Source: Streptomyces sp. NBC_01439 (GTDB lineage Bacteria > Actinomycetota > Actinomycetes > Streptomycetales > Streptomycetaceae). From it: DNA of 64,000 nt. Below are positions 1 to 64,000 of this stretch, piece after piece. The DNA lies in the NCBI RefSeq assembly GCF_036227605.1, contig NZ_CP109487.1, positions 434,001-498,000 of the forward strand, written 5' to 3'. Positions within the stretch are counted from its first letter, which is position 1. Every line of letters begins with the position of its first letter. The position numbers and the translations under genes are program-made. The notes under the pieces are model-generated. The model made no database searches and had not been told where the DNA came from. It worked only from the letters and a program-made list of their open reading frames with translations.

Positions 1-2343
1 CGTCTTGACCCGGAGGACGCCGGAGCGGTCCGCCGGGTCGAAGTACCAGCCGGACGTCGCGGCGTCGTAGGCGGCTTTGGAGGCCAGGACCGGAACGGGG
101 GTCCCGTCCCGGGTGACGGTGGCGGGTGCGGTGGCCACGTGGAGGGTGAACTCGTAGCCGCGGGAGGCCGGTTTGCCGGTGTAGCTGCCGGTGGGGGCGC
201 CCACGGAGACGGTGACCGTGCCGGAGCCGGTGGTCGGGGCAGTGACGTCGACGCGCTGGCGGGCGTAGGCACCGGACCGGTAGGCGCGGGTGCGGCCGTC
301 GTCCTCGTAGAGGCTGAAGGTGGAGGTGCCGCGCGGGTGAATGTCGTAGGTGAGGGTGGAGACGGGCTTCTCGCCGGTGTAGTTCATCTGCGGCCACATC
401 GGGACGACGGCGCCGCCCTTGACGAAGAGCGGCAGGGTCTCCAGCGGTGCCCGGTACCCGTTCAGCCACCCCGGGCCCGCGTACGTACGGCCCGTCCAGT
501 AGTCGGTCCAGGTCCCGGCGGGCAGGTAGATGCCGTCGCGGACCGAGGTGTCGGAGACGACGGGTGCGACGAGGAGGGAGTCGCCGGCCATGAACTGGCC
601 GCTGGTGAGGTTGCCGCGGGCGACCGGGTCGTCGGGGTACTCCAGGACCATGGCCCGGGTGCTGGGCACGCCGCTCTCGTGCGCGACGCGGCTCATCGTG
701 TACAGGTACGGCATCAACCGCATCTTGAGCTGCAGGTACGTGCGGTTGATGGACCGGTACGGCTCGGCGAAGCGCCAGGGCTGCTTGTCCTGGTAGCCGG
801 CGGACGGGCCCGTCGCACCCCAACCGGACATGGTCATGAAGGCCGGGGTGAAGGCCTTCCACTGGAGGTCCCGGGTGTACGTCTGCGGACTGCCGCCGAA
901 GATGCCGTCGACGTCACCGGCCGCGTAGTTGAGGGCGGAGAGACCCGCTCCGGTGATGGCGGGGACGTGCCAGCGCATGTCGTCCCAGGTGCCATGGGTG
1001 TCGCCGGTCCAGACGACGGCGTTGCGCTGGGTGCCCGCCCAGCCGTCGACGGTCCAGACGTAGCGCCGGGCGTCGGAGTTCTCCTCGATGCCGTCGACCG
1101 CCTGCTGGACGCCTTGGAAGGCGGTCTTGTAGCCGCCGCCGATCCAGGCCACGTCCGTCTTGACGCCGCGGCTGCCGGCCGCGGCGACCTCGTCGGCGAT
1201 GGAGCCGAGGCCGGTGGAGGTCCACAGGCCCGTCTGGAATCCCTTGGCCTTCAGGGCGTCCACGGTCGACTTCAGGGGTGCGGTGTAGCCGCAGCCGTAG
1301 CCGTCGTTGGGCAGGAACCAGCCCGAGGGCATGTCGGCGGCCCGGGCGTCGGCCGCGTAGCCGACGACGTCGGGGGTCCTCTGGTGGCGAAGCCGGCCGT
1401 GATCGCCCTGGTAGTCGGGGTTGGAGGCGTTGAAGCAGTCGGCGTTGCCGAGCTCGAAGCCCCACATCGGCGCCATGAAGGGCTTCCCGCTCACGTCGGT
1501 GTACGCGTCGAGGACGGACTTGAGGGAGTCGCCGGTGAAGTACCAGGCGTCGAAGCGCTTCTCGTCGTGGGTGAGGGTGGTGGGCGCGTTGAAGCCGTAG
1601 GAACCCGGGGCCCAGGTGTTGCGCATGACGCCGTAGCCGTTGGTGGACATGTAGAAGGGGGCGGGGCTGGCGTTGTCGTTCTCGCGCCACTTGTTGTCGA
1701 CGGCGATCGGGACGGTCTTGCCCCGCAGCGCCCACTCGCCCAGGCGCAGGCCGGTGCCGTAGAACTGCTCGTCCGCGCCCCGGGCCAGGTACTGGGTGGT
1801 CCGGCCGCCGGTCCAGCTGGTGGGCCGGGTCTCCTGCCAGACGGGGGTGGTGTCGTCGGCGCGGAAGACGGAGAACCGCAGGGGCTTCTTGTTGACGCGG
1901 ATGGAGAGGGATCCGGTGGTGATCCGGTAGTACGCGCCGGCGTCCGACCAGTTCGTCGCCACGGGGCCGAAATCGGTGGTGGGCGCGAGGTCGGTGCCGG
2001 CCGGGTCGTGGGTGAAGGACCCGTCGGGCGAGAGCCAGAGGCGGAAGATGTCGGCGCGGGCGACGACCACCCGGGCCTTGGCTCCGCCGGATGCCGTGAC
2101 GGTGAAGGTGTCCCCGGACCGGGTGAAACCGGTGACGTCGCCCGCCGTCGCCGTGGCTCCGGCGGGGGCGGCCTCGGCGGATGGGGCGACCGGTCCCGCG
2201 GCGGCCAGACCGGCCACGGTGAGGGCGGCGGCGAGCAGGGGGACGGCCGGGTTGCGCCGCCTGCGCCGCCGCCGCGCGGCGTGAACGCGGCTGCCTAACG
2301 GGCCTTGCCGACCCTGGCTCCTGCGGATGCTTGGCAGTCTCAT
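1..2343 (-). CDS. Secreted glycoside hydrolase family 31 protein (C-terminus beyond window)
   Basis: Predicted secreted alpha-glycosidase of family GH31, cleaving (or transferring) alpha-linked glucose or related sugars outside the cell. ATG at 2343 has GAGGAG about 8 nt upstream. An Arg-rich N-region and a hydrophobic stretch ending near AEAAPAGA form the signal peptide (about 1-60). An N-terminal beta domain precedes the TIM barrel. The segment KTDVAW (Asp near 395) fits the nucleophile and WTGDTHGTW (Asp near 447) fits the acid/base; LNYAAGDVDGIFGG follows. After the barrel come beta modules typical of GH31. At least 781 residues are present and the reading frame is still open at base 1, so the end is missing. 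It diverges from the monooxygenase remnant at 2510. Family assignment is firm; the exact substrate cannot be read. Confidence 0.9.
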   Translation of the reverse strand, partial: MRLPSIRRSQGRQGPLGSRVHAARRRRRRRNPAVPLLAAALTVAGLAAAGPVAPSAEAAPAGATATAGDVTGFTRSGDTFTVTASGGAKARVVVARADIFRLWLSPDGSFTHDPAGTDLAPTTDFGPVATNWSDAGAYYRITTGSLSIRVNKKPLRFSVFRADDTTPVWQETRPTSWTGGRTTQYLARGADEQFYGTGLRLGEWALRGKTVPIAVDNKWRENDNASPAPFYMSTNGYGVMRNTWAPGSYGFNAPTTLTHDEKRFDAWYFTGDSLKSVLDAYTDVSGKPFMAPMWGFELGNADCFNASNPDYQGDHGRLRHQRTPDVVGYAADARAADMPSGWFLPNDGYGCGYTAPLKSTVDALKAKGFQTGLWTSTGLGSIADEVAAAGSRGVKTDVAWIGGGYKTAFQGVQQAVDGIEENSDARRYVWTVDGWAGTQRNAVVWTGDTHGTWDDMRWHVPAITGAGLSALNYAAGDVDGIFGGSPQTYTRDLQWKAFTPAFMTMSGWGATGPSAGYQDKQPWRFAEPYRSINRTYLQLKMRLMPYLYTMSRVAHESGVPSTRAMVLEYPDDPVARGNLTSGQFMAGDSLLVAPVVSDTSVRDGIYLPAGTWTDYWTGRTYAGPGWLNGYRAPLETLPLFVKGGAVVPMWPQMNYTGEKPVSTLTYDIHPRGTSTFSLYEDDGRTRAYRSGAYARQRVDVTAPTTGSGTVTVSVGAPTGSYTGKPASRGYEFTLHVATAPATVTRDGTPVPVLASKAAYDAATSGWYFDPADRSGVLRVKT

Positions 2344-2427
2344 GGGGCAGCTCCTCGTGCGGTCCGGGACGCGGACACAGCTCCTTGGCATGCTCCCGGC
2401 AAGATAGCGCTCCGGTGGGCCTTGGTG

Positions 2428-2466
2428 AAAGATGATGCTCGAAGTCGACTTCATGCACGCATCTTT
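2428..2466. promoter_or_regulatory. Nested dyad in divergent intergenic region
   Basis: A perfect 12-bp palindrome GAAGTCGACTTC (2441-2452) is flanked by outer inverted arms AAAGATG (2428-2434) and CATCTTT (2460-2466) centred on nearly the same point. It lies between the GH31 start (2343) and the leaderless promoter at 2473-2502, so it could be an operator for either gene. The regulator is unknown. Confidence 0.4.
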
Positions 2467-2472
2467 GAGCAT

Positions 2473-2502
2473 CTGTCAGACAGTGTGCGGCCTGGATAGA
2501 GT
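2473..2502 (+). promoter_or_regulatory. Putative leaderless promoter with operator dyad over -35
   Basis: CTGTCA (2473-2478), an 18-nt spacer and TAGAGT (2497-2502) resemble a housekeeping Streptomyces promoter. The ATG at 2510 lies 7 nt after the -10 box, as in leaderless transcripts. The 11-bp dyad CTGTC-A-GACAG (2473-2483) covers the -35 box and could be a repressor site. Inferred from sequence only. Confidence 0.45.
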
Positions 2503-2509
2503 GCGGGGC

Positions 2510-2950
2510 ATGGTGGCTTACGACGTCGACGTGGCAGTGGTGGGGGCGGGACCGGTCGGGCTGAGCGCCGCGCTGCTGCTCGCCCGGGCCGGTCTCGCCG
2601 TGGTGGTGCTGGAGCGCCGTCCGGGGCCGGTCACCGAGTCCCGTGCGACGGACCTGCACGCGCGGACCCTGGAGGCCCTGACCCCGAGCGGACTGGCCGA
2701 GTCCCTGCTCCCGCTCGGCCGACGCGTGGACGCGGTGGAGATGTGGTCGGGGCGGCGCCGGCTGGGCGGCTTCGACCTGGCCCGGCTGCGCTCCCCGTAC
2801 CCGTACGTCCTCACCGTGCCGCAGTGCGCGACCGTGGGTCTGCCTCCGGACGGGGCGGCCCGGCGCCCGTACGGCGCTCCGGCGGTGGTGTGCCCGTTAC
2901 GATGCTCTTGTCATGATCAGACTGAAGGTGCTCGGTCCGTTCCGGGTTGA
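2510..2950 (+). pseudogene. Truncated FAD-dependent aromatic monooxygenase (N-terminal stub)
   Basis: The first ~104 residues match PheA/TfdB/MhpA-type FAD monooxygenases: the Rossmann dinucleotide motif VVGAGPVGLSAALLLARAG near the start, then ERRPGPVTESRATDLHARTLEAL and a segment ending YPYVLTVPQ. After that the protein runs about 40 residues of unrelated Arg/Pro-rich sequence to a stop inside the next gene. The family is normally 380-550 residues, so the substrate and C-terminal domains are gone. Its 3' end overlaps the regulator start at 2913 by 38 nt. This looks like a deletion that joined a monooxygenase head to the regulator. It could still be transcribed from 2473-2502. Confidence 0.75.
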
Positions 2951-5900
2951 GGTAGACGGCCACGAGGTCGACGCGGGGGGTCGGCTCGCACGGATGGTCC
3001 TGGTCCAACTGCTGGTCGCCCGTGGGACGGTGGTACCCACGGAGCGGATCATCGAGCGGTTGTGGCCGACCCGGGTCCCGTCGAGCTCCCAGGCCTCGCT
3101 CCACGCCTACATCGCCCGTCTACGGCGCACCCTCGAACCGGGACGGGCCCCCCGTACGCCTGCGCGGCTCCTGGTCAGCGCGCCCTACGGCTACGCCCTC
3201 ACCGTGGAGCGGGACGCCGTGGACGCCTGGGCGTTCGAGGCCGGCGTGGCGGCCTGCTCGGGGGCGGAACTGCCGGCTCACGTCGCCGCCGAGGGCCTGG
3301 CCGGGGCGCTCGCCGCATGGGGCGGGCAGCCGTACGCGGAGTTCTCGGACGAGCAGTGGACCGCTGGTGAGCGCGCCCGACTGGAAGAGGTGCACCACAC
3401 CGCCCGCGAACGGCTCGCTGCGGCCCGACTGGGCAGCGGCCAGGCCTCGCAGGCGCTCGCCGACGCCGGCGCGCTGACCCGGGAACAGCCGTTGCACGAG
3501 GAGGGGTGGCGGCTGCTGGCCCTCGCCCTGTGGGCCCGTGACCGCCAGGGGGACGCCCTGGCCGCGGTACGACGTGCTCGGCACGTCCTCGACCAAGAAC
3601 TCGGCGTCGAGCCGGGGCCTGCCCTGTCGGAGCTGGAACAGGCCCTGCTGCACCAGCGTCTGGAAGTCCTCCACCGGGCGACCGGGGCGCCCGCCACGGC
3701 CACCGCACCCGCCGGGGTGCCGCGCATCGTCGTGGCGGCGCAAGGTCCGGCTCCGATGGCACCTGCGGCTGCCGCGGGCGGAAGTGCGACGCCGACGGTA
3801 CTGGCGGCCGACCGGCTCCTGGGCCGGGACGAGGAGCTCGACCGACTCGCCACTGCGGCGGACCGGGCACGGAGCGGCCGGGCCCAGGTGGTCGTGGTCT
3901 GCGGTGAGGCCGGTATCGGCAAGTCGAGCCTGCTGGACGCCGCCGTCCGTCAACTGCCCGAACAGGGCTGGCTGGTCGGGTCCGGGCACTGCCCGGAGAC
4001 CGACGGCGCCCCGCCCGGCCGGGCCTGGTTCGACATGCTGCCCGATCTGGCGGAAGCCGCACCGCCGGGTGCGTACGCCGATGAGCTCGCTCCGCTCCTG
4101 GCTCCGGGCACGGAGCGGGACTCCGGGCAGCCGGACGGCAGCCCGGCCCGGCGCTTTCGCCTGCACCGGGCGCTGCTCGGCTGGCTGCGCGACACGGCGC
4201 GGCGACGGCCGCTGGCGATCGTGCTGGACGACCTGCACCGGGGTGACCAGGAAAGCCTCGAGCTGTTCCTGCTCTGCGCCGAGCAGCTGCGCGACGTACC
4301 CCTGCTGCTGGTGGGCTCGTACCGCACCGGCGAGGGCGATCTGACCGGGGCGCTGGCCCGCCTGGCCGCCTGCTCGCCCGTACGGATGGCGCTCGGCGGG
4401 CTGTCGGACGCCCAGGCCAAGGAACTGCTGCAGCGCGGCGCGGCCGGTATGAGCGAGCACGCCGCAGCGGCCCTGGCCGAACGGGCCGGGGGCAACCCCT
4501 TCTACCTGCGCGAGAGTTCGCTGCTGCTGGCCGGTGAAGGCGAGCAGCAGGCGCTGGGCCGCGTGCCGCAGGGGGTCCAGGACGTGCTGCGCCGACGGCT
4601 GGCGCTGCTCGCACCGACCGTCACGGCCGGACTGCGCCTGGCGGCCGCCCCGGCCGCGAGGCTGCGGTGTCCCTGCTGGTGCGCGCCACGGACGGGGACT
4701 CCGAGCAGCTCCTCGACGCCCTGGACGCGGGTGTCACCGCCGGACTGCTGACCGAACCGCGACCCGGCACGGTCCGTTTCACCCATGCCCTCGTGCGGGA
4801 CGCGCTGGAGGGCGACCTCACCCGCCTGCGGCTGGCCCGGATGCATTCCCGCCTGGGCAGGGCCCTGATCGCCCTCGGCTCGGACGACGTCGCCGCAACG
4901 GCCCACCACCTCCTGCAGGCGGCCCCGGTCGTGACCGCCGACGCCGGGCCCGCGGTCCATCAGGCACGGCTGGCGGGCGAGCAGGCGGTGCGCCGATACG
5001 CCCCACAGAATGCCGAAGTCCTGCTGACCGCGGCCCTCGGGCTGCTCTCCGATCATCCGGCCGCCTTCGCCGACCAGGACGCCGCTGTGTTGCGTGTGGG
5101 GCTGCTGGGCCAGCTGGTGGAGTGCCGCATCCGGATGGGAGCCGTCGTACCCGCCCGCGAGGCGCAGGAGCAGGCCGTACGCGTGGCCCGGGGGGAGGGC
5201 CGCGCCGACCTGCTCACCGCTGCCTACACGACGTGGACCGAACCGACGCCCTGGCGCGTCCGTGCGTACGCGGCGTCGGACCCCGAGGCCGTCGAGGAAC
5301 TCGGGAAGTTGCTGGAGGAGCCCGGTCTGACCGACCGGCAGCGGTGCCTGCTCCTCGACCAGCTGGCCGACGCGCTCGACGACACCGACCCCCGCTCCGT
5401 GGCCGCGTCCCGCCGGGCCGTGGAGCTCGCCCGTACCCTGGGCGAGCCCCGGCTGCGCGGCCTGACCCTGGCCTCGCTGCTGCGCCGGGTCGACTGCGAA
5501 CTCGAACCGGAGGCCTACCTCGAGCTGCACCGGGAACTCGGCCGGGTGGCCGACTCCCAGGACGGCCCCGAGTACTCCTGGATGACGGCCTACACCGCCG
5601 CCCGCATCGCCGCCGCCCGCAACGACCCGGCCGAGATGGAGCGGTGTCTCGTACGGGGGGACGAGATCGCCCGCACGTACGAACTCCAGGGCGCGTTCGC
5701 GGTGGCCAGGCTGCGCCGCCCCCTGCTCGCCATGGCCCAGGGCCGCTTCGACGACGCGGAGCGGGACCTGGGGGCGGCGGTGGCGGAGCTGCGGGCGCGC
5801 GGGGCGGTGGACCTCAGCGGGCTGGCGGCCCTGGCCGTCGGGTGCATCCGGCTGCAGCAGGGCCGGATCACCGAGGTGCTGCCCGTGCTGCTCGCCGTGT

Positions 5901-6322
5901 GGGAGCAGTACCAGCCGCTCAACGAGGCCATCACCGCTCTCGCACTGCACGCCTCGGGCCGCCCCGAACGAGCCCGCGAGGTGTTCGCCCGGCGCGTGCC
6001 GATCCGGCGGGACTTCTGCTACTCCATCCTGGCGGCGCTGCGCGGCAGCGCCGCCATCACCCTCGGCGACCGGACGGCGGCCTCCGAGGTCTACCGGGAA
6101 CTGCTGCCCCTGCACGGGCTGGCGGGGAGCGCGAGCAGCCTCAGCCTCGTCTTCCGGCCCGTCGCCCAGACCTTGGGCGACCTGGCCCGGTTCCTCGAGC
6201 GTCCCGAGCGGGCCCGGAGCCACTACCTCGAAGCGGCCCGGGTGGCCGCCGCGTGGGATTCCCCCCACTGGGCGGGCGCGGCGCAGTCCGGGCTAGCCGG
6301 ACTGCCGCCGGCGCCCGCGTAG
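2913..6322 (+). pseudogene. SARP/AfsR-like regulator (winged helix-BTAD-ATPase-TPR), frameshifted
   Basis: Large Streptomyces regulator split by a -1 frameshift. Part one (2913-4751) carries an OmpR-type winged helix (about 1-95), a BTAD helical domain (about 100-250) and an AAA/STAND ATPase with Walker A GEAGIGKSS and Walker B LAIVLDDLH. Part two (from about 4640 to 6322, another frame) continues the ATPase and a TPR-like helical domain. There is no C-terminal LuxR helix. Near 4635-4650 the first frame reads LRLAAAPAARLR, whereas shifting frame gives GREAAVSLLVRAT, the usual GRE motif. One missing base near the CCCC run at 4640-4645 would restore about 1136 residues. Either a real mutation or a sequencing error. 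Such proteins activate antibiotic pathways; the target here is unknown. TACGAT at 2898-2903 may be a -10 box for a near-leaderless start. Confidence 0.85.
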
Positions 6323-6348
6323 GGGCGCCCCTACGCGGGCGCCGGCGG
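6305..6348. terminator. Bidirectional terminator, perfect 22-bp loopless palindrome
   Basis: Arms 6305-6326 and 6327-6348 are exact reverse complements with no spacer. The left arm contains the last codons of the SARP gene (stop TAG at 6320-6322). It sits between convergent genes, so it most likely ends transcription from both sides. Confidence 0.75.
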
Positions 6349-6376
6349 GGGCGGCCGGTCGGGCCGGTTCCGCCGG

Positions 6377-7285
6377 TCAGGCCAGCTCGGCCGTGAACGC
6401 CGCCGCGAGGTCGAGGAACTCTTCGGGCGAGTCCGTCGTCAGTTGGAGGTCCACGAGCACCTCGTCGGTCCGGGCCGTGCACATCTGCTTGAGGTGGTCG
6501 CAGATCTGGCGCACGGTCCCGCGGTGGTGGGTCTGCGCGGGGTCGACCTCGGCCGTGGTGACCTCGGGGTTGACGCGGAACACCCGGCGCAGCCCCGCCG
6601 GGTCCCGGCCGGCCCGTTCGGCGGCATCGACGGCCACCGCCCAGAGCGCGTGGAAGAAGGGCAGGGGCATCGAGGCCGCGAGCCAGCCGTCGGCGCGCCT
6701 GCCGACCCGCTCCAGGGCGTACGGGGTGAAGCCACCCAGCAGGATCGGCGGCCTCGGGCCCTGGAGGGGTTTGGGGAGGACGGTCGACTCTGGAATGGTC
6801 CACAAGGGGCCGGTGTGGGCGACCGGATCGCCGCACCACACGACTTCGAGGACGTCGAGGGTCTCCTCCAACCGGGCGCCGCGGCCCTTCCAGGGCACCC
6901 CGGCAGCCTCGTACTCCTCGCGCATCCAGCCCAGCCCGATGCCCACGTCCAGGCGCCCGTGGCTGATCAGGTCGAGGGTCGTGAGCGCTCGGGCGAGCAC
7001 GAGGGGCGGCTGCCACAGGGCGTTGAGGGTGCTGCTGCCCAGGCGCACGCGTTCGGTGACGGCGGCCGCCAGGCCCAGGGCGAGGAGCGGGTCGAGGTGG
7101 GTGCCGTACCGGGCGGGCATCTGCTGCCCGCCGAGGTAGCCGTCGGGCGGGTCGATCGGGGCCAGGAGCCGGTCGGCCACCCAGAGGCTGTGACAGCCGA
7201 GGGCTTCCAGCGCCGCGCACATCGCGGCGGTGCGGTCGGGGTCGGCGAACGGGCCGAACTGGGGTACGGAGAATCCGATGCGCAT
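6377..7285 (-). CDS. LLM-class F420-dependent oxidoreductase
   Basis: Luciferase-like monooxygenase family TIM barrel, 302 residues, probably using coenzyme F420 (or FMN) on an unknown substrate. The protein opens MRIGFSVPQFG; SLWVADRLL, LGSSTLNALWQPP, DVGIGLGWMREEYEAAGVPW and KPLQGPRPPILLGG are family landmarks. I chose ATG 7285, with GAGGA 10 nt upstream, over the in-frame start at 7378, which would add a Pro/Arg-rich extension. It follows the hemerythrin gene (stop at 7380) on the same strand and may be cotranscribed. It is convergent with the SARP gene across the terminator at 6305-6348. Confidence 0.88.
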   Translation of the reverse strand: MRIGFSVPQFGPFADPDRTAAMCAALEALGCHSLWVADRLLAPIDPPDGYLGGQQMPARYGTHLDPLLALGLAAAVTERVRLGSSTLNALWQPPLVLARALTTLDLISHGRLDVGIGLGWMREEYEAAGVPWKGRGARLEETLDVLEVVWCGDPVAHTGPLWTIPESTVLPKPLQGPRPPILLGGFTPYALERVGRRADGWLAASMPLPFFHALWAVAVDAAERAGRDPAGLRRVFRVNPEVTTAEVDPAQTHHRGTVRQICDHLKQMCTARTDEVLVDLQLTTDSPEEFLDLAAAFTAELA

Positions 7286-7379
7286 CGGTGGGAGTTCCTC
7301 GATCGGTACGGGACGGGGCGGGGCGGTCGGGGATGGGGGGCCGGGCCTCAGGGGCGGGCGGCCGGACCGGGAGGGCACG

Positions 7380-8051
7380 TCAGACGGTCGTGTGCCGGCC
7401 GCGAATCCGGCCGGTCTCGCGGCGGTACTGGCGCCGGCCGACGAGCTTCCACAGCACCCGGGCCGGGAGGGGAAGCCGACCGAGGAACTCCTGCCGCTCC
7501 TCGGGCGAGCTGTCCTCCAGGATGGCGCCCAGGGCGATCATCAGCCGGTTGCGCGGCGTCTCGGCGAGGCCCCGCTCCCCCAGCGCGTGCCACTGTTCCT
7601 CGGTGACGTGGAGCGCGACCAGCGGCATGACCTGCCGCTCTTCCTCGTCGAGGTGGGCGCACAGTTGCCGGTGGTGCGTGCGCAGCACCTCGGCGAGTTC
7701 GTCGCGGTCTTCGGTCCGGGCCTGCGCCTCCCAACGGTCCATCAGCTGCTGGACCTCGGCGAGCGCGTGGTGCTGCGCCTCCATCGCCAGGACCTGCTCG
7801 GCGTCCAGGTCCAGGTGGGGCAGCACGGCCGGCCAGAGCATCTCGTCCTCGCCGGTGTGGTGGGTGTGCAGGCCGACGGAGTACAGCCGCCAGTGCTCGG
7901 CGAGCATCCGGGAGCGGGCGGTGTCGGCGGGGCGGACCTCCTGGACGAGTTCGGCCAGGAGGCGCGACTCGCGGCGGAACACCTGGTGGATCATCGCCAT
8001 TTCGCGGGTGTAGGGGTGGACGGTGGTACCGGAGGGGTTGTTCGTGTTCAT
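7380..8051 (-). CDS. Hemerythrin HHE-domain protein
   Basis: 223-residue cytoplasmic protein with a hemerythrin-like four-helix di-iron fold. Candidate ligands are His in MIHQVFRRE, His/Glu in HTHHTGEDEMLWP, His in EAQHHALAEVQ, and His/Glu in LRTHHRQLCAHLDEEERQVMP. Such proteins bind oxygen or NO, or sense redox and iron state. The C-terminal 60 residues are basic (LWKLVGRRQYRRETGRIRGR) and outside the fold. It lies upstream of the F420-type oxidoreductase on the same strand, which suggests a redox-related pair. Confidence 0.88.
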   Translation of the reverse strand: MNTNNPSGTTVHPYTREMAMIHQVFRRESRLLAELVQEVRPADTARSRMLAEHWRLYSVGLHTHHTGEDEMLWPAVLPHLDLDAEQVLAMEAQHHALAEVQQLMDRWEAQARTEDRDELAEVLRTHHRQLCAHLDEEERQVMPLVALHVTEEQWHALGERGLAETPRNRLMIALGAILEDSSPEERQEFLGRLPLPARVLWKLVGRRQYRRETGRIRGRHTTV

Positions 8052-8108
8052 GAGGACCAGTCTTGGGAGCCCGGTTGCAGGGCACTTGCAACCGACTTGC
8101 CACGACCG

Positions 8109-8330
8109 TCAGAGCGGCGGGAGCGGTGGGGTGACCTCCAAGAGCGGCGGGGTCGGGGAGGACCAGCGGTGGCCGCAGGGGTCGAAGACCAGGGTCACCG
8201 GCCGCCCCGGGCGCTGGCGCCAGGAGATGCGTTCCGGCGCATCGGCGCACACCGGGCAGCAGGGCAGCGGGCGGGGCTCCGGCAGGCACTCGGGGGCGGC
8301 CGTGAGCGGCGTGGCGTGCGGATCGCGCAT
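8109..8330 (-). CDS. Small Cys/His-containing protein of unknown function
   Basis: 73 residues starting MRDPHATPLT at 8330, preceded by AGGGAG about 8 nt upstream. The centre has CCPVC followed some 30 residues later by DPCGHRW, a spacing that could bind one zinc. The C-terminus is Pro-rich (LLEVTPPLPPL). I do not recognise a family. It lies between the hemerythrin gene and the response regulator, all on the minus strand. The coding call rests on start, SD and the Cys pattern. Confidence 0.55.
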   Translation of the reverse strand: MRDPHATPLTAAPECLPEPRPLPCCPVCADAPERISWRQRPGRPVTLVFDPCGHRWSSPTPPLLEVTPPLPPL

Positions 8331-8472
8331 GGAGGCTCCCTGGTCGTGCGGTTGGGCTGATCGCACTGTGCCATGGACGGGCCCGTGTGCGCACGGGCGG
8401 ATCGTCCAGTGTTCTGCCTGGTCAGAGGTGCGGTCAGCAGGAGGAATCCGGTCTTCTTCCGGCACTTGGTGA

Positions 8473-9141
8473 TCAACCGCTCCCGCTACCGGCCTCCACC
8501 AGGCCCGATTCGTACGCCGCGATCACCGCTTGGGCACGGTCGCGGACGCCCAGCTTGCCGAAGATTCCGGTGATGTGGTTCTTGACCGTGGAGACGCTGA
8601 TGTCCAGTTCCGCGGCTATCTCGGCGTTGCCCCGGCCGGTGGCCATGAGCCGCCAGATCTCCAGCTCGCGCGGGGTGAGTTCGAGGGGGGTCTCGGCCTC
8701 CCACGACCGCGGCCGCGCGGGGGTCCGTACGTAGGCGGAGAGGAGTCGGCTGAGCAGCCGCGGCGCGACGGCCGCCTCGCCGCTGTGGACGATCCGGACC
8801 GCGGCGATCAGCTCCTCCGGGGAGACGTCCTTGGGCAGGAAGCCGTACGCGCCGGCGCGCAGGGCGGCGACCACGTACTCGTCCATGTCGAAGGTGCTGA
8901 GGGCCAGGACGCGGGTCTCGGGCAGCGTGCGCGCGAGTTCCTCGGTGGCCTTGACCCCGTCCATGACCGGCATGCGGATGTCCATGACGACCACGTCGGG
9001 CCGTACCTCGTGGGCGAGGGCTACGGCCCGCGCTCCGTCCTCGGCCTCGCCGACGACCTCGAACTCCGGGTCGGGGCCCAGGATCAGGGCCAGGCCGCGC
9101 CGGACCAGTGGCTGGTCGTCGGCGATGAGCACACGGATCAT
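8473..9141 (-). CDS. NarL/LuxR-family response regulator
   Basis: 222 residues: receiver domain (1-120) with acidic pocket ADD at 7-9, phospho-acceptor Asp54 in VVMDIRMP and the conserved Lys in FLPKDVSPEE. A LuxR-type helix-turn-helix follows (about 150-215, LTPRELEIWRLMATGRGNAE). It is 17 nt downstream of the histidine kinase at 9159-10415 and surely its partner. The MMPL exporter transcribed away from the kinase is a likely target. Confidence 0.93.
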   Translation of the reverse strand: MIRVLIADDQPLVRRGLALILGPDPEFEVVGEAEDGARAVALAHEVRPDVVVMDIRMPVMDGVKATEELARTLPETRVLALSTFDMDEYVVAALRAGAYGFLPKDVSPEELIAAVRIVHSGEAAVAPRLLSRLLSAYVRTPARPRSWEAETPLELTPRELEIWRLMATGRGNAEIAAELDISVSTVKNHITGIFGKLGVRDRAQAVIAAYESGLVEAGSGSG

Positions 9142-9158
9142 CCGTGCGGTTCCTCTCT

Positions 9159-10415
9159 TCAGGCGGGGTCGTGGACCGGGAGAGGGATCCGGGCCGCCAC
9201 CCGAAATCCGCCGCCCGCGAGGGCCCCGGCCTCCAGGGTTCCGCCCTGCAGGGCGACCCGCTCGTGCATGCCGATCAGACCGTACCCGGAGCGCGCGGTG
9301 AGACGTGCGGGCGGTACCTGCGCTCCCGCTCCGTCGTCGCGCACCTCCACGCCGACCTCGTCCCCGCGGTACGTGAGCCGTACGTGGGCCCGCGCCCGGC
9401 CCGCGTGCTTGCGGGTGTTGGTCAGGGCCTCCTGAACGATCCGGAAGACGGTGAGGCCCACGGTCGGCGGGAGCGTGCGGACCGGACCGTCCACGGTGAA
9501 CTCGGTCTCCGTTCCGGCCAGCCGGGACTCGGTGATGATCCGGCCGAGGTCGTCCGCTCCGGGCTGCGGCGCCGGCGGGGCCTGTTCCGGTTCCTCCCCG
9601 GCCCGTAGCACGTCGAGGAGTTGGCGCATCTCGCGCAGCGCCATCCGGCCGGAGTCCTCCAGGGTGATCAGCGCCTCACGGGACACCTCGGGGTCGTGCA
9701 CCAGGTTGGCCCGCGCCCCGCCGGCCATCAGCTGCATGGTGGTGATGTGGTGGGCGACGATGTCGTGCAGTTCGCGCGCGATCCGGCGGCGTTCTTCGGC
9801 CACGGCCCGGTCGGCGAGCAGCGTCCGGTGGGCCTCGGCCTCCCGTTGCCGGTGGTTGACCACCACGGCCGCGGTGACGGTGATGAGGGCGGCCACCGCG
9901 TTCGCGGCCAGGCCCCACCAGCCGTAGGGCAGCGGCCAGCCGCGTTGGCCCGCGGATACGAGGGGTACCACCCCGACCACGGTCACCGCGACCACGGCGG
10001 GGCGGCTCGCCCTGACCATCGAGTAGAGGGCGATCGTGAGGGTGAGGCTGAAGTGCGGGGACAGCGGGGCGGCCAGGTTCACCAGGGCGCCGAGGGCCAG
10101 CACGGCGGCCAGAACGGGCAACGGACGGACGCGCCGGGCGAGCAGGGGCATCGCGGAGACGACCAGCAGGGCGGCCGCGGTCACGCTGAGGGACCCGCCC
10201 TCGGTCAAGGATCCCAGGGAGAAACCCACGAGGTCGGTGACACCGGCCGCCACCGCCACGAGCGCGTCGTTGCGCGTCCACGGCCCCCGGTCGCCGACCC
10301 CGGCCCCGTCCGCACCCGCGTCCGTCGCAGTCGCAGTCGCAGTCGCAGTCGCCGTAACCAGATCCGTGGCCGTAGCCGTGCTCGCCCGCGTACTCGTACC
10401 CATGCCCACCCCCAT
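9159..10415 (-). CDS. Two-component sensor histidine kinase (NarX/DesK type)
   Basis: About 418 residues. An Ala/Thr repeat (TATATAT) precedes five or so transmembrane helices (about 60-190), then a HisKA_3 dimerisation domain with RRIARELHDIVAHH (His near 216) and a HATPase_c domain with GYGLIGMHERV. The start is uncertain: ATG 10415 (MGVGMGTS) is preceded by a G-rich stretch and ATG 10403 is the alternative. The frame stays open further upstream, but that part lacks a plausible sensor. It forms an operon with the regulator at 8473-9141 and diverges from the MMPL gene at 10642. Confidence 0.88.
   Translation of the reverse strand: MGVGMGTSTRASTATATDLVTATATATATATDAGADGAGVGDRGPWTRNDALVAVAAGVTDLVGFSLGSLTEGGSLSVTAAALLVVSAMPLLARRVRPLPVLAAVLALGALVNLAAPLSPHFSLTLTIALYSMVRASRPAVVAVTVVGVVPLVSAGQRGWPLPYGWWGLAANAVAALITVTAAVVVNHRQREAEAHRTLLADRAVAEERRRIARELHDIVAHHITTMQLMAGGARANLVHDPEVSREALITLEDSGRMALREMRQLLDVLRAGEEPEQAPPAPQPGADDLGRIITESRLAGTETEFTVDGPVRTLPPTVGLTVFRIVQEALTNTRKHAGRARAHVRLTYRGDEVGVEVRDDGAGAQVPPARLTARSGYGLIGMHERVALQGGTLEAGALAGGGFRVAARIPLPVHDPA
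10324..10352. repeat. GTCGCA hexamer tandem repeat inside kinase gene
   Basis: About four and a half copies of GTCGCA. On the minus strand they encode the Thr-Ala repeat at the N-terminus of the histidine kinase. Copy number changes would keep the frame, since the unit is 6 bp. Confidence 0.8.
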
Positions 10416-10641
10416 GCCGCCCGTCCCGTCGCCGGTGATCCATTCTGGCACCGGCCGCCGGCCGAGCCACCCGACCACGGTCGGGGCCCGGACCAGGACC
10501 GGAGTCCTGGTCGGCGGGGGCGCCCGGACCCTGGTCCCGGGCTGCGGATCCTCCCTCGACCCGACGTTTCGCCCGCTCGCTCCTGATGGTCTGGAGTCAG
10601 GCCGGGAACCCCCGGCCCGCACCGCACAGACCGGAGGAAAT

Positions 10642-12846
10642 GTGATCCGCGCCCTGACCGGATTCTCGACGAGAAGTCCGTGGAAGGTGATCGCCCTGTG
10701 GGTGGTCCTGGGATTGGCGGCGACCGTCCTGGGCCAGGCGTTCGTCTTCCGCGCCGTCCAGACCGGCAACGCCGGGTTCCTTCCCGCACCGTACGACTCG
10801 GCGGCCGCTCTGAAGATCGCCGAGGAACGGTTCGGGGCGAAGCCGGACGCCAACCTCCTGACCGTACTGGTGGCCCGGTCGGACGGGGCGCCGCTCGCCC
10901 CCGCCGACGAGCAGCGCATCGACGCGCAGGCCGAGCGGTTGTCCAAGAAGCGCGTCGTCATGCCGAGGACCAAGGAGACGATGCCGCTCGCACAGGACCA
11001 CTCGCAGGTCCCCCGGGTCAGCCCGGCCATGACGGCGCCCGACCGCTCCTTCCGACTGCTGTCCGTCGAGCTGACGGGCAACCCCGCCGATACCGGGGTG
11101 CAGGAAACCTACCGGGCCTTCCGGGAGTCGGCCCGGGACGCACTGGCGGAGGACGGCCTGCGCACCGGTTTCACCGGCGGGATCGCCGACCGGGTGGACA
11201 CGACGGACGCGGAGAAGACCCGCTCGACGGTCGTCGGAATCGCCATGCTCGCGGTCATCGTCCTGCTGCACGTACTCGTCTTCCGCAGCGCCCTGGCGGC
11301 CCTGCTGCCGCTGCTCGCGGTCAGCATCATCGGCGGCGCCGCGGCCGGCGCGGTGGTCGGCGCCGCGCTGCTGACCGGGATCGGACTGTCCGAATCCACA
11401 CCGAGCCTGATCAGTGTGGTTCTGGTGGGCATCGGTATCGACTACTTCCTGTTCCTGCTCTTCCGCTTCCGGGAGCAACTGCGCGAACACCCCGACCAGT
11501 CCGGGCGCGAGGCGGCCGCGCACGTCGCCGGCCGGGTGGGTACGGCGATCACCTCCGCGGCCCTGACCATCGTCGCCGCCTTCGCCACGCTCGGGGTCGC
11601 CTCCTTCGGCCAGTTCCGGGTCCTCGGACCGGCCATCGCGCTGTCCGTGCTGGTGATGCTGCTGGGCAGCCTGACCCTGATGCCGGCCCTGCTGGCGGTC
11701 ACGGGCCGCAGGATGTTCTGGCCTTCCCGGGCCCTGGAGCGCGAGCCCCGCCCGGGGTCCGCCGCACGGATGGGCGACCGGGTGGCGCGCCGCCCATTCG
11801 TACTGGTGCTGGCCTCGGTGGCGCTGCTCGCCGCGCTGGCCGCCGGGGTCGTGGGGATGCGCATGGACTACGGGCAGGGCGGTGGGGGCGGCGAGCGCAC
11901 CGCCGCCGTGGCCACCGCGGCCGAAATAGCGGGCGCCCTGCCGGCCGGGGTGTCGGACCCGACCAGCGTCTTCGTCACCGCTTCCGACGGCGCCGCCCTG
12001 ACCGTCGAACGCCTCGACGGGCTGTCCAAGGCGCTCGCCGGGGTCAGTGGGGTGGGCCAGGTCGCAGACACCGTGCTCAGCGAGGACCGGCGGGCGGCTC
12101 GGATCGACCTGTTCCTCACCTCCGACCCGCTGCGACAGGAGGCGCGCGACCTGGTGACCGGCCCGGTCAGGGCCACGGCCGCGGCCCGGACGCCCGCGGG
12201 TACGGAGGCGCACGTGGGCGGCACCGCGGCGGTCTTCGCCGATATCGCGACGGCGGTGGACAAGGACCTGCGGGTGGTCTTCCCGGTGGCGGCGGCGCTC
12301 ATCGCGCTGATCCTGTTCGCCCTGCTGCGCAGCCTGCTGGCACCGGTGATCCTGCTGGTCTCGGTCGGACTCGGCTTCGCCGCCACCCTCGGCGCCTCGA
12401 CCCTGGTGTTCCAACACGCGCTGGACCGGCCCGGGGTGGACTTCACCCTGCCCCTCGTCCTGTTCCTGTTCGTGGTCGCGCTGGGCACCGACTACAACAT
12501 CCTGATGAGCGACCGGATCCGGGAGGAGATGGCACGGCCCGGTCCGGCCCGCGCCGCGGTGGGCCGTGCCGTGCGGCACACGGCGCCCGCCATCGCCACG
12601 GCGGGCCTGGTGCTGGCCGCCTCCTTCGGGAGCCTGGCCGTCACCCCCGCCCCCTCCACCCAGCAGACCGGCTTCGCGACGGCCCTCGGGATCATGCTCT
12701 CCGCCTTCGTCCTGTCGATCGTGCTGGTGCCCGCGCTGGCCACCCTCCTGGGGCGGTCCATGTGGTGGCCGGTGCGCCCGCGCCCCCGCACGCAGGACAG
12801 CGACCCGGACGGGCGACGCACTCCGGACCGGGTGCTGGTCGGCTGA
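10642..12846 (+). CDS. MMPL-family RND-type exporter
   Basis: 734-residue inner-membrane transporter of the MMPL type, which exports lipids or hydrophobic metabolites using the proton gradient. GTG start at 10642 with GGAGG 8 nt upstream. One helix, an extracellular loop (about 40-180), a five-helix bundle, a second loop and a second bundle give the usual duplicated 12-helix plan. The motifs GIGIDYFLFLLFRFRE and ALGTDYNILMSDRIREE carry the Asp-Tyr pairs used for proton relay. The C-terminus is a short charged tail. It diverges from the kinase/regulator pair, which may control it. A strong terminator follows at 12864-12925. Confidence 0.92.
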   Translation: MIRALTGFSTRSPWKVIALWVVLGLAATVLGQAFVFRAVQTGNAGFLPAPYDSAAALKIAEERFGAKPDANLLTVLVARSDGAPLAPADEQRIDAQAERLSKKRVVMPRTKETMPLAQDHSQVPRVSPAMTAPDRSFRLLSVELTGNPADTGVQETYRAFRESARDALAEDGLRTGFTGGIADRVDTTDAEKTRSTVVGIAMLAVIVLLHVLVFRSALAALLPLLAVSIIGGAAAGAVVGAALLTGIGLSESTPSLISVVLVGIGIDYFLFLLFRFREQLREHPDQSGREAAAHVAGRVGTAITSAALTIVAAFATLGVASFGQFRVLGPAIALSVLVMLLGSLTLMPALLAVTGRRMFWPSRALEREPRPGSAARMGDRVARRPFVLVLASVALLAALAAGVVGMRMDYGQGGGGGERTAAVATAAEIAGALPAGVSDPTSVFVTASDGAALTVERLDGLSKALAGVSGVGQVADTVLSEDRRAARIDLFLTSDPLRQEARDLVTGPVRATAAARTPAGTEAHVGGTAAVFADIATAVDKDLRVVFPVAAALIALILFALLRSLLAPVILLVSVGLGFAATLGASTLVFQHALDRPGVDFTLPLVLFLFVVALGTDYNILMSDRIREEMARPGPARAAVGRAVRHTAPAIATAGLVLAASFGSLAVTPAPSTQQTGFATALGIMLSAFVLSIVLVPALATLLGRSMWWPVRPRPRTQDSDPDGRRTPDRVLVG

Positions 12847-12863
12847 GCCGCCCGGACGCACGA

Positions 12864-12925
12864 AAGGCGCCGCCGCGCGCAGGCCCCGTACCGTCGTCGT
12901 ACGGTCCTGCGCGCGGCGGCGCCTT
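12864..12925. terminator. Strong stem-loop terminator, 20-bp perfect arms
   Basis: Arms 12864-12883 and 12906-12925 are exact reverse complements, and the 22-nt loop holds a smaller hairpin (accg/cggt). It lies between convergent genes (MMPL exporter and betaine permease), so it can act for both. Confidence 0.8.
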
Positions 12926-12971
12926 CGCCGGGGCACGGCATCGGCCTTCGGCCGCCCGGCCGTCCGCGGTG

Positions 12972-14765
12972 TTACGCGAGCCGGTCGATCTCGGGGTGGT
13001 TCTGCAGCCAGGCGCGGACCGCCTGCTGCTCCTTGCCCTTCCCGGTCTGCTGGATCTTCGCCTCCAGGCCGGTCAGCTGCTCCTCGGTGAGCTTGAAGGA
13101 CTTCAGCCATTCGGCGACCTTCGGCTCGTCCTCCCCGAAGCCCTTGCGGGCCAGGGTGTGGATGCCGTCGCCCTTGCCCCAGGCGCCCTTCGGGTCCTCG
13201 AGCTTGGTCAGCTCGTAGGAGGAGTACGCCCAGTGCGGGGACCACAGCACGGCCGCGACGGGCTCCTTCTTCTCGTAGGCCCGCTTCAGCTCGGCGAGCA
13301 TGCCGGGCGTGGAGCCGTCGACGACCTGGTACTCGCCGTCGAGGCCGTACTCCTTCAGGACCTTCTCCTTGAGGAGCGACATCGCGCCGGCGCTCGGCTC
13401 GATGCCGATGATCCGACCCTTGAACCGGTCCGCCTTGCCCTTGAGGTCGGCGAGCGAACGCACGTCCTTCACGTAGGAGGGCACGGACAGCTCCAGCGAG
13501 GTGGGGCCGTACCAGGGGCCGAGGTCCTCCAGCTTGTTCCCGTACTTCTCCCAGTACTGGGCATGGGTGACGGGCAGCCAGGCGTCGGTCTGGAAGTCGA
13601 GCTGGCCGCCGGCCAAGCCGGTGTACAGCGCCCCGGCCTCCAGCTGGCGGGCGTCGACCTTGAACCCGCGGCGCTCCAGGAGCTCCTTCCACAGGAAGGT
13701 GGAGGCGACGCCCTCGTCCCACGGGATGTAGCCGACGGAGAGGGTACGGCCCTTGCCGATGTTCGCGGCCCCGGCCGGGCCCTCCTCGGCGGCGGAGCCG
13801 CCGAAGGTGTTCAGGCCGCCCGCGACGAGCGCCAGGACGACGGCGCCGCTGATCGCGTACGCGGGCTGGGGGCGGTGGTTCCACACCTTGGCCGCGCCGG
13901 TCGCGGCGGCCCGCGCCTTGGCGAGCGTACGGCGGCCGATCGGGGAGACCTGCCGGCCGAGCGCGCCGGTCATCCGGTCCAGGTACATGGCGAGGATGAC
14001 GATGGAGACGCCCGCCTCGAAACCGAGGCCGATGTCGACGTTGCCGATGGCCTTGTAGACGGCGCCGCCGAGTCCGCCGCCGCCGACCATGCCGGCGATG
14101 ACGACCATGGACAGGCCCAGCATGATGACCTGGTTGACGCCCGCCATGACGGTGGGCAGGGCCAGCGGGAGCTGGACGCGTACGAGGGTGTCGCGCGGGC
14201 TGGTGCCGAAGGCCTCGGCGGCCTCGACCAGTTCTCCGTCGACCTGGCGGATGCCGAGCTCGGTCATCCGCACGCCCGGAGGCAGCGAGAAAATGATGGT
14301 GGCGATGATGCCGGGCACCACGCCCACGCCGAAGAAGATGATGCCGGGGATCAGGTACACCATGGCCGGCATGGTCTGCATGAAGTCCAGGACCGGCCGC
14401 AGGAGGGCGCTGACCCGATCGGATCTGGACGCCCAGATGCCGAGCGGGATCGCGAACGCCAATGTGACGAGGGTGGCGACCAGCACCAGGGACAGGGTGG
14501 ACATGGCGTCCTCCCACAGGCCGAGGGAGTCGACCAGTGCGAAGCCCGCGAAGGCGAGCAGGCCCGCCAGCAGACCGCGCAGCCACCAGGCGGCGACGGC
14601 CAGGATGCCCGCGAAGAGCAGCGGGGCGGGGGCGGAGAGGACGGCGTCGATGCCGTCGTAGAGGCCGGTGACGAGCACGCTGATGGCCTCGAACAGCCAG
14701 GAGAGGTGGCTCTGGAGGAAGTCGACCCCGTGGTCGACCCAGGCGCCGAGGTGCAGGCGGGGCAT
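12972..14765 (-). CDS. Glycine betaine/proline ABC transporter, permease-substrate-binding fusion
   Basis: 597 residues. The N-terminal half is a ProW/OpuAB-type permease (about six helices; EAA-type segment ELVEAAEAFGTSPRDTLVRVQLPLALP). After a further membrane helix near residues 300-320 comes an OpuAC/ProX-type binding domain (about 335-597) starting TLSVGYIPWDEGVAST, with aromatic residues (LWSPHWAYSS) able to cage a quaternary ammonium. This fused order is known from OpuA systems. The ATG at 14765 shares its A with the TGA of the ATPase gene (TGATG), so translation is coupled. Role: uptake of osmoprotectants. Confidence 0.92.
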   Translation of the reverse strand: MPRLHLGAWVDHGVDFLQSHLSWLFEAISVLVTGLYDGIDAVLSAPAPLLFAGILAVAAWWLRGLLAGLLAFAGFALVDSLGLWEDAMSTLSLVLVATLVTLAFAIPLGIWASRSDRVSALLRPVLDFMQTMPAMVYLIPGIIFFGVGVVPGIIATIIFSLPPGVRMTELGIRQVDGELVEAAEAFGTSPRDTLVRVQLPLALPTVMAGVNQVIMLGLSMVVIAGMVGGGGLGGAVYKAIGNVDIGLGFEAGVSIVILAMYLDRMTGALGRQVSPIGRRTLAKARAAATGAAKVWNHRPQPAYAISGAVVLALVAGGLNTFGGSAAEEGPAGAANIGKGRTLSVGYIPWDEGVASTFLWKELLERRGFKVDARQLEAGALYTGLAGGQLDFQTDAWLPVTHAQYWEKYGNKLEDLGPWYGPTSLELSVPSYVKDVRSLADLKGKADRFKGRIIGIEPSAGAMSLLKEKVLKEYGLDGEYQVVDGSTPGMLAELKRAYEKKEPVAAVLWSPHWAYSSYELTKLEDPKGAWGKGDGIHTLARKGFGEDEPKVAEWLKSFKLTEEQLTGLEAKIQQTGKGKEQQAVRAWLQNHPEIDRLA

Positions 14766-15826
14766 CAGGCGGCCACCTCCGCGCAGTACATCGGGGGCCG
14801 TTGTTCGTCGCCGATGAAGGCGATGAGGCGGTCCTGGGGTACGGAGCCGATGACGGCGCCGTCCGCGCCGGTGACGGCGACCGCGTGCGGGACGCGGGCG
14901 CTGACCGCGCACAGGTCGGCGAGCGGGGTCCCGGCGGTGACGGTGGGGCAGTCACAGGCGTCGGCGGCCGGTTCCGGATCGTCCATGACGGCGTCGGCCG
15001 TCAGGACCCGGGAGCGGTCGACGTCCTGGATGAAGGAGGCGACGTAGTCGTTGGCGGGACGGGTGAGGATGTCCTCGGCGGTGCCCTGCTGGACGATGCG
15101 GCCGTCGCGCATGACGGCGATGCCGTCACCGAGGCGCATGGCCTCGTTGAGGTCGTGGGTGATGAAGACGATGGTCTTCTTCAGGCTCCGCTGGAGCTCC
15201 AGCAGCTGGTCCTGCATGTCGCGGCGGATCAGCGGGTCCAGCGCGCTGAAGGACTCGTCCATGAGCAGCAGCTCGGCGTCGGTGGCCAGGGCTCGGGCGA
15301 GGCCGACCCGCTGCTGCATGCCGCCGGAGAGCTCGTCGGGCCAGGACTTCTCCCAGCCCTCCAGACCGCACAGGGCCAGGGCCTCGGCGGCGCGCCGCTC
15401 GCGCTCGGGGCGGGGCACGCCCTGTACCTCGAGGCCGTAGCCGGCGTTCTCCAGCACGTTGCGGTGCGGGAACAGCGCGAAGTGCTGGAAGACCATGGAG
15501 ATCTTCGTGGACCGTACGCGGCGCAGCTCGTTCGCGCTCAGCGCGGTGAGGTCCTGGCCGCCGAAGAGGATGCGTCCCGCGGTGGGTTCCAGCAGGCCGT
15601 TCAGCATGCGCAGCAGAGTGGACTTGCCCGATCCGGACAGACCCATGACGACGAAGATCTGGCCGGGCCGGACGTCGAAGGAGGCGTCGATCACGGCGGC
15701 GGTGGTCCCGTCGGCGCGCAAATCTTCGCGGCCCGCGCCGCTTTCGAGCGCGCGGACGGCGGCCGCGCTGTCGGCGGGGCGCCTCCCGAACACCTTGTAG
15801 ACGTGCTCGGCCTGGAGCGTGGACAC
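14765..15826 (-). CDS. Glycine betaine/proline ABC transporter ATP-binding protein
   Basis: 353-residue ProV/OpuAA-type ATPase: Walker A GLSGSGKST, signature LSGGMQQRVGLARAL, Walker B LLLMDESFSALDP, switch His in FITHDLNEAMRLG. The C-terminus holds a CBS-like regulatory segment used in ionic-strength sensing. I chose GTG 15826 (VSTLQAEHVYKVFG) because GAGG lies 7 nt upstream; an in-frame GTG at 15925 has no ribosome site and would add 33 Ala/Arg-rich residues. First gene of the two-gene operon. A sigma-B-like promoter lies at 15964-15988. Confidence 0.92.
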   Translation of the reverse strand: MSTLQAEHVYKVFGRRPADSAAAVRALESGAGREDLRADGTTAAVIDASFDVRPGQIFVVMGLSGSGKSTLLRMLNGLLEPTAGRILFGGQDLTALSANELRRVRSTKISMVFQHFALFPHRNVLENAGYGLEVQGVPRPERERRAAEALALCGLEGWEKSWPDELSGGMQQRVGLARALATDAELLLMDESFSALDPLIRRDMQDQLLELQRSLKKTIVFITHDLNEAMRLGDGIAVMRDGRIVQQGTAEDILTRPANDYVASFIQDVDRSRVLTADAVMDDPEPAADACDCPTVTAGTPLADLCAVSARVPHAVAVTGADGAVIGSVPQDRLIAFIGDEQRPPMYCAEVAA

Positions 15827-15963
15827 ATACACCTCACGGGTCGTACCGAATACGGCGCGCGCCGTCGCAGCGGCGGGCCGCGGAGCGGGACGGGATCTGC
15901 CCGTGTGCGCCGTGTCCTCCGCCACGATGGGCCGGAGGACATGGTTCCGCTCCAGCAGCGCCG

Positions 15964-15988
15964 ATGCCCGGCATTCACCTGAGCAAAC
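15964..15988 (-). promoter_or_regulatory. Sigma-B-like stress promoter for betaine uptake operon
   Basis: Reading the minus strand, GTTT (15988-15985), a 15-nt spacer and GGGCAT (15969-15964) resemble the Streptomyces SigB consensus (GNNT, 14-16 nt, GGGTAC/T). The operon start lies about 137 nt downstream. Osmotic stress control would suit a betaine importer. Sequence match only. The rest of the stretch 15827-16192 shows nothing else I can name. Confidence 0.4.
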
Positions 15989-16192
15989 ACCGGGGTGACC
16001 CTCCTCACGTACGGGGCGCGAGGGCCCCGTGGGCGGCCGCGCGGGCCGGGGCGGGCGGTCCCGGATGGCCGCAGCCCGGTACGCCCTTCCCCCGGAGGGA
16101 AGTTGGGGCTGCGGTCCGGCGGTGGGTCCGGCCGCCGGGCCCGGTGCACCGCCGCCCGGGGTGTGGTCGAGGCCACAACGCGGGTGCGGCCG

Positions 16193-16978
16193 TTACGTGA
16201 TGCGGAAGCCGGTGGTCGCGCGGTCGCGCCGGTCGCGGTGGAAGGTGAGGCGGTCCCAGGTGGGGAAGGCCAGTTCGGTGACGGCCAGCAGCCGGCCGGA
16301 GCCGTCGTGCAGGGTGCGGCGCACGGTCAGCCCGCAGACCGGGGCGGAGGCCGGGGCGGCGGCCTGCGGGTGGGTGACGCGGGTCATGGTGAGGGTCTCG
16401 GCGACCCGGCCGGCCGCGGCGGCGCGGTCGAGCCAGCGGTGCAAGTGGGTCAGGTCCTGCACGCCGGCGGTCGTCGCCGTCGCCGCCCGGTTCCGGAGTG
16501 CGGTCAGCTCCGGACTCCGCGCGACGGCTCCGGGGCTGAGGTAGGTGACGGCGTCCCGGAGGGTCTCCCCGGCGGGGCCGCGTTCGCGGTGGTGATGGAC
16601 CACGGTGCGGTCTCCGCCGGTCATGCCGAGGAACGTGCCGAGCGAGGGCGGGACGGTGACGAAGGTGACCCAGCTCCGGACCTGCGCGGGCCCAACGGAG
16701 GGCGCCGCGGCCGGGGCGACGGAGACGGCGGCAAGGGCGGGGACGGCGGGGCGGGTGCCGCGGCGGCCGGTGACGACGAGGCCGTCCTCGCGCAGGTACT
16801 GGAGGGCCGCCCTGATGGTCTGCCGGTTGACCTGGTAGCGGGCGGCGAGGCTGCGTTCGGACGGCAGTCTGCCGCCGGGGGTGTGCGCGGCACGGTCGAG
16901 ATCGCTGCGCAGCGCTGCGGCGATCCGCTGGTACTTGGGCATGGCGGCCTGGCCGCCGCCCCGCGAAGGGGAGGGCAT
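16193..16978 (-). CDS. GntR-family (HutC subfamily) transcriptional regulator
   Basis: 261 residues. An N-terminal winged helix (about 13-80) with the GntR signature GGRLPSERSLAARYQVNRQTIRAALQYLREDGLV, then a UTRA effector-binding domain with DAVTYLSPGAV and the C-terminal LTFHRDRRDRATTGFRIT. ATG 16978 has AGAGGAG upstream. HutC-type proteins sense sugars, amino acids or sugar phosphates. Sites at 17022-17046 fit autoregulation. It sits behind the betaine operon on the same strand and diverges from the MarR gene. Confidence 0.9.
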   Translation of the reverse strand: MPSPSRGGGQAAMPKYQRIAAALRSDLDRAAHTPGGRLPSERSLAARYQVNRQTIRAALQYLREDGLVVTGRRGTRPAVPALAAVSVAPAAAPSVGPAQVRSWVTFVTVPPSLGTFLGMTGGDRTVVHHHRERGPAGETLRDAVTYLSPGAVARSPELTALRNRAATATTAGVQDLTHLHRWLDRAAAAGRVAETLTMTRVTHPQAAAPASAPVCGLTVRRTLHDGSGRLLAVTELAFPTWDRLTFHRDRRDRATTGFRIT

Positions 16979-17021
16979 GGCTTCTCCTCTGACGGGTGGT
17001 CAAGGACTGCGCGGTCTGCGC

Positions 17022-17046
17022 GACCAACGTAGCATTGGTCTATACC
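17022..17046. promoter_or_regulatory. HutC/GntR-type operator candidates
   Basis: A 6-bp inverted repeat GACCAA-N7-TTGGTC (17022-17040) overlaps TGGTCTATACC (17036-17046). The latter matches most of the TGGTCTAGACCA core recognised by HutC-type GntR proteins such as DasR. It lies 44 nt upstream of the GntR start at 16978. Confidence 0.5.
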
Positions 17047-17130
17047 TTTCGTGAGGGCAGATCGGGGCCCGCAGTCCGGATTGGCCGATTCCGCCTCCAC
17101 GCGCGGCCACCTCGAGAGGATCCGAACGCC

Positions 17131-17161
17131 TTGACAGGCCAAGTAATTAGCCGCCATATTA
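17131..17161 (+). promoter_or_regulatory. MarR promoter with putative operator
   Basis: TTGACA (17131-17136) and CATATT (17155-17160) with an 18-nt spacer lie just before ATG 17167, so the transcript would be nearly leaderless. TTAGCCGCCATATTA (17147-17161) fills the spacer and -10 and matches 12 of 15 bases of a second site at 17759-17773. Binding there would block RNA polymerase. Confidence 0.5.
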
Positions 17162-17166
17162 CTTTC

Positions 17167-17685
17167 ATGACGAGGGACGGCATCGACGGCGAAGCACCCA
17201 CGCTGGACCAGGCCAGACGGCAGGTCGAGCACTACGGCCTGGAGGTCGATCCACAGGCGGTACTGGTCGCGGTACGCCTGATCTCGGCGGGCGCACGGGT
17301 CGGCCGGGCCGCCGAGGCGCACTTCGCCCGGTTCGGCCTGTCGACGGGGCGCTACCGCCTGCTCGCCGACCTCGAGGACCACGGCGGGGAGAAGTCCCCC
17401 TCGCGCCTCGCGGTCGACCTCGGCGTCACCAGGGCCACGGTGACCGGCCTACTGGACGGACTGGAACGCGAAGGCCTGGTCGCGCGCCACCCCTCCGTGG
17501 AGGACGGGCGGGGCACGGTGGCCGTCCTGACCGCGCGGGGGGCGCAGCGCCTGCGCGACATGGCGTCCGAGCACTTCGGGCGACTGGAGTCGATGGTGGG
17601 CGATCTCTCCGTCGAGGAGCGCGCCGTTTTCCTGGACCTGCTCGCCCGCGTGGTGCGCGGCAGCGCGGCCCTGGCGGCGGACTGA
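17167..17685 (+). CDS. MarR-family transcriptional regulator
   Basis: 172 residues with the MarR winged-helix fold: helix-turn-helix SRLAVDLGVTRATVTGLLDGLEREGLV and wing ARHPSVEDGRGTVAVLTARG. ATG 17167 is the natural start given the promoter at 17131-17160; the frame remains open upstream but that would cover the promoter. Sites with the same TTAGCC core flank the gene on both sides, so it probably represses itself and the membrane protein/NmrA genes downstream. Such regulators usually respond to small phenolic or oxidant ligands. Confidence 0.9.
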   Translation: MTRDGIDGEAPTLDQARRQVEHYGLEVDPQAVLVAVRLISAGARVGRAAEAHFARFGLSTGRYRLLADLEDHGGEKSPSRLAVDLGVTRATVTGLLDGLEREGLVARHPSVEDGRGTVAVLTARGAQRLRDMASEHFGRLESMVGDLSVEERAVFLDLLARVVRGSAALAAD

Positions 17686-17716
17686 CCCCACCCCACCCCC
17701 CACCTACGGCCGCTTC

Positions 17717-17745
17717 GGCTCCGTTCCACAGGACGGGGCCTTTTT
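17717..17745 (+). terminator. Rho-independent terminator after marR gene
   Basis: Stem GGCTCCG (17717-17723) with CGGGGCC (17734-17740, one G-U pair), a 10-nt loop and TTTTT at 17741-17745. A classical intrinsic terminator 31 nt after the marR stop. Confidence 0.7.
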
Positions 17746-17758
17746 CACACCACAATAG

Positions 17759-17773
17759 TTAGCCACCTAATTA
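17759..17773 (+). promoter_or_regulatory. Second MarR-type site, upstream of membrane protein gene
   Basis: TTAGCCACCTAATTA contains the dyad TTAG-CCAC-CTAA (17759-17770) and lies in an unusually AT-rich stretch about 85 nt before ATG 17857. It repeats the 17147-17161 sequence with three changes. Confidence 0.45.
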
Positions 17774-17856
17774 ATTCGGCGGGGCAGGCCCGCGGCAGGT
17801 ACGCAACCCCTCGTCGCAGCCCTCCCTTCCCTCGCCCGAACCGAAGAGAGGCCGGC

Positions 17857-18375
17857 ATGACCGCTCCGAAGCACAGAACCAGCCCCGACCGAGCAGCCCC
17901 CCGACCGTCCCGGCCGCCGCGGCCGCCCCGGCCAACCCGGCCAACCCAACCAACCCGGCCGTTCGTCCTATGGCGTGAGGTGCTCACCGCCTACGTCGCC
18001 CCCGCCCTGACGGCCGGTGCGGCCGGGGTCGTCACCGGGCAGCGGGACCTGGCCGTGGCCGCCTGCACCTCCATCGCCGGCACCTCCGCCGTGGTGGCGT
18101 TCCTCGTCGGCACCTGGCTGCGGCACGGCGGACGGCCCCGACGGTGGACCCTCACCACACCGCGCGGCGTCCTGACCGCCGCACTCCTCCTCACCGCCGT
18201 CGCCGTGGCGGCCCTGCTGGGGTGGTTCACCGCCCAGTGGCTACCCGCCCACACCCCGATCCCCGCCGCCCCCTGGCTGGAGCGCCTGCGCGTGGACCTG
18301 CCCGTTTCCGCAGCCCTCGCCACCACCATCGTCACCCTGCGCTGGCGCAGCACCACCACAGCGCGACCGGCATGA
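17857..18375 (+). CDS. Small membrane protein of unknown function
   Basis: 172 residues. A Pro/Arg/Thr-rich cytoplasmic N-terminus (about 1-40) is followed by about four hydrophobic helices (ALTAGAAGVVTG, IAGTSAVVAFLVGTW, VLTAALLLTAVAVAALLGWF, VSAALATTIVTL). ATG 17857 has GAGAGG upstream. No family recognised. It lies 50 nt upstream of the NmrA gene and downstream of the second MarR-type site, so it is probably cotranscribed with the reductase. The N-terminal composition is odd but the helices look real. Confidence 0.65.
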   Translation: MTAPKHRTSPDRAAPRPSRPPRPPRPTRPTQPTRPFVLWREVLTAYVAPALTAGAAGVVTGQRDLAVAACTSIAGTSAVVAFLVGTWLRHGGRPRRWTLTTPRGVLTAALLLTAVAVAALLGWFTAQWLPAHTPIPAAPWLERLRVDLPVSAALATTIVTLRWRSTTTARPA

Positions 18376-18425
18376 CCCGCCCGGCGATACCCGTCGCCGG
18401 AACATCACCAAGGAATGAGCACACG

Positions 18426-19292
18426 ATGATCGTTGTCATGGGAGCGACCGGAGCGACCGGGAACGCCCTGGTCCACAGCCTCCTCGCGCTCGGCGCACCT
18501 TTCCGCGCGCTGACCCGCACCCCGCACGCGCCGATCCCCGGCACGACCGGCGCGCACCAGCCGCCCGTCGAGGTCCGATACGCCGACGCCACCGACCCCC
18601 ACTCCCTCCACACCGCCTTCGAGGGCGCCGGCCAACTCTTCCTCGCCATGGCCAACGGCCCCGCACAGGTGGAACTCGAAACCCGCGTCATCGACATCGC
18701 CGCCCACGCCGGCGTCGGACACATCGTCAAGATCTCCGCACCCGCCGCCGAACCCGACTCCCCCGTCGCCGTTTCCCGCGGGCACCACGCCGTCGAGGAA
18801 CACCTGCGCACCCGTGGCCTCACCCACACCGTCCTGCGCCCCTACGCGTTCGCCCAGAACCTCCTGCGCCTGGCTCCCGCCGTTGCCCAGGGCGTCATCC
18901 TCGGCACTGCGGGCGACGCGCCCTTCAACTACGTCGACTGCCGCGACATCGGCGACGTCGCCGCCGCCGCCCTCACCCGGCCGGACATCGCCGGCGGCAC
19001 CTACGCACTGACCGGACCCGAAGCCGTCTCGTACCCCGAACTCGCCTCGCGACTGACCTCCCTGACCGGCCGACAGGTCCGCTACGACGACCTCACCCCG
19101 GACGAACTGCGCGACCACCTCATCCGCCACGCCCACATGCCCGGCTGGCTCGCCGATCACGTCACGGAGATCCAGCAACTCGCCGTCACCCGGCCCGAAG
19201 TCCCCACCACCACCGTCAGTGACATATTGGGCCGCCCGCCCCGCACCCTCGACGCCTTCCTCCACGAGCACCGTTCCCACTTCCGTCGATAG
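18426..19292 (+). CDS. NmrA-like NAD(P)-binding atypical SDR
   Basis: 288 residues. The N-terminus MIVVMGATGATGNALVHSL carries the GxxGxxG nucleotide-binding loop. VGHIVKISAPAAEP, the segment around HHAVEEHLRTRGLTHTVLRPYAF and NYVDCRDIGDVAAAAL fit the quinone-reductase-like NmrA group, which bind NAD(P)(H) and act as reductases or redox sensors. ATG 18426 follows AAGGA. Placed in a probable MarR-controlled unit, so a role in quinone or electrophile detoxification is plausible but inferred. Confidence 0.88.
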   Translation: MIVVMGATGATGNALVHSLLALGAPFRALTRTPHAPIPGTTGAHQPPVEVRYADATDPHSLHTAFEGAGQLFLAMANGPAQVELETRVIDIAAHAGVGHIVKISAPAAEPDSPVAVSRGHHAVEEHLRTRGLTHTVLRPYAFAQNLLRLAPAVAQGVILGTAGDAPFNYVDCRDIGDVAAAALTRPDIAGGTYALTGPEAVSYPELASRLTSLTGRQVRYDDLTPDELRDHLIRHAHMPGWLADHVTEIQQLAVTRPEVPTTTVSDILGRPPRTLDAFLHEHRSHFRR

Positions 19293-19345
19293 GAGACCGG
19301 GGCGGAACCGGGACCGGAACCGGGACCGGGGCCCACCGAGGGCCG

Positions 19346-19999
19346 TTGAGTGGCCCGCGCCGCACGAAGGGCACGCTGCGCGAGGTCACCCGTGCCTTCG
19401 ACGACCTCGGCGCGGTCGGCGTCGGCGTCACCACGACCGTACTCGGCCGCACCCTGGCCGATCCCCTGTTCCACCCCGTCTACGAGGAGCTCGACCGGCG
19501 TGGCGCCGTCCTGTACATCCACCCGTCCGGGGAGGGCGCCGCCAGCCCGCTGATCACCGAGCACGACATGACCTGGATGGTCGGGGCGCCGGTCGAGGAC
19601 ACGGTGGCGATCATGCACCTGATCCTCGCGGGCCTTCCGGCGCGCTATCCGCGGATGCGCATCCTGGCCTCGCACCTGGGCGGCGCCCTCCCCCTGCTGC
19701 CCCGCAGGCTCGACGACCATCTGGCCTTCGAGTCACCCCGGACCCCCGAACTCCCTTCGGTGGCCGTCGACCGCCTCTGGTACGACACGGTCAGCCACGT
19801 GCACGGACCGGCGCTGGTCGCCGCCGCCGCGTCCTTCGGAGCGGGTCGGCTCGTACTCGGCACGGACTTCCCGTACGAGGACGACGAGGTCTTCGTACGG
19901 TCCGTGAACTACGTCAGCGAGTCGGGACTCACCCAGGAGGAGGCCACGGCGATCCTCGACACGAACGCGGCTGACCTGCTGGGCCTCTCCGGGCTGTGA
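19346..19999 (+). pseudogene. Amidohydrolase (ACMSD-like), N-terminally truncated remnant
   Basis: About 217 residues matching the C-terminal two thirds of an ACMSD/amidohydrolase-2 enzyme: AVLYIHPSGEG, RMRILASHLGGALPLLP and the late catalytic Asp in RLVLGTDFPYED. The first ~100 residues, which hold the HxH metal ligands, are absent. The only start is a TTG at 19346 without a ribosome site. It begins 54 nt after the NmrA stop, just after a G/C-rich repetitive patch (ACCGGGACCGG). Most likely a deletion remnant without activity. Confidence 0.75.
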
Positions 20000-20047
20000 C
20001 CCCTCGAAGACGGCCCGGACTCCCCGGGGGGACGCGATGGGGTGGCG

Positions 20048-20067
20048 GGTGAGTACGCGTACTCACC
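20048..20067. promoter_or_regulatory. Perfect 20-bp palindrome upstream of 20152 gene
   Basis: GGTGAGTACGCGTACTCACC is its own reverse complement. It lies 85 nt before GTG 20152 and 50 nt after the amidohydrolase remnant. Without a loop or T-run it looks more like an operator than a terminator. The regulator is unknown. Confidence 0.5.
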
Positions 20068-20151
20068 GGCTGAACGTCCGTCCCTCGCAACCCACTTCGG
20101 TGCCCCGGCGTCCCCCTACACGACGGACGGCTGCGATCACCTGGAGGGCAC

Positions 20152-20472
20152 GTGGCGAAGAAGGACCGGACGACGGACGCGGCGAGGGAGAAGGACCGCG
20201 AAAAGTGGATGGCACGTTTCCAGGTGCGGTTGGCCATGCAGCCCGGTGTGGACCGGGCCGTCGTGCTCCAGGCGGTCAAGGAGGTCACGGCGCACTGCGC
20301 GGAGACGGGAGAGCACCCGCGGACCGCTTTCGGCGACCCGGACGCCCACGCCGTGCAGGCCGCCGCGCGGCTGGTCCCGGCGGACCGGGCGGCGCGCACG
20401 AGGCGGCACGACGCCGTGGTGAACGCGGTCGACTCCGTGCTCAAGAGGGCCGGCGACGTCGCCGGTCTGTGA
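20152..20472 (+). CDS. Small basic helical protein of unknown function
   Basis: 106 residues, GTG start with GGAG upstream. The N-terminus is strongly charged (MAKKDRTTDAAREKDREKW) and the rest looks helical and soluble, with single Cys and Trp. No recognised domain. A 20-bp palindrome lies upstream, so it may be regulated on its own. Convergent with the sulfatase gene. Coding status rests on start, composition and codon bias. Confidence 0.6.
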   Translation: MAKKDRTTDAAREKDREKWMARFQVRLAMQPGVDRAVVLQAVKEVTAHCAETGEHPRTAFGDPDAHAVQAAARLVPADRAARTRRHDAVVNAVDSVLKRAGDVAGL

Positions 20473-20560
20473 CCGGTCGAAACGACTCCCGGTCACGGTG
20501 GACGGCCGCCACGCGCGGCAGTCGGCCGGACGCGCAGGACGAGCAGGACGAGCCTTCGGC

Positions 20561-22189
20561 TCAGCCTCGGGCCGGCGCAGCTGCGGCCGCGGCCGGCGGC
20601 CGGTCGGTGTCGCCGTGCCAGGTGGGCCAGCCCAAAAGGTGGGGGCGTTCGGTGACCCAGGCGCGGGTGTCGGTGCCGATTTCGACGCTGATGAGGCCTT
20701 CGAGCAAGGTGTTGTAGCGTGCGACGAGGTCGCGGTGGGCGGGGTCGGCGGCGAGATTGCGCGTCTCGTGCGGGTCCTCGATCCGGTCGTAGAGGACGAC
20801 GTCGTTCTGGGCGTACAGGGCCTCGGGGCTGGTGGGCCGGTTGGGGTTGAGCGGGGAGAAGTAGCGGCCGAAGGTGTAGCGGCCGTCGGTGTAGCCGCGC
20901 AGGAATCCGCGCTTGGTCCAGTCCGGGCGGAGGTCACCGGACTCGATCCGCCGGGGCGCATCGGGGTCGGCGAACTCGAACCAGAAGGAGGCGTCCAGGG
21001 CCGTGACCGACTCGACCGCGGTGAGGACGCCGTCACGGACGGTGCCACCGTCCAGGGCGGGGCTGAGGGAACGGCCTTTGAGCGCGGGATGGCGGGTGGC
21101 GGCCTTGGCCGGGTCGACGCCGGCGAACTCGAGCAGGGTCGGAGCGATGTCGACGGCGGAGGCGAGGGCCTCGATGCGCACGCCCTGGGGGAAGTCTGGA
21201 TGGCTCAGGATGAACGGGACGTGGAAGTTCTCGTCGTAGACGAGGGCCCCCTTCTGGCGCAGGCCGTGGGCGCCGGCCATCTCTCCGTGGTCGGAGGTGA
21301 AGAGCACGACGGTGTGGTCGGCCTGCCCGGAGGCTTCCAGGGCGTCGAGGACGAGGTCGATGCTGCGGTCCACGTCGCGGATGGCGTTGAGGTAGAAGTT
21401 CAGGCCTTCGCGCCAGTGCTGGTCGTCGGCGACGGGGCCGAAGACGGTGTCGAGCATCCGTGCGTACTCGGCCACCGCCGGTGCCGCGCCGGACAGGTCG
21501 TCGTGCAGGCTGGCGGGCAAATCGAGGTCCCAGCGGTGCTGGTAGATCGGAATGTTGGCGGCCGCCTTGGCCACGACCGCGTGCGCGAGGCCGAACGGTA
21601 GTTGCACCTGGGACGAGCCGCCGTAGTCGAAGCTCATGATGTCGTGCGGGTTGACGAAGTTGACCGCCATGAACCAGGGCTGATCGGCTTCCACGGCCGG
21701 AGCCCGGTTGCGCAGCCAGCGCACGGCCTGGCCGGCGATGACCGGATCGAGTTTGAGCCCGGCCCAAGCACCGCCGTCGATGTCGCCCCAGTCGTTGAAC
21801 TCGCTGAACCCGTAGGGCTCCAGCGCGTTCGTGGTGGGGCCGGGGTTCTGTGGGGTGAGGTAGGCGTTGGAGAGGTGCCACTTGCCCTGGTAGGTGCAGT
21901 AGTAGCCGGCCTCGCGGAGCATCGTGCCGAGGGTGCCCAGTCGGGGGTCGAGCGGGCGGACGTACGGCATGTTGTCGTTGTCGTAGATCTCGGTGAGCGG
22001 TAGGTGCTGCCCGGTGTAGATGACGGACCGGGCGGAGCTGCACATGGCCGAGGCCGTGTAGTACCGGTCGAAGGTGGCGCCCCGCTCCGCCATCCGCTCC
22101 CGGGCGGGCAGCGAGAAGCCCTGCGGACGGGGAATCACCGCGCGCTCCTCATCGGTGACGATCATCAGGATGTTCGGACGTCGTGTCAT
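20561..22189 (-). CDS. Sulfatase-like hydrolase (alkaline-phosphatase superfamily)
   Basis: 542 residues, cytoplasmic (no signal peptide). N-terminal metal motif PNILMIVTDEERAVI; nucleophile region SAMCSSARSVIYTGQHLP with Cys50; GKWHLSNAYL; late metal site VLFTSDHGEMAGAHGL; the C-terminus is a small beta domain with YDRIEDPHETRNLAADP. Sulfatases need Cys or Ser converted to formylglycine within C-x-P-x-R; here it reads C-S-S-A-R, with Ser in place of Pro. Activity as a sulfatase or phosphodiesterase is therefore uncertain. ATG 22189 with GAGGG upstream. Ends with an Ala-rich tail. Confidence 0.88.
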   Translation of the reverse strand: MTRRPNILMIVTDEERAVIPRPQGFSLPARERMAERGATFDRYYTASAMCSSARSVIYTGQHLPLTEIYDNDNMPYVRPLDPRLGTLGTMLREAGYYCTYQGKWHLSNAYLTPQNPGPTTNALEPYGFSEFNDWGDIDGGAWAGLKLDPVIAGQAVRWLRNRAPAVEADQPWFMAVNFVNPHDIMSFDYGGSSQVQLPFGLAHAVVAKAAANIPIYQHRWDLDLPASLHDDLSGAAPAVAEYARMLDTVFGPVADDQHWREGLNFYLNAIRDVDRSIDLVLDALEASGQADHTVVLFTSDHGEMAGAHGLRQKGALVYDENFHVPFILSHPDFPQGVRIEALASAVDIAPTLLEFAGVDPAKAATRHPALKGRSLSPALDGGTVRDGVLTAVESVTALDASFWFEFADPDAPRRIESGDLRPDWTKRGFLRGYTDGRYTFGRYFSPLNPNRPTSPEALYAQNDVVLYDRIEDPHETRNLAADPAHRDLVARYNTLLEGLISVEIGTDTRAWVTERPHLLGWPTWHGDTDRPPAAAAAAPARG

Positions 22190-22423
22190 GGCCCTCAATC
22201 CCTCGCGGTGATGCGGGCGCCCGCCCGGCCATCACACCACCGAGCAAGGGCGCGTGGCGGTGCGTCCCGGGCAGAATCTAGATCTCCGGCCGGGTGAATC
22301 GGTCGACGACACGACCGCCCGGAGCCGTCCGGGTGAACCCGGACCGACGCCCGCGCGCGGTCCCCGAACTCCGTGGCTCTGCCCCCTCGCGGCGTGCAGA
22401 CCTCAAGGCGATCCGGAATGGGA

Positions 22424-22732
22424 CTATCTGCTCAATATCTCGAGTACCAGCGTGGTCGCGAAGTACAGGAGGAGCGAGCCTGCGACGATTATCGCAGCCG
22501 CTTGCACATTCCTGCGGTTGTCCTTGCTCTTGCTCTCGTAGTATCGCTGCCTGCGTTCATCCTGTTCGTCCATCCATCTTTGGCGATTCCACGCGATCGC
22601 GTCCGCCACGGCTTGCGGATCCGCCTGGTTGAAGTGGATGCCCTCCGCGTTGTACTGAGGTCCGTGCACATGCTGGCCCTGCTGATCGAAGTAGGGCCCA
22701 GGATCGTGCTGTCCGTACGACCCGTCAGACAC
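22424..22732 (-). CDS. Small tail-anchored protein with GPQ-N-A-E motif
   Basis: 102 residues. N-terminal disordered Gly/Gln/His-rich segment ending in VHGPQYNAEGIHFNQAD (about 22-38), a charged helical stretch with WMDEQDERRQRYYESKSK, then one C-terminal membrane helix (AAAIIVAGSLLLYFATTLVLEIL). The motif is shared with the upstream gene at 10 of 17 positions. ATG 22732 lies inside the end of that gene (8-bp overlap, ATGTCTGA), so the two are translationally coupled. Function unknown; short Gly/Asn/Gln motifs like this recall amyloid-type signalling motifs of bacterial immune proteins, but this is only an analogy. Confidence 0.7.
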   Translation of the reverse strand: MSDGSYGQHDPGPYFDQQGQHVHGPQYNAEGIHFNQADPQAVADAIAWNRQRWMDEQDERRQRYYESKSKDNRRNVQAAAIIVAGSLLLYFATTLVLEILSR

Positions 22733-23063
22733 CCAGGACGCCCGCGCCCCGGAGGAAGGCTCCGGCCACCTCGGCCAGTGCCCCGCCCATGGCGCGCACT
22801 CTGGTCAGTCGTTCTCGTGCGAGGCTCGTGCGGCCTGCCTGTAGGTCCGCGCCTGCTGCTTCCAGGTCTCCGGATACCTGGCGACGTGTGGGTTCGTCCA
22901 GTTCCAGTTCCTGGACCCTGCTCAGGGCGATTTGCAGCTCCCGGGCCAGGACCTGGAGGTCGATCTGGTCGATGTTGATGGTCTCCGCGTTGTCCTGGGG
23001 TCCGTTGACGTCGGCCTTCTCCATGTCCCAGGAACTGGGGCCCTCTTGTCCCCCGTAGGTCAT
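22725..23063 (-). CDS. Small helical protein with GPQ-N-A-E motif
   Basis: 112 residues. The motif VNGPQDNAETINIDQID (about 18-34) precedes a coiled-coil-like helical domain (LQVLARELQIALSRVQELELDEPTRRQ..., about 35-112) ending in a weakly hydrophobic helix. ATG 23063 has no ribosome site but TACACT lies 8 nt upstream on the minus strand, fitting a leaderless start; ATG 23024 (MEKADV) is an alternative. Helical domains of this kind, with short N-terminal motifs, occur in actinobacterial conflict-type gene pairs. First gene of the pair with 22424-22732 and divergent from 23130. Confidence 0.7.
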   Translation of the reverse strand: MTYGGQEGPSSWDMEKADVNGPQDNAETINIDQIDLQVLARELQIALSRVQELELDEPTRRQVSGDLEAAGADLQAGRTSLARERLTRVRAMGGALAEVAGAFLRGAGVLGV

Positions 23064-23129
23064 GGCACAAGAGTGTAGTTGCCGCCCTATTTGGCCAAGT
23101 CCGAAAAGGTTCGCCGTAGGCTCACGGTC

Positions 23130-24254
23130 GTGAACGAGCAGATACAGAAGATCGTGGCGGAGCTGCCGAACCTGAAGAACGTCACCGGCGTGTGGGCGGC
23201 GGTCGACGACCGTTTCGCACAGGGGGACTCCGCCTTCCCCGCGGACCTCGGCATCGCTCTCGCCGGGACGTACGGCTCCGAGGGGCAACTGTGGCAGTAC
23301 CGGAGCGTCTTCGATCGTGTGCTTCGGCTACTGGCCACCACCCCTGGTTTCGACAACGCCTCCCAGGCGCTGCGGCTGGTCTCCTCGGCCGAGGTCGCCG
23401 GAAGGAAGCTGGACCGCTACACGGCCTCGCTGCTGGCCTCCGGTCACGAGCCGGCGGACCTGGCCGTGGCGTTCTCCGGCCACGCTTCGGAGGAGCTCCG
23501 GGCCTGTCTGGTCCACGAACTGGTGCTCAGGGGCGTGGACATCGAGGCCACGCCGGGCATCGCGGGCTGGGCGACGTCGCCGCACTGGCACCATCACCCC
23601 CTGGGCTGGCTGCCGCTGACGCTGTCCGACGTGGAGGGATGTGCGGATCTGCCGAGCTACGGTACCGGTGGCAGTAGTCACTCGATGCCGTACGGGCCTC
23701 CGGACAGCCGCGAGCCGGCGGCGATCGCCGACGTGCGTGTCCCGTCGGTGGAGGAGACGACCGGGCCGGCCACTGCCACCGCGATGGCCAAGGCCGTGGC
23801 GAACTGGGCCGAGGAGTCCAACGGGCGCATCGAGGCGCGGGTCTTTGAGTTTGCGGAGCCGCTGGGCGTCGGGGCGGTACCGAAGGCACTCTTGGCGCTG
23901 GGGCTGAAGTGTCTGCACGGGGCAGGAAAGAAGGCCGCTCTGTCGGTCGACGTCCGTCCTCCGGCCCGGGCATGGCAGTTGCTCTTCGCCGCGGCGTCCA
24001 CGGGAGGGGCCTACAACTCCGGCTCGTTCGGGGCGTACGGCCGCCTTGCGGCCTGGCAGTCCATGGCCGCGCTGTCCCGAAGTCCGCAAGGCGCCACGGC
24101 CGACGAAGTCGAAGCACGCGTGCGGGACTGCACCTGGCACGTCTTCGAGGCCGGGACGAAGTGGTTCGAGCAAGTGGCATGGGACATCGGTCTTGCCGCC
24201 CTCGCACCGGGGCATCGGCACTTGTCCGTGCTGGCCGCGACCGACACCGACTGA
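23130..24254 (+). CDS. Uncharacterised protein, possibly DUF6183-like
   Basis: 374 residues, no signal peptide or membrane helix. The helical first half includes YGSEGQLWQYRSVFDRVLRLLATTPGFDNASQALRLV; the second half has FEFAEPLGVGAVPKALLALGLKCL and a Gly/Ser-rich GGAYNSGSFGAYGRLAAWQSMAAL. I recall similar Streptomyces proteins under DUF6183 but cannot confirm it. GTG 23130 is chosen because TAGGCT (23117-23122) lies 7 nt upstream, fitting a leaderless message. It shares a 66-bp divergent promoter region containing TTGGCCAA (23091-23098) with the motif-protein pair, so the three genes may work together. Confidence 0.7.
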   Translation: MNEQIQKIVAELPNLKNVTGVWAAVDDRFAQGDSAFPADLGIALAGTYGSEGQLWQYRSVFDRVLRLLATTPGFDNASQALRLVSSAEVAGRKLDRYTASLLASGHEPADLAVAFSGHASEELRACLVHELVLRGVDIEATPGIAGWATSPHWHHHPLGWLPLTLSDVEGCADLPSYGTGGSSHSMPYGPPDSREPAAIADVRVPSVEETTGPATATAMAKAVANWAEESNGRIEARVFEFAEPLGVGAVPKALLALGLKCLHGAGKKAALSVDVRPPARAWQLLFAAASTGGAYNSGSFGAYGRLAAWQSMAALSRSPQGATADEVEARVRDCTWHVFEAGTKWFEQVAWDIGLAALAPGHRHLSVLAATDTD

Positions 24255-24304
24255 CGTCCTGGCCACTGCCTTCAGGGTGTCCGCGGCGCGGCCCGCAGCC
24301 CGGA

Positions 24305-24342
24305 TGCCGCACCGGAGCCGCGGAAGTCTCCCCGGTGCGGCA
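24305..24342. terminator. Stem-loop terminator between convergent genes
   Basis: Arms TGCCGCACCGG (24305-24315) and CCGGTGCGGCA (24332-24342) pair over 11 bp with a 16-nt loop. It lies between the stops of the 23130 gene and the siderophore synthetase. Confidence 0.7.
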
Positions 24343-24386
24343 CGCGGGCCGGTCAGCGCGGGCCCGGAGGATCCGAAAGAGACGGC

Positions 24387-25955
24387 CTAGCCGCGCAGCG
24401 GGTTCGGGAGGGGCAGGTAGCGGGCGTCCGCGCCATCCGCGCGGGTCCAGCGCAGCAGCAGGTTGGTCTTGCCCGGGAGGGTCGCGGAGGCGAGCAGTTC
24501 CGCGATCTCGGGGAGCCCGCTGGCCTCGTCGTAGTGCAGGAACTCCTCCCGTGCGGCCGGCCACAGGAGCGGCGAGACATCCGGGTACCGTCCGGACAGC
24601 GCGCCCGCGATCTCCAGCAGGTTGTTGACGACCAGGCAGTAGACCAGGCGCTGCCAGGCGTCCGCCCGCGGTAGGTCCGCCGGCAGCTTGACCCCTTCCG
24701 CGTCCCGGAAGAGGGCCTGCACCGGCAGGCCGTCCGCGTCCACGGCGACCAGGGTGTTCTGGAGGTGGGCCTCGAGCACGATGCCGTGCCGGGCGAACAG
24801 TTCCAGCACCGGCGGCACGACCTGGCGCAGGTACGCCCGCCACCAGCGGACCGGGTCGGTGGTCCCGGCCAGCGGGCTCCCGGGGTAGCCCTCGGCGAGC
24901 GCGGCGGCCAGCAGCGGCGTGGCCCCGGACAGGGTGTGCGCGTGCAGGCCGTCGCGGACCAGGACGGCGAGCTCCTCGAAGGCGAAGGCGGCGGTGCGGT
25001 AGCCGCGGTCCGGGAGCCAGGCCGCGGCCGATCCGGTCCGGTGCAGGGCGGCGAAACCGGCCTCGACGGCCGCATCGGTGCGGCGGAGCTTCAGCAGGTC
25101 GTGGCGCCACAGCCGGCGCACGTCGTTGGTGATCCGGACGTCGAGGCTGAACTTCACGAAGAGGTCGGCCGCCGGGTCCGGTACGTACAGGGTCCGGATC
25201 GAGGCGGTCGGCCAGGCCGGCCGCCGGGTCTCGCCGAGCCGCAACAGCCGCCCGTCGGCGAAGGCCTCGCGCACCGCGGGCCTCTCGCCGACCAGGTCGA
25301 GCTGCCAGGGGTGGGCGGGCAGCAGCCGGTACCCGGCGGGCGGGCGCGGCCCGTCGAGGGCGTCGGCAAGGGCGTCGATCGCGGCGGAGGCGGCCGGTCC
25401 GCCCTCCTCGGTGCTCTGGTCCTCGCGCAGCCCCAGGAAGACCAGCGGGCACCGGGCGTGGGCTTCGGGCGCGTACGGCAGCCAGCTCCCGGCCGGCGCC
25501 CCGCCGCGGGCCTTGGGGGCGGGGTGGTGGGGGTGGCCCATCACCAGGGACTGCTCGGAGAGGAGGTACGGGTCCGCCGGGGGTTCGGCGGTGGCCCGGG
25601 CGGCGAGCAGCGCGGCGATCGCGTCGCGGCTGTCGATGATCTCGACGGGGAGCTCGTCGTTGGGGACGCCGGTGAACCGGCCCAGTTCGTCGGAGACGAG
25701 TTTGGCCAGTTCGGTGTGGCTGAGCGGATGCCAGCCGTCCGCCGTGCGCAGTTCGGGGCGTTCGGGCCGGCGCCCCCCGCGCACCCGCAGCAGCCGCCCG
25801 CTGCCGCGCAGCCGGTGGACGCGCACATCTGTTCCCGCGCCCGCACCGGACCCCTCGGCGGGTACGGCCGCCTCTCTGAGCAGGCAGTTCAGGAGCGGGG
25901 CGGCGGCGTACGCGTCGGCGGCGGTGTTGAGGTCCACTGATTCCATTCGGTCCAT
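24387..25955 (-). CDS. IucA/IucC-family NRPS-independent siderophore synthetase
   Basis: About 522 residues. NIS synthetases condense a carboxylate such as citrate with an amine or alcohol via an acyl-adenylate. Landmarks: MGHPHHPAPKARGG (ATP-binding His/Lys/Arg cluster), LLPAHPWQLD, VKFSLDVRITNDVRRL, HGIVLEAHLQNTLVAVD and the FhuF-like C-terminal helical region. The start is unsure: ATG 25955, ATG 25946 and GTG 25988 are in frame and none has a strong ribosome site. It diverges from a second synthetase at 26064. No other siderophore genes (amine-forming, export or uptake) lie nearby. Confidence 0.9.
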   Translation of the reverse strand: MDRMESVDLNTAADAYAAAPLLNCLLREAAVPAEGSGAGAGTDVRVHRLRGSGRLLRVRGGRRPERPELRTADGWHPLSHTELAKLVSDELGRFTGVPNDELPVEIIDSRDAIAALLAARATAEPPADPYLLSEQSLVMGHPHHPAPKARGGAPAGSWLPYAPEAHARCPLVFLGLREDQSTEEGGPAASAAIDALADALDGPRPPAGYRLLPAHPWQLDLVGERPAVREAFADGRLLRLGETRRPAWPTASIRTLYVPDPAADLFVKFSLDVRITNDVRRLWRHDLLKLRRTDAAVEAGFAALHRTGSAAAWLPDRGYRTAAFAFEELAVLVRDGLHAHTLSGATPLLAAALAEGYPGSPLAGTTDPVRWWRAYLRQVVPPVLELFARHGIVLEAHLQNTLVAVDADGLPVQALFRDAEGVKLPADLPRADAWQRLVYCLVVNNLLEIAGALSGRYPDVSPLLWPAAREEFLHYDEASGLPEIAELLASATLPGKTNLLLRWTRADGADARYLPLPNPLRG

Positions 25956-26016
25956 CCGGTGCGCCGGAGGTTCGCAGGGCGTAACCACCAGTCGTGATCT
26001 TCGGTATCCGCAATCA

Positions 26017-26035
26017 TTACTTGATCATCCCGTAA
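26017..26035. promoter_or_regulatory. Imperfect 19-bp dyad between siderophore genes
   Basis: TTAC-N11-GTAA spans 19 bp in an AT-rich patch between the divergent synthetases, the length and position expected for a DtxR/DmdR iron box. It agrees with the usual box at only about 10 of 19 positions, so the call is weak. Confidence 0.25.
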
Positions 26036-26063
26036 AGCGATATTCCGATGCCGGAGCCCCAGC

Positions 26064-27587
26064 ATGCATCCTTCCCCCTCCCCGGCCGAAGAGGCCGTCG
26101 CCGCCGAACTGGCCGACGTACGCCCGTCACTCGGACCCTCGTACGTCGCCGCGCTCGGCGGTGCCCGAGCGGCCGTGCTGACCCGGCTGTGGCGGGCCCT
26201 GGCCTTCGAGCCCCTGCCCTGGGTCGTCGGCCGCGAGCACGCGCCCGACGGCCTGGCGCTGCTGCTGGCCGGGGGCGCCCGGCTGGAGGGCCCGCTGCCG
26301 GACCCGTACGCGACCGGGCCCTACGTGAGCGAGCTGCTGCTCGACGGCAAGCCCTACCGGCAGGCCGCGCGGCTGGTGACGGCCCTCGGAGTGCCGCACG
26401 GGGAGCAGTTCGCCGCCGAGCTGGACGGCTGTACGGCCTCCCTCGCGCTCTCCCGGGCGGGTCAGCCGCCCACCGGGAAGGACTCCGCCCCGCGGACCAC
26501 GTGGGAATGGGAGCAGCGGGTGGTCGACGGGCATCCCTACCACCCGAACTGTCGTTCCCGGCCCGGTTTCTCGGTGGCCGAGCAGCTGGCGTACGCGCCC
26601 GAGCACCGGCCGGTGGTGGAACTCGGGCTGGTCGCCGTACGGGCCGAGGAGTGCCTGGTCACCGGCGACTGGCCCGCGGAGCTGCGGGACGCGGGGCGAA
26701 TCCTGGTCCCGGTGCACCCCTGGCAGGCGGCGCACGTCCTGAAGCACGAGCGGGTGCGGCCCGGTTTCGCGGCGCATCCGCTGATGGCCCTGCGCACCCT
26801 GGCCCCCGCCGACGGCGGGGCGCACGTGAAGACCGCGCTGAGCGCCCGGCTCACTTCGTCCGTGCGGGACATCTCCGTCTACTCCATCGAGACGGCGGCG
26901 GCCGTCTCGGCCTTCGCCCAGGGCCTGTCCGAGCGGCTCGACGGCCGGCTGCACATCACCCGCACGCTGGGCGCCACGACCGCGCACAGTCCGGACCTGG
27001 CGGCCGTGCTGCGCGAGCCGCCGGAGGTGTACGCGGACGCCGCCGCCGGTGAGCGGGTGCTGCCGGTGGCGGCCCTGGCCTCCTTCGGCCCGGCGCGCTC
27101 GGCGGCCTGGCGGGCCGAGTTCGCCCGGCTCGCGCTCTCGGTGTGCCTGCGGGTGCTGGAGCTCGGGGTGGCCCTGGAGGCGCACGGCCAGAACCTCCTC
27201 GTCGTCCTCTCCCCCACCGGCGCCCCGCTGCGGCTGGTCTACCGCGATCTCGCCGACATCCGGATCAGCCCGGCCCGGCTGGCCCGGCACGGCCTGCCGG
27301 TGCCGCCCCTGTCCGGCAGGCTGGTCACCGACGACGTGACCGTGCTGCGGCGCAAGCTGTTCGGGTCCTTGTTGACGGGGGCGCTCGGGGCGACGGCGGG
27401 CTCGGCCGCGGCCTTCGCCGAGGCCCTCGCGGAGGTGGCCGCCCTACCTGCCACCGCGGACACCTCGGACACCGAGGCGCTGCTGACCGGGCCGCTGCCC
27501 ACCAAGGCGCTCACCCGGATGCGGCTGAGTCCCGGGGTTCCGGGCGACCAGTGGGCGGAACTGCCCAATCCGCTGCTCGGAGGGTGA
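26064..27587 (+). CDS. IucA/IucC-family NRPS-independent siderophore synthetase
   Basis: 507 residues, second NIS synthetase. Landmarks: VVDGHPYHPNCRSRPGFSVAEQLAYAPEH (ATP site), VPVHPWQAAHVL, VKTALSARLTSSVRDISVYS, LGVALEAHGQNLLVVLS and LVYRDLADIRI. ATG 26064 has GGAG 9 nt upstream. Together with the divergent synthetase it could make a citrate- or dicarboxylate-type siderophore. The two proteins are clearly diverged paralogues, so they probably act on successive condensations. A methyltransferase follows. Confidence 0.9.
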   Translation: MHPSPSPAEEAVAAELADVRPSLGPSYVAALGGARAAVLTRLWRALAFEPLPWVVGREHAPDGLALLLAGGARLEGPLPDPYATGPYVSELLLDGKPYRQAARLVTALGVPHGEQFAAELDGCTASLALSRAGQPPTGKDSAPRTTWEWEQRVVDGHPYHPNCRSRPGFSVAEQLAYAPEHRPVVELGLVAVRAEECLVTGDWPAELRDAGRILVPVHPWQAAHVLKHERVRPGFAAHPLMALRTLAPADGGAHVKTALSARLTSSVRDISVYSIETAAAVSAFAQGLSERLDGRLHITRTLGATTAHSPDLAAVLREPPEVYADAAAGERVLPVAALASFGPARSAAWRAEFARLALSVCLRVLELGVALEAHGQNLLVVLSPTGAPLRLVYRDLADIRISPARLARHGLPVPPLSGRLVTDDVTVLRRKLFGSLLTGALGATAGSAAAFAEALAEVAALPATADTSDTEALLTGPLPTKALTRMRLSPGVPGDQWAELPNPLLGG

Positions 27588-27645
27588 GCGGGAGCACTCG
27601 GTCGGTTTCCCCCCGGAGGGGCTCTGGAGGCTACTGTTCAGGGGC

Positions 27646-28299
27646 ATGACAGAGACCTCGTACCTCAGCTCCGTACGGGCGTCCTACGACGCCGTCGCCG
27701 TCGACTACGCGCGGCTGCTCAGCACCGAACTGGCCGGAAAGCCGCTGGACCGGGCCATGTTGGCGGCCTTCGCCGAGTACGTGCGCGACGACGCGGGCGG
27801 CGGTGGCCGGGCGGTGGCCGACCTGGGCTGCGGTCCGGGCCGGGTGACCGCGCACCTGGCCGGTCTGGGCCTTCGGGCCTTCGGCGTCGACCTGTCCCCG
27901 GCGATGGTTGCGGTGGCCCGCCGGACGTATCCGGGGCTGCGCTTCGAGGTGGCGTCGATGGCCGCCCTGGACGTGGCCGACGGGGTCCTCGGCGGGGTGC
28001 TGGCCTGGTACTCCACCGTGCACACCCCGCCCTCCCAGCTGCCCGGGCTGTTCGCGGAGTTCGCCCGGGTGCTGGCGCCGGGCGGCCATTTCCTGATCGC
28101 CTTCAAGGCGGGCGACGAGCTGATCCGGCTGGAGCACGCGTACGGGCATCCGGTCGACCTCGACGTGTACCGGACCCCGCCCGAGCAGGTCGCCGGTCTG
28201 CTGGGCGGGGCCGGGCTGACCGAGGTGGCCCGGCTGGTTCGCGAGGCGGGCCCCGGTGAGACGTCCCCCCAGGGCTTCCTGCTGGCGCGCAAGGGGTAG
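27646..28299 (+). CDS. Class I SAM-dependent methyltransferase
   Basis: 217 residues. N-terminal SVRASYDAVAVDYARLL, motif I VADLGCGPGRVT (about 60-71), motif II GVDLSPAMVAVARR, then a MASMAALDV-like loop and ARVLAPGGHFLIAFKAG. The fold is that of UbiE/BioC-type small-molecule methyltransferases. ATG 27646, 58 nt after the siderophore synthetase, so possibly in that operon; whether it modifies the siderophore is unknown. Confidence 0.9.
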   Translation: MTETSYLSSVRASYDAVAVDYARLLSTELAGKPLDRAMLAAFAEYVRDDAGGGGRAVADLGCGPGRVTAHLAGLGLRAFGVDLSPAMVAVARRTYPGLRFEVASMAALDVADGVLGGVLAWYSTVHTPPSQLPGLFAEFARVLAPGGHFLIAFKAGDELIRLEHAYGHPVDLDVYRTPPEQVAGLLGGAGLTEVARLVREAGPGETSPQGFLLARKG

Positions 28300-28402
28300 G
28301 CCAGCCGGGGTCCCGCCGCCGGGGCAGCTGCGCGGGTGCCGTTGACTGCCGCCGTGGACATGGACGACGCGGTGGCAAGGGGAGCGGAAACGGGGGCGGG
28401 GC

Positions 28403-28654
28403 GAGAGCGGCGGGCTCGTCCTGCGGCGTTTCCGGGACGGCGACTCGGTGGAGGAGCTGACCGCCCTGCTCCACCGGGCCTACGCGGACCACGCCGCCGC
28501 CGGACGGGTCTTCTTCGCCTCGTACCAGTCGCCCCGGGACACCCGCCACCGGCTGGGCAAGGGCGAGCGCTGGGTCGCGACGGAGGACGGGGCGCTGATC
28601 GGCACGGTCACCGTGTCCGCCCCGCATCGAGACGCCCGGGAGCCAGTGCTGTGA
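28403..28654 (+). pseudogene. GNAT acetyltransferase N-terminal remnant
   Basis: In-frame sequence gives GLVLRRFRDGDSVEELTALLHRAYADHAAAGRVFF... then GKGERWVATEDGALIGTVTV, the first half of a GNAT fold. It stops after REPVL at 28654, before the acetyl-CoA loop, and no proper start exists upstream in this frame. A decayed fragment between the methyltransferase and the flavoprotein gene. Confidence 0.6.
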
Positions 28655-28768
28655 CCGGGTCCCCGGTGAGGTCCGGGAAGCGCTCCAGCAGGGCCGTTCA
28701 GGGGGCACCCCGGTGCGTGTGGGACCCGCCTGCACGGCTATCGGCCCGGGCGGTGGCAGGAAGGAGGT

Positions 28769-30313
28769 ATGAGCCTCCATCGCCGCCAAGTCCTGGGCAG
28801 CGCGGCCGCGGCCGTCCTCGCCACCGTCGGAGCGGCGGCCCGGACCCCGGACTACGGGGCGCTGGCGCGCGGCGTGGACGGGCGCGTGGTGCTCCCCGGG
28901 GACCGGGACTACCCGGAGGCCCGCCGGCTGTTCCAGCCCCGGTACGACACCGTCGCTCCGGCCGCGGTGGCCTATCCCGCGCACGCCGGGGACGTGGCCG
29001 TCTGCCTGGACTTCGCCCGCCGCTCGGCCGCGCCCGTGGTCCCGCGCGGCGGCGGGCACAGCTACGCCGGCTGGTCCACGCGATCCGCCGGGCTGGTGGT
29101 CGACACCGGGGCCATGGCCGCGGTGTCGGTCGACGGCGACGGCGGGGAAGGCGGGCAAGGCGGGCAAGGCGGCGTACGGATCGGCGCCGGGGCCCGGCTC
29201 GGGGACGTGCACGCGGCCCTCGCCCCGCACGGCAGGTCCGTCCCGACCGGGCTGTGCCCCTCCGTCGGCATCGCCGGACTCACCCTCGGCGGCGGCCTGG
29301 GCCTGGCTTCGCGGGCGTACGGGACCACCTCCGACCGGCTCACCGGGGCCCGGGTGGTCACCCCCGACGGGATCGTCCGCGAGGTTTCCGCCGACCGGGA
29401 TCCGGAGCTCTTCTGGGCGCTGCGCGGCGGTGGCGGCGGAAACTTCGGCGTGGTCACCGAGTTCCGCTTGCGCACGCACCCGGTCGACGCGTGCGCCTTC
29501 GCCGAACTCCGCTGGCCCGGCGGTGACTCCGCGGCCGTGCTGCGCGGCTGGCAGCGCTGGCTGGCCGGGCTGCCGGACCCGTTCTGGAGCCAGGTGGAGT
29601 TCACCGTCGAGGCGGGTGCCGGAGCCGGGGTACCACCGGCGGTACGGGTGGTGTGCCTCGACGGGCGTCACGAGCTGGAGCGGCAGTTGACCCGGCTGTC
29701 CGACCTGGTCGGCGGGGCACCGCGGGACAGCTGGATCACCGTACGCAGCCACGAGGACACCGTCCGGGTCATGTCCGGCTGCTCGGAGCTGGGCCCGGCG
29801 CAGTGCCGGCTGCCGGGCACCCTGCCGGGCCGGGACCCGCAAGGGCGGCTCGGCCGCGACTCGTACGCCGCACGGTCCGACTTCTGGGCGGGCGGCGGAC
29901 TGCCGGACGCGGCGATCGGCGCGGTGCTGGACGCCGTGCGGCGGTACGGGGCGAGCGTGCCCGGGGGCGGCCTGGGCGTGGTCCAGTTCGACGGGGTCTG
30001 CGGCGGCGCGGTGAACCGCGTCCCGGCCGGCTCCACCGCCTTCGTCCACCGCGACAGCGCCTTCCTCGCCCAGTACCTCGCCTACTGGCCCGAATCCGCA
30101 GCGGCGGCCGAGGTCGCCCGGCACCAGGGCTGGCTGGACGGGCTCTGGCAGGACCTGCGCCCCTGGGCGAGCGGCCGCGCGTACCAGAACTACACCGACC
30201 CGAAGCTCACGGGCTGGCGCGAGGCCTACTACGGCCCGAACCTCGCGCGCCTGCAGCAGGTCCGGCGTGTCTACGACCCGGACCGGCTCTTCCGTTTCCC
30301 CCAGGCCCTTTAG
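28769..30313 (+). CDS. Secreted FAD-linked oxidase, BBE type
   Basis: 514 residues. A twin-arginine leader (MSLHRRQVLGSAAAAVLATVG) suggests folded export with FAD bound. FAD_binding_4 domain: VPRGGGHSYAGWS (His for 8-alpha FAD linkage) and PTGLCPSVGIAGLTLGGG, whose Cys matches the second covalent link of bicovalent enzymes. The C-terminal BBE motif YQNYTDPKLTGWREAYYG is intact. Such enzymes oxidise sugars or alkaloid-like secondary metabolites. Preceded by AGGAGG at 28760-28765. The protease gene starts 12 nt after its stop, so they are probably cotranscribed. Confidence 0.92.
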   Translation: MSLHRRQVLGSAAAAVLATVGAAARTPDYGALARGVDGRVVLPGDRDYPEARRLFQPRYDTVAPAAVAYPAHAGDVAVCLDFARRSAAPVVPRGGGHSYAGWSTRSAGLVVDTGAMAAVSVDGDGGEGGQGGQGGVRIGAGARLGDVHAALAPHGRSVPTGLCPSVGIAGLTLGGGLGLASRAYGTTSDRLTGARVVTPDGIVREVSADRDPELFWALRGGGGGNFGVVTEFRLRTHPVDACAFAELRWPGGDSAAVLRGWQRWLAGLPDPFWSQVEFTVEAGAGAGVPPAVRVVCLDGRHELERQLTRLSDLVGGAPRDSWITVRSHEDTVRVMSGCSELGPAQCRLPGTLPGRDPQGRLGRDSYAARSDFWAGGGLPDAAIGAVLDAVRRYGASVPGGGLGVVQFDGVCGGAVNRVPAGSTAFVHRDSAFLAQYLAYWPESAAAAEVARHQGWLDGLWQDLRPWASGRAYQNYTDPKLTGWREAYYGPNLARLQQVRRVYDPDRLFRFPQAL

Positions 30314-30325
30314 GGAGTGTCCGGC

Positions 30326-31564
30326 ATGCGACGTACGTTGACGATGGCCGTGGTGGCGGCCGCCCTGCTGGTGTCGGGGGGGCCGCTGCCCGTGGCCGAG
30401 GCCGGAGGCGTCGCCGCCCCGGTGGCCGTGGGCCGCTGGTCGGCGCGCGAGGCGCAGTCCTTCTGGAGCGCCGAACGAATGGCCTCCGCAGCACCGTTGC
30501 CGCCCGTACCGCCCGCACGCGTGGATCCCGCGCCGCCCGCGGTGCCCGAACGCCCGGAGCCGGCCGAACCGATCGGAGGGGCCGAACCGGCCGAACCGGT
30601 CGAGGCGGTCGAGGCGGTCGAGGCGGTCGAGGCGGTCGAGGCGGTCCCGATCGCCACGCCGACCCCCGCCGCGACAGGGCTCCCGCTGCCCACCACGACA
30701 CCCGCGCCGGCTTCCGCTCCCCCTCCCGTCCCCACTCCTCCCGCCGTTCCCGTGCCCGTGCCCGCCCGCGCGCCAACGGCTCCGGCTCCGCTTCCCGCCC
30801 CGGCACGCCCGGCCGTTCCGCGGCTGCCGGCCCTCACCACCGGCATCGGGCAGAACTTCGACGGCATCCCGGTCACCGGCCGGATGTTCCTCGTCAAGGC
30901 CGGTGGGACCTACTTCTGCACCGCCAGCGTGGTCTCCTCCCCCGGCCGCAACCTGGTGCTCACCGCGGCGCACTGCCTGCTCGGCTCCGACACCCAGCAG
31001 GTGGCCTTCGTACCGCAGTACACCCGGGCGAAGCCGCAGCCGTACGGCCTGTTCCCGGTCCTGCGGGACGCGGACGGGCGCTCCAAGATCTGGATCGACC
31101 CGCGCTACCGCTCCCAGGGCGTCGACCGCGCAGCAGCCCTCGACGCGGCCTTCGCCCAGGTGGGTCCGAACGCCCGCGGCTTCTCGGTGGAGGACGTGGT
31201 GGGCGGGAACCGGCTGCGGACCGGGGCCGGTTACGCGCACGCACGGGTCACGTTGATCGGCTACCCGGCCTCGGCCGCCCGGCCGCGGGTGTGCGTCAAC
31301 CGGACGACGAAGTTCACCAGTGCCGACGCGCGGATCCCGGGATCGTTCCTGCGGATCGACTGCACCGGCTATCCCGGCGGGACCAGCGGCGGCCCGTTCC
31401 TGACCCGCTACGACGCGCGCACGGGGACCGGTGACGTGGTGGGGGTCATCGGCGGCTGGAAGACCGGCGGGGACAAGGTCGACACCTCGTACAGCTCCTA
31501 CTTCGGCGCGGACATCAGGAAGTTGTACGAGAAGGCGGTAGCCGGGGCGAAGGCGCGGCGGTGA
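30326..31564 (+). CDS. Secreted trypsin-like serine protease
   Basis: 412 residues. Signal peptide (about 1-28, VVAAALLVSGGPLPVAEA), a long Pro/Ala/Glu-rich linker (about 50-170) containing an EAV repeat, then a chymotrypsin-fold domain (about 175-412). Triad: His in LTAAHCLLG, Asp in AALDAAFAQV, Ser in YPGGTSGGPFLT. ATG 30326 follows GGGAG; a GTG nine bases earlier is possible. Likely extracellular, with the linker perhaps spanning the cell wall. Confidence 0.9.
   Translation: MRRTLTMAVVAAALLVSGGPLPVAEAGGVAAPVAVGRWSAREAQSFWSAERMASAAPLPPVPPARVDPAPPAVPERPEPAEPIGGAEPAEPVEAVEAVEAVEAVEAVPIATPTPAATGLPLPTTTPAPASAPPPVPTPPAVPVPVPARAPTAPAPLPAPARPAVPRLPALTTGIGQNFDGIPVTGRMFLVKAGGTYFCTASVVSSPGRNLVLTAAHCLLGSDTQQVAFVPQYTRAKPQPYGLFPVLRDADGRSKIWIDPRYRSQGVDRAAALDAAFAQVGPNARGFSVEDVVGGNRLRTGAGYAHARVTLIGYPASAARPRVCVNRTTKFTSADARIPGSFLRIDCTGYPGGTSGGPFLTRYDARTGTGDVVGVIGGWKTGGDKVDTSYSSYFGADIRKLYEKAVAGAKARR
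30601..30645. repeat. 9-bp tandem repeat encoding Glu-Ala-Val units
   Basis: Five uninterrupted copies of CGAGGCGGT within the protease linker. The unit is a multiple of three, so slippage would lengthen or shorten the linker without a frameshift. Confidence 0.85.
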
Positions 31565-31910
31565 GCACCCTTGCCCGGCGGGTCCGGCGCGGGTTGCCGA
31601 CCGTGCGCGGGGTCGCGACGGGCCCGTCGCCGTTCAGCGCGTCGGCGGGCGCGAGGCCGAGCCGGCGGCGCAGGTCGGCGAGGGCCGCATGGACGGGCGC
31701 GAGGACCACCTCGGCGCCCGGGTCGAGGGACGCGAGGGCGTGCGCGGTGGTCTCGATCGCCTCCGCGGCGTCCTCGGCGGCGGCCCGGCTCCATCCACCG
31801 GGCGCGCCGGTACCCCAGGGGGCGATGGTGTCGTAGAGGTGGCAGGCGGCATCGGCCACGGCGTCGGCCCGTTCACCGACGCCCGGCGCCGCGATGGTCG
31901 GCAGTTCCAT
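31515..31910 (-). CDS. Small hypothetical protein overlapping protease 3' end
   Basis: 131 residues, ATG 31910. The N-terminal ~95 residues look like a helical bundle (VGERADAVADAACHLYDTIAPWG, AAEDAAEAIETTAHALASLDPG, VHAALADLRRRLGLAP); the rest is basic and low-complexity. It overlaps the protease gene tail-to-tail by 50 bp and has no clear ribosome site. It lies 61 nt after the HXXEE gene on the same strand. Coding is likely but not certain. Confidence 0.45.
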   Translation of the reverse strand: MELPTIAAPGVGERADAVADAACHLYDTIAPWGTGAPGGWSRAAAEDAAEAIETTAHALASLDPGAEVVLAPVHAALADLRRRLGLAPADALNGDGPVATPRTVGNPRRTRRARVLTAAPSPRLPPSRTTS

Positions 31911-31971
31911 GCCGGGTCAACGAGCCGATGCCGCCCTGGGTGCGTACGGACGGGTGCCGAAGGACCGGGGA

Positions 31972-32526
31972 CTACCGCGCGGACGCGGCCCGGCGGATCC
32001 GCCGGGCGACGGCGTGCGAGGCGGCGGTGGCCGCGCCCGCGAGGGCTAGGCCCGAGACGACGTCGCGCGGCCGTGTGGGCCGCAGGACCCCGGCCCGGCG
32101 CAGTCGGCCGCGCGCCCACAGGGTGAAGGGCACCACGAGCAGTGGTGAGGTGACCACGCCGGGGGTGTAGCCGCGGGTGGCGACGGCCTGGGCGACGTGC
32201 ACGAGGCCGTGTAGGCCGAAGCCGTTCAGCGAGGTCTGGTAGAAGGCGGAGCGCCCGCCGGTGCGGTACCCGTCGGCCGAAGCGGCAGCGACGATGAGTC
32301 CCATCACGGCGACCGCGGTGGCGAACTCGCGGCCGTTCACCGCTTCCATGCTCCGCCAGACCCGGTCGGGGACGCCGGGGTGGCGCTCGCGCAGGGCGGG
32401 GACCCGGGTCCGGGACCAGCGCGCCACGGTGGCCACTTCTTCGAGGTCATGCACGGCCCAGGCGGCGAACAGTCCTAAGGTGACGGCGCTCGGCGATATC
32501 GGGGGGCGGGAAGCGTCAGCGTTCAT
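31972..32526 (-). CDS. HXXEE-domain membrane protein
   Basis: 184 residues with four or so membrane helices. The first helix carries AAWAVHDLEEVATVARW, the His-x-x-Glu-Glu signature that names the family; a second pair lies in NGREFATAV and GLHGLVHVAQAV. ATG 32526 overlaps the AEC transporter stop in ATGA, so the two are coupled. Function of the family is unknown; the conserved His/Glu pattern suggests metal binding in the membrane. Confidence 0.85.
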   Translation of the reverse strand: MNADASRPPISPSAVTLGLFAAWAVHDLEEVATVARWSRTRVPALRERHPGVPDRVWRSMEAVNGREFATAVAVMGLIVAAASADGYRTGGRSAFYQTSLNGFGLHGLVHVAQAVATRGYTPGVVTSPLLVVPFTLWARGRLRRAGVLRPTRPRDVVSGLALAGAATAASHAVARRIRRAASAR

Positions 32527-33485
32527 ACGGCCACAGTCTGCAGCCACAGGGGCAGCAACAGAAGCGACACGAGCGAACTCTTGATCACGATCGACGCGGA
32601 GAGGTCGACGCCGACGTCGTAGCGCTGGGCGAAGATGAACAGGTTCTGCGGGGTCGGCATCGCCGCGATCAGGACGAGGTACGCGAGCCACTCGCCCCGC
32701 ACACCGACGAGCAGCCCGCAGACCGCCCAGGTCAGCAGCGGGAACACCAGGCACTTGAAGCCTACGAGGGCGAGTTCTTCGCGCGTGGTGCCCCGCAGCT
32801 GGAGGCCGAGGCCGCCCAGGTGGAGGCCCAGGGCGAACAGGGCCACCGGGGAGGCGCTGTCCCCGACGAACGCGGCGCCGTCCAAGGCGACGGCCGGGAC
32901 CCGGACCGAGAGCAGGTTGAGCAGGATCCCCGCGTTGCAGGCGAGGACCAACGGGGTCGCGAGCGAGGCGCCGACGGCGCGGGAGAGACGGCGCCCCGGG
33001 CCGCCCGCCGTCGGGCCCGCACGGCCCAGTTCCATGAGGGCGATGACGACCAAGGACAGTACGCAGACCTGGAACAGCAGGATCGGGAAGATCGGCGCCG
33101 CCGTCCCGAACACGGTGATGAAGACGGGGACGGCGAAGTAGGCGGTGTTCACCTGCACTCCCGCCATCACCCGCAGCGCCACGTCGCTGGGCTCGCGCAG
33201 GCCGTGGGCGACCGCCGCCACGGCCACCGCCACCACGGCGAGGGCCGCGGCCCCCGCATAGCCGCCGATCGCCCGCCAGTTGAACAGGGCCCCGAGATCG
33301 CTGGCGTAGATGTTGCCGAAGAGGTAACAGGGGACGGCGAAGAGGAAGGCGTAGTCGGAGAAGACCTTCGAAGCCTCGGCCGGAACGATCTTCCGGCGGG
33401 CGAGCAGCACGCCGCCGCCGAACGCCAGCAGCACCGGCACCAGTTTCTCCAACGCGGCAGCGCCACCCATGCCCGTATCCCCCAT
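32523..33485 (-). CDS. AEC-family (auxin efflux carrier-like) transporter
   Basis: 320 residues, about ten membrane helices in two five-helix bundles. Typical features: FLFAVPCYLFGNIYA, NTAYFAVPVF and MPTPQNLFIFAQRYD near the crossing loop. ATG 33485 has no ribosome site; ATG 33470 (MGGAAALEKL) follows GGGGGAT and may be the true start. Substrate could be an organic acid or amino acid. It diverges by 66 nt from the kinase at 33552, suggesting control by that two-component system. Confidence 0.88.
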   Translation of the reverse strand: MGDTGMGGAAALEKLVPVLLAFGGGVLLARRKIVPAEASKVFSDYAFLFAVPCYLFGNIYASDLGALFNWRAIGGYAGAAALAVVAVAVAAVAHGLREPSDVALRVMAGVQVNTAYFAVPVFITVFGTAAPIFPILLFQVCVLSLVVIALMELGRAGPTAGGPGRRLSRAVGASLATPLVLACNAGILLNLLSVRVPAVALDGAAFVGDSASPVALFALGLHLGGLGLQLRGTTREELALVGFKCLVFPLLTWAVCGLLVGVRGEWLAYLVLIAAMPTPQNLFIFAQRYDVGVDLSASIVIKSSLVSLLLLPLWLQTVAV

Positions 33486-33551
33486 GATCGACAGGCGAGC
33501 AGCCTAGCCCCACCCGCCTTCCGGCCCTCCGGCACATAGGCTGGCCCGATC

Positions 33552-34910
33552 ATGAGCGACGAACCCCGTAACCGGCTGCGCAGCCGCACCCGCGCAGGCA
33601 TCCGTTCCTCCTCGGCGGCCGGCGCCCGGGTGCCCGGCGCGCTGGCGCGGCTGGCCGTCGTGCTGCGCACGCCGGCCGGGGCGGCGCAGCCCCTGTTCGC
33701 GCAGGCACCCGGGCGGTGGCAGCGGGCGCTGCCGTTCGTCGTCGTCGGCATCTTCGTCGTCACCCTGCTGCCGGTGACGATCGCGGTGCTGTCCGACGAC
33801 TACGGGGTCGGCGGCGGTTGGGCGGGCGCGCTGGCCGTGGCGCAGACCGTGCCGCTGCTCCTCGCGCTGACCCGGCCGGTGCACGCCTGGCTCGTCGTAC
33901 TGATCGCCGACACCGTCGCCGCGGTGCTGCTGATCGGCGCCGACGAGGTGGCCGGGCATTCCTGGCCGTGGCCGCCGATGACCATCGTCGGCTACCTGGT
34001 GCTGATGGCCTGCCTGGGACTGCGCGAGTCCGTCCGGACCCTGGTCGGGGTGTGGCTGGTGACCGGCGTCGTCGGTACCGTCCTGGGCTTCTCCCCGCCC
34101 GCGGGCGTGACGAACACCGCCGCCCTGCTCTTCGTGCTCAGCGGCGTCATGCTGGTCCTGACGGGCGCGCTGCGCGGGGTCGGTGACGCGCAGCAGCGGG
34201 TCGCCGAGCAGGAGAGCATCAGCGAGGCGGAGCGGTCCCGGCGGACCTTGCTGGAGGAACGGGCCCGGATCGCGCGCGAGTTGCACGACGTGGTGGCCCA
34301 CCACATGTCGGTGATCACCGTGCAGGCCGATTCGGCGCCGTACCGGGTCCCCGGCATGTCGGAGCCCGTACGGGAGGAGTTCGCGGCGATCGCGGCGAGC
34401 GCGCGGGAGTCGTTGGGCGAGATGCGGCGGCTGCTGACCGTGCTGCGCGGCGACGGCGCGGGCGGGGCGGACGGCGCCGACGGCGAGCGGGCCCCGCAGC
34501 CGGGCATCGACCGGCTCCAGCAGTTGGTGGAGGCGACCGTACGGGCCGGGCAGCCGGTGGAACTGTCGCTGGCGGCCGGGGTGGCCGGGGCCGCGCCACC
34601 GGCGGTGGACCTGTCGGCGTACCGGATCGTGCAGGAGGCCCTGGCCAATGTGGTGCGGCACGCGCCCGGCGCTCCCACCCGGGTCTCGGTGACGGTGGAC
34701 GAGGACGAGGTCCTGGTGCTCGTGGTCAACGGTCCGGCGCGGGACGCCGTGGTGGAGCTGGAGGGTTCGGGCACGGGGCACGGTCTGGTGGGGATGCGCG
34801 AGCGCGTACGGTTGACCGGCGGGACGCTCGACACGGGCCCGCTGGCCGACGGCGGCTTCCGGGTCGCCGCCCGGTTGCCCTTGAACGATCCGACCGAGGA
34901 CCCCAGTTGA
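33552..34910 (+). CDS. Two-component sensor histidine kinase
   Basis: 452 residues. A basic cytoplasmic N-terminus, then five membrane helices (about 58-205), a HisKA_3 domain with ARIARELHDVVAHHMSV (His near 245) and a HATPase_c domain with YRIVQEALANVVRHA and GHGLVGMRERVRL. Its last bases overlap the regulator start (TTGA). The kinase type (DesK/NarX group) lacks a periplasmic sensor, so it probably senses through the membrane. Confidence 0.93.
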   Translation: MSDEPRNRLRSRTRAGIRSSSAAGARVPGALARLAVVLRTPAGAAQPLFAQAPGRWQRALPFVVVGIFVVTLLPVTIAVLSDDYGVGGGWAGALAVAQTVPLLLALTRPVHAWLVVLIADTVAAVLLIGADEVAGHSWPWPPMTIVGYLVLMACLGLRESVRTLVGVWLVTGVVGTVLGFSPPAGVTNTAALLFVLSGVMLVLTGALRGVGDAQQRVAEQESISEAERSRRTLLEERARIARELHDVVAHHMSVITVQADSAPYRVPGMSEPVREEFAAIAASARESLGEMRRLLTVLRGDGAGGADGADGERAPQPGIDRLQQLVEATVRAGQPVELSLAAGVAGAAPPAVDLSAYRIVQEALANVVRHAPGAPTRVSVTVDEDEVLVLVVNGPARDAVVELEGSGTGHGLVGMRERVRLTGGTLDTGPLADGGFRVAARLPLNDPTEDPS

Positions 34911-35587
34911 CCATTCGCGTGATCATCGTCGACGACCAGGCCATGGTGCGGGCCGGGTTCGCCGCCCTGCTGTCGGCACAGGCCGACATCGACGTGGTGG
35001 GCGAGGCGCCCGACGGGCGGCAGGGGGTGCGGCTGTCCCGTTCCACGCACCCCGATGTGGTGCTGATGGACGTGCGGATGCCGGAGATGGACGGGCTCAC
35101 GGCGGCCCGGGAGATCCTCGATCCCCCGCCCGGGGTGGTGCACCGGCCGAGGGTGCTGATGCTGACCACCTTCGACATCGACGACTACGTGTACGAGGCG
35201 CTGCGCGCGGGGGCCTCCGGGTTCCTGCTCAAGGACGCCCCGCCGGCCGATCTGATCGCCGCGGTCCGGGTGGTCGCCTCGGGCGAGGCGCTGCTGGCGC
35301 CTTCGGTGACGCGGCGGCTGATCGCGGACTTCGTCCAGCAGCGCCCGGCGCCGCGCAAGGACCCGGCGCTGCGGCTGAAGGGGCTCACCCCGCGCGAGAC
35401 CGAGGTGTTGGAGCTCATCGCGCGGGGGCTGTCGAACCAGGAGATCGCGGGGCACCTGGTACTGGCGGAGCAGACGGTGAAGACGCACATCGGGCGGGTG
35501 CTGGCCAAGCTCGACCTGCGGGACCGGGCGCAGGCCGTGATCTTCGCGTACGAGGCGGGGCTGGTGCGGCCGGGCGACTCCGGCTGA
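34907..35587 (+). CDS. NarL/LuxR-family response regulator
   Basis: 226 residues. Receiver with VDD at 8-10, phospho-acceptor Asp55 in VLMDVRMPEMDG, Lys in LLKDAPPAD; LuxR-type helix-turn-helix about 155-220 (LTPRETEVLELIARGLSNQEIAGHLVLAEQTVKTHI). It begins with TTG at 34907, sharing four bases with the kinase stop, so expression is coupled. Partner of the kinase at 33552. Confidence 0.93.
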   Translation: MTIRVIIVDDQAMVRAGFAALLSAQADIDVVGEAPDGRQGVRLSRSTHPDVVLMDVRMPEMDGLTAAREILDPPPGVVHRPRVLMLTTFDIDDYVYEALRAGASGFLLKDAPPADLIAAVRVVASGEALLAPSVTRRLIADFVQQRPAPRKDPALRLKGLTPRETEVLELIARGLSNQEIAGHLVLAEQTVKTHIGRVLAKLDLRDRAQAVIFAYEAGLVRPGDSG

Positions 35588-35942
35588 GTCCGCCGGCACC
35601 GCCGCCGCAGGGCGCCCGTGCTCTTCCGGTCCGTCATGCGTGCGCACGGGCCGGTGTGGTGCCCGAGGGCCGAGCCAGGCATCGCAGGCACGGGACCTCG
35701 GAGCGTCCTGTCGGTCGGGGCGGATCGACGCCCGGTGCGTGCGTCGCGGGCACCGCGAGCCCGGCGGGGCACCCGCGAGGACGTGTCCGCGAGGTAGCGC
35801 CGGCCGCCCCGGGGGGGGCGGGCCCCGCGGTGTCTGGGGCCGTGCATCTCCCCCGGCTACCGCTGGGAGGACCCGGACAGAGTCTGGGGGATGCGGTGCA
35901 GTGCCAGGTGTCGCGGGGCGGGCGGGACTTGGCGGACACAGC
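35588..35942. other. Gene-free stretch
   Basis: 355 bp between the response regulator and the calcium-binding protein. The open frames here have Arg/Pro-rich products without start signals. It contains a run of nine G around 35811-35819. I see no clear terminator, promoter or RNA gene. Confidence 0.5.
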
Positions 35943-37109
35943 CTACGGCAGGCCGGCCAGGGTCTCGCAGCCGGTGGCGAAGTCGGTTCCGCCTTCGCCG
36001 TCGCAGGCGTCCGGGCCGTCCGGGCCGGCGGGGCCCCCGGAGAGGAAGTCGCCGGCGGGGCCCGCCTTGAGGGTGTCGACGCCCTCGCCGCCGTCGAGGA
36101 AGTCGGCGCCCCCCGCCGTTCCCGCGCTCGCCGTGCCGGTGAGGTCGACGTTGTCGCCGAAGACGCGGTCGTTCCCGGCGCCGCCGCTGATGGTGTCGTT
36201 GCCCGCGGCGGTGCGGCGCGCATCGGCCGGGCCGCTGTCTCCGACGAGGAACTCGTCGGAGGCTCCGCCGATGATCCGGTCGTTCCCGGCGCCGATCGCG
36301 CGACCCCCCGCCGGGTTGGTGACGGTGTGGTCGCCGATCGCCGAGACCCCGCCGTCGGCGCCCAGGTCCAGCAGGTCGTTGCCGCCGCTGCCGATCGCGT
36401 TCCGTGCGGCCTCGCTGTCCCCCGTCATGGTCTCGGACCCGGGCCCTCCGAGCAGTACGTCGCTCCCGGCGCCCGTGGCGTTGCCGGCGGACGCACCGGA
36501 GTCACCGAGCAGGGCGTCGTCGCCGGGGCCGCCGTCGATCCGGTCGGCTCCGCCGCCCACCGCGTTCAGTCCTCTGCTGTCCCCCGTCAGCCGGTCGTTG
36601 CCGGGGCCGCCGATGAGCTGGTCGTTTCCGCCGCCCTCGGCGTTGCCGCCGGGGGCGTAGCTGTCGCCGGTGAACTGGTCGTCCCCGTCGCCTCCGAGCA
36701 GGCGGTCGTTGCCGCCGCCCGTGGCGTCGCCGGTCGGGCTGAAGCTGTCGCCGCGCAGCTGGTCGGCGCCCGCGGAGCCGTCGATCTGGTCGTTGCCGAG
36801 TCCGCCGATGAGGACGTCGTCACCCGCCAGCCCGCAGATCAGGTCGTCGCCGCCCTGGCCGTGGATCGTGTCCGGGCCCGGAGTGCCGACGATCACGTCG
36901 TTGCCCGGGGTCCCGTCGGTGGTCGCGCCGGGGGTGGTGACGACGAGGGTGGCGGGTACGCCGAAGCAGGTCACCGCCCGTGCGCTGACGTTCCCGGTCC
37001 CGAGGAGGACGAGGGATCCGGCGGCCAGGGCGCAGGCGAAGCCGGCGGCGGCCGCCCGGCGGGGGCGAGGTCCCGGTCCGGACTCCCGCTGATGTTCCCA
37101 GTGGGGCAT
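35943..37109 (-). CDS. Secreted RTX-like calcium-binding repeat protein
   Basis: 388 residues. ATG 37109 follows AAGGGAG 10 nt upstream. Signal peptide about 1-42 (AAAAGFACALAAGSLVLLGTGNVSA). The rest is a run of hemolysin-type nonapeptides (GGxGxDxxx) such as GTPGNDVIVG, GQGGDDLICG, GGLGNDQIDG, GGPGNDRLTG and GGAGNDRVFG, many separated by longer GDS-containing inserts. These build a parallel beta-roll that folds on binding calcium outside the cell. No enzymatic domain is attached, so it may be structural or adhesive. It ends with a Cys pair (DACDGEGGTDFATGCETL). Confidence 0.9.
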   Translation of the reverse strand: MPHWEHQRESGPGPRPRRAAAAGFACALAAGSLVLLGTGNVSARAVTCFGVPATLVVTTPGATTDGTPGNDVIVGTPGPDTIHGQGGDDLICGLAGDDVLIGGLGNDQIDGSAGADQLRGDSFSPTGDATGGGNDRLLGGDGDDQFTGDSYAPGGNAEGGGNDQLIGGPGNDRLTGDSRGLNAVGGGADRIDGGPGDDALLGDSGASAGNATGAGSDVLLGGPGSETMTGDSEAARNAIGSGGNDLLDLGADGGVSAIGDHTVTNPAGGRAIGAGNDRIIGGASDEFLVGDSGPADARRTAAGNDTISGGAGNDRVFGDNVDLTGTASAGTAGGADFLDGGEGVDTLKAGPAGDFLSGGPAGPDGPDACDGEGGTDFATGCETLAGLP

Positions 37110-37132
37110 CGTCTGCACTCCCTTGGCCGCAA

Positions 37133-37143
37133 TTAGTCGGACT
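37133..37143. promoter_or_regulatory. Short dyad upstream of RTX gene
   Basis: TAGTC-G-GACTA lies 24 nt upstream of ATG 37109 in an AT-rich patch within this GC-rich region. It may be an operator or part of the RTX-gene promoter. Low certainty. The remaining sequence to 37340 shows nothing I can name. Confidence 0.3.
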
Positions 37144-37340
37144 ATCGCCATAACTAGCCGCGGCGCGGGCCTCGGCGACGCCGACACACTGACGGGCTCG
37201 GGCAGACGGCTGACGGGGATCGCACCCGTGGAGCAACGGCGAGCCGTGCCGGGCACCGGGCACGACAGGGGCGGGGCCGGGCAACGCCGGAGCGAGCGGT
37301 CGGACCCATCAGCGGGCCGGGAAAGGACTCCGTCTCCTCC

Positions 37341-37411
37341 ACCCCCTACCGGGGTATGACATCCGACTTGGCTCCCTGGTCGGACGTGGACGCGGATACC
37401 CCCTACCTACC
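37341..37411 (+). promoter_or_regulatory. CsoR-like operator candidates
   Basis: ACCCCCTACCGGGGTATGA (37341-37359) has a CCCC/GGGG dyad ending in GGGGTAT, similar to CsoR/RicR-type copper or sulfur repressor sites (TACCC...GGGTA). About 50 bp on, ATACCCCCTACC repeats the left half (from 37397). Both lie upstream of ATG 37444. Confidence 0.35.
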
Positions 37412-37443
37412 TTCCCCCTCGTCACGAGGAGAGGAGAAGGGGC

Positions 37444-38559
37444 ATGCGCCGCTTCGGAAGGACGCTGGTCACGGCCGCACTGGCGGTGGCCCTCGTCGGG
37501 GGGACCGCCGGGTGGGCTTCGGGCGACAGCCAGGCAGCGGTCACCGGACCGCCGCCCGGCACCGCCGCCTGGCGGGCCGACCTGGTGTCCGGCCGGGCGC
37601 TGCCCGATCCGGCGACCGCCGCGCCGGGCGAGGTGGCCGCCTTCTTCGCCGGGCTGGACGACACCGCGCGGCGGCAGTTGCTGCGGTCGCACCCGCTGGT
37701 GGTGGGCAATCTGGATGGGGCGCCGCTCCCCCTGCGGTACGAGGCCAACCGGATCGCCGTGGCGGCCACGGGTGAGGCGCGCTACGCCTCCCTCGCCGCG
37801 CCGGAACGGCAGATCCTGGCCTTCGACCCGCGCGGCCGGGGGCAGGTGGCCGAGGTGTTCGGGGACTTGGAGCATGCGGAGCACGTCTCGGTGATCGTGC
37901 CGGGTTCGGACAACGACGCCGCCAGCTACGACGCCCAGCGCAAGCCCCACACCGGCCCGGCCGGGATGGCCCGAGCGCTGCGCGAGGCGACCGGGTCCGT
38001 GTCCAGGTCCGGGTCCGGGTCCGGGTCCGGAACCGGGGCCGGGACCGGGGCCGCGGCCGGGACCGGCGGGGCCACCGCCGTCATCGCGTGGATCGGTTAC
38101 ACCACCCCGGTCGGTGTCGGCCTGGACGCGGCCGACGGCCGCCTCGCCCGGGCCGGAGCGGCCCGACTGGCCCGGTTCACGGCGGGACTCGACGCGGTCG
38201 GCGCGCCCGACCCGGTGCTGTTCTGCCACAGCTACGGCTCGGTGGTGTGCGGGCTCGCGGCCCGGCACACCGACGCCGCCGACATCGTGGCCTTCGGTTC
38301 TCCCGGGATGCGCGCCGACACCGCGGCCGGCCTCGGCAGCGGGGCCCGCGTCTGGGCGGCCCGGGGGCCGTCCGACTGGATCGCCGACGTCCCGAACGTC
38401 GAGTTCGCGGGGATCGGCCACGGCGCCGACCCCACGTCCGCGGCCTTCGGCGCGCGCCGGGTACCGGCGGGCGACGTAGTGGGCCACACCGGCTACTTCG
38501 TGCCCGGCACCCAGTCCCTGGCGGCCTTCGCCGCCATCGCGAAGGGAGCGGCCCGATGA
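37444..38559 (+). CDS. Secreted alpha/beta hydrolase (DUF1023 type)
   Basis: 371 residues, ATG 37444 after GAGAGGAGAAGGGG. Signal peptide about 1-25. The catalytic region follows LEHAEHVSVIVPGSDNDAASYD, with nucleophile Ser in LFCHSYGSVVCG and a late His in VVGHTGYFVPGTQSL. This pattern fits actinobacterial DUF1023 hydrolases. A low-complexity Ser/Gly insert (about 182-205, repeated GGGTCC in DNA) lies between strands. It overlaps the acyltransferase gene in ATGA, so the two are coupled. Candidate CsoR-like sites lie upstream. Confidence 0.88.
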   Translation: MRRFGRTLVTAALAVALVGGTAGWASGDSQAAVTGPPPGTAAWRADLVSGRALPDPATAAPGEVAAFFAGLDDTARRQLLRSHPLVVGNLDGAPLPLRYEANRIAVAATGEARYASLAAPERQILAFDPRGRGQVAEVFGDLEHAEHVSVIVPGSDNDAASYDAQRKPHTGPAGMARALREATGSVSRSGSGSGSGTGAGTGAAAGTGGATAVIAWIGYTTPVGVGLDAADGRLARAGAARLARFTAGLDAVGAPDPVLFCHSYGSVVCGLAARHTDAADIVAFGSPGMRADTAAGLGSGARVWAARGPSDWIADVPNVEFAGIGHGADPTSAAFGARRVPAGDVVGHTGYFVPGTQSLAAFAAIAKGAAR

Positions 38560-39785
38560 GCGCCCGCGCCACCCTGGCCCCGCTGCGGAAGGCCGCCGCA
38601 CGGATCGACGGCCGGACCCCCGCCCACCGCGACCGGGCGATCGACGGGCTGCGCGCCCTGGCGCTGCTGGCCGTACCCACCGGCCACTGGCTCCTCGGCG
38701 GCTTCACCCTCGACTCCGACGGCGGCCTGCACAACGCCAGCCCGCTGTCCGCGGTCGGCGGCCTGGCCCCGGCCAGCTGGGTGCTCCAGATGCTGGGCAT
38801 CTTCTTCCTCGTCGGCGGGTACGCCTCGGCGCTCTCCTTCGGGCGCCGCACCGGGTCGGCGGGCGCCTGGCTGAAGGGCCGCATCGTGCGGCTGGGGCGG
38901 CCGGTGCTCGGGGTGACCGCGGTGTGGGCGCTGGCCGCGCCCGTGCTGTACGCGGCCGGGGTACCGGAGGCATCGCTGCGGACCGGGGCCACGCTGGTGG
39001 TCCAACCGCTGTGGTTCGTCGGGGTGTACGTGGTGGTCACCGCGCTGACCCCGTACTGCGTGCGGGCGGCGCGGCGCCTCGGCGGCTGGGCGGCCGCCCC
39101 GCTGCTCGGCTCGGTCGCCGTGGTGGACTTCCTGCGCTACGGACCGCTCGCCGAGTCCGTACCGTCGTGGCTCGCCCTGGTGAACGTGCTGCCCGGCTGG
39201 CTGTTCGCGTACCAGCTGGGCGTCTCCTGGGGCGAGCGGCGGATCGGGCGGCGCGGGGCCTGGCTGCTGCTGGCAGGCGGGACGCTGCTGTTCGCCGCGC
39301 TGCTGGCGGTCTTCCACTATCCGGCGTCGATGGTGGGCGTACCGGGTGCGGCACGCACCAACTCGCACCCGCCGTCGCTCCTGGTGCTGGCCCTGGCCTC
39401 GGCGCAGTCGGGCGCGGCGATCCTGCTGCGCGACCGGCTGGCGAAGCTGCTGGAGCGGCCCGCCCTGTGGGCCCCGGTGGTCGTGATCAACCTGTCAGCG
39501 ATGACGATCTTGTGCTGGCACCAGACGGCGATGCTGGCCGCGGCCGTGCCCGGTTCGTTCGTGGGTGACCTGGCCGGGCTCACGACGGCGCCGGACAGCC
39601 TGGGTTGGGTCGCGGCGCGGTTGGCGTGGATGCCGGTGTTCGCATCGCTGTTCGTCGTGATCGCCCGCTCCGCGAGGCGGTTCGAGGCGCCGCCCCAGGA
39701 GGGAGGCCGGGCGAGCGCGCTGCGCCGTACCGTGGCCGGGCTGCTGGCGGCGGGGTTCGCGGCGTTCGCACTGGGCCTCGCCTGA
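38556..39785 (+). CDS. Membrane acyltransferase (acyltransferase-3 family)
   Basis: 409 residues with about ten membrane helices. N-terminal RDRAIDGLRALALLAVPTGHWL has the family's conserved Arg and His; FFLVGGYASALSFGRR and RIVRLGRPVLGV follow. Such enzymes move acyl groups onto sugars, lipids or antibiotics at the membrane. Coupled to the secreted hydrolase through ATGA, so they may act on the same extracytoplasmic compound. A loopless palindromic terminator follows. Confidence 0.9.
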   Translation: MSARATLAPLRKAAARIDGRTPAHRDRAIDGLRALALLAVPTGHWLLGGFTLDSDGGLHNASPLSAVGGLAPASWVLQMLGIFFLVGGYASALSFGRRTGSAGAWLKGRIVRLGRPVLGVTAVWALAAPVLYAAGVPEASLRTGATLVVQPLWFVGVYVVVTALTPYCVRAARRLGGWAAAPLLGSVAVVDFLRYGPLAESVPSWLALVNVLPGWLFAYQLGVSWGERRIGRRGAWLLLAGGTLLFAALLAVFHYPASMVGVPGAARTNSHPPSLLVLALASAQSGAAILLRDRLAKLLERPALWAPVVVINLSAMTILCWHQTAMLAAAVPGSFVGDLAGLTTAPDSLGWVAARLAWMPVFASLFVVIARSARRFEAPPQEGGRASALRRTVAGLLAAGFAAFALGLA

Positions 39786-39812
39786 CCGGGGTCCCGATGG
39801 ATCCCCGATACG

Positions 39813-39850
39813 ACGAGAGCGCCGCTCCCCCGGGGGAGCGGCGCTCTCGT
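39813..39850. terminator. Bidirectional terminator, perfect 19-bp loopless palindrome
   Basis: Arms 39813-39831 and 39832-39850 are exact reverse complements with no loop, between the convergent acyltransferase and DUF350 genes. Same design as the palindrome at 6305-6348. Confidence 0.75.
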
Positions 39851-39869
39851 CACGTACGGGCGCTCCGCG

Positions 39870-40292
39870 TCAGGCGATCGAGGCGGCGACGATCGCGGCC
39901 ACGGCGAGGTTGCAGGCGGCCGAGACCCAGACCGCCGGGTGGGGCTCCGGGTCGACGACGATGGCGCCGAGCTTGCCGGGGGTCACCAGGTCGAGCACGA
40001 GGAAGGCCACCGCCATCAGGATCAGGCCGAGCACGCCGAACGCCGCGGTGGACAGCAGGCCCTTGCCGAAGTCCGCGTACGTCGTCCAGATCGAGGTGAA
40101 GACGATGCCGCCGATGCCGAGGAGCGCGGAACTGAGGAAGAGGGCCGCGTTGCGGTTGCGCTCCTCCCAGATCTGCTTGGGGAGCTTCCCGGGCGTCAGC
40201 ACGTCCACGAGGACGATGCCGAGGATCAGCAGCACCAGGCCGAGGGCGCCGTAGGCGCTGGTGCGGCCAAGTCCGTTGATGATGTCGCTCAT
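39870..40292 (-). CDS. DUF350 membrane protein
   Basis: 140 residues, four membrane helices in two tandem repeats; each repeat contains the same phrase (DVLTPGKLPKQI at about 30 and DLVTPGKLGAIV at about 103), as in DUF350 proteins. Function of the family is unknown. ATG 40292. It diverges by 95 nt from the GNAT/ATP-grasp gene. Confidence 0.88.
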   Translation of the reverse strand: MSDIINGLGRTSAYGALGLVLLILGIVLVDVLTPGKLPKQIWEERNRNAALFLSSALLGIGGIVFTSIWTTYADFGKGLLSTAAFGVLGLILMAVAFLVLDLVTPGKLGAIVVDPEPHPAVWVSAACNLAVAAIVAASIA

Positions 40293-40387
40293 TGAGAAGC
40301 CTGTCTCCGCGTGGATGGGAAAGTATGTGCCGTGGGGAGGCCGAATCTATCGCACGGCCCTGGCGCGGACCATGGGGAGGTCAGCGA

Positions 40388-42160
40388 ATGGTAAAGGTCA
40401 GGGCCGCGCGGCCCGCCGAGGCGGCGGACCTGACCGGGCTGGTGATGCGGTCCAAGGCGCACTGGGGGTACGACGCCGACTTCCTGGCCGCGTGCGCGCC
40501 GGAACTGCGGATCCGGCCCGACGACGTGACGGCCCGCCGTGTGGTCGTGGCCGAAAACGGGCGGGGAGAGGTGCTCGGGATCGCCTCGCTGGAGGGGGCT
40601 CCCCCGCGGGCGGCGCTCGGGCTGCTCTTCGTGGAGCCGTCCGCCATCGGGCAGGGCGTGGGTCGGCTGCTGTACCGGGACGCGCTGCGGCGGGCCGTGG
40701 ACCTGGGGGTGCGCCGGCTGACGATCGACTCCGATCCGCACGCGGCCGGGTTCTACCGGGCGATGGGGGCGGTGGCCACGGCCGCACCGGACGGGGGACC
40801 CGGTGGTCCGGCCCTGGTCCGGTTCGAGGCGGCTCCCGTCCCGCTCGCCGATTGGGCGCGGACCTGGACCGGTGGCGGGCGGGCCGTGCACCTGGGCAAC
40901 GTCGGCGAGTTCAACGCGCAGTTCGCCGATGCCACCGTGGATCCGGAGCAGCGGCCCGCGCACCACTACGCGTGCCTCGCCGCCTTCTACAGTCCCTACC
41001 CGGCCGCGCTGGTGCTGCCGCGGCCGGTGCCACGGGGCTGGACCGAGCTGGTCTGCCGCCAGCTGGGCTGGACCGGGGTCGAGGTGTACGACGGCCTGTT
41101 GGACGCGGATCCCGGCCTCGCCGATGCCGTACGGGACCGGCCGGCGCTGGCCGCGCTGCTCACCGGGGCCGGGCTGCCCCTCGTACCCTGGGGGCGCACC
41201 CGGCCGTTCGGACGGCTGGCGGGCCGGCCGTGGCGGCCCGGGGAACTGCGCTACGAATCGAAGTCCGCGGCGCACGCCCTCTTCGGGCGGATCCTGGCGG
41301 ACGGCGGGCATCCGGGAATCGTGCTCCCCCGGCAGTGGCGGGCAGACGGGCGGTGGACGGCGGCCCGGATGCTGGCGGCCAGGACCAGGGCGGGCGAGAG
41401 CACCGTTTTGAAATCGGAGCACGGTGTCGGGGGTTCGGGCACCACGGTGGTCACCCCCGAGCGGGTCCGTGCCGCGGGCGGGGCGCGGGCCGTGCTGCGG
41501 CGTTTGCCGCGCGGGCCGTTGCTGGTGGAGGAGTACGTCGGCGGTCCGGCGGCCGGGGCCGACGGGGGGCCTCGGGACCTGACGTACGACGGCTTCGTGG
41601 ATGACGCGGGCCGCGCGCACGAGGTGGGCGGGGCGGTGATGGACGTGGCGGACGGCTGCTACCGGGGCGCCACCGTGGGTCCCGGGGTGGTGCCCGAGTG
41701 GGCGGAGAGCTCCCTCACCGCCTTCGGCGCGGCGGTGGGCCGGGAGCTGGCGGAATCCGGCTACCGGGGCTGGTTCGACGTGGACTTCGTCGCCGACGGG
41801 GCGGGGCGGCTCGCGCCGACCGAGACGAACCTGCGGCTGACCGGGCCGTCCATCGCCTTCATGGTGGCGGCCCGGCTCGACGCGCTGCGGGGCTCGGGGC
41901 ACCTCGTACGGATCGTCGACCGGGTGGAACTGGGTGCGCGGCTGCCCGAGGCCCTGCTGGACGAGTGGTGCGCGGACCTGGCCCGGGGCTGCGCGGAGCT
42001 CGGGGCGGTGTTCGTCCCCGCGATCCCGACCGCCGCCTTCGAACCGGCGCCCTGGCTGGGTGTGCTGGTGGCCGCGCACAGCAGGGAGGTGCTGGACGCG
42101 GCCGAGGCGCTGGTACGGGCCGAGGCCCTCGCGGTCGGGGCGATGTTCGGCCCGCCGTAG
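40388..42160 (+). CDS. GNAT acetyltransferase fused to ATP-grasp ligase-like domain
   Basis: 590 residues, ATG 40388 after GGGGAGG 8 nt upstream. Residues 1-145 are a GNAT domain (RPAEAADLTGLVMRSKAHWGY, acetyl-CoA loop EPSAIGQGVGRLLYRDAL, FYRAMGAV). A linker follows and about 280-560 form an ATP-grasp fold: YESKSAAHALFGRIL, Gly-rich loop VLKSEHGVGGSGTTVV (about 341-356), LLVEEYVGG, and the metal site WFDVDFV...PTETNLRLTG (about 460-485). The ETNLRxTG phrase recalls PGM1-type peptide ligases. It may join and acetylate an amino-acid-like metabolite. Convergent with the adenylation-like gene. Confidence 0.85.
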   Translation: MVKVRAARPAEAADLTGLVMRSKAHWGYDADFLAACAPELRIRPDDVTARRVVVAENGRGEVLGIASLEGAPPRAALGLLFVEPSAIGQGVGRLLYRDALRRAVDLGVRRLTIDSDPHAAGFYRAMGAVATAAPDGGPGGPALVRFEAAPVPLADWARTWTGGGRAVHLGNVGEFNAQFADATVDPEQRPAHHYACLAAFYSPYPAALVLPRPVPRGWTELVCRQLGWTGVEVYDGLLDADPGLADAVRDRPALAALLTGAGLPLVPWGRTRPFGRLAGRPWRPGELRYESKSAAHALFGRILADGGHPGIVLPRQWRADGRWTAARMLAARTRAGESTVLKSEHGVGGSGTTVVTPERVRAAGGARAVLRRLPRGPLLVEEYVGGPAAGADGGPRDLTYDGFVDDAGRAHEVGGAVMDVADGCYRGATVGPGVVPEWAESSLTAFGAAVGRELAESGYRGWFDVDFVADGAGRLAPTETNLRLTGPSIAFMVAARLDALRGSGHLVRIVDRVELGARLPEALLDEWCADLARGCAELGAVFVPAIPTAAFEPAPWLGVLVAAHSREVLDAAEALVRAEALAVGAMFGPP

Positions 42161-42212
42161 CCGGCGGGCGCGCGGCCGACCGGCGGGCCGGTGGTCCGCC
42201 GCGGTGTTCCGG

Positions 42213-44342
42213 TCAGCGATCGGGCCGGTCGTCCGCGGGGTCGTGGAAGTCGAAGGGGTCGGCCGGTTTGCTGACGACGTAGGCGGCGACGATGACGCCC
42301 GCGATCATCAGCGGGATGTTGAAGGCGTAGACCAGCGCGGCCTGGCGCGGCCAGTCCTGTTTGGCGGCCAGTCGGTAGAAGTTGTCCTGCGGCCACCAGG
42401 ACAACAGCAGGTAGGACACGGCGAGATGGGCGGCCGCGGTGAGGGAGGGACCACGGCGTTGACGCAGCATCCGGGCACGGCCGCCGAACAGGAACACCAC
42501 CCCGACCCCGAAGGCGACGCACTCGAACAGGTACAGCACGAAGAACAGGAACGCCCAGGGCTGCGGCACCCCGGTGAGGTCGGTCGATCCGGGCCAGAGG
42601 AGGTTCGTCAAGATCAGCGCGACGAGCCCCAGCGCTGCTCCTCCGCAGCCGGCCGCGCAGCCGGCCGAGGCCTCGCCCTGGGGCGCTGCGGCCCCGTACT
42701 TGCCGGACTTGCCCCCGGGCTTCTGGGCCGCCGCGGGCAGGATGGGCAGCGGCAGGGCGTCCCGGTCCTCCTGACCCGCCGTGGTGCGGGGCAGGGCGCG
42801 CAGCCGGATCACGGTGCGCGGGCACTCCTCCCGGAGCACCTTGCCCGCCAGGTGGTCGCGCAGTTCCTCGATGTCCGGGAACGGGGCCCTGGCGGGTACG
42901 GTCGGCCCGCCGGGCGGCGGGGCCACGTACGCGACGAGCCGGCGCGGGCCGCGGGGGCCGTCGACCCCCTTCAGGATGGCCGCGCCAATGCCCTCGTGGC
43001 TGCGGATGGCGGACTCGACGGGGTACGGGTCGATCATGCGGCCGCCAGGCAGGGTGATCCGGTCCCGGAGCCGGCCGCGGTACTCCAACAACCCGTCCTC
43101 GCGGAGCAGGCCCATGTCGCCGGTGGGTACCGCGTCGGCGCCGTCCGGCGGGACGAGGCGGATCTCCCCGTCGTGCACCTCGGCCCGGAAGCCCGGGAAC
43201 GCGGTGCCGAGCAGGGATATCTCCTCCGGGTCGTCCAACGGACGTGGCAGCTGGGGAAGTTCGAACCAGGTGCCGATGCCGGCGCACTCCGCGGGGCCGT
43301 AGACGTTGAGCACCCGCGCGCCGGGGCGCAGCCGGACCTGCAGGGTCGCCTGCTCGTCGAGGTAGAGCCGGTCGCCCGAGACGGCGAGCAGTCGCAGGGA
43401 CCTGCAGGCCGGGTCGGCACCGCGGTGGGCGGCCGGGGCGAGCGTTCCCCGTTCGGCCTCGTGGACCAGCAGTCGGGCGGCGCCGGCCGGGTCGGTGTGC
43501 AGCACGGTGACGCGGTCGGTCTCGACGGCCGTGCGGATGTCCCCGGGCTGCCAGGCGGAACGCGGGGAGAGCACGAGGGCGCCGCCCGAACACAGGGCCC
43601 GGGTCCAACCCGCGGCGAAGGCGGTGACGCCCGTACCGACCGTGAACAGGTGCCGGTCCTGCGGGGTCGGCCGGGCCACCTCGGCCCAGGCCTCGTGGGC
43701 GGCGAGGAGCAGCCCGTGGCCCACGGGGACCGCGCGCGGCTCGACCGCCCCGCTGGACAGGACCGCGGCGGTGCGACCGGGCGGCGGGGCGACCGCACCG
43801 GGAAGCCGGTCCTCGGGCGAATGCCCGGGCCGGTCCGCAGGTCCGTTCGCGGCCCCGTCCGCAGGCCCGTCCGCAGGCCCGTCCGCGGACTGTTCGGTGC
43901 GCGGCCCGCCGATCGCCGCGGGCTCCGCGTCGAGCCGGATCACCCGGGGGCCGCCACCGTTGTCGAGTGCGGCCTGCTGGGCGGCATCGGTGAGCAGGAC
44001 GAGGGGCTCGGCCGCGGCGAGTTGCCGGCGGCCGGAGCGCGGGCTCTCCACGTCGATGACGGCGTAGGACCCGCCGGCCTTGAGGACGGCGAGGAGGGCG
44101 ACGACCAGTTCGCTCTGCCGGGCGGTGCCCACGGCGACGAGTGCGCCGGGCGGCAGGCCGGAGTCGAGCAGACGGTGCGCCAGCCGGTCGGCCCGCGCGT
44201 CCAGTTCCCCGTAGGTGAGGCCGTCCGGGCCGGCGATGAGCGCGCGGGCTCCGGGAGTGTCCCGGGCCCACTGCTCGAAGCGGTGCAGGACGGTGTCGGT
44301 GGTTCGTTTGCCGAAGCGTACGGACTCGGATCCCTGCGTCAT
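42213..44342 (-). CDS. AMP-binding (NRPS adenylation-like) protein with C-terminal membrane domain
   Basis: 709 residues. Residues 1-540 follow an adenylation domain: LTYGELDARADRLAHRL (A2), VLNVYGPAECAGIG (A5), PTGDMGLLREDGLLEYRGRLRDR (A7-A8). Two key motifs are degraded: the phosphate loop reads AAVLSSGAVEPRAV instead of TSGTTGxPKG, and A10 reads LPRTTAGQEDRDALPLP with Gln524 where catalytic Lys is expected. There is no carrier domain; after a Cys/Gly patch come four membrane helices (about 560-700). Inference: a membrane-tethered, probably non-adenylating or altered enzyme. An ADGPADGPADG repeat lies near 155-170. Confidence 0.85.
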   Translation of the reverse strand: MTQGSESVRFGKRTTDTVLHRFEQWARDTPGARALIAGPDGLTYGELDARADRLAHRLLDSGLPPGALVAVGTARQSELVVALLAVLKAGGSYAVIDVESPRSGRRQLAAAEPLVLLTDAAQQAALDNGGGPRVIRLDAEPAAIGGPRTEQSADGPADGPADGAANGPADRPGHSPEDRLPGAVAPPPGRTAAVLSSGAVEPRAVPVGHGLLLAAHEAWAEVARPTPQDRHLFTVGTGVTAFAAGWTRALCSGGALVLSPRSAWQPGDIRTAVETDRVTVLHTDPAGAARLLVHEAERGTLAPAAHRGADPACRSLRLLAVSGDRLYLDEQATLQVRLRPGARVLNVYGPAECAGIGTWFELPQLPRPLDDPEEISLLGTAFPGFRAEVHDGEIRLVPPDGADAVPTGDMGLLREDGLLEYRGRLRDRITLPGGRMIDPYPVESAIRSHEGIGAAILKGVDGPRGPRRLVAYVAPPPGGPTVPARAPFPDIEELRDHLAGKVLREECPRTVIRLRALPRTTAGQEDRDALPLPILPAAAQKPGGKSGKYGAAAPQGEASAGCAAGCGGAALGLVALILTNLLWPGSTDLTGVPQPWAFLFFVLYLFECVAFGVGVVFLFGGRARMLRQRRGPSLTAAAHLAVSYLLLSWWPQDNFYRLAAKQDWPRQAALVYAFNIPLMIAGVIVAAYVVSKPADPFDFHDPADDRPDR

Positions 44343-44443
44343 GGACCGATGATGCCACCGGCCACCGACATCGGACGGGGGTCGTCACAATCGTTCGTGC
44401 GCACGGGAGTTGGCGCCCCGTGCGGGCGATCCCGGACGGACCC

Positions 44444-44474
44444 TTGACCTGAAGTTTGGTTGAGGTCCTAGCGT
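44444..44474 (+). promoter_or_regulatory. SoxR/MerR-type promoter of ABC exporter
   Basis: TTGACC (44444-44449) and TAGCGT (44469-44474) are 19 bp apart, the long spacer typical of MerR-family-activated promoters. The spacer holds the dyad GACCTGAA-N6-TTGAGGTC (44446-44467; 7 of 8 arm positions pair), close to the SoxR box CCTCAAG...CTTGAGG. ATG 44482 lies 7 nt after the -10, so the message would be leaderless. Confidence 0.65.
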
Positions 44475-44481
44475 TCGGGCC

Positions 44482-46371
44482 ATGGACATGGAAGTCACCG
44501 CCTGGACGTCGCTGCACAGCGCGATCAACGCCCAGCAGGACCGTCGCCCGCTCTCCCGGGCCGGCCTGCGCCGCGTCGCCGCCTTCGCCCGCCCGCACCG
44601 CCGCGGGCTCACCCTCTTCCTGCTGCTGAGCGTGGTGACCGCCCTGCTCGCGGTGGCCACCCCGGTGCTCGCCAGCCGGGTCGTCACGGCCATCGTGGAC
44701 GGCCGCGACAGCTCCGCTGTCACCCGCCTCGCCCTGCTCATCGCGCTGATCGCGGTCGCGGAGGCCGGACTCGGACTGCTGACCCGCAGACTCTCCGCAA
44801 CCCTCGGCGAGGGGCTGATCCTGGATCTGCGGACGGCGGTCTTCGACCACGTGCAGCGGATGCCGGTCGCCTTCTTCACCCGGACCCGGACGGGGGCCCT
44901 GGTCAGCCGCCTCAACAACGATGTGATCGGTGCCCAGCGCGCCTTCAGCAACACCCTGTCGGGGGTCGTCGCCAACACCGTCACCCTGGTACTGACCCTC
45001 ACCGTGATGCTCGGCATCTCCTGGCAGATCACCCTGCTGGCACTGGTGCTGCTGCCGGTGTTCGTGCTGCCGGCCCGCCGGATGGGGGCGCGGATGGCGG
45101 CGATGCAGCGCGAGGCGTCCGCGCTGAACGCCGCGATGGGCACCCAGATGACCGAACGGTTCTCCGCCCCCGGCGCGACGCTGGTCAAGCTCTTCGGGCG
45201 GCCCGCCGACGAGTCCGCGGAGTTCGCGGCCCGGGCGGCGCGGGTGCGCGACATCGGGATCCGCACGGCCATGGCCCAGTCGGCCTTCATCACGGCCCTC
45301 ACCCTGGTCTCGGCGCTGGCCCTGGCGCTCGTCTACGGGCTCGGCGGGTTCTACGCCCTGCGCGGCTCCCTGGACGCCGGTTCCGTCGTCGCCCTCGCCC
45401 TCCTCCTGACCCGGCTCTACGCCCCGCTCACCGCACTCGCCGGCGCCCGCGTCGAGGTGATGAGCGCGATGGTGAGCTTCGAGCGGGTCTTCGAGATCCT
45501 CGACCTGAAGCCGCTCATCGCACAGGATCCGGACGCCCGCCGGGTGCCCCGGGGGCCGGTGGCGGTGGAGTTCGACCGGGTCTCCTTCGGCTATCCGGCC
45601 GCCGACAAGGTCTCGCTGGCCTCCCTGGAGGAGGTCGCCACCCTGGATGCCCGGGGCGGTACGCAGGTGCTGCACGAGGTGTCCTTCCGCGCCGAACCGG
45701 GCCAGATGATCGCCCTGGTCGGCTCGTCCGGCGCCGGCAAGTCGACCATCGCTCAGCTGCTGCCGCGGCTGTACGACGCCGACGCGGGCGCGGTCCGGCT
45801 CGGCGGGATCGACGTACGTCACCTCACGGCCGACTCGATCCGCGAGACGCTCGGCATGGTCACCCAGGACGGGCACCTCTTCCACGAATCGGTGCGCGCC
45901 AACCTGCTGCTGGCCCGCCCGGAGGCCTCCGAGGAGGAGGTCTGGGAGGCCCTGCGGCGCGCGCGGCTGGACGGCCTCGTCGCCTCGCTGCCGGACGGAC
46001 TGGACACGGTGGTCGGGGAGCGCGGCTACCGGCTCTCGGGCGGGGAACGGCAGCGACTGACCATCGCGCGGCTGCTGCTGGCCCGGCAGCGGGTGGTGAT
46101 CCTCGACGAGGCCACCGCGCACCTGGACTCCACCTCGGAGGCAGCGGTGCAGGAGGCCCTGGGCGAGGCCTTGGCGGGCCGGACGGCGGTGGTGATCGCG
46201 CACCGACTGTCGACCGTACAGGCGGCGGACCTGATCCTGGTGGTCGAGGACGGCCGGATCGTGGAACGGGGCACGCACACCGCACTGCTGGCGGCGGGCG
46301 GGCGGTACGAGGAGCTGTACCGCACCCAGTTCGCCGTGTCGGGCAGCGGGGCACCGGCGCCGGGCGCATGA
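44482..46371 (+). CDS. ABC exporter, fused permease-ATPase
   Basis: 629 residues, half-transporter acting as a dimer. Six membrane helices (about 40-330), then the ATPase: Walker A LVGSSGAGKST, signature YRLSGGERQRLTIARLLL, Walker B VVILDEATAHLD, switch His in VIAHRLSTVQAAD. ATG 44482 (or 44488) with a leaderless promoter. The SoxR-like box suggests induction by redox-active compounds; an ABC exporter belongs to the S. coelicolor SoxR regulon, and this may be its counterpart. Divergent from the adenylation-like gene. Confidence 0.92.
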   Translation: MDMEVTAWTSLHSAINAQQDRRPLSRAGLRRVAAFARPHRRGLTLFLLLSVVTALLAVATPVLASRVVTAIVDGRDSSAVTRLALLIALIAVAEAGLGLLTRRLSATLGEGLILDLRTAVFDHVQRMPVAFFTRTRTGALVSRLNNDVIGAQRAFSNTLSGVVANTVTLVLTLTVMLGISWQITLLALVLLPVFVLPARRMGARMAAMQREASALNAAMGTQMTERFSAPGATLVKLFGRPADESAEFAARAARVRDIGIRTAMAQSAFITALTLVSALALALVYGLGGFYALRGSLDAGSVVALALLLTRLYAPLTALAGARVEVMSAMVSFERVFEILDLKPLIAQDPDARRVPRGPVAVEFDRVSFGYPAADKVSLASLEEVATLDARGGTQVLHEVSFRAEPGQMIALVGSSGAGKSTIAQLLPRLYDADAGAVRLGGIDVRHLTADSIRETLGMVTQDGHLFHESVRANLLLARPEASEEEVWEALRRARLDGLVASLPDGLDTVVGERGYRLSGGERQRLTIARLLLARQRVVILDEATAHLDSTSEAAVQEALGEALAGRTAVVIAHRLSTVQAADLILVVEDGRIVERGTHTALLAAGGRYEELYRTQFAVSGSGAPAPGA

Positions 46372-46378
46372 TCCTGTG

Positions 46379-46762
46379 ATGGACATCAAATTGGAACTCG
46401 TCGCCGTCCCCGTCACCGACGTGGACCGGGCCAAGGACTTCTACGAGAAGCTCGGCTTCAACGCCGACCACGACGTCACCGTCAGCGGGGACATCCGCTT
46501 CGTCCAGCTGACCCCGCCGGGCTCGGCGTGCTCCATCGCGATCGGCAAGGGGTTGACCCGGATGACCCCGGGGTCGTTGGACAACATGCAGGTCGTCGTC
46601 ACCGACATCGAGGAGGCGTACGAGGACCTGCGCGGCCGGGGCGTGGAGGTGACGGAGATCCAGGACCTGCCGTGGGGCTCCTTCGTCTACTTCTCCGACC
46701 CCGACGGCAACGGCTGGGCGGTCCAGCAGACCACGCCCCGCAAGACGCAGGGCACCCCCTGA
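46379..46762 (+). CDS. VOC (glyoxalase/bleomycin-resistance fold) protein
   Basis: 127 residues, two beta-alpha-beta-beta-beta modules: VAVPVTDVDRAKDFYEKLGF and MQVVVTDIEEAYEDLRGRGVEV...YFSDPDGNGWAVQQ. Possible metal or ligand residues include the late Asp/Glu positions, but substrate cannot be told. ATG 46379 lies 7 nt after the ABC exporter stop, so it is in the same transcript and probably under the same SoxR-like control. Confidence 0.9.
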   Translation: MDIKLELVAVPVTDVDRAKDFYEKLGFNADHDVTVSGDIRFVQLTPPGSACSIAIGKGLTRMTPGSLDNMQVVVTDIEEAYEDLRGRGVEVTEIQDLPWGSFVYFSDPDGNGWAVQQTTPRKTQGTP

Positions 46763-46807
46763 GGGTCCTCGAGGGTCCTGGACGGGTGGTGATCGAGCCG
46801 CGGCTCG

Positions 46808-46939
46808 CACCGCCCGGAACGGGGTGGTCGCTCCTTCACCCCCGACGGCTACTTCCGCACCGGCGCCCTCGCACGGCGCCTCCCGGACGGCAGCCCGGTG
46901 GTGACCGCCGCCCCCGGGGACGACGAGTCCGCCCCGTGA
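46808..46939 (+). pseudogene. AMP-ligase fragment (EntE-like A7 region)
   Basis: In one frame the stretch reads GRSFTPDGYFRTGALARRLPDG then SPVVTAAPGDDESAP and a TGA at 46937-46939. FTPDGYFRTGDLARRLPDG is the A7 region of aryl- or acyl-AMP ligases (Asp changed to Ala here). No flanking domain and no start. A relic of a deleted ligase gene, lying between the VOC and HIT genes. Confidence 0.6.
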
Positions 46940-46970
46940 CGGACGGGGGAGTCGGTGGGAGGATGCACCC

Positions 46971-47507
46971 GTGCCGACACCGATGCGGATGCCGATGGAC
47001 CGTGAACCGATGGACCTCGAAGCCTATGTCGAACGGACGCGCGGCGGACCGTGCTTCGTCTGCGCCTTCCTCGCCGGGCATCCCGACTACGCGCACGAGA
47101 GCGTCTTCGAGGACGAGCACCACGTGGCCTTCCTCGACCGCTGGCCCACGCTCCCCGGAAAGGTCCTCGTGGCTCCCAAGGCGCACATCGAGCACGCCGT
47201 GCGCGATCTGGACCCCACGTCCTACACCCGGCTGATGCTCGTCGTACGGGAGGTCGCGCTCGCCGTCGAGGACGTCTTCGACAGCGAGCGGACCTACCTG
47301 TACTCGTTGGGGAGCCGACAGGGCAACTCCCACCTGCACTGGCACGTCGCGGCGCTGCCGCCCGGGGTTCCGTACGAGCGCCAGCAGTTCCACTCCCTGA
47401 TGACCGAGAACGGCGTGCTGTCGCCGTCGCCCGCGGAGCAGGCCGCCACGGCCGGGCTCCTGCGCGCGGCCGTCACCGCGCGCGGAGTCCTCGAACCGCC
47501 GCGGTGA
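46971..47507 (+). CDS. HIT-family nucleotide hydrolase/transferase
   Basis: 178 residues. The histidine triad reads NSHLHWHVAALP; the N-terminus has CFVCAFLAGHPDYAHESVFEDEHHVAFLDRWP and GKVLVAPKAHIEHAVRDLD. Members hydrolyse nucleotide phosphoramidates or adenylates. GTG 46971 with GGGAGG upstream; several in-frame ATGs follow (46977 on). Convergent with the 47510 gene, with only two bases between the stops. Confidence 0.9.
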   Translation: MPTPMRMPMDREPMDLEAYVERTRGGPCFVCAFLAGHPDYAHESVFEDEHHVAFLDRWPTLPGKVLVAPKAHIEHAVRDLDPTSYTRLMLVVREVALAVEDVFDSERTYLYSLGSRQGNSHLHWHVAALPPGVPYERQQFHSLMTENGVLSPSPAEQAATAGLLRAAVTARGVLEPPR

Positions 47508-47509
47508 GC

Positions 47510-47857
47510 TCAGGCCTCGGCGCCGGCAGGGTGGTGGTCGAGCTCCCACGCGTGGTGCTTGAACTCGTGGCGGAAGTCGGCGTGGTCCTCCCACTGGCGG
47601 GCGATGCCGCGCAGCACGTCCCAGTTGTGCTCCACGGACTGGTCGATGACGCGGCGCATGGCCGGCTCGGCGGATTCCCGCTTCTCGATCAGGCCCTTGA
47701 TGGCGGAGGCCTCCAGGACGGAGTTGCGCAGGGCGCGCAGGGCGCGGGAGGTGTCGTCCATGGCGAAACCGTGTTCGCTGCCCGTTCCCTCGTCGAACAG
47801 CGGGGTGAGCCGCGCCTCGATGAATGCGGTGATCCGCTCGAAGTGCTGCACGTCCAT
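47510..47857 (-). CDS. Small conserved-type hypothetical protein (DUF6221-like?)
   Basis: 115 residues, ATG 47857 with GGAG upstream. A helical protein beginning MDVQHFERITAFIEARLTPLFDEG and ending in an aromatic/acidic segment HNWDVLRGIARQWEDHADFRHEFKHHAWELDHH. The layout recalls small actinobacterial proteins of the DUF6221 kind, which I cannot confirm. No signal or membrane segment. Confidence 0.7.
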   Translation of the reverse strand: MDVQHFERITAFIEARLTPLFDEGTGSEHGFAMDDTSRALRALRNSVLEASAIKGLIEKRESAEPAMRRVIDQSVEHNWDVLRGIARQWEDHADFRHEFKHHAWELDHHPAGAEA

Positions 47858-48070
47858 CGGGACTCCTTCTCCTGCCGGACCACAGGGTGTACCCGGCGTT
47901 CCGCTCGCTGGTGCTGTTCAGGAACCATTATCCAGTAGTCGGCCGGTCCGACCGGACCCGACCGGACCCGACCGGCCCTGGCCGGCCCGGTATCAACTCC
48001 CCTCCCACCAGGGCCTCTTCCGCGTGATCTATGTTGATGATCTGGTGTGCGCGATCGATACGGGGAACCG

Positions 48071-48904
48071 GTGGACGAGAATTCGTGGCTGACGGAACGG
48101 TTCGAAGAGCACCGCTCTCATCTGAGAGCGGTGTCCTACCGCATGCTCGGCTCGCTCGCCGAGGCCGATGACGCCGTCCAGGAGGCCTGGCTGCGCCTCA
48201 ACCGCTCCGATGTCAGCGATGTCGAGAACCTCGGCGGCTGGCTGACGACGGTCGTGTCGCGGGTCTGCCTGAACCTGCTGCGCTCGCGCGAGTCCCGGCG
48301 CGAGGACTCCATGGAGGCGCGTCCCTCCGACCCTGCCGTCAGCCGCGCCGACACCCTCGGCACCGTCGACCCCGTCGACCCCGAGCAGGAAGCCCTGCTG
48401 GCCGACTCGGTCGGACTGGCGCTGCTGGTCGTGCTCGACCAGTTGGCACCGGCCGAACGGCTCGCGTTCGTGCTGCACGACCTGTTCGCCGTGCCCTTCG
48501 ACGAGATCGCCCCGATGATCGAGAAGTCTCCGACGGCGACCCGCCAGCGCCGCGTCGTGGAGGCCTTCCTCGCCGCCACCCGCTGCGGAAACTTCGACGC
48601 GCTCGTCACCCTGCTCCACCCCGACGTGGTGCTCCGGGCCGACCGGGCCGTCGGCCCCACCCCCGCCCCGATCCTCGTCCGCGGCGCCGTCACCGTCGCC
48701 ACGGGCGCGATGGCCGCCATGCAGCGGGCACGGTCCACGGCCCCGGTCCTGATCGACGGAGTGGTCGGCCTCGCGATGGCCCCGCTGGGACGCCTGTTCC
48801 TGGTGCTCGGTTTCACGATCGAGGACGGCCTGATCACCGAGATCGACGTCGTGGCGGAACCGGAGCGTCTCGGCGCGCTCGAACTCGCCGCGCTCGACGT
48901 TTGA
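48071..48904 (+). CDS. ECF41-type sigma factor with shortened sigma-4 and SnoaL-like tail
   Basis: 277 residues from GTG 48071 (GGGGAA 7 nt upstream; GTG 48047 is an alternative). Sigma-2: HLRAVSYRMLGSLAEADDAVQEAWLRL. Sigma-4: LDQLAPAERLAFVLHDLFAVPFDEIAPMIEKSPTATRQ, but the next residues RRVVEAFLAATRCGNFDALV belong to the C-terminal SnoaL-like domain. In ECF41 proteins about 20-25 residues (end of the recognition helix, LASRARRRV, and a linker) normally lie between. So the DNA-reading helix is clipped, in frame. Either inactive or altered promoter choice. Confidence 0.85.
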   Translation: MDENSWLTERFEEHRSHLRAVSYRMLGSLAEADDAVQEAWLRLNRSDVSDVENLGGWLTTVVSRVCLNLLRSRESRREDSMEARPSDPAVSRADTLGTVDPVDPEQEALLADSVGLALLVVLDQLAPAERLAFVLHDLFAVPFDEIAPMIEKSPTATRQRRVVEAFLAATRCGNFDALVTLLHPDVVLRADRAVGPTPAPILVRGAVTVATGAMAAMQRARSTAPVLIDGVVGLAMAPLGRLFLVLGFTIEDGLITEIDVVAEPERLGALELAALDV

Positions 48905-49044
48905 GGGCGGGCGGTCCGGCGCCCGGAAGCGACCGAAGCGATTCCGTGCCGCAGCCGCCCTTCTGGGCCGCGGCACGGCGCTCACGTACGGGCGCCGTCG
49001 TCCTCGGCTCGGCGTGCTGCTCGGTAGCGGCCGGGGCCCCTCGT

Positions 49045-49761
49045 TCAGGGCGCGAGCACGTCCAGTTCCTCGAGGGCGCCCATCGCAATCCGGCGGGTCA
49101 GCGCCTCCGCGCGCGCCGCGTCGCCCTCGCGGACCGCCTCGGCGACCTGGACGTGCAGGGTGACGGCGGCGGGGTCGGGATCGTGGAACATCACCGCGTG
49201 CTCGGTGCGGCCGGTCAGGACCTCGGCGACGACGTCCCCGAGGCGGGCGAACATCTCGTTGCCGGAGGCGTTCAGCACGACGCGGTGGAAGGCGATGTCG
49301 TGCCGCAGGTAGCCCTCGAGCTGGTGACCGCGCGAGGTGCGGACCATGCCGAGGGCCGCCTCGGTGAGTTCGGCGCACTGCTGCGGTGTGGCCAGTGCCG
49401 CGGCCAACCCGGCCGCGACCGGCTCGATCGCGGAGCGCAGCACGGTGAGGGACCGCAGCTGCCGGGGCCGGTCGGTGCCGGCCAGGCGCCAGCGGATCAC
49501 GCGCGGGTCGTAGACGTTCCATTCGTCGGTGGGGCGCACGGTGACGCCGACCCGGCGGCGGGACTCGACCAGGTGCATCGACTCCAGGACGCGGACCACC
49601 TCCCGCACGACGGTGCGGGAGGCGTCGAAGCGTTCGGCGATCTCGTCGGTGCGCAGGACGCTGCCCGGAAGGTGCTCCCCCGCCGTGATCGCGAGGCCGA
49701 GGGTGTCCAGCACGTGGGTGTGGAGCCCGTGCCCCTGGCCGGGACTGCCTTCGGTGGTCAT
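49045..49761 (-). CDS. gntR: FadR-type GntR regulator of gluconate genes
   Basis: 238 residues. N-terminal winged helix LHTHVLDTLGLAITAGEHLPGSVLRTDEIAERFDASRTVVREVVRVLESMHLV; C-terminal FCD helical domain with LRHDIAFHRVVLNASGNEMF, whose Asp and His can hold a metal. ATG 49761 (MTTEGSPGQ) is preferred to the in-frame start at 49812, which would run through a likely operator. Divergent from gluconate kinase and permease, hence the assignment as local repressor relieved by gluconate or a derivative. Confidence 0.9.
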   Translation of the reverse strand: MTTEGSPGQGHGLHTHVLDTLGLAITAGEHLPGSVLRTDEIAERFDASRTVVREVVRVLESMHLVESRRRVGVTVRPTDEWNVYDPRVIRWRLAGTDRPRQLRSLTVLRSAIEPVAAGLAAALATPQQCAELTEAALGMVRTSRGHQLEGYLRHDIAFHRVVLNASGNEMFARLGDVVAEVLTGRTEHAVMFHDPDPAAVTLHVQVAEAVREGDAARAEALTRRIAMGALEELDVLAP

Positions 49762-49792
49762 GGCGTAAGCGTACGGTGACGCTTCCACCAAC

Positions 49793-49809
49793 AAAAGATG
49801 TGATGTTTT
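49793..49809. promoter_or_regulatory. Putative GntR operator
   Basis: AAAA-N-AT-N3-AT-N-TTTT (17 bp) is an imperfect dyad in the AT-rich region between the regulator (ATG 49761) and gluconokinase (GTG 49893). Size and place fit a FadR/GntR-type site acting on both promoters. Confidence 0.45.
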
Positions 49810-49892
49810 CAACCAGAGGCTTGAATACGTAGTACTTAATGCGCTTCAGTGGTGCCACACGAACCGATGTCAACGAGGACAGCGAGGTAGGC

Positions 49893-50414
49893 GTGAGCAC
49901 CCAGCGCGTCATTGTGGTGATGGGCGTCGCCGGCACGGGCAAGACGACCGTGGGGCAACTGCTCGCCGAGGCCCTCGGCATTCCGTACGCGGAGGGCGAC
50001 GCCTTCCACCCGGCGGCCAACGTCGCCAAGATGTCGGCCGGGATCCCGCTGGACGACGCGGACCGGTGGCCGTGGCTCGACGCCATCGGCGAGTGGATCC
50101 GCAACCGCGCCGGCCTGCGCGGCGGCGTGATCGCGGCCTCCAGCCTCAAGCGCGCCTACCGTGACCGGCTGCGCGCCGCGGCCCCCGGGGCCGTCTTCGT
50201 CCACCTCTCCGGTGAGCGCCCGCTGATCGAGAAGCGCATGGCGGAGCGCAAGGGCCATTTCATGCCCACCACGCTGCTGGACTCGCAGTTCGCCGCGCTG
50301 GAGCCGCTCCAGGACGACGAACTCGGCGTCGTCGTCGAGGTGTCCGGGTCCCCTGAAGACATCACCGAGCGGGCTCTGGCCGCTCTGCGCAGCCTGCCCG
50401 CACAAGAGAACTGA
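49893..50414 (+). CDS. gntK: Gluconokinase
   Basis: 173 residues. Phosphorylates D-gluconate to 6-phosphogluconate. P-loop MGVAGTGKTT (about 9-18), GDAFHPAANVAKMSAGIPLDDADRWPWL (gluconate/lid signature), SSLKRAYRDRLR, and RKGHFMPTTLLDSQFAALE. GTG 49893 (VSTQRVIVV) has GAGG 7 nt upstream; an earlier in-frame start at 49839 would run through promoter sequence. Followed by the permease after 12 nt. Confidence 0.94.
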   Translation: MSTQRVIVVMGVAGTGKTTVGQLLAEALGIPYAEGDAFHPAANVAKMSAGIPLDDADRWPWLDAIGEWIRNRAGLRGGVIAASSLKRAYRDRLRAAAPGAVFVHLSGERPLIEKRMAERKGHFMPTTLLDSQFAALEPLQDDELGVVVEVSGSPEDITERALAALRSLPAQEN

Positions 50415-50426
50415 GGAATCCCCACC

Positions 50427-51824
50427 GTGACCGGTCTCCACGTCGAGACTCTGGCAGCGGCCGCCACCGGACCGATCACCTCGGCCGGGAACACCCAGCT
50501 GGGGATAGCCGTCCTGGCGGGCATAGCCGTCATCGTCCTGCTCATCACGCGCTTCAAACTGCACGCCTTCCTGGCCCTGACGGTCGGTTCGCTGGCCCTC
50601 GGAGTCTTCGCCGGCGCACCGCCCGCCAAGACGATCGCCAGCTTCACCGCCGGGCTCGGCGCCACGGTCGCGGGCGTCGGCGTACTGATCGCGCTCGGCG
50701 CGATCCTCGGCAAGCTGCTCGCCGACTCGGGCGGCGCGGACGAGATCGTGGACACGATCCTCGCCCGGGCCAAGGGCCGGGCCATGCCGTGGGCGATGGT
50801 GCTGATCGCTTCGGTGATCGGGTTGCCGCTCTTCTTCGAGGTCGGCATCGTCCTGCTGATCCCGGTGGTGCTGCTGGTCGCCAAGCGGGGGAACTACTCG
50901 CTGATGCGGATCGGCATCCCGGCGCTGGCCGGCCTGTCGGTGATGCACGGACTGGTCCCGCCGCACCCCGGCCCCCTCGTCGCCATCGACGCGCTCCACG
51001 CGAACCTCGGGGTCACCCTCGGGCTCGGGGTGCTCGTGGCCATCCCGACCGTGATCATCGCCGGGCCGCTGTTCTCCCGTTACGCGGCCCGGTGGGTGGA
51101 CATCCCGGCGCCGGAGCACATGGTCGCGGCGCGCCCCTCGGCCGAGTTGGAGCACCGCCCCCGGTTCGGCGCCACGGTGTTCACCGTGCTGCTCCCGGTG
51201 GCGCTGATGCTCGTCAAGGCCCTCGTCGACATCGTGGTCGACGACCCCGCCAGCCCGGTGCAACGCGTGACCGATGTCGCGGGCTCCCCGATGATCGCGC
51301 TGCTCGCGGCCGTCCTGGTGGGCATGTTCACGCTCGGCCGGGCGGCCGGCTTCACCCGGGCGCGGATCTCGGCCACGGTGGAGAAGTCCCTGGCCCCGAT
51401 CGCGGGCATCCTGCTGATCGTGGGCGCCGGCGGCGGCTTCAAGCAGACGCTGATCGACGTGGGCGTGGGTCAGATGATCCTGGACGTGTCCAAGGACTGG
51501 GCCGTACCGACCCTGTTGCTGGCCTGGCTGATCGCCGTGGCCATCCGCCTGGCCACCGGCTCGGCGACGGTGGCCACCATTTCGGCGGCCGGGCTGGTGG
51601 CCCCGCTCGCGGCGGACATGTCCACGACCGGTACCGCACTGCTGGTCCTGGCCATCGGGGCCGGCTCGCTGTTCTTCAGCCATGTCAACGACGCCGGCTT
51701 CTGGCTGGTCAAGGAGTACTTCGGGATGACCGTCGGTCAGACCCTGAAGACCTGGTCGGTGATGGAGACCATCATCTCGGTGGTCGGCCTGGGCCTCGTA
51801 CTGCTGCTGTCACTGGTCCTGTAG
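50427..51824 (+). CDS. gntP: Gluconate:proton symporter (GntP family)
   Basis: 465 residues, about 12 to 14 membrane helices. Family landmarks: GATVAGVGVLIALGAILGKLLADSGGA, GLPLFFEVGIVLLIPVVLLVA, MHGLVPPHPGPLVAIDAL, SATVATISAAGLVAP and SHVNDAGFWLVKEYFGM. GTG 50427. In the same operon as gluconokinase, so imported gluconate is phosphorylated at once. Its 3' end overlaps the convergent gene at 51810 by 15 bp. Confidence 0.93.
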   Translation: MTGLHVETLAAAATGPITSAGNTQLGIAVLAGIAVIVLLITRFKLHAFLALTVGSLALGVFAGAPPAKTIASFTAGLGATVAGVGVLIALGAILGKLLADSGGADEIVDTILARAKGRAMPWAMVLIASVIGLPLFFEVGIVLLIPVVLLVAKRGNYSLMRIGIPALAGLSVMHGLVPPHPGPLVAIDALHANLGVTLGLGVLVAIPTVIIAGPLFSRYAARWVDIPAPEHMVAARPSAELEHRPRFGATVFTVLLPVALMLVKALVDIVVDDPASPVQRVTDVAGSPMIALLAAVLVGMFTLGRAAGFTRARISATVEKSLAPIAGILLIVGAGGGFKQTLIDVGVGQMILDVSKDWAVPTLLLAWLIAVAIRLATGSATVATISAAGLVAPLAADMSTTGTALLVLAIGAGSLFFSHVNDAGFWLVKEYFGMTVGQTLKTWSVMETIISVVGLGLVLLLSLVL

Positions 51825-52754
51825 CTGGGCGCCGGCCAGCGCGAGCCCGCCCGCCGCCGTGGCGCAGCGCGCCGCGAGCCTGGTGACCTCGGCCCGCAGG
51901 GCCTCGGTCTCCCGGCCGTGCCAGCCCGGCGCCATCGCCGCGACCCGCAGTCGGACCGCGTGCGTGCGCAGCGCGGCGGCGTGACCGCCCAGGCCGCCGT
52001 CCGGCGGCAGCGGCGCCGGACGGGGCGGCCGGTTCGTAACCCGGCGGCGGGCCGGGCCGCGGGGGGACACGGCCCCCGTCATGGCCGGCCCTTCGGGCAG
52101 ACCCGTTCCCCGGTCGCAGAAGGCCCAGAAGGCGGCGCCGAGCCCGAGGGCCGGTTCGGCGGTCTCGGCCCGGCCGGTGGCGACCTGCCAGCCGGCGTGG
52201 TCGTTGAAGGGGTTCGCGTCGGTCAGTGCGTGCCAGGCGAGGATGTCGGCGAAGGACGGGGCGAGCAGCGCGAAGGCGTGTTCGGCGCCGCGCTCGCGCA
52301 GGATGACGCGGAACAGCCGGACTGCCTCGCCCTGGCGGCCCGCTCGGACGGCACCCAGGACCGCGGCCGCGCCGGGATCGTCGAACAGTTCGGGGTGGCC
52401 CGCGCTCGCGGCCCGGATCCGGGCCTTCAACCCGCAGACGGCGATGCTGATCGCGAGGCTCTCCCGGCCCGCCAGGATTCCGGCGAGCCGCCCGGCCCGG
52501 GCCACGCCCCGGCCGCGCGGGGCCCAGCCGAGGCCCGACGGGTCGGTGAGCGTACGCAGCAGGGTGCGCCAGCCGAGCCGGGTACGACCGCCCCGGGCGA
52601 GGGCGACCGCGGGCAGCCGGACGCCGAAGGCCAGGCCGGAGGCGTAGCGGGCGGCCTCGCCGACCGCATCGGCGGCCTCGGCGAGGGTGCGGCACGGGGC
52701 GTCGAGCAGGTCGATGTCCGGGGCGGTGGACGCGGAGGTCGCGGCGTCGGGCAT
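51810..52754 (-). CDS. Unknown protein with WxG-like helical tail
   Basis: 314 residues, no signal peptide. The N-terminal segment (LLDAPCRTLAEAADAVGEAARYASGLAF) and middle are helical. After a Pro/Arg-rich hinge (about 232-260), the last 55 residues form a helical hairpin around MAPGWHGRETEALRAEVTRLAARC that resembles the W-x-G turn of WXG100 proteins. I do not recognise a family. It lies 158 nt downstream of the P450 gene on the same strand and overlaps gntP tail-to-tail. Confidence 0.7.
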   Translation of the reverse strand: MPDAATSASTAPDIDLLDAPCRTLAEAADAVGEAARYASGLAFGVRLPAVALARGGRTRLGWRTLLRTLTDPSGLGWAPRGRGVARAGRLAGILAGRESLAISIAVCGLKARIRAASAGHPELFDDPGAAAVLGAVRAGRQGEAVRLFRVILRERGAEHAFALLAPSFADILAWHALTDANPFNDHAGWQVATGRAETAEPALGLGAAFWAFCDRGTGLPEGPAMTGAVSPRGPARRRVTNRPPRPAPLPPDGGLGGHAAALRTHAVRLRVAAMAPGWHGRETEALRAEVTRLAARCATAAGGLALAGAQLQDQ

Positions 52755-52912
52755 GTGATCCTCGTGGGGTTCGGCAGGGGCTCACGGACGGACGGGGTCG
52801 GACGGGCACCGACGGGTCGAGCAAAATCCACATCAAGGTCGGACGAGGTCGGACAAGGCCGGACGAGACCCGTCGCGTGCGAACGGGAACCCGGTCGAGC
52901 GCCGCGGCGCCC

Positions 52913-54466
52913 TCAGCGGCGGGTGAGCGTGAGCCGGATGCCCTGCGGGTCGAGCGTCGCGGGCAGCGGCCCCACCGGGTCCAGCACCGGCCGGGTACCC
53001 GTGACCCGATGGCCGCGCAACACCTCGGCGCAGAGCGCGGCGGTGGCCATCAGGCCGAGCTGGTCACCCGGGCAGCGGCCGCCGCCGTGGCTGAAGGGCG
53101 CCATCCGGAGGTCCTGATCCGCACCCGGGTTCTTCCACCGGCCGGGCACGAACACGTGCGCGGCCGGTACCCGTTCGGGGTCGCGCTGGTGGAACGCGGC
53201 GGGCACCAGCACCGAGGTGCCGACCGGGTAGCGCACGCCCCGCCATTCGGTCTCGGCGCGGGTGACGCGGATCAGGTCGGGCACGACCGGGTACAGCCTC
53301 AGGGACTCCCGGACGCAGGCCCGCAGCCGGGGCAGTTCACCCCGCTCCGCACCGGCGGCGACTTCGGCGGCCGCCTCGGCCACGGCCAGGTCCTGCTCCG
53401 CGGGGTGCACCCCGAGCAGGAGCAGGGTGCGCAGCAGCGTGTCCGGGACGACGTCCATCGCCAGCAGCCAGTGCTGGGCCTCGCCCACGGGGTCCAGGGT
53501 TCCGGTCGGGTCGACGTAGCGGGCGGCCCGACCGACGAGGGTGTCGTCGTCGGCCCGGGCGGCGTACTCCTCGATGCGGGCGCGGGCCTTGTCGTGCACG
53601 GAGCGGGCGGCGCGCACCCGGCCGCCGCGCGAGCCCCTGCCCTCGGCGCGCAGCTGGGTGAGCCATCCGCTCAGCTGCTCGTCCGCGGCTGCCGCGTCGC
53701 CGAGCACGATCCGCCGGGCGGCGCGGTGAACGGCGTACCGGGCGCGGGCCAGGTCGAGGGTGACGGGGCCGGTGCCGGCGCTGGTACCGGTGCTGATGGG
53801 GGCGGCGGTGAAGGGATCCGTCGCGGGTGCGGAACCGGTGAGGTGCCGGGCCTCCTCGGCGAGGGCCCTGAGGAAGGACCCGCAGGAGGGGTGCACGGGC
53901 CGGCCCGTGGCCAGCACCTCGGCGATGACCTCGCGTCGCTCCGCACCGGGCTCGCCGCGGGAGCAGCCCGAGTCGGCGGGTTCCCCGGGGTTCAGACCCC
54001 GGCACTTGTCCGGCGGGGCCGCCGCGAGGACGCTGACGGGTTCGGCGTAGAAGCGGCGCAGGTCCTGCGGGTCGAGCAGGACGAGGACGGTCCGCCCGGA
54101 GCGGGTGCGGACCAGGGCGGGCGCGTCCCCGCACCGAGCGCGCAGGGCCCGCAGCGCGGCTGCGGAGGTGCGCACCTCGCCGGGGCGGGGCCGGGCCAGG
54201 GCGCGCAGCAGGACGCCGAGGCCGGCGAGGGCCCCCCGGGCGGCTGTTTCCGGGGCCGGGGCGGGAGCCGCGTACCGCAACGATCGCTTCGCGGACGTCC
54301 GCCGGCCGGGGGCTTCCGCGCCCAGTCCCGGCACGGCGGGCCCGCGGTCCACGAGCGGTGTCGCGCCGCGGGGGGAGCGACCGGCCCGCTCGGGGCGGCG
54401 CCGGGCGGCGAGGGCCCGTACCCGGGCTCGGAGCCCGTCGAGGGCGGCCCCTTGGACCGTACGCAT
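52913..54466 (-). CDS. Cytochrome P450
   Basis: 517 residues. Heme loop FSHGGGRCPGDQLG with Cys near 465; ExxR helix in CVRESLRLYPVVPD (near 388); PERF-like VFVPGRWKNPGADQ. The I-helix reads AMDVVPDTLLRTLLLLG, unlike the usual AGxDTT, so oxygen activation may be unusual. The N-terminal 75 residues are Arg/Ala-rich, without a clear membrane anchor, and make the protein longer than most bacterial P450s (about 400). No ferredoxin lies nearby. Substrate unknown. Confidence 0.88.
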   Translation of the reverse strand: MRTVQGAALDGLRARVRALAARRRPERAGRSPRGATPLVDRGPAVPGLGAEAPGRRTSAKRSLRYAAPAPAPETAARGALAGLGVLLRALARPRPGEVRTSAAALRALRARCGDAPALVRTRSGRTVLVLLDPQDLRRFYAEPVSVLAAAPPDKCRGLNPGEPADSGCSRGEPGAERREVIAEVLATGRPVHPSCGSFLRALAEEARHLTGSAPATDPFTAAPISTGTSAGTGPVTLDLARARYAVHRAARRIVLGDAAAADEQLSGWLTQLRAEGRGSRGGRVRAARSVHDKARARIEEYAARADDDTLVGRAARYVDPTGTLDPVGEAQHWLLAMDVVPDTLLRTLLLLGVHPAEQDLAVAEAAAEVAAGAERGELPRLRACVRESLRLYPVVPDLIRVTRAETEWRGVRYPVGTSVLVPAAFHQRDPERVPAAHVFVPGRWKNPGADQDLRMAPFSHGGGRCPGDQLGLMATAALCAEVLRGHRVTGTRPVLDPVGPLPATLDPQGIRLTLTRR

Positions 54467-54556
54467 CCGTGTACCTCCGCGGCGGGAGCGACAACACTCG
54501 GCGACAACGGCATCACCGTACGTCCCACCTGCGCGCTCCGCGCCCCGAGGGCCGCC

Positions 54557-55066
54557 TCAGGGGTCCAACCCGACCAGCAGCGCCGCGATGTCCAGTCCGG
54601 CCGTGAGGTAGGAGGTGAAGGCCTCGTTGTTCAGGGCCCACGGCGAACGGCCGCGGCGCACACGGGCGATGGCCTCGGCGGGTGTCAGTCCCCGGTCGAC
54701 GAGGCACTGGGCGACAACGAGGCCCGACCTGTTGTAGCCCGAGTGGCAGCGGACCAGTGTGGTGAGGCCCGAATCGAGGGCCAGTCCCGCGGTGCGGGCG
54801 AGGCGCTGGACGGTGTGGAGCTGGTCGGCGGTGAGCTCGGCGTCCGGCATCTCCCCCACGACGTGCTCGGCGCGTGGTCCCGGGCCGTGGCCGGTCCGGG
54901 TGAAGAGGCTGATGACGAGGTCGAACTCGTCCCCCACGACGACGGGCCGCAGCTCACCGACCGGGTCGGTCCAGTAGTGGCCGCCCATCCACAGGCCCGG
55001 TGCGACCTCGTCCCACGGGGAAGACGGCCCGGGTACGCCCCGGTCGCGCCGTCGGGTCTTCTTCAT
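54557..55066 (-). CDS. Dual-specificity/tyrosine protein phosphatase
   Basis: 169 residues, ATG 55066 (MKKTRRRDRG). The C-x5-R active site reads VRCHSGYNRSGLVVAQ (Cys-His-Ser-Gly-Tyr-Asn-Arg), with Asp in a general-acid position on MPDAELTADQL. Upstream, APGLWMGGHYWTDPVGEL and FDLVISLFTR fit the DSP fold. The residue before Cys is Arg instead of the usual His. Lies 51 nt from the neighbouring serine-hydrolase-like gene on the same strand. Substrate unknown. Confidence 0.85.
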   Translation of the reverse strand: MKKTRRRDRGVPGPSSPWDEVAPGLWMGGHYWTDPVGELRPVVVGDEFDLVISLFTRTGHGPGPRAEHVVGEMPDAELTADQLHTVQRLARTAGLALDSGLTTLVRCHSGYNRSGLVVAQCLVDRGLTPAEAIARVRRGRSPWALNNEAFTSYLTAGLDIAALLVGLDP

Positions 55067-55116
55067 ACGGCCGTGACCTCCTGGGGACGGCCTCCAGGAT
55101 CTCACACAACAGGCCG

Positions 55117-55899
55117 TCATTCAGCGGTAGTTGACGCGAAGGCCGCTTCACGGAAGGCGGTGCGCGGCATACCTCGCCCAGTGGTCGGAAGGAGGACCGC
55201 CCAGCGGTGGTGTCGGGGGGAGACCCACAGGGCCGGACCGCCGTCCTGCGGGGCGTGGTGGGTCCAGACCCCGTGCGGGGCGGGGTCCCACAGCAGGCCG
55301 CGGGCTGGGGTGAGTTCGCCGGTGCGGATCCGGAGCGACTCGGTGGTCCAGGCGCGGCTGATGCCCGCCGGGGCCGCCGGGTGTGCCGGGGCCGCCCCAT
55401 CCATCCGGTCCACCGGGTCCAGGAGGTGGCGCAGGAAGCGGACGAGGTCGGCGAGGGGCGCGCGGAGGGTGCCGTCGGTGAAGCGGGTGCCGGTCATGCC
55501 CAGCGGGTGCCAGACCCGGGTGGCCGCGAGGTCGGCGAGCGGGCTGCCGGAGAGCTGCTCGGCGAGACGGGTGAGGTGGGTGAGGGCGGCGGTCCCGCCC
55601 GGGTGCGTGAGGAGGAGGTGGGCGGTGGTCCCGGCCGGTACGCCCTCGGCGGCCGCACCCCCGTAGGCGGTGAGCGGTGTGTGCAGCCGCAGCTCGCCCT
55701 CGTCGACGAGGCTGCCGATGACCGGCCAGAGCGCGAGGACGCCGCTGAGGCCGTCCACGTCGAAGGCGGCGTCGGCGGGGTGCCCGCCGTCCGAACCGGC
55801 CTGGAGGCCCACGGGTCCGCCGACGGCCCACACCGCCCCGGGGTCGGCGGACTCCACGAGGGCCCGGACGGCGGTGGCCTGGTCGCACAGGGGGGTCAT
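55117..55899 (-). CDS. Serine hydrolase-like protein lacking catalytic Ser/Lys
   Basis: 260 residues, beta-lactamase/class C esterase fold by pattern. The first motif, usually F-D-x-A-S-L-S-K-V-L-A, reads FDVDGLSGVLALWPVIG, so both the nucleophile Ser and the Lys are Gly. LLTHPGGTAAL is followed directly by the next helix, with no Y-x-N segment. VWHPLGMTGTRF and a C-terminal WVSPRHHRW remain. Shorter than the family norm (about 350). The reading frame is intact, so it may be a binding pseudoenzyme. ATG 55899 has a weak ribosome site. Confidence 0.7.
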   Translation of the reverse strand: MTPLCDQATAVRALVESADPGAVWAVGGPVGLQAGSDGGHPADAAFDVDGLSGVLALWPVIGSLVDEGELRLHTPLTAYGGAAAEGVPAGTTAHLLLTHPGGTAALTHLTRLAEQLSGSPLADLAATRVWHPLGMTGTRFTDGTLRAPLADLVRFLRHLLDPVDRMDGAAPAHPAAPAGISRAWTTESLRIRTGELTPARGLLWDPAPHGVWTHHAPQDGGPALWVSPRHHRWAVLLPTTGRGMPRTAFREAAFASTTAE

Positions 55900-56002
55900 G
55901 CCCGCCCACGTTAACGAGCCGGGTGGCCGCCTCCCGGCAGGCCGCCGCGGAGTCCGCGCTCCGGCCACCCGAATGCCCGCGCAGAGCAGCGGCGAGCAGG
56001 AA

Positions 56003-56031
56003 GGGGCGGGGCGCCCGCCGGCACCCCGCCC
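56003..56031. terminator. Terminator hairpin after subtilisin gene
   Basis: GGGGCGGGG (56003-56011) pairs with CCCCGCCCC (56023-56031) over 9 bp with a GC-rich loop, about 20 nt after the stop of the protease read on the minus strand. Confidence 0.6.
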
Positions 56032-56050
56032 CCGTGTCCTACCGGCCGGG

Positions 56051-59000
56051 CTAGCTCTTGTCCGGGCGGTCGGTCACCCGCAGGGTGTTCAGCAGGGGCT
56101 TGCCGAATCCGCTGTGCGTGACGAAGCGGACGTTGAGCACCCCGTCCGTGACCGTGACCGTGTACGTACGGGTCAGGGCCTTGTAGGTGCCCGCCTCCAG
56201 GGAGATGTCCAGGGAGGGCAGGACCTGCGTGCCCTCGGCCAGGACGTCGAAGACGCGCTTGTTGGGCTTGGTGGAGGAGAGCTCCGCGAAGCCGAGCTCC
56301 ACCGTGTAGGTACCGTTCGGCACGTTGTCGAAGCGGTACTCGTACATGCCCTCGCGGGCGTTGCGGAACAGCCGCTGCTCGTCCGTGCCGGCGATGGTGC
56401 GGCCGGTGGACTCCACGGTGCTGTTGCCCTGGTAGCCGTAAGAACCGGGCGTGTACTTGCGGTCCGGGGACCAGGCGTCACCCAGGCCGTCCGTGGTGGT
56501 GTAGCCGGATCCCGCGTCCAGGCCGACCTGGTAGCGCGGGACGACGACCTTGACCGGGACGGAAAGGACCGGGGTCCGGCCGCTCGCCGAGGTGATCTTC
56601 AGGTCGGCGGTGAGGACCGCGCCCGGGGTCAGTCCGGTGGTGTCCACCGAAAGGGTGACCGGGACCTTCCCGCCGGTCGCGAGGGTGCCGGTCGCCGGGG
56701 TGGCGCTCAGCCAGGTCGCGTCCTCGGACACCGTGAACTCCGTGCCGAGGCCCGGGTTGGTCAGCTCCAGGGTCCGGGTCCGCTGCTGGTTTGCCGGGAG
56801 GACGACCTCCAGGGACGGCTTGGACGCCGTCACCCTTCCGGTGCGCAGGGACTGCGTCACCGCCGTGACGTCGGCCGCCTTGACGTCCACCGTCGCCGTG
56901 GCGGACTCGTACTGCGGCGCGGCCAGCGAGACGGCCCGCGCGCCCGACGGGCTCTGGACGACGTACCCGCCGTCCGCGGCCGTGGTCGCCGACACCGCCG
57001 TGTCACCGGTGCCGACGGTCACCGTGGCGCCCGCGACGCCGTTGCCGTCGTTGGCGTCGAGCACCCGGCCCGCCACCACGCCGCTCTTGGTGGTCCGGAA
57101 GGCGACGGACAGGCCGTCCGTGATGGCGGCGGTGTTGTAGGAGTACTTGAAGGCGTCGGTGCCGGCCGCGTTCTCCACGCCGACCGTGGCCGAGGAGCCC
57201 CCCTTGATGCCGGTCCCGCCGGTCCCCTTGTAGGAGTAGGAGACGGTGCCGTCCTCGCCGATCGCGGCCGTGAAGGAGAACTTGTCGGCCTGCGCCGACC
57301 AGTGGGACACCTGGCGCCACTCGATCACGTAGCTCCGGTGCGGAGCGGTGCCGGTCACGGCGGTGAAGACGCCGGATCCGCTGCCCGCGGCGCCGACGAC
57401 CAGGTCGTCCCAGAACGGGTACAGGGCCGCGTTGGGCGTGGCCGTGCTCGGCAGGTCGCCGTTGATGTCACTGGTGTTGTTGCCGCCGAAGCTGACCGTG
57501 CCGTTGGTGCCGATCCAGGCCTGGCCGTACGTCTTGCCGTACAGGGGCAGCGGGAAGGGCAGGTCGACGCGCTCGGTGGTGTTGTCTCCGGTGAGCGCGA
57601 GCTGGCGGGTGCCCTCGACGTACGGGCGGTTGCCGGCGGCGGCGCAGGCGTAGCCGTATCCGTCGGTGCGTTCGGGCAGGTTGACCGCGACGGTGGCGTC
57701 GCCGGCAACCGTGACCTTCGCCGTGCCGCCGGTGACGCAGCGGGAGGCGTGGGTGGCGTTCACGTCGTACGTGCCGTGCGGCAGGGTGACCTCGAAGCGG
57801 CCCTGGGCGTCGGCGGTCGCGGTCACCGGGGTGTCCGCGATGGTGACGGAGGCGCCGGCGGCCGGTCCGGCGGCCGAGGAAACGGTGCCGGTGAGCTTGC
57901 CGGAGGGCGCCTGGGCGAGGGTGAAGTCGCCGGTGGCGGTGGCGTTCTCGGTGACCGTGGCCGTTCCGGTCTGCTGGCCGTAGCCGAACTTGGCGGCGGT
58001 CAGGGCGTAGTCGCCGACCGAGAGGGAGGTGAAGCGGTAGGTGCCGTCGGCCGCGGTGGTGGTCGTACGGTCGATCGGGCCGTCGGCGGTGATCTTCACG
58101 CCCGCGACGGGCTGGTCGCCGGAGCGCACGGTGCCGCCGAGCGAGCCGATGGCGCCGCGCGGGGCGGCGGTCACGGCGGCAAGGACGTCGAGCCGGCCCT
58201 CACCAAAGACGTTGTTGTCGGCGGCGTTTCCGCCGCACTGGCTGCTGTCGGTGTCCAGGGCGGTGCCGTCCAGGAGCGCCTCGGTCTGCGCGATGTCGCC
58301 TTCCAGGGCGGGCGCGGCGGACCACAGCAGGGCGACGGCGGCCGCGGTGTGCGGTGAGGCCATCGACGTGCCGGAGAAGGCCTCGTACGCGCCGCCGGGG
58401 ACGGAGGAGCGGACGTTCACGCCGGGGGCGGCGATGTTCGGCTTGACGATGCCGCCGGGGCCCGCGCCGCGCGAGGAGAAGGACGCGATCGCGTTGTTGA
58501 TGTCGAAGGCGCCGGAGCTGTAGGAGCTGGCGTAGTCGCCGGGCGAGCCGGCGGTGTTGCAGCCCGGGCCGGCGTTCCCGTTGGAGAAGGCCGGGAAGAT
58601 GCCGGCGGCCCGCCAGGTGTCGACGATCTGCTGGTACCAGGTGTCGCCGCCGCTCCCGCCCCAGGAGTTGTTGACGATGTGCGGGGCGAGGTCGGGGCGC
58701 GGGTTCTGCCCGTTGAGGTCGGTCGGGGCGACGATCCACTGGCCCGAGGCGAGGAGGGAGGCCTCGGAGCAGGAGTTCGACTCGCAGCCCTTGGCCGCGA
58801 TCCACTTGGCACCGGGGGCCACGCCGATCTTGTTGGCGCCGCCGTCGTCGCCGACCATCGTGCCCATGGTGTGGGTGCCGTGGTCGTTGTTGTCGCAGGG
58901 GGCAGCGGTGGTGCACACGCCCGCCGGGTCGAACCAGTTGTAGGCGTGGTCGTACGTGCCGTCCGCCTTCTTGCCGCGGTACTGGTTGTTCACGGCCGGG

Positions 59001-59659
59001 TGGGTGTAGTCCACGCCGCTGTCGATGTTGGCGACGACGATGCCCTCGCCGCGCACGCCGACCTGGTCCCAGACCTGCGGGGCCTTGATCCGGTCGATGT
59101 TCCACTCGATGGCGTCGGCGACGGCCTTCTCCCGCTTGCCTTCGGTGGGCTTGGGGAGGTCGACCTTGTCGTCGGCGTCGATCCGGGCGACCTCGGGGCG
59201 CTGGGCGAGGGTTCCGGCGAGCTTCTGGCTGCCGACGACGCGCACGGCGTTCACGATCCAGTACGAGGTGTACTCGGCTCCGGCGCCCTGCAGGGCCTTG
59301 ACGACGTCGGCCTGGCTGCGCGCGGCGTGGTCCTTCTTGATCCGCAGAACCGTTTCGGCCTTGGCGGCGCGGGTCTGCTGCTTCCCCGCGGCGGTGAGGT
59401 CGGCGGCGCTGTCGAGGTAGACCCAGAAGGCCGCCTTGGCGGACTCGTCGAGCTGGGTGCGGAGCTTGGGTTCGATCTTGCGCTCGGCCGCCGTCGGTGC
59501 GGCAGGTCCGGGGTCCGGCGCGGCCGCGGCGACGCCCGCGCCGATCGGCAGGAGCAGGACCGAAGTGAGGGCGGCGAGCGCCGTGCGTAAGGACCGTGCG
59601 GGCCTTGCCGGCCCGGTGGGCCGCAAGGCTCGTGGGGTCCGGTTGTCGCGTTGGGCCAC
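56051..59659 (-). CDS. Large secreted subtilisin-type (S8) peptidase
   Basis: 1202 residues, GTG 59659 with GGAG upstream. Signal peptide about 1-50; inhibitor-I9-like propeptide (about 60-180). Catalytic triad: Asp in VANIDSGVDYTHP (about 214), His in NDHGTHTMGTM (about 261), Ser in FSGTSMASPHTAAA (about 431). After the protease come at least two carboxypeptidase-regulatory-like beta domains (VRSGDQPVAGVKITADGP and GRVLDANDGNGVAGATV), a domain around WIGTNGTVSFGGNN, a BACON-like repeat (TNPGLGTEFTVSEDATWLSATP) and a C-terminal malectin-like domain starting near YQVGLDAGSGYTT. Extracellular protein degradation. Confidence 0.93.
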   Translation of the reverse strand: MAQRDNRTPRALRPTGPARPARSLRTALAALTSVLLLPIGAGVAAAAPDPGPAAPTAAERKIEPKLRTQLDESAKAAFWVYLDSAADLTAAGKQQTRAAKAETVLRIKKDHAARSQADVVKALQGAGAEYTSYWIVNAVRVVGSQKLAGTLAQRPEVARIDADDKVDLPKPTEGKREKAVADAIEWNIDRIKAPQVWDQVGVRGEGIVVANIDSGVDYTHPAVNNQYRGKKADGTYDHAYNWFDPAGVCTTAAPCDNNDHGTHTMGTMVGDDGGANKIGVAPGAKWIAAKGCESNSCSEASLLASGQWIVAPTDLNGQNPRPDLAPHIVNNSWGGSGGDTWYQQIVDTWRAAGIFPAFSNGNAGPGCNTAGSPGDYASSYSSGAFDINNAIASFSSRGAGPGGIVKPNIAAPGVNVRSSVPGGAYEAFSGTSMASPHTAAAVALLWSAAPALEGDIAQTEALLDGTALDTDSSQCGGNAADNNVFGEGRLDVLAAVTAAPRGAIGSLGGTVRSGDQPVAGVKITADGPIDRTTTTAADGTYRFTSLSVGDYALTAAKFGYGQQTGTATVTENATATGDFTLAQAPSGKLTGTVSSAAGPAAGASVTIADTPVTATADAQGRFEVTLPHGTYDVNATHASRCVTGGTAKVTVAGDATVAVNLPERTDGYGYACAAAGNRPYVEGTRQLALTGDNTTERVDLPFPLPLYGKTYGQAWIGTNGTVSFGGNNTSDINGDLPSTATPNAALYPFWDDLVVGAAGSGSGVFTAVTGTAPHRSYVIEWRQVSHWSAQADKFSFTAAIGEDGTVSYSYKGTGGTGIKGGSSATVGVENAAGTDAFKYSYNTAAITDGLSVAFRTTKSGVVAGRVLDANDGNGVAGATVTVGTGDTAVSATTAADGGYVVQSPSGARAVSLAAPQYESATATVDVKAADVTAVTQSLRTGRVTASKPSLEVVLPANQQRTRTLELTNPGLGTEFTVSEDATWLSATPATGTLATGGKVPVTLSVDTTGLTPGAVLTADLKITSASGRTPVLSVPVKVVVPRYQVGLDAGSGYTTTDGLGDAWSPDRKYTPGSYGYQGNSTVESTGRTIAGTDEQRLFRNAREGMYEYRFDNVPNGTYTVELGFAELSSTKPNKRVFDVLAEGTQVLPSLDISLEAGTYKALTRTYTVTVTDGVLNVRFVTHSGFGKPLLNTLRVTDRPDKS

Positions 59660-59822
59660 GTGTTGTCTCCTCGTACGCCGTGTGCGGGATGTGCGGGAAG
59701 GGTGCGCGTGACGTGCGCGGGCCATGGTGAACGAGGCGTCATGCTCATTACAAGGGTGGCTTTTCGGCCTTCCCCCGACCGCCCCGGTGGCCCGCTCGGG
59801 CCGCGCGCGCCAGCCTGAAGAC

Positions 59823-61304
59823 ATGACTTCGCCCGCCGAGCCGTCCGGAGCCGGTGTCCCGATCGCGTCCGCACGGGGCCGGTGGATCCTGCTGACCACC
59901 GTGCTCGGATCGACCATGGCCATGCTGGACGGGACCGTGGTGAACGTGGCACTGCCGCGCATCGGGGAGGACCTCGACGCCGATCTGGCCGTGCTCCAGT
60001 GGACGGTGAACGCCTATCTGCTGACCCTGGCCGGGCTGATCCTGGTCGGCGGATCACTGAGCGACCGCTTCGGGCGGCGCCGGATCTTCGTGCTCGGCGT
60101 GGTGTGGTTCGCGCTCGGCTCGCTGCTGTGCGGCATCGCGCCGAACGCCGGGGTGCTGATCGCGGCCCGCGCCCTGCAGGGCATCGGCGGGGCGTTGCTG
60201 GCGCCCGGCTCCCTGGCCCTGATCCAGGCGTCGATCCGCGCCGACGACCGGGGGCGGGCGATCGGACTGTGGTCGGGGCTCGGCGGGGTGGGCGCGGCCG
60301 TGGGACCGTTCCTCGGCGGCTGGCTGGTGGACGGGCCGGGCTGGCGGTGGGTGTTCCTGCTGAACGTGCCGCTGGCCGCGGTGTGCGTGCCGGTCGCCCT
60401 GCGGCACGTACCGGAATCGCGGGACCCGCAGGCGCACGGGCGGTTCGACGTGGCCGGGGCGGCACTCGGTGCGAGCGCCCTGGGGCTGGTCACCTACGCG
60501 CTGATCGAGGCCCGGTCGGGCGCGCCGGCGGTGATCGTCGCCGCGGTGCTCGGGGTCCTGCTGGGCGTCGCCTTCGTCTACGTGGAGCGGCGACGGCCCG
60601 ATCCGATGGTGCCGCCAGACATCTTCGCGTCCCGGCTGTTCACCGCCGTCAACCTCGTCACCCTGTGCGTGTACGCGGCGATCGGCGGGTTCTTCTTCCT
60701 CGTCGTGCTCCAGCTCCAGGTGGTGTCCGGCTACTCGGCGCTGGCCGCCGGGGCCGCGATGCTGCCGACGACCCTCCTCATGCTCCTCCTGTCGGCGCGC
60801 TCGGGTGAGCTCGGGGAGCGGATCGGACCGCGCGTCCCGCTCACGGTGGGGCCGCTGCTGTGTGCGGCGGGAACGCTGCTGATGCTACGGGTGGGACCGT
60901 CGGCCTCGTACGTACGGGACGTGCTGCCCGCGATGGTCGTCATGGGCATGGGCCTCGTGGCCCTGGTGGCCCCGCTGACGTCGACCGTGCTCGCCTCGGT
61001 GGATCCCGGCCGGGCGGGCCTGGCCAGCGGGATCAACAACGCGGCGGCGCGCGTGGCCGGGCTGCTCGCGGTGGCGGCGCTGCCGCTGCTGTCCGGAATG
61101 GGGCCGGAGTCGTACCGCTCGGCGACCCAGTTCGACGCCGCTTTCGGGCGGGCGATGCTCTGGTGCACCGGAGCCTTCGTGGCCGGCGCCGCCCTGGCCT
61201 GGGCGACCGTACGCTCCCCCGTGCCCGAGGCGTGCCACCCCCAGTGCCACACGTACTGCGCGGTGTCGGCCCCGCCGCTCGAACCCCGTGAGGAGCACGG
61301 CTGA
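59823..61304 (+). CDS. MFS multidrug exporter (DHA2, 14-helix type)
   Basis: 493 residues. MLDGTVVNVALPRIGEDL and LSDRFGRRRIFVLG are DHA2 motifs; motif C lies in SGLGGVGAAVGPFLGGWL. Fourteen helices, with a Cys/His-rich C-terminus (PEACHPQCHTYC). ATG 59823. It diverges from the subtilisin gene and lies only four bases upstream of the broken DUF6629-type gene. Substrate unknown. Confidence 0.92.
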   Translation: MTSPAEPSGAGVPIASARGRWILLTTVLGSTMAMLDGTVVNVALPRIGEDLDADLAVLQWTVNAYLLTLAGLILVGGSLSDRFGRRRIFVLGVVWFALGSLLCGIAPNAGVLIAARALQGIGGALLAPGSLALIQASIRADDRGRAIGLWSGLGGVGAAVGPFLGGWLVDGPGWRWVFLLNVPLAAVCVPVALRHVPESRDPQAHGRFDVAGAALGASALGLVTYALIEARSGAPAVIVAAVLGVLLGVAFVYVERRRPDPMVPPDIFASRLFTAVNLVTLCVYAAIGGFFFLVVLQLQVVSGYSALAAGAAMLPTTLLMLLLSARSGELGERIGPRVPLTVGPLLCAAGTLLMLRVGPSASYVRDVLPAMVVMGMGLVALVAPLTSTVLASVDPGRAGLASGINNAAARVAGLLAVAALPLLSGMGPESYRSATQFDAAFGRAMLWCTGAFVAGAALAWATVRSPVPEACHPQCHTYCAVSAPPLEPREEHG

Positions 61305-61308
61305 TCCC

Positions 61309-61934
61309 GTGTGCTGGAGCGCGACGGCCGATCTGGTGGCGGGGACGGCGATCTGCGCCGTCGGGATCGCGTGCCTGGCTCGGGTGCGGCGGGCCCGCGA
61401 CCTGCCCGTCGCCGCGCTGCCGCTGTTGCTGGGCGCGCACCAACTGGTGGAGGCCGCGGTGTGGGGCACGGGCGGCGGCTGCTCCCCGGCCGCAACGGCC
61501 TGGGCGGTGATCGCCCTGCCACTGCTGGCGCTCTGGATGCCGGCCGGCGTCCTGCTGGCGGCCGCGCCCGAGGTCCGGCGCCGGTTGTGGGGCCCCTGGC
61601 CGCAGGGCTCGCCACGGCCGCGGTGCTCGCGTACTGCCTCGCCTCCCGGCCGGTGACCGCCGAGATCCGGAGCCACACCATCGGCTACGGCGTGAATGTT
61701 CCGTGGATGCCGCTGGTGCTGGCGGGCTACCTGTTCGCCACGCTGGGCCCGCTCCTGCTCGGGGGCGACCGGCGGCTCGGGACCCTCGGCATGGTGCTGG
61801 CGGTGGGGGCGCTGACCTGCTCAGCGCTGTGGCGGCTGGAATTCGCCTCCACGTGGTGTGCCTTCGCGGCGGTCGCTTAACTGCTGGTCTGGGGCTGGGT
61901 CCGGCGGCCGGAAGCAGCTTCCGCCACCTCGTGA
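61309..61934 (+). pseudogene. DUF6629-type membrane protein, frameshift plus nonsense
   Basis: From GTG 61309 the frame reads VCWSATADLVAGTAICAVG, then LPLLLGAHQLVEAAVWG and ALPLLALWMPAGVLL, as in actinobacterial DUF6629 proteins. Near 61595 the frame breaks: the family sequence continues (VGPLAAGLATAAVLAYCLA...LEFASTWCAFAAVA) in another frame, as if one base were lost beside GGGGCCCC. TAA at 61878-61880 then interrupts the family tail, which continues in the same frame (LLVWGWVRRPEAAS) to TGA 61934. Restoring one base gives 209 codons. Confidence 0.8.
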
Positions 61935-61953
61935 TCGACCGGAAGTTACCTAG

Positions 61954-63663
<1,710 letters not shown>

Positions 63664-63710
63664 CCGTACGCCCGCCCGGGCCGGGCCCCGCGCGGCCCGG
63701 CCCGGCCCGG

Positions 63711-63770
63711 CATGGCCCGGCCCGGCATGGCCCGGCCCGGCATGGCCCGGCCCGGCATGGCCCGGCCCGG
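63711..63770. repeat. 15-bp tandem repeat after cholesterol oxidase gene
   Basis: Four copies of CATGGCCCGGCCCGG, starting at 63711, 63726, 63741 and 63756, embedded in a longer C/G-only tract. It may form hairpins and serve as a terminator region between convergent genes. Confidence 0.85.
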
Positions 63771-63785
63771 CCCGGAAGCAAAGGC

Positions 63786-64000
63786 CTACTTCCCTTCGTT
63801 CCGGCGTCCTTCGATCCCCTGCCCGGTCGCCACCCGGCGAAGGACCTTCGGCGACCGCCGGCTCCCACGGGTGCGTGCCGCGACGTAGCCGGTCAGGCCG
63901 GACAGGCCGAGGCACAGCGGCGAGTACAACCGGAGGTCCATCGCCGTGTACCGGGCGGGAGCCTGCTGGAGGTCCAGGCCCGACACGACCAGCCCGCCCA
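63786..64000 (-). CDS. C-terminal end of an unidentified protein (partial)
   Basis: The frame is open from the window edge to a stop at 63786. The visible residues read VVSGLDLQQAPARYTAMDL, a possible membrane helix LRLYSPLCLGLSGLTGYVA and a basic tail ARTRGSRRSPKVLRR. Start and function lie outside the window. Convergent with the cholesterol oxidase. Confidence 0.5.
   Translation of the reverse strand, partial: GGLVVSGLDLQQAPARYTAMDLRLYSPLCLGLSGLTGYVAARTRGSRRSPKVLRRVATGQGIEGRRNEGK

What the first reader, a model, noticed from the sequence alone, without database searches (positions are those of the whole stretch)
42213..44342. Membrane-tailed adenylation-like protein without catalytic Lys
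Overall NRPS A-domain order is kept (A2, A5, A7-A8), yet the A3 phosphate loop is not recognisable and A10 has Gln524 for Lys. There is no carrier domain but there are four membrane helices at the C-terminus. This architecture is not one I know; it could be a membrane-bound binding protein or an enzyme with different chemistry.
Basis: partly seen in the sequence, partly recalled or inferred. Interest (0 to 1): 0.7.

Follow-up and report, generated by a model that had tools for sequence, protein, structure and literature searches.

The report
Dead adenylation domain in membrane ligase
A streptomycete gene encodes an amino-acid-activating enzyme domain that has lost its catalytic residues and is anchored in the membrane, and it almost always sits beside a gene for a different, apparently intact peptide-bond-forming enzyme, so the two probably work as one uncharacterised membrane-bound peptide-making unit.

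Summary
In detail: window 42213-44342 (-) is one real 709-aa gene with an NRPS-type adenylation fold, no usable A3 loop, Gln524 for the catalytic Lys, no carrier domain and four C-terminal membrane helices. It is no local error: none of 118 aligned close family members (window included) has the Lys. Relatives show graded loss: a Kitasatospora-type clade keeps a complete active site with a uniform specificity code; the others examined lack the amino-acid-anchoring Asp, many also the loop or Lys; one clade lacks the whole core, leaving the C-terminal subdomain plus helices. All sampled loci share the membrane domain, and nearly all a convergent ATP-grasp ligase (PGM1/BesA fold), usually fused to a GNAT: 90 of 90 loci (86 distinct records) found by this protein, 29 of 30 (17 of the 18 new ones) found by the ligase. 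The Asp survives only where the partner lacks a GNAT, but that is one tree split. Best reading: membrane subunit of a two-protein amide-forming unit, its pseudo-adenylation core (ribose-binding positions kept, new conserved pocket) serving for ligand binding or docking while the partner does the chemistry. Product, activity and contact are unknown. No Pfam or NCBIfam model above cut-off covers the membrane domain.

The parts
42213..44342 (-). Target gene, 709 aa: pseudo-adenylation core + A_sub + four membrane helices
43143..44300 (-). A_core (residues 15-400), adenylation fold without the A3 loop or the amino-acid-anchoring Asp
43716..43766 (-). A3 region (residues 193-209), degenerate
   Evidence: the place of the A3 Lys (residue 203) is Arg in 118/118
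43623..43625 (-). Thr240 at the place of Asp235 (alpha-amino anchor)
   Evidence: Thr 112, Ala 3, Val 3 of 118, never Asp
43116..43118 (-). Asp409 (A7), ribose-binding position, kept
   Evidence: 118/118 and 58/58; ribose role recalled
43071..43073 (-). Arg424 (A8), ribose-binding position, kept
   Evidence: 118/118 and 58/58; role recalled
42744..43130 (-). A_sub region (residues 405-533)
   Evidence: PF13193 at 442-523; the part from about residue 442 is what the coreless clade retains with the helices
42771..42773 (-). Gln524 at the place of the A10 Lys
   Evidence: Q 91, R 23, H 2, G 1, E 1 of 118
42273..42665 (-). Four-helix membrane domain (residues 560-690), the most constrained part of the protein in the window's closest relatives
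   Evidence: no Pfam or NCBIfam model above cut-off
42381..42398 (-). WWPQDN motif (residues 649-654), predicted at the outer face
   Evidence: each residue 38/38 in alignment A4
40388..42160 (+). Convergent partner gene, 590 aa (ORF opens at 40292; start chosen by homology)
40388..40807 (+). GNAT acetyltransferase domain of the partner
40835..42142 (+). ATP-grasp ligase domain of the partner

Best explanation
The gene encodes the membrane subunit of a two-protein amide-forming unit of actinomycetes. Shown by computation: it is genetically tied to a convergent ATP-grasp ligase that usually carries an N-terminal GNAT; the window's adenylation core lacks the residues for amino-acid adenylation but keeps ribose-binding positions and has a different, conserved pocket; A_sub, membrane domain and ligase are what the sampled lineages share. 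Inferred: the ATP-grasp domain makes an amide bond through an acyl phosphate; the GNAT adds an acyl cap from acetyl-CoA; the pseudo-adenylation core binds a nucleotide-like or product ligand or docks the ligase; A_sub plus helices holds the complex at the membrane, where the conserved WPxSTD and WWPQDNxYR segments, predicted at the outer face, handle or sense a membrane substrate or the product. Ancestrally the core activated an amino acid (still intact in the Kitasatospora-type clade, whose partner has no GNAT); that step was abandoned in the GNAT-bearing lineages.
For: Partner convergent in 90/90 loci seeded by this protein, 86 distinct records with the window, also where other genes lie between (L048, L050, L071). 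Seeded by the ligase profile instead: of 30 loci returned (window included), 28 have the membrane domain within about 1.5 kb and one more about 2.3 kb off, 29/30; 12 of the 30 were already in the first set, of the 18 new ones 17 have it. The next most frequent neighbours reach 33, 25, 21 and 19 of 80 loci. Trees of A_sub+TM and of the ligase share their main groups, including a Pseudonocardia row inside Streptomyces in both; distance correlation 0.80, 0 of 2000 permutations reach it, n=78. Asp235 place: Asp in all 28 core-bearing rows without GNAT (23 distinct records), in 0 of 45 rows with GNAT of the main alignment and 0 of 3 further ones, one of them a repeat. Ribose positions Asp409, Arg424: 118/118. 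New pocket: Thr240 112, His282 113, Gly355 118 of 118. dN/dS against five relatives: membrane domain 0.08-0.29, ligase 0.19-0.29, core 0.24-0.84, linker 0.64-1.29. Ligase fold PGM1/BesA. Precedent for acetylation plus peptide bond in one protein: Ngg (PMC8070244, passages).
Against: Linkage and similar trees do not prove contact; the permutation control does not remove shared species history. One ligase locus (L198) has no target gene in about 9 kb downstream. The Asp/GNAT contrast is essentially one split in the tree, so one event, and L063/L064 lack both core and GNAT. The GNAT may act on something else. No product, substrate or phenotype is known. Convergent genes are not one operon. The front of the core is weakly constrained in places (dN/dS 0.84 against L004, 1.11 in pair L051/L060), and in the Kitasatospora-type pair L046/L047 the core (0.06, 0.19) is more constrained than the membrane domain (0.43).
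Confidence: 0.5

Rival explanations
1. The window protein is still an adenylating enzyme (for a carboxylic acid rather than an amino acid) that uses other residues, with Gln524 tolerated; it passes the acyl group directly to an amine, like carrier-less amide bond synthetases.
Against: The A3 loop is lost as well and the Lys is replaced in 118/118 (Q, R, H, G, E). In 17 rows of the short A_sub+helices form, some perhaps fragments, that place is Glu in 10 and Lys in 1. A whole clade lives without the core.
Confidence: 0.12
2. The core is a decaying remnant: only A_sub, helices and ligase matter, and the core in Streptomyces is drifting towards deletion.
For: Core absent in one clade of 14 loci; in the window's relatives the core evolves faster than the membrane domain; graded loss of catalytic residues.
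Against: Eight of ten core dN/dS values against the five relatives are 0.24-0.52, not near 1; ribose positions and a new pocket are kept in 118 rows; the full-length form has persisted across many Streptomyces.
Confidence: 0.2
3. The membrane protein is a sensor or regulator: the pseudo-adenylation core senses a nucleotide or metabolite and controls the ligase or an exporter, and makes nothing itself.
For: Ribose positions kept without catalytic residues; invariant polar residues in and beside the helices; divergent ABC exporter next door, with ABC homologues near 33 of 80 loci.
Against: The Kitasatospora-type clade keeps a full active site with nearly one specificity code in all its rows, which fits catalysis in the ancestor; the exporter is missing near 47 of 80 loci.
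Confidence: 0.18

Closest known systems
NRPS adenylation domains (PheA/GrsA type, PF00501 + PF13193)
   Same: Fold, domain order, A2/A5/A7/A8 positions, ribose-binding residues
   Different: No Asp235, no A3 loop, Gln for Lys, no carrier; membrane tail
Cationic homopoly(amino acid) synthetases (epsilon-polylysine synthetase Pls, PosA)
   Same: A domain and membrane helices in one protein
   Different: Those have a thiolation domain, six transmembrane domains and three tandem acetyltransferase-related domains (PMC8117764, passages); here no carrier, four helices, separate ligase partner
Ngg, N-acetylglutaminylglutamine synthetase (taken as TIGR03103 from recall)
   Same: One protein does N-acetylation and peptide bond (PMC8070244, passages); GNAT plus ATP-grasp domains (domain make-up recalled)
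   Different: TIGR03103 is not among the partner's 6 NCBIfam matches at E up to 0.1, and the partner's steady neighbour is a membrane protein
PGM1 and BesA ATP-grasp peptide ligases
   Different: About 17-21% identity; fused to GNAT in most lineages; tied to a membrane protein
Stand-alone WWPH-type four-helix family of other Actinomycetota (no Pfam model)
   Same: Homologous membrane domain (hhalign probability 99.5, E 6.9e-23)
   Different: His where this family has Gln in WWPQDN; no A_sub. In the same 346 genomes the ligase profile at E 1e-20 matches more than the GNAT part only in the window's own genome (3 candidates scored per genome)

Membership tests
NRPS-type amino-acid-activating adenylation domain | Adenylation fold with A_core and A_sub | tested here: met
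NRPS-type amino-acid-activating adenylation domain | Asp235 equivalent (alpha-amino anchor) | tested here: not met
   Thr240; never Asp in 118 rows; role: PMC11355689, passage
NRPS-type amino-acid-activating adenylation domain | A3 phosphate loop | tested here: not met
NRPS-type amino-acid-activating adenylation domain | A10 catalytic Lys | tested here: not met
   Gln524; 0 Lys in 118 rows
NRPS-type amino-acid-activating adenylation domain | Ribose-binding Asp and Arg (A7, A8; roles recalled) | tested here: met
   Asp409 and Arg424 118/118
Homopoly(amino acid) synthetase (Pls/PosA) | Thiolation domain between A and membrane part | tested here: not met
   No Pfam carrier match; linker of about 26 residues
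Homopoly(amino acid) synthetase (Pls/PosA) | Six helices with three tandem soluble domains | tested here: not met
   Four helices, protein ends at 709
Ngg / TIGR03103 (partner gene) | Match to the curated model | tested here: not met
   Not among the 6 families listed at E up to 0.1
Ngg / TIGR03103 (partner gene) | GNAT domain together with ATP-grasp domain | tested here: met
Ngg / TIGR03103 (partner gene) | AsnO amidotransferase neighbour | not tested
   Neighbours were clustered but AsnO was not searched for
PGM1/BesA-type ATP-grasp ligase (partner gene) | Fold including the region before ATP-grasp | tested here: met
PGM1/BesA-type ATP-grasp ligase (partner gene) | Metal and ATP ligands at the right places in the structure | tested here: inconclusive
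   Lys342, Asp466, Glu479, Asn481, Arg483 invariant in 48 rows; not mapped residue by residue
PGM1/BesA-type ATP-grasp ligase (partner gene) | Peptide-bond formation | not testable with these tools
   needs enzyme assay

The most novel reading that the evidence does not exclude
A membrane peptide-forming unit has swapped its activation chemistry during evolution: ATP-dependent activation of an amino acid by an adenylation domain (still intact in the Kitasatospora-type clade, code DVAE[TSA]GVVDK or DVGETGVVDK) was replaced by acyl transfer from a GNAT fused to the partner ligase, after which the adenylation domain became a ligand-binding pseudoenzyme in Streptomyces and was deleted in other actinomycetes, leaving A_sub as a membrane adaptor for the ligase.
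Probability: 0.3. Interest if true: 0.72.

Novelty: new variant of a known kind. Interest (0 to 1): 0.58.

Why it matters
Most listed homologues that bear a name are called 'AMP-binding protein', and genome mining would count them as amino-acid-activating enzymes, which the window member very probably is not. If the reading holds, a patchily spread actinomycete two-gene unit makes a small capped peptide-like compound at the membrane, with an undescribed membrane domain, and living relatives preserve successive stages of an adenylation domain turning into a pseudoenzyme and then vanishing. That makes the fate and use of dead adenylation domains directly testable.

Tried and rejected
Local sequencing error or fusion artefact: rejected, because both halves are together in 118 aligned rows. 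Separate core gene next to the coreless form: in the coreless loci the only match to the whole target is the A_sub+helices part, so not a simple split; one of them (L066) has only about 0.6 kb of sequence upstream. Carrier domain hidden in the linker: none. A separate carrier protein elsewhere was not searched for. Homopolymer synthetase: rejected on missing thiolation domain and helix number. Other constant neighbours: none (genes there were called by a codon-composition rule of my own). Partner as a TIGR03103 member: no match; the genome search with that model gave only matches below its cut-off, also in the controls, and said nothing more. Membrane domain in Pfam or NCBIfam: nothing above cut-off; its fold was barely tested by the whole-model comparison, so I make no statement on a new fold. 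The plain Foldseek search of the target model was never accepted; only the VIA second look ran. Literature: searches for the combination listed no paper whose title or abstract start describes this unit; some searches listed 10 of 35, 127 and 75 papers. The search for inactive adenylation domains listed 12 of 36, on ubiquitin-like activating (E1) enzymes or their diseases. Papers were seen as listings or passages only (passages: PMC8070244, PMC8939145, PMC8117764, PMC11355689, PMC10522769). Predicted substrate of the Kitasatospora-type core: Glu at code position 4 also occurs in an ornithine domain of bacitracin synthetase (PMC10522769, passage), so a basic amino acid is possible but not claimed.

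Full report

IT IS A REAL FAMILY. The protein search gave 604 homologues among 8000 scored candidates, the best 120 listed; 118 of these, the window's own protein included, were aligned over both halves. In a sample of 101 genomes of the genus, ten, the window's own included, hold a match at E 3.2e-164 or better; more distant members were not counted there. The window is 434001-498000 of a 9.58-Mb contig.

WHAT IS LOST AND WHAT IS KEPT. In the 118 rows the A10 position is Gln 91, Arg 23, His 2, Gly 1, Glu 1, never Lys; the A3 Lys position is Arg in all 118; the place of Asp235 is Thr 112, Ala 3, Val 3. [quoted passage not shown] By contrast Tyr348, Gly408, Asp409 and Arg424 are unchanged in 118 of 118 and Glu352 in 115; from recall, these positions line the adenosine and ribose site. 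The amino-acid pocket has not become random: Ala244 112, His282 113, Val347 108 and Gly355 118 of 118, while the places of 299, 301 and 331 vary. The simplest reading is a domain that cannot adenylate an amino acid but may still bind a nucleotide-like ligand.

GRADED LOSS. In an alignment of 57 full-length loci plus the window and six NRPS controls (7 of 64 loci dropped), a Kitasatospora-type clade (some members bear other genus names) keeps a TSG[ST]TG loop, Asp235, A7 and the A10 Lys. Its ten-residue code is DVAE[TSA]GVVDK, or DVGETGVVDK in two rows, in 28 of 28 rows, which are 23 distinct records. The Lys of the A3 loop itself varies there. The aligned rows outside this clade lack Asp235; some keep the A3 loop or the A10 Lys (at A10: K 21, Q 20, R 16, H 1 of 58). 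So the amino-acid anchor was lost more widely than the catalytic residues, which suggests, but does not prove, that it went first. In 14 loci from Streptosporangiaceae, Thermomonosporaceae, Pseudonocardiaceae, Micromonosporaceae and one unplaced genome only A_sub plus helices (about 245 aa) match. These 14 form one clade (support 87/93 in the A_sub+TM tree of 52 rows, 100/99 in the ligase tree of 50 rows) beside or among core-bearing rows; since A_sub is the tail piece of an A domain, loss is more likely than gain, but the trees are rooted at the midpoint only.

GNAT AND THE ASP. In the main alignment all 10 rows with Asp235 have a partner without GNAT; of the 48 without it, 45 (window included) have a GNAT and 3 could not be judged because the contig ends. 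Of 18 further GNAT-less rows (13 new records) all have the Asp, and three further GNAT rows (two new records) lack it. This is one split of the tree, thus one event, and two coreless loci (L063, L064) lack the GNAT too. In the ligase-seeded sample 48 of 297 genomes match at E 6.2e-134 or better, 14 with and 34 without the GNAT part (counted; 4 candidates were scored per genome, so this is a lower bound). Close GNAT relatives without the ligase make up most of the remaining 47 of the 95 genomes matched at E 1e-40, a possible source of the fusion.

CONSTRAINT. Against five relatives dN/dS is 0.08-0.29 for the membrane domain, 0.19-0.29 for the ligase domain, 0.36-0.63 for the GNAT, 0.24-0.84 for the front of the core, 0.30-0.52 for its rear, 0.27-0.44 for A_sub and 0.64-1.29 for the linker. 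The core is therefore constrained, though least so at the front. Five control pairs from other groups vary: the front of the core gives 0.46, 0.05, 1.11, 0.06 and 0.41, and in the Kitasatospora-type pair (L046/L047) the core (0.06, 0.19) is tighter than the membrane domain (0.43), as expected if it is still an enzyme there.

THE MEMBRANE DOMAIN. Invariant in 38 of 38 rows: Pro584, Tyr604, Glu607, WWPQDN 649-654, Tyr656, Arg657, Phe674, Asn675 and others. A profile search of 346 genomes of the phylum found stand-alone relatives (best E 4.4e-29), most of those read having WWPH in place of WWPQ; profile comparison gives probability 99.5 (one of the ten rows was out of frame). No Pfam or NCBIfam model covers them above cut-off.

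HOW IT PROBABLY WORKS. Shown: the pairing, the loss pattern, the folds. Inferred: the partner forms an amide bond and its GNAT adds an acyl cap, as Ngg does for N-acetylglutaminylglutamine (PMC8070244, passages); the membrane protein positions it and contributes a ligand-binding pseudo-adenylation core. I put 0.9 on a functional two-gene unit, 0.85 on no amino-acid adenylation by the window core, 0.5 on the amide-plus-cap chemistry and 0.35 on nucleotide binding by the core.

NOVELTY. The parts belong to known superfamilies except the membrane domain; the combination and the surviving A_sub-only form did not appear in the listings of the literature searches.

Noticed in passing
window 35943-37256 (-): Protein of 437 aa with nine RTX calcium-binding repeat stretches (PF00353, E 4.4e-34).
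   Followed up: no
window 39870-40292 (-): DUF350 membrane protein beside the partner's 5' end; a homologue lies at a similar place in 19 of 80 loci.
   Followed up: partly
window 44482-46371 (+): MsbA-like ABC exporter divergent from the target gene; ABC homologues (loosely clustered, at varied distances) near 33 of 80 loci.
   Followed up: partly
L133 1-498, L134 4225-4758, L142 5151-5633: Stand-alone four-helix proteins with SWWPHDN or SWWPHLG motifs in other Actinomycetota, no Pfam match above cut-off.
   Followed up: partly
G507 contig C1, 371447-372805 (-) and 8002115-8003473 (+): Two ligase copies with the same score in opposite orientation on one 8.01-Mb contig, about 371 kb from one end and 8 kb from the other; not explained.
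   Followed up: no
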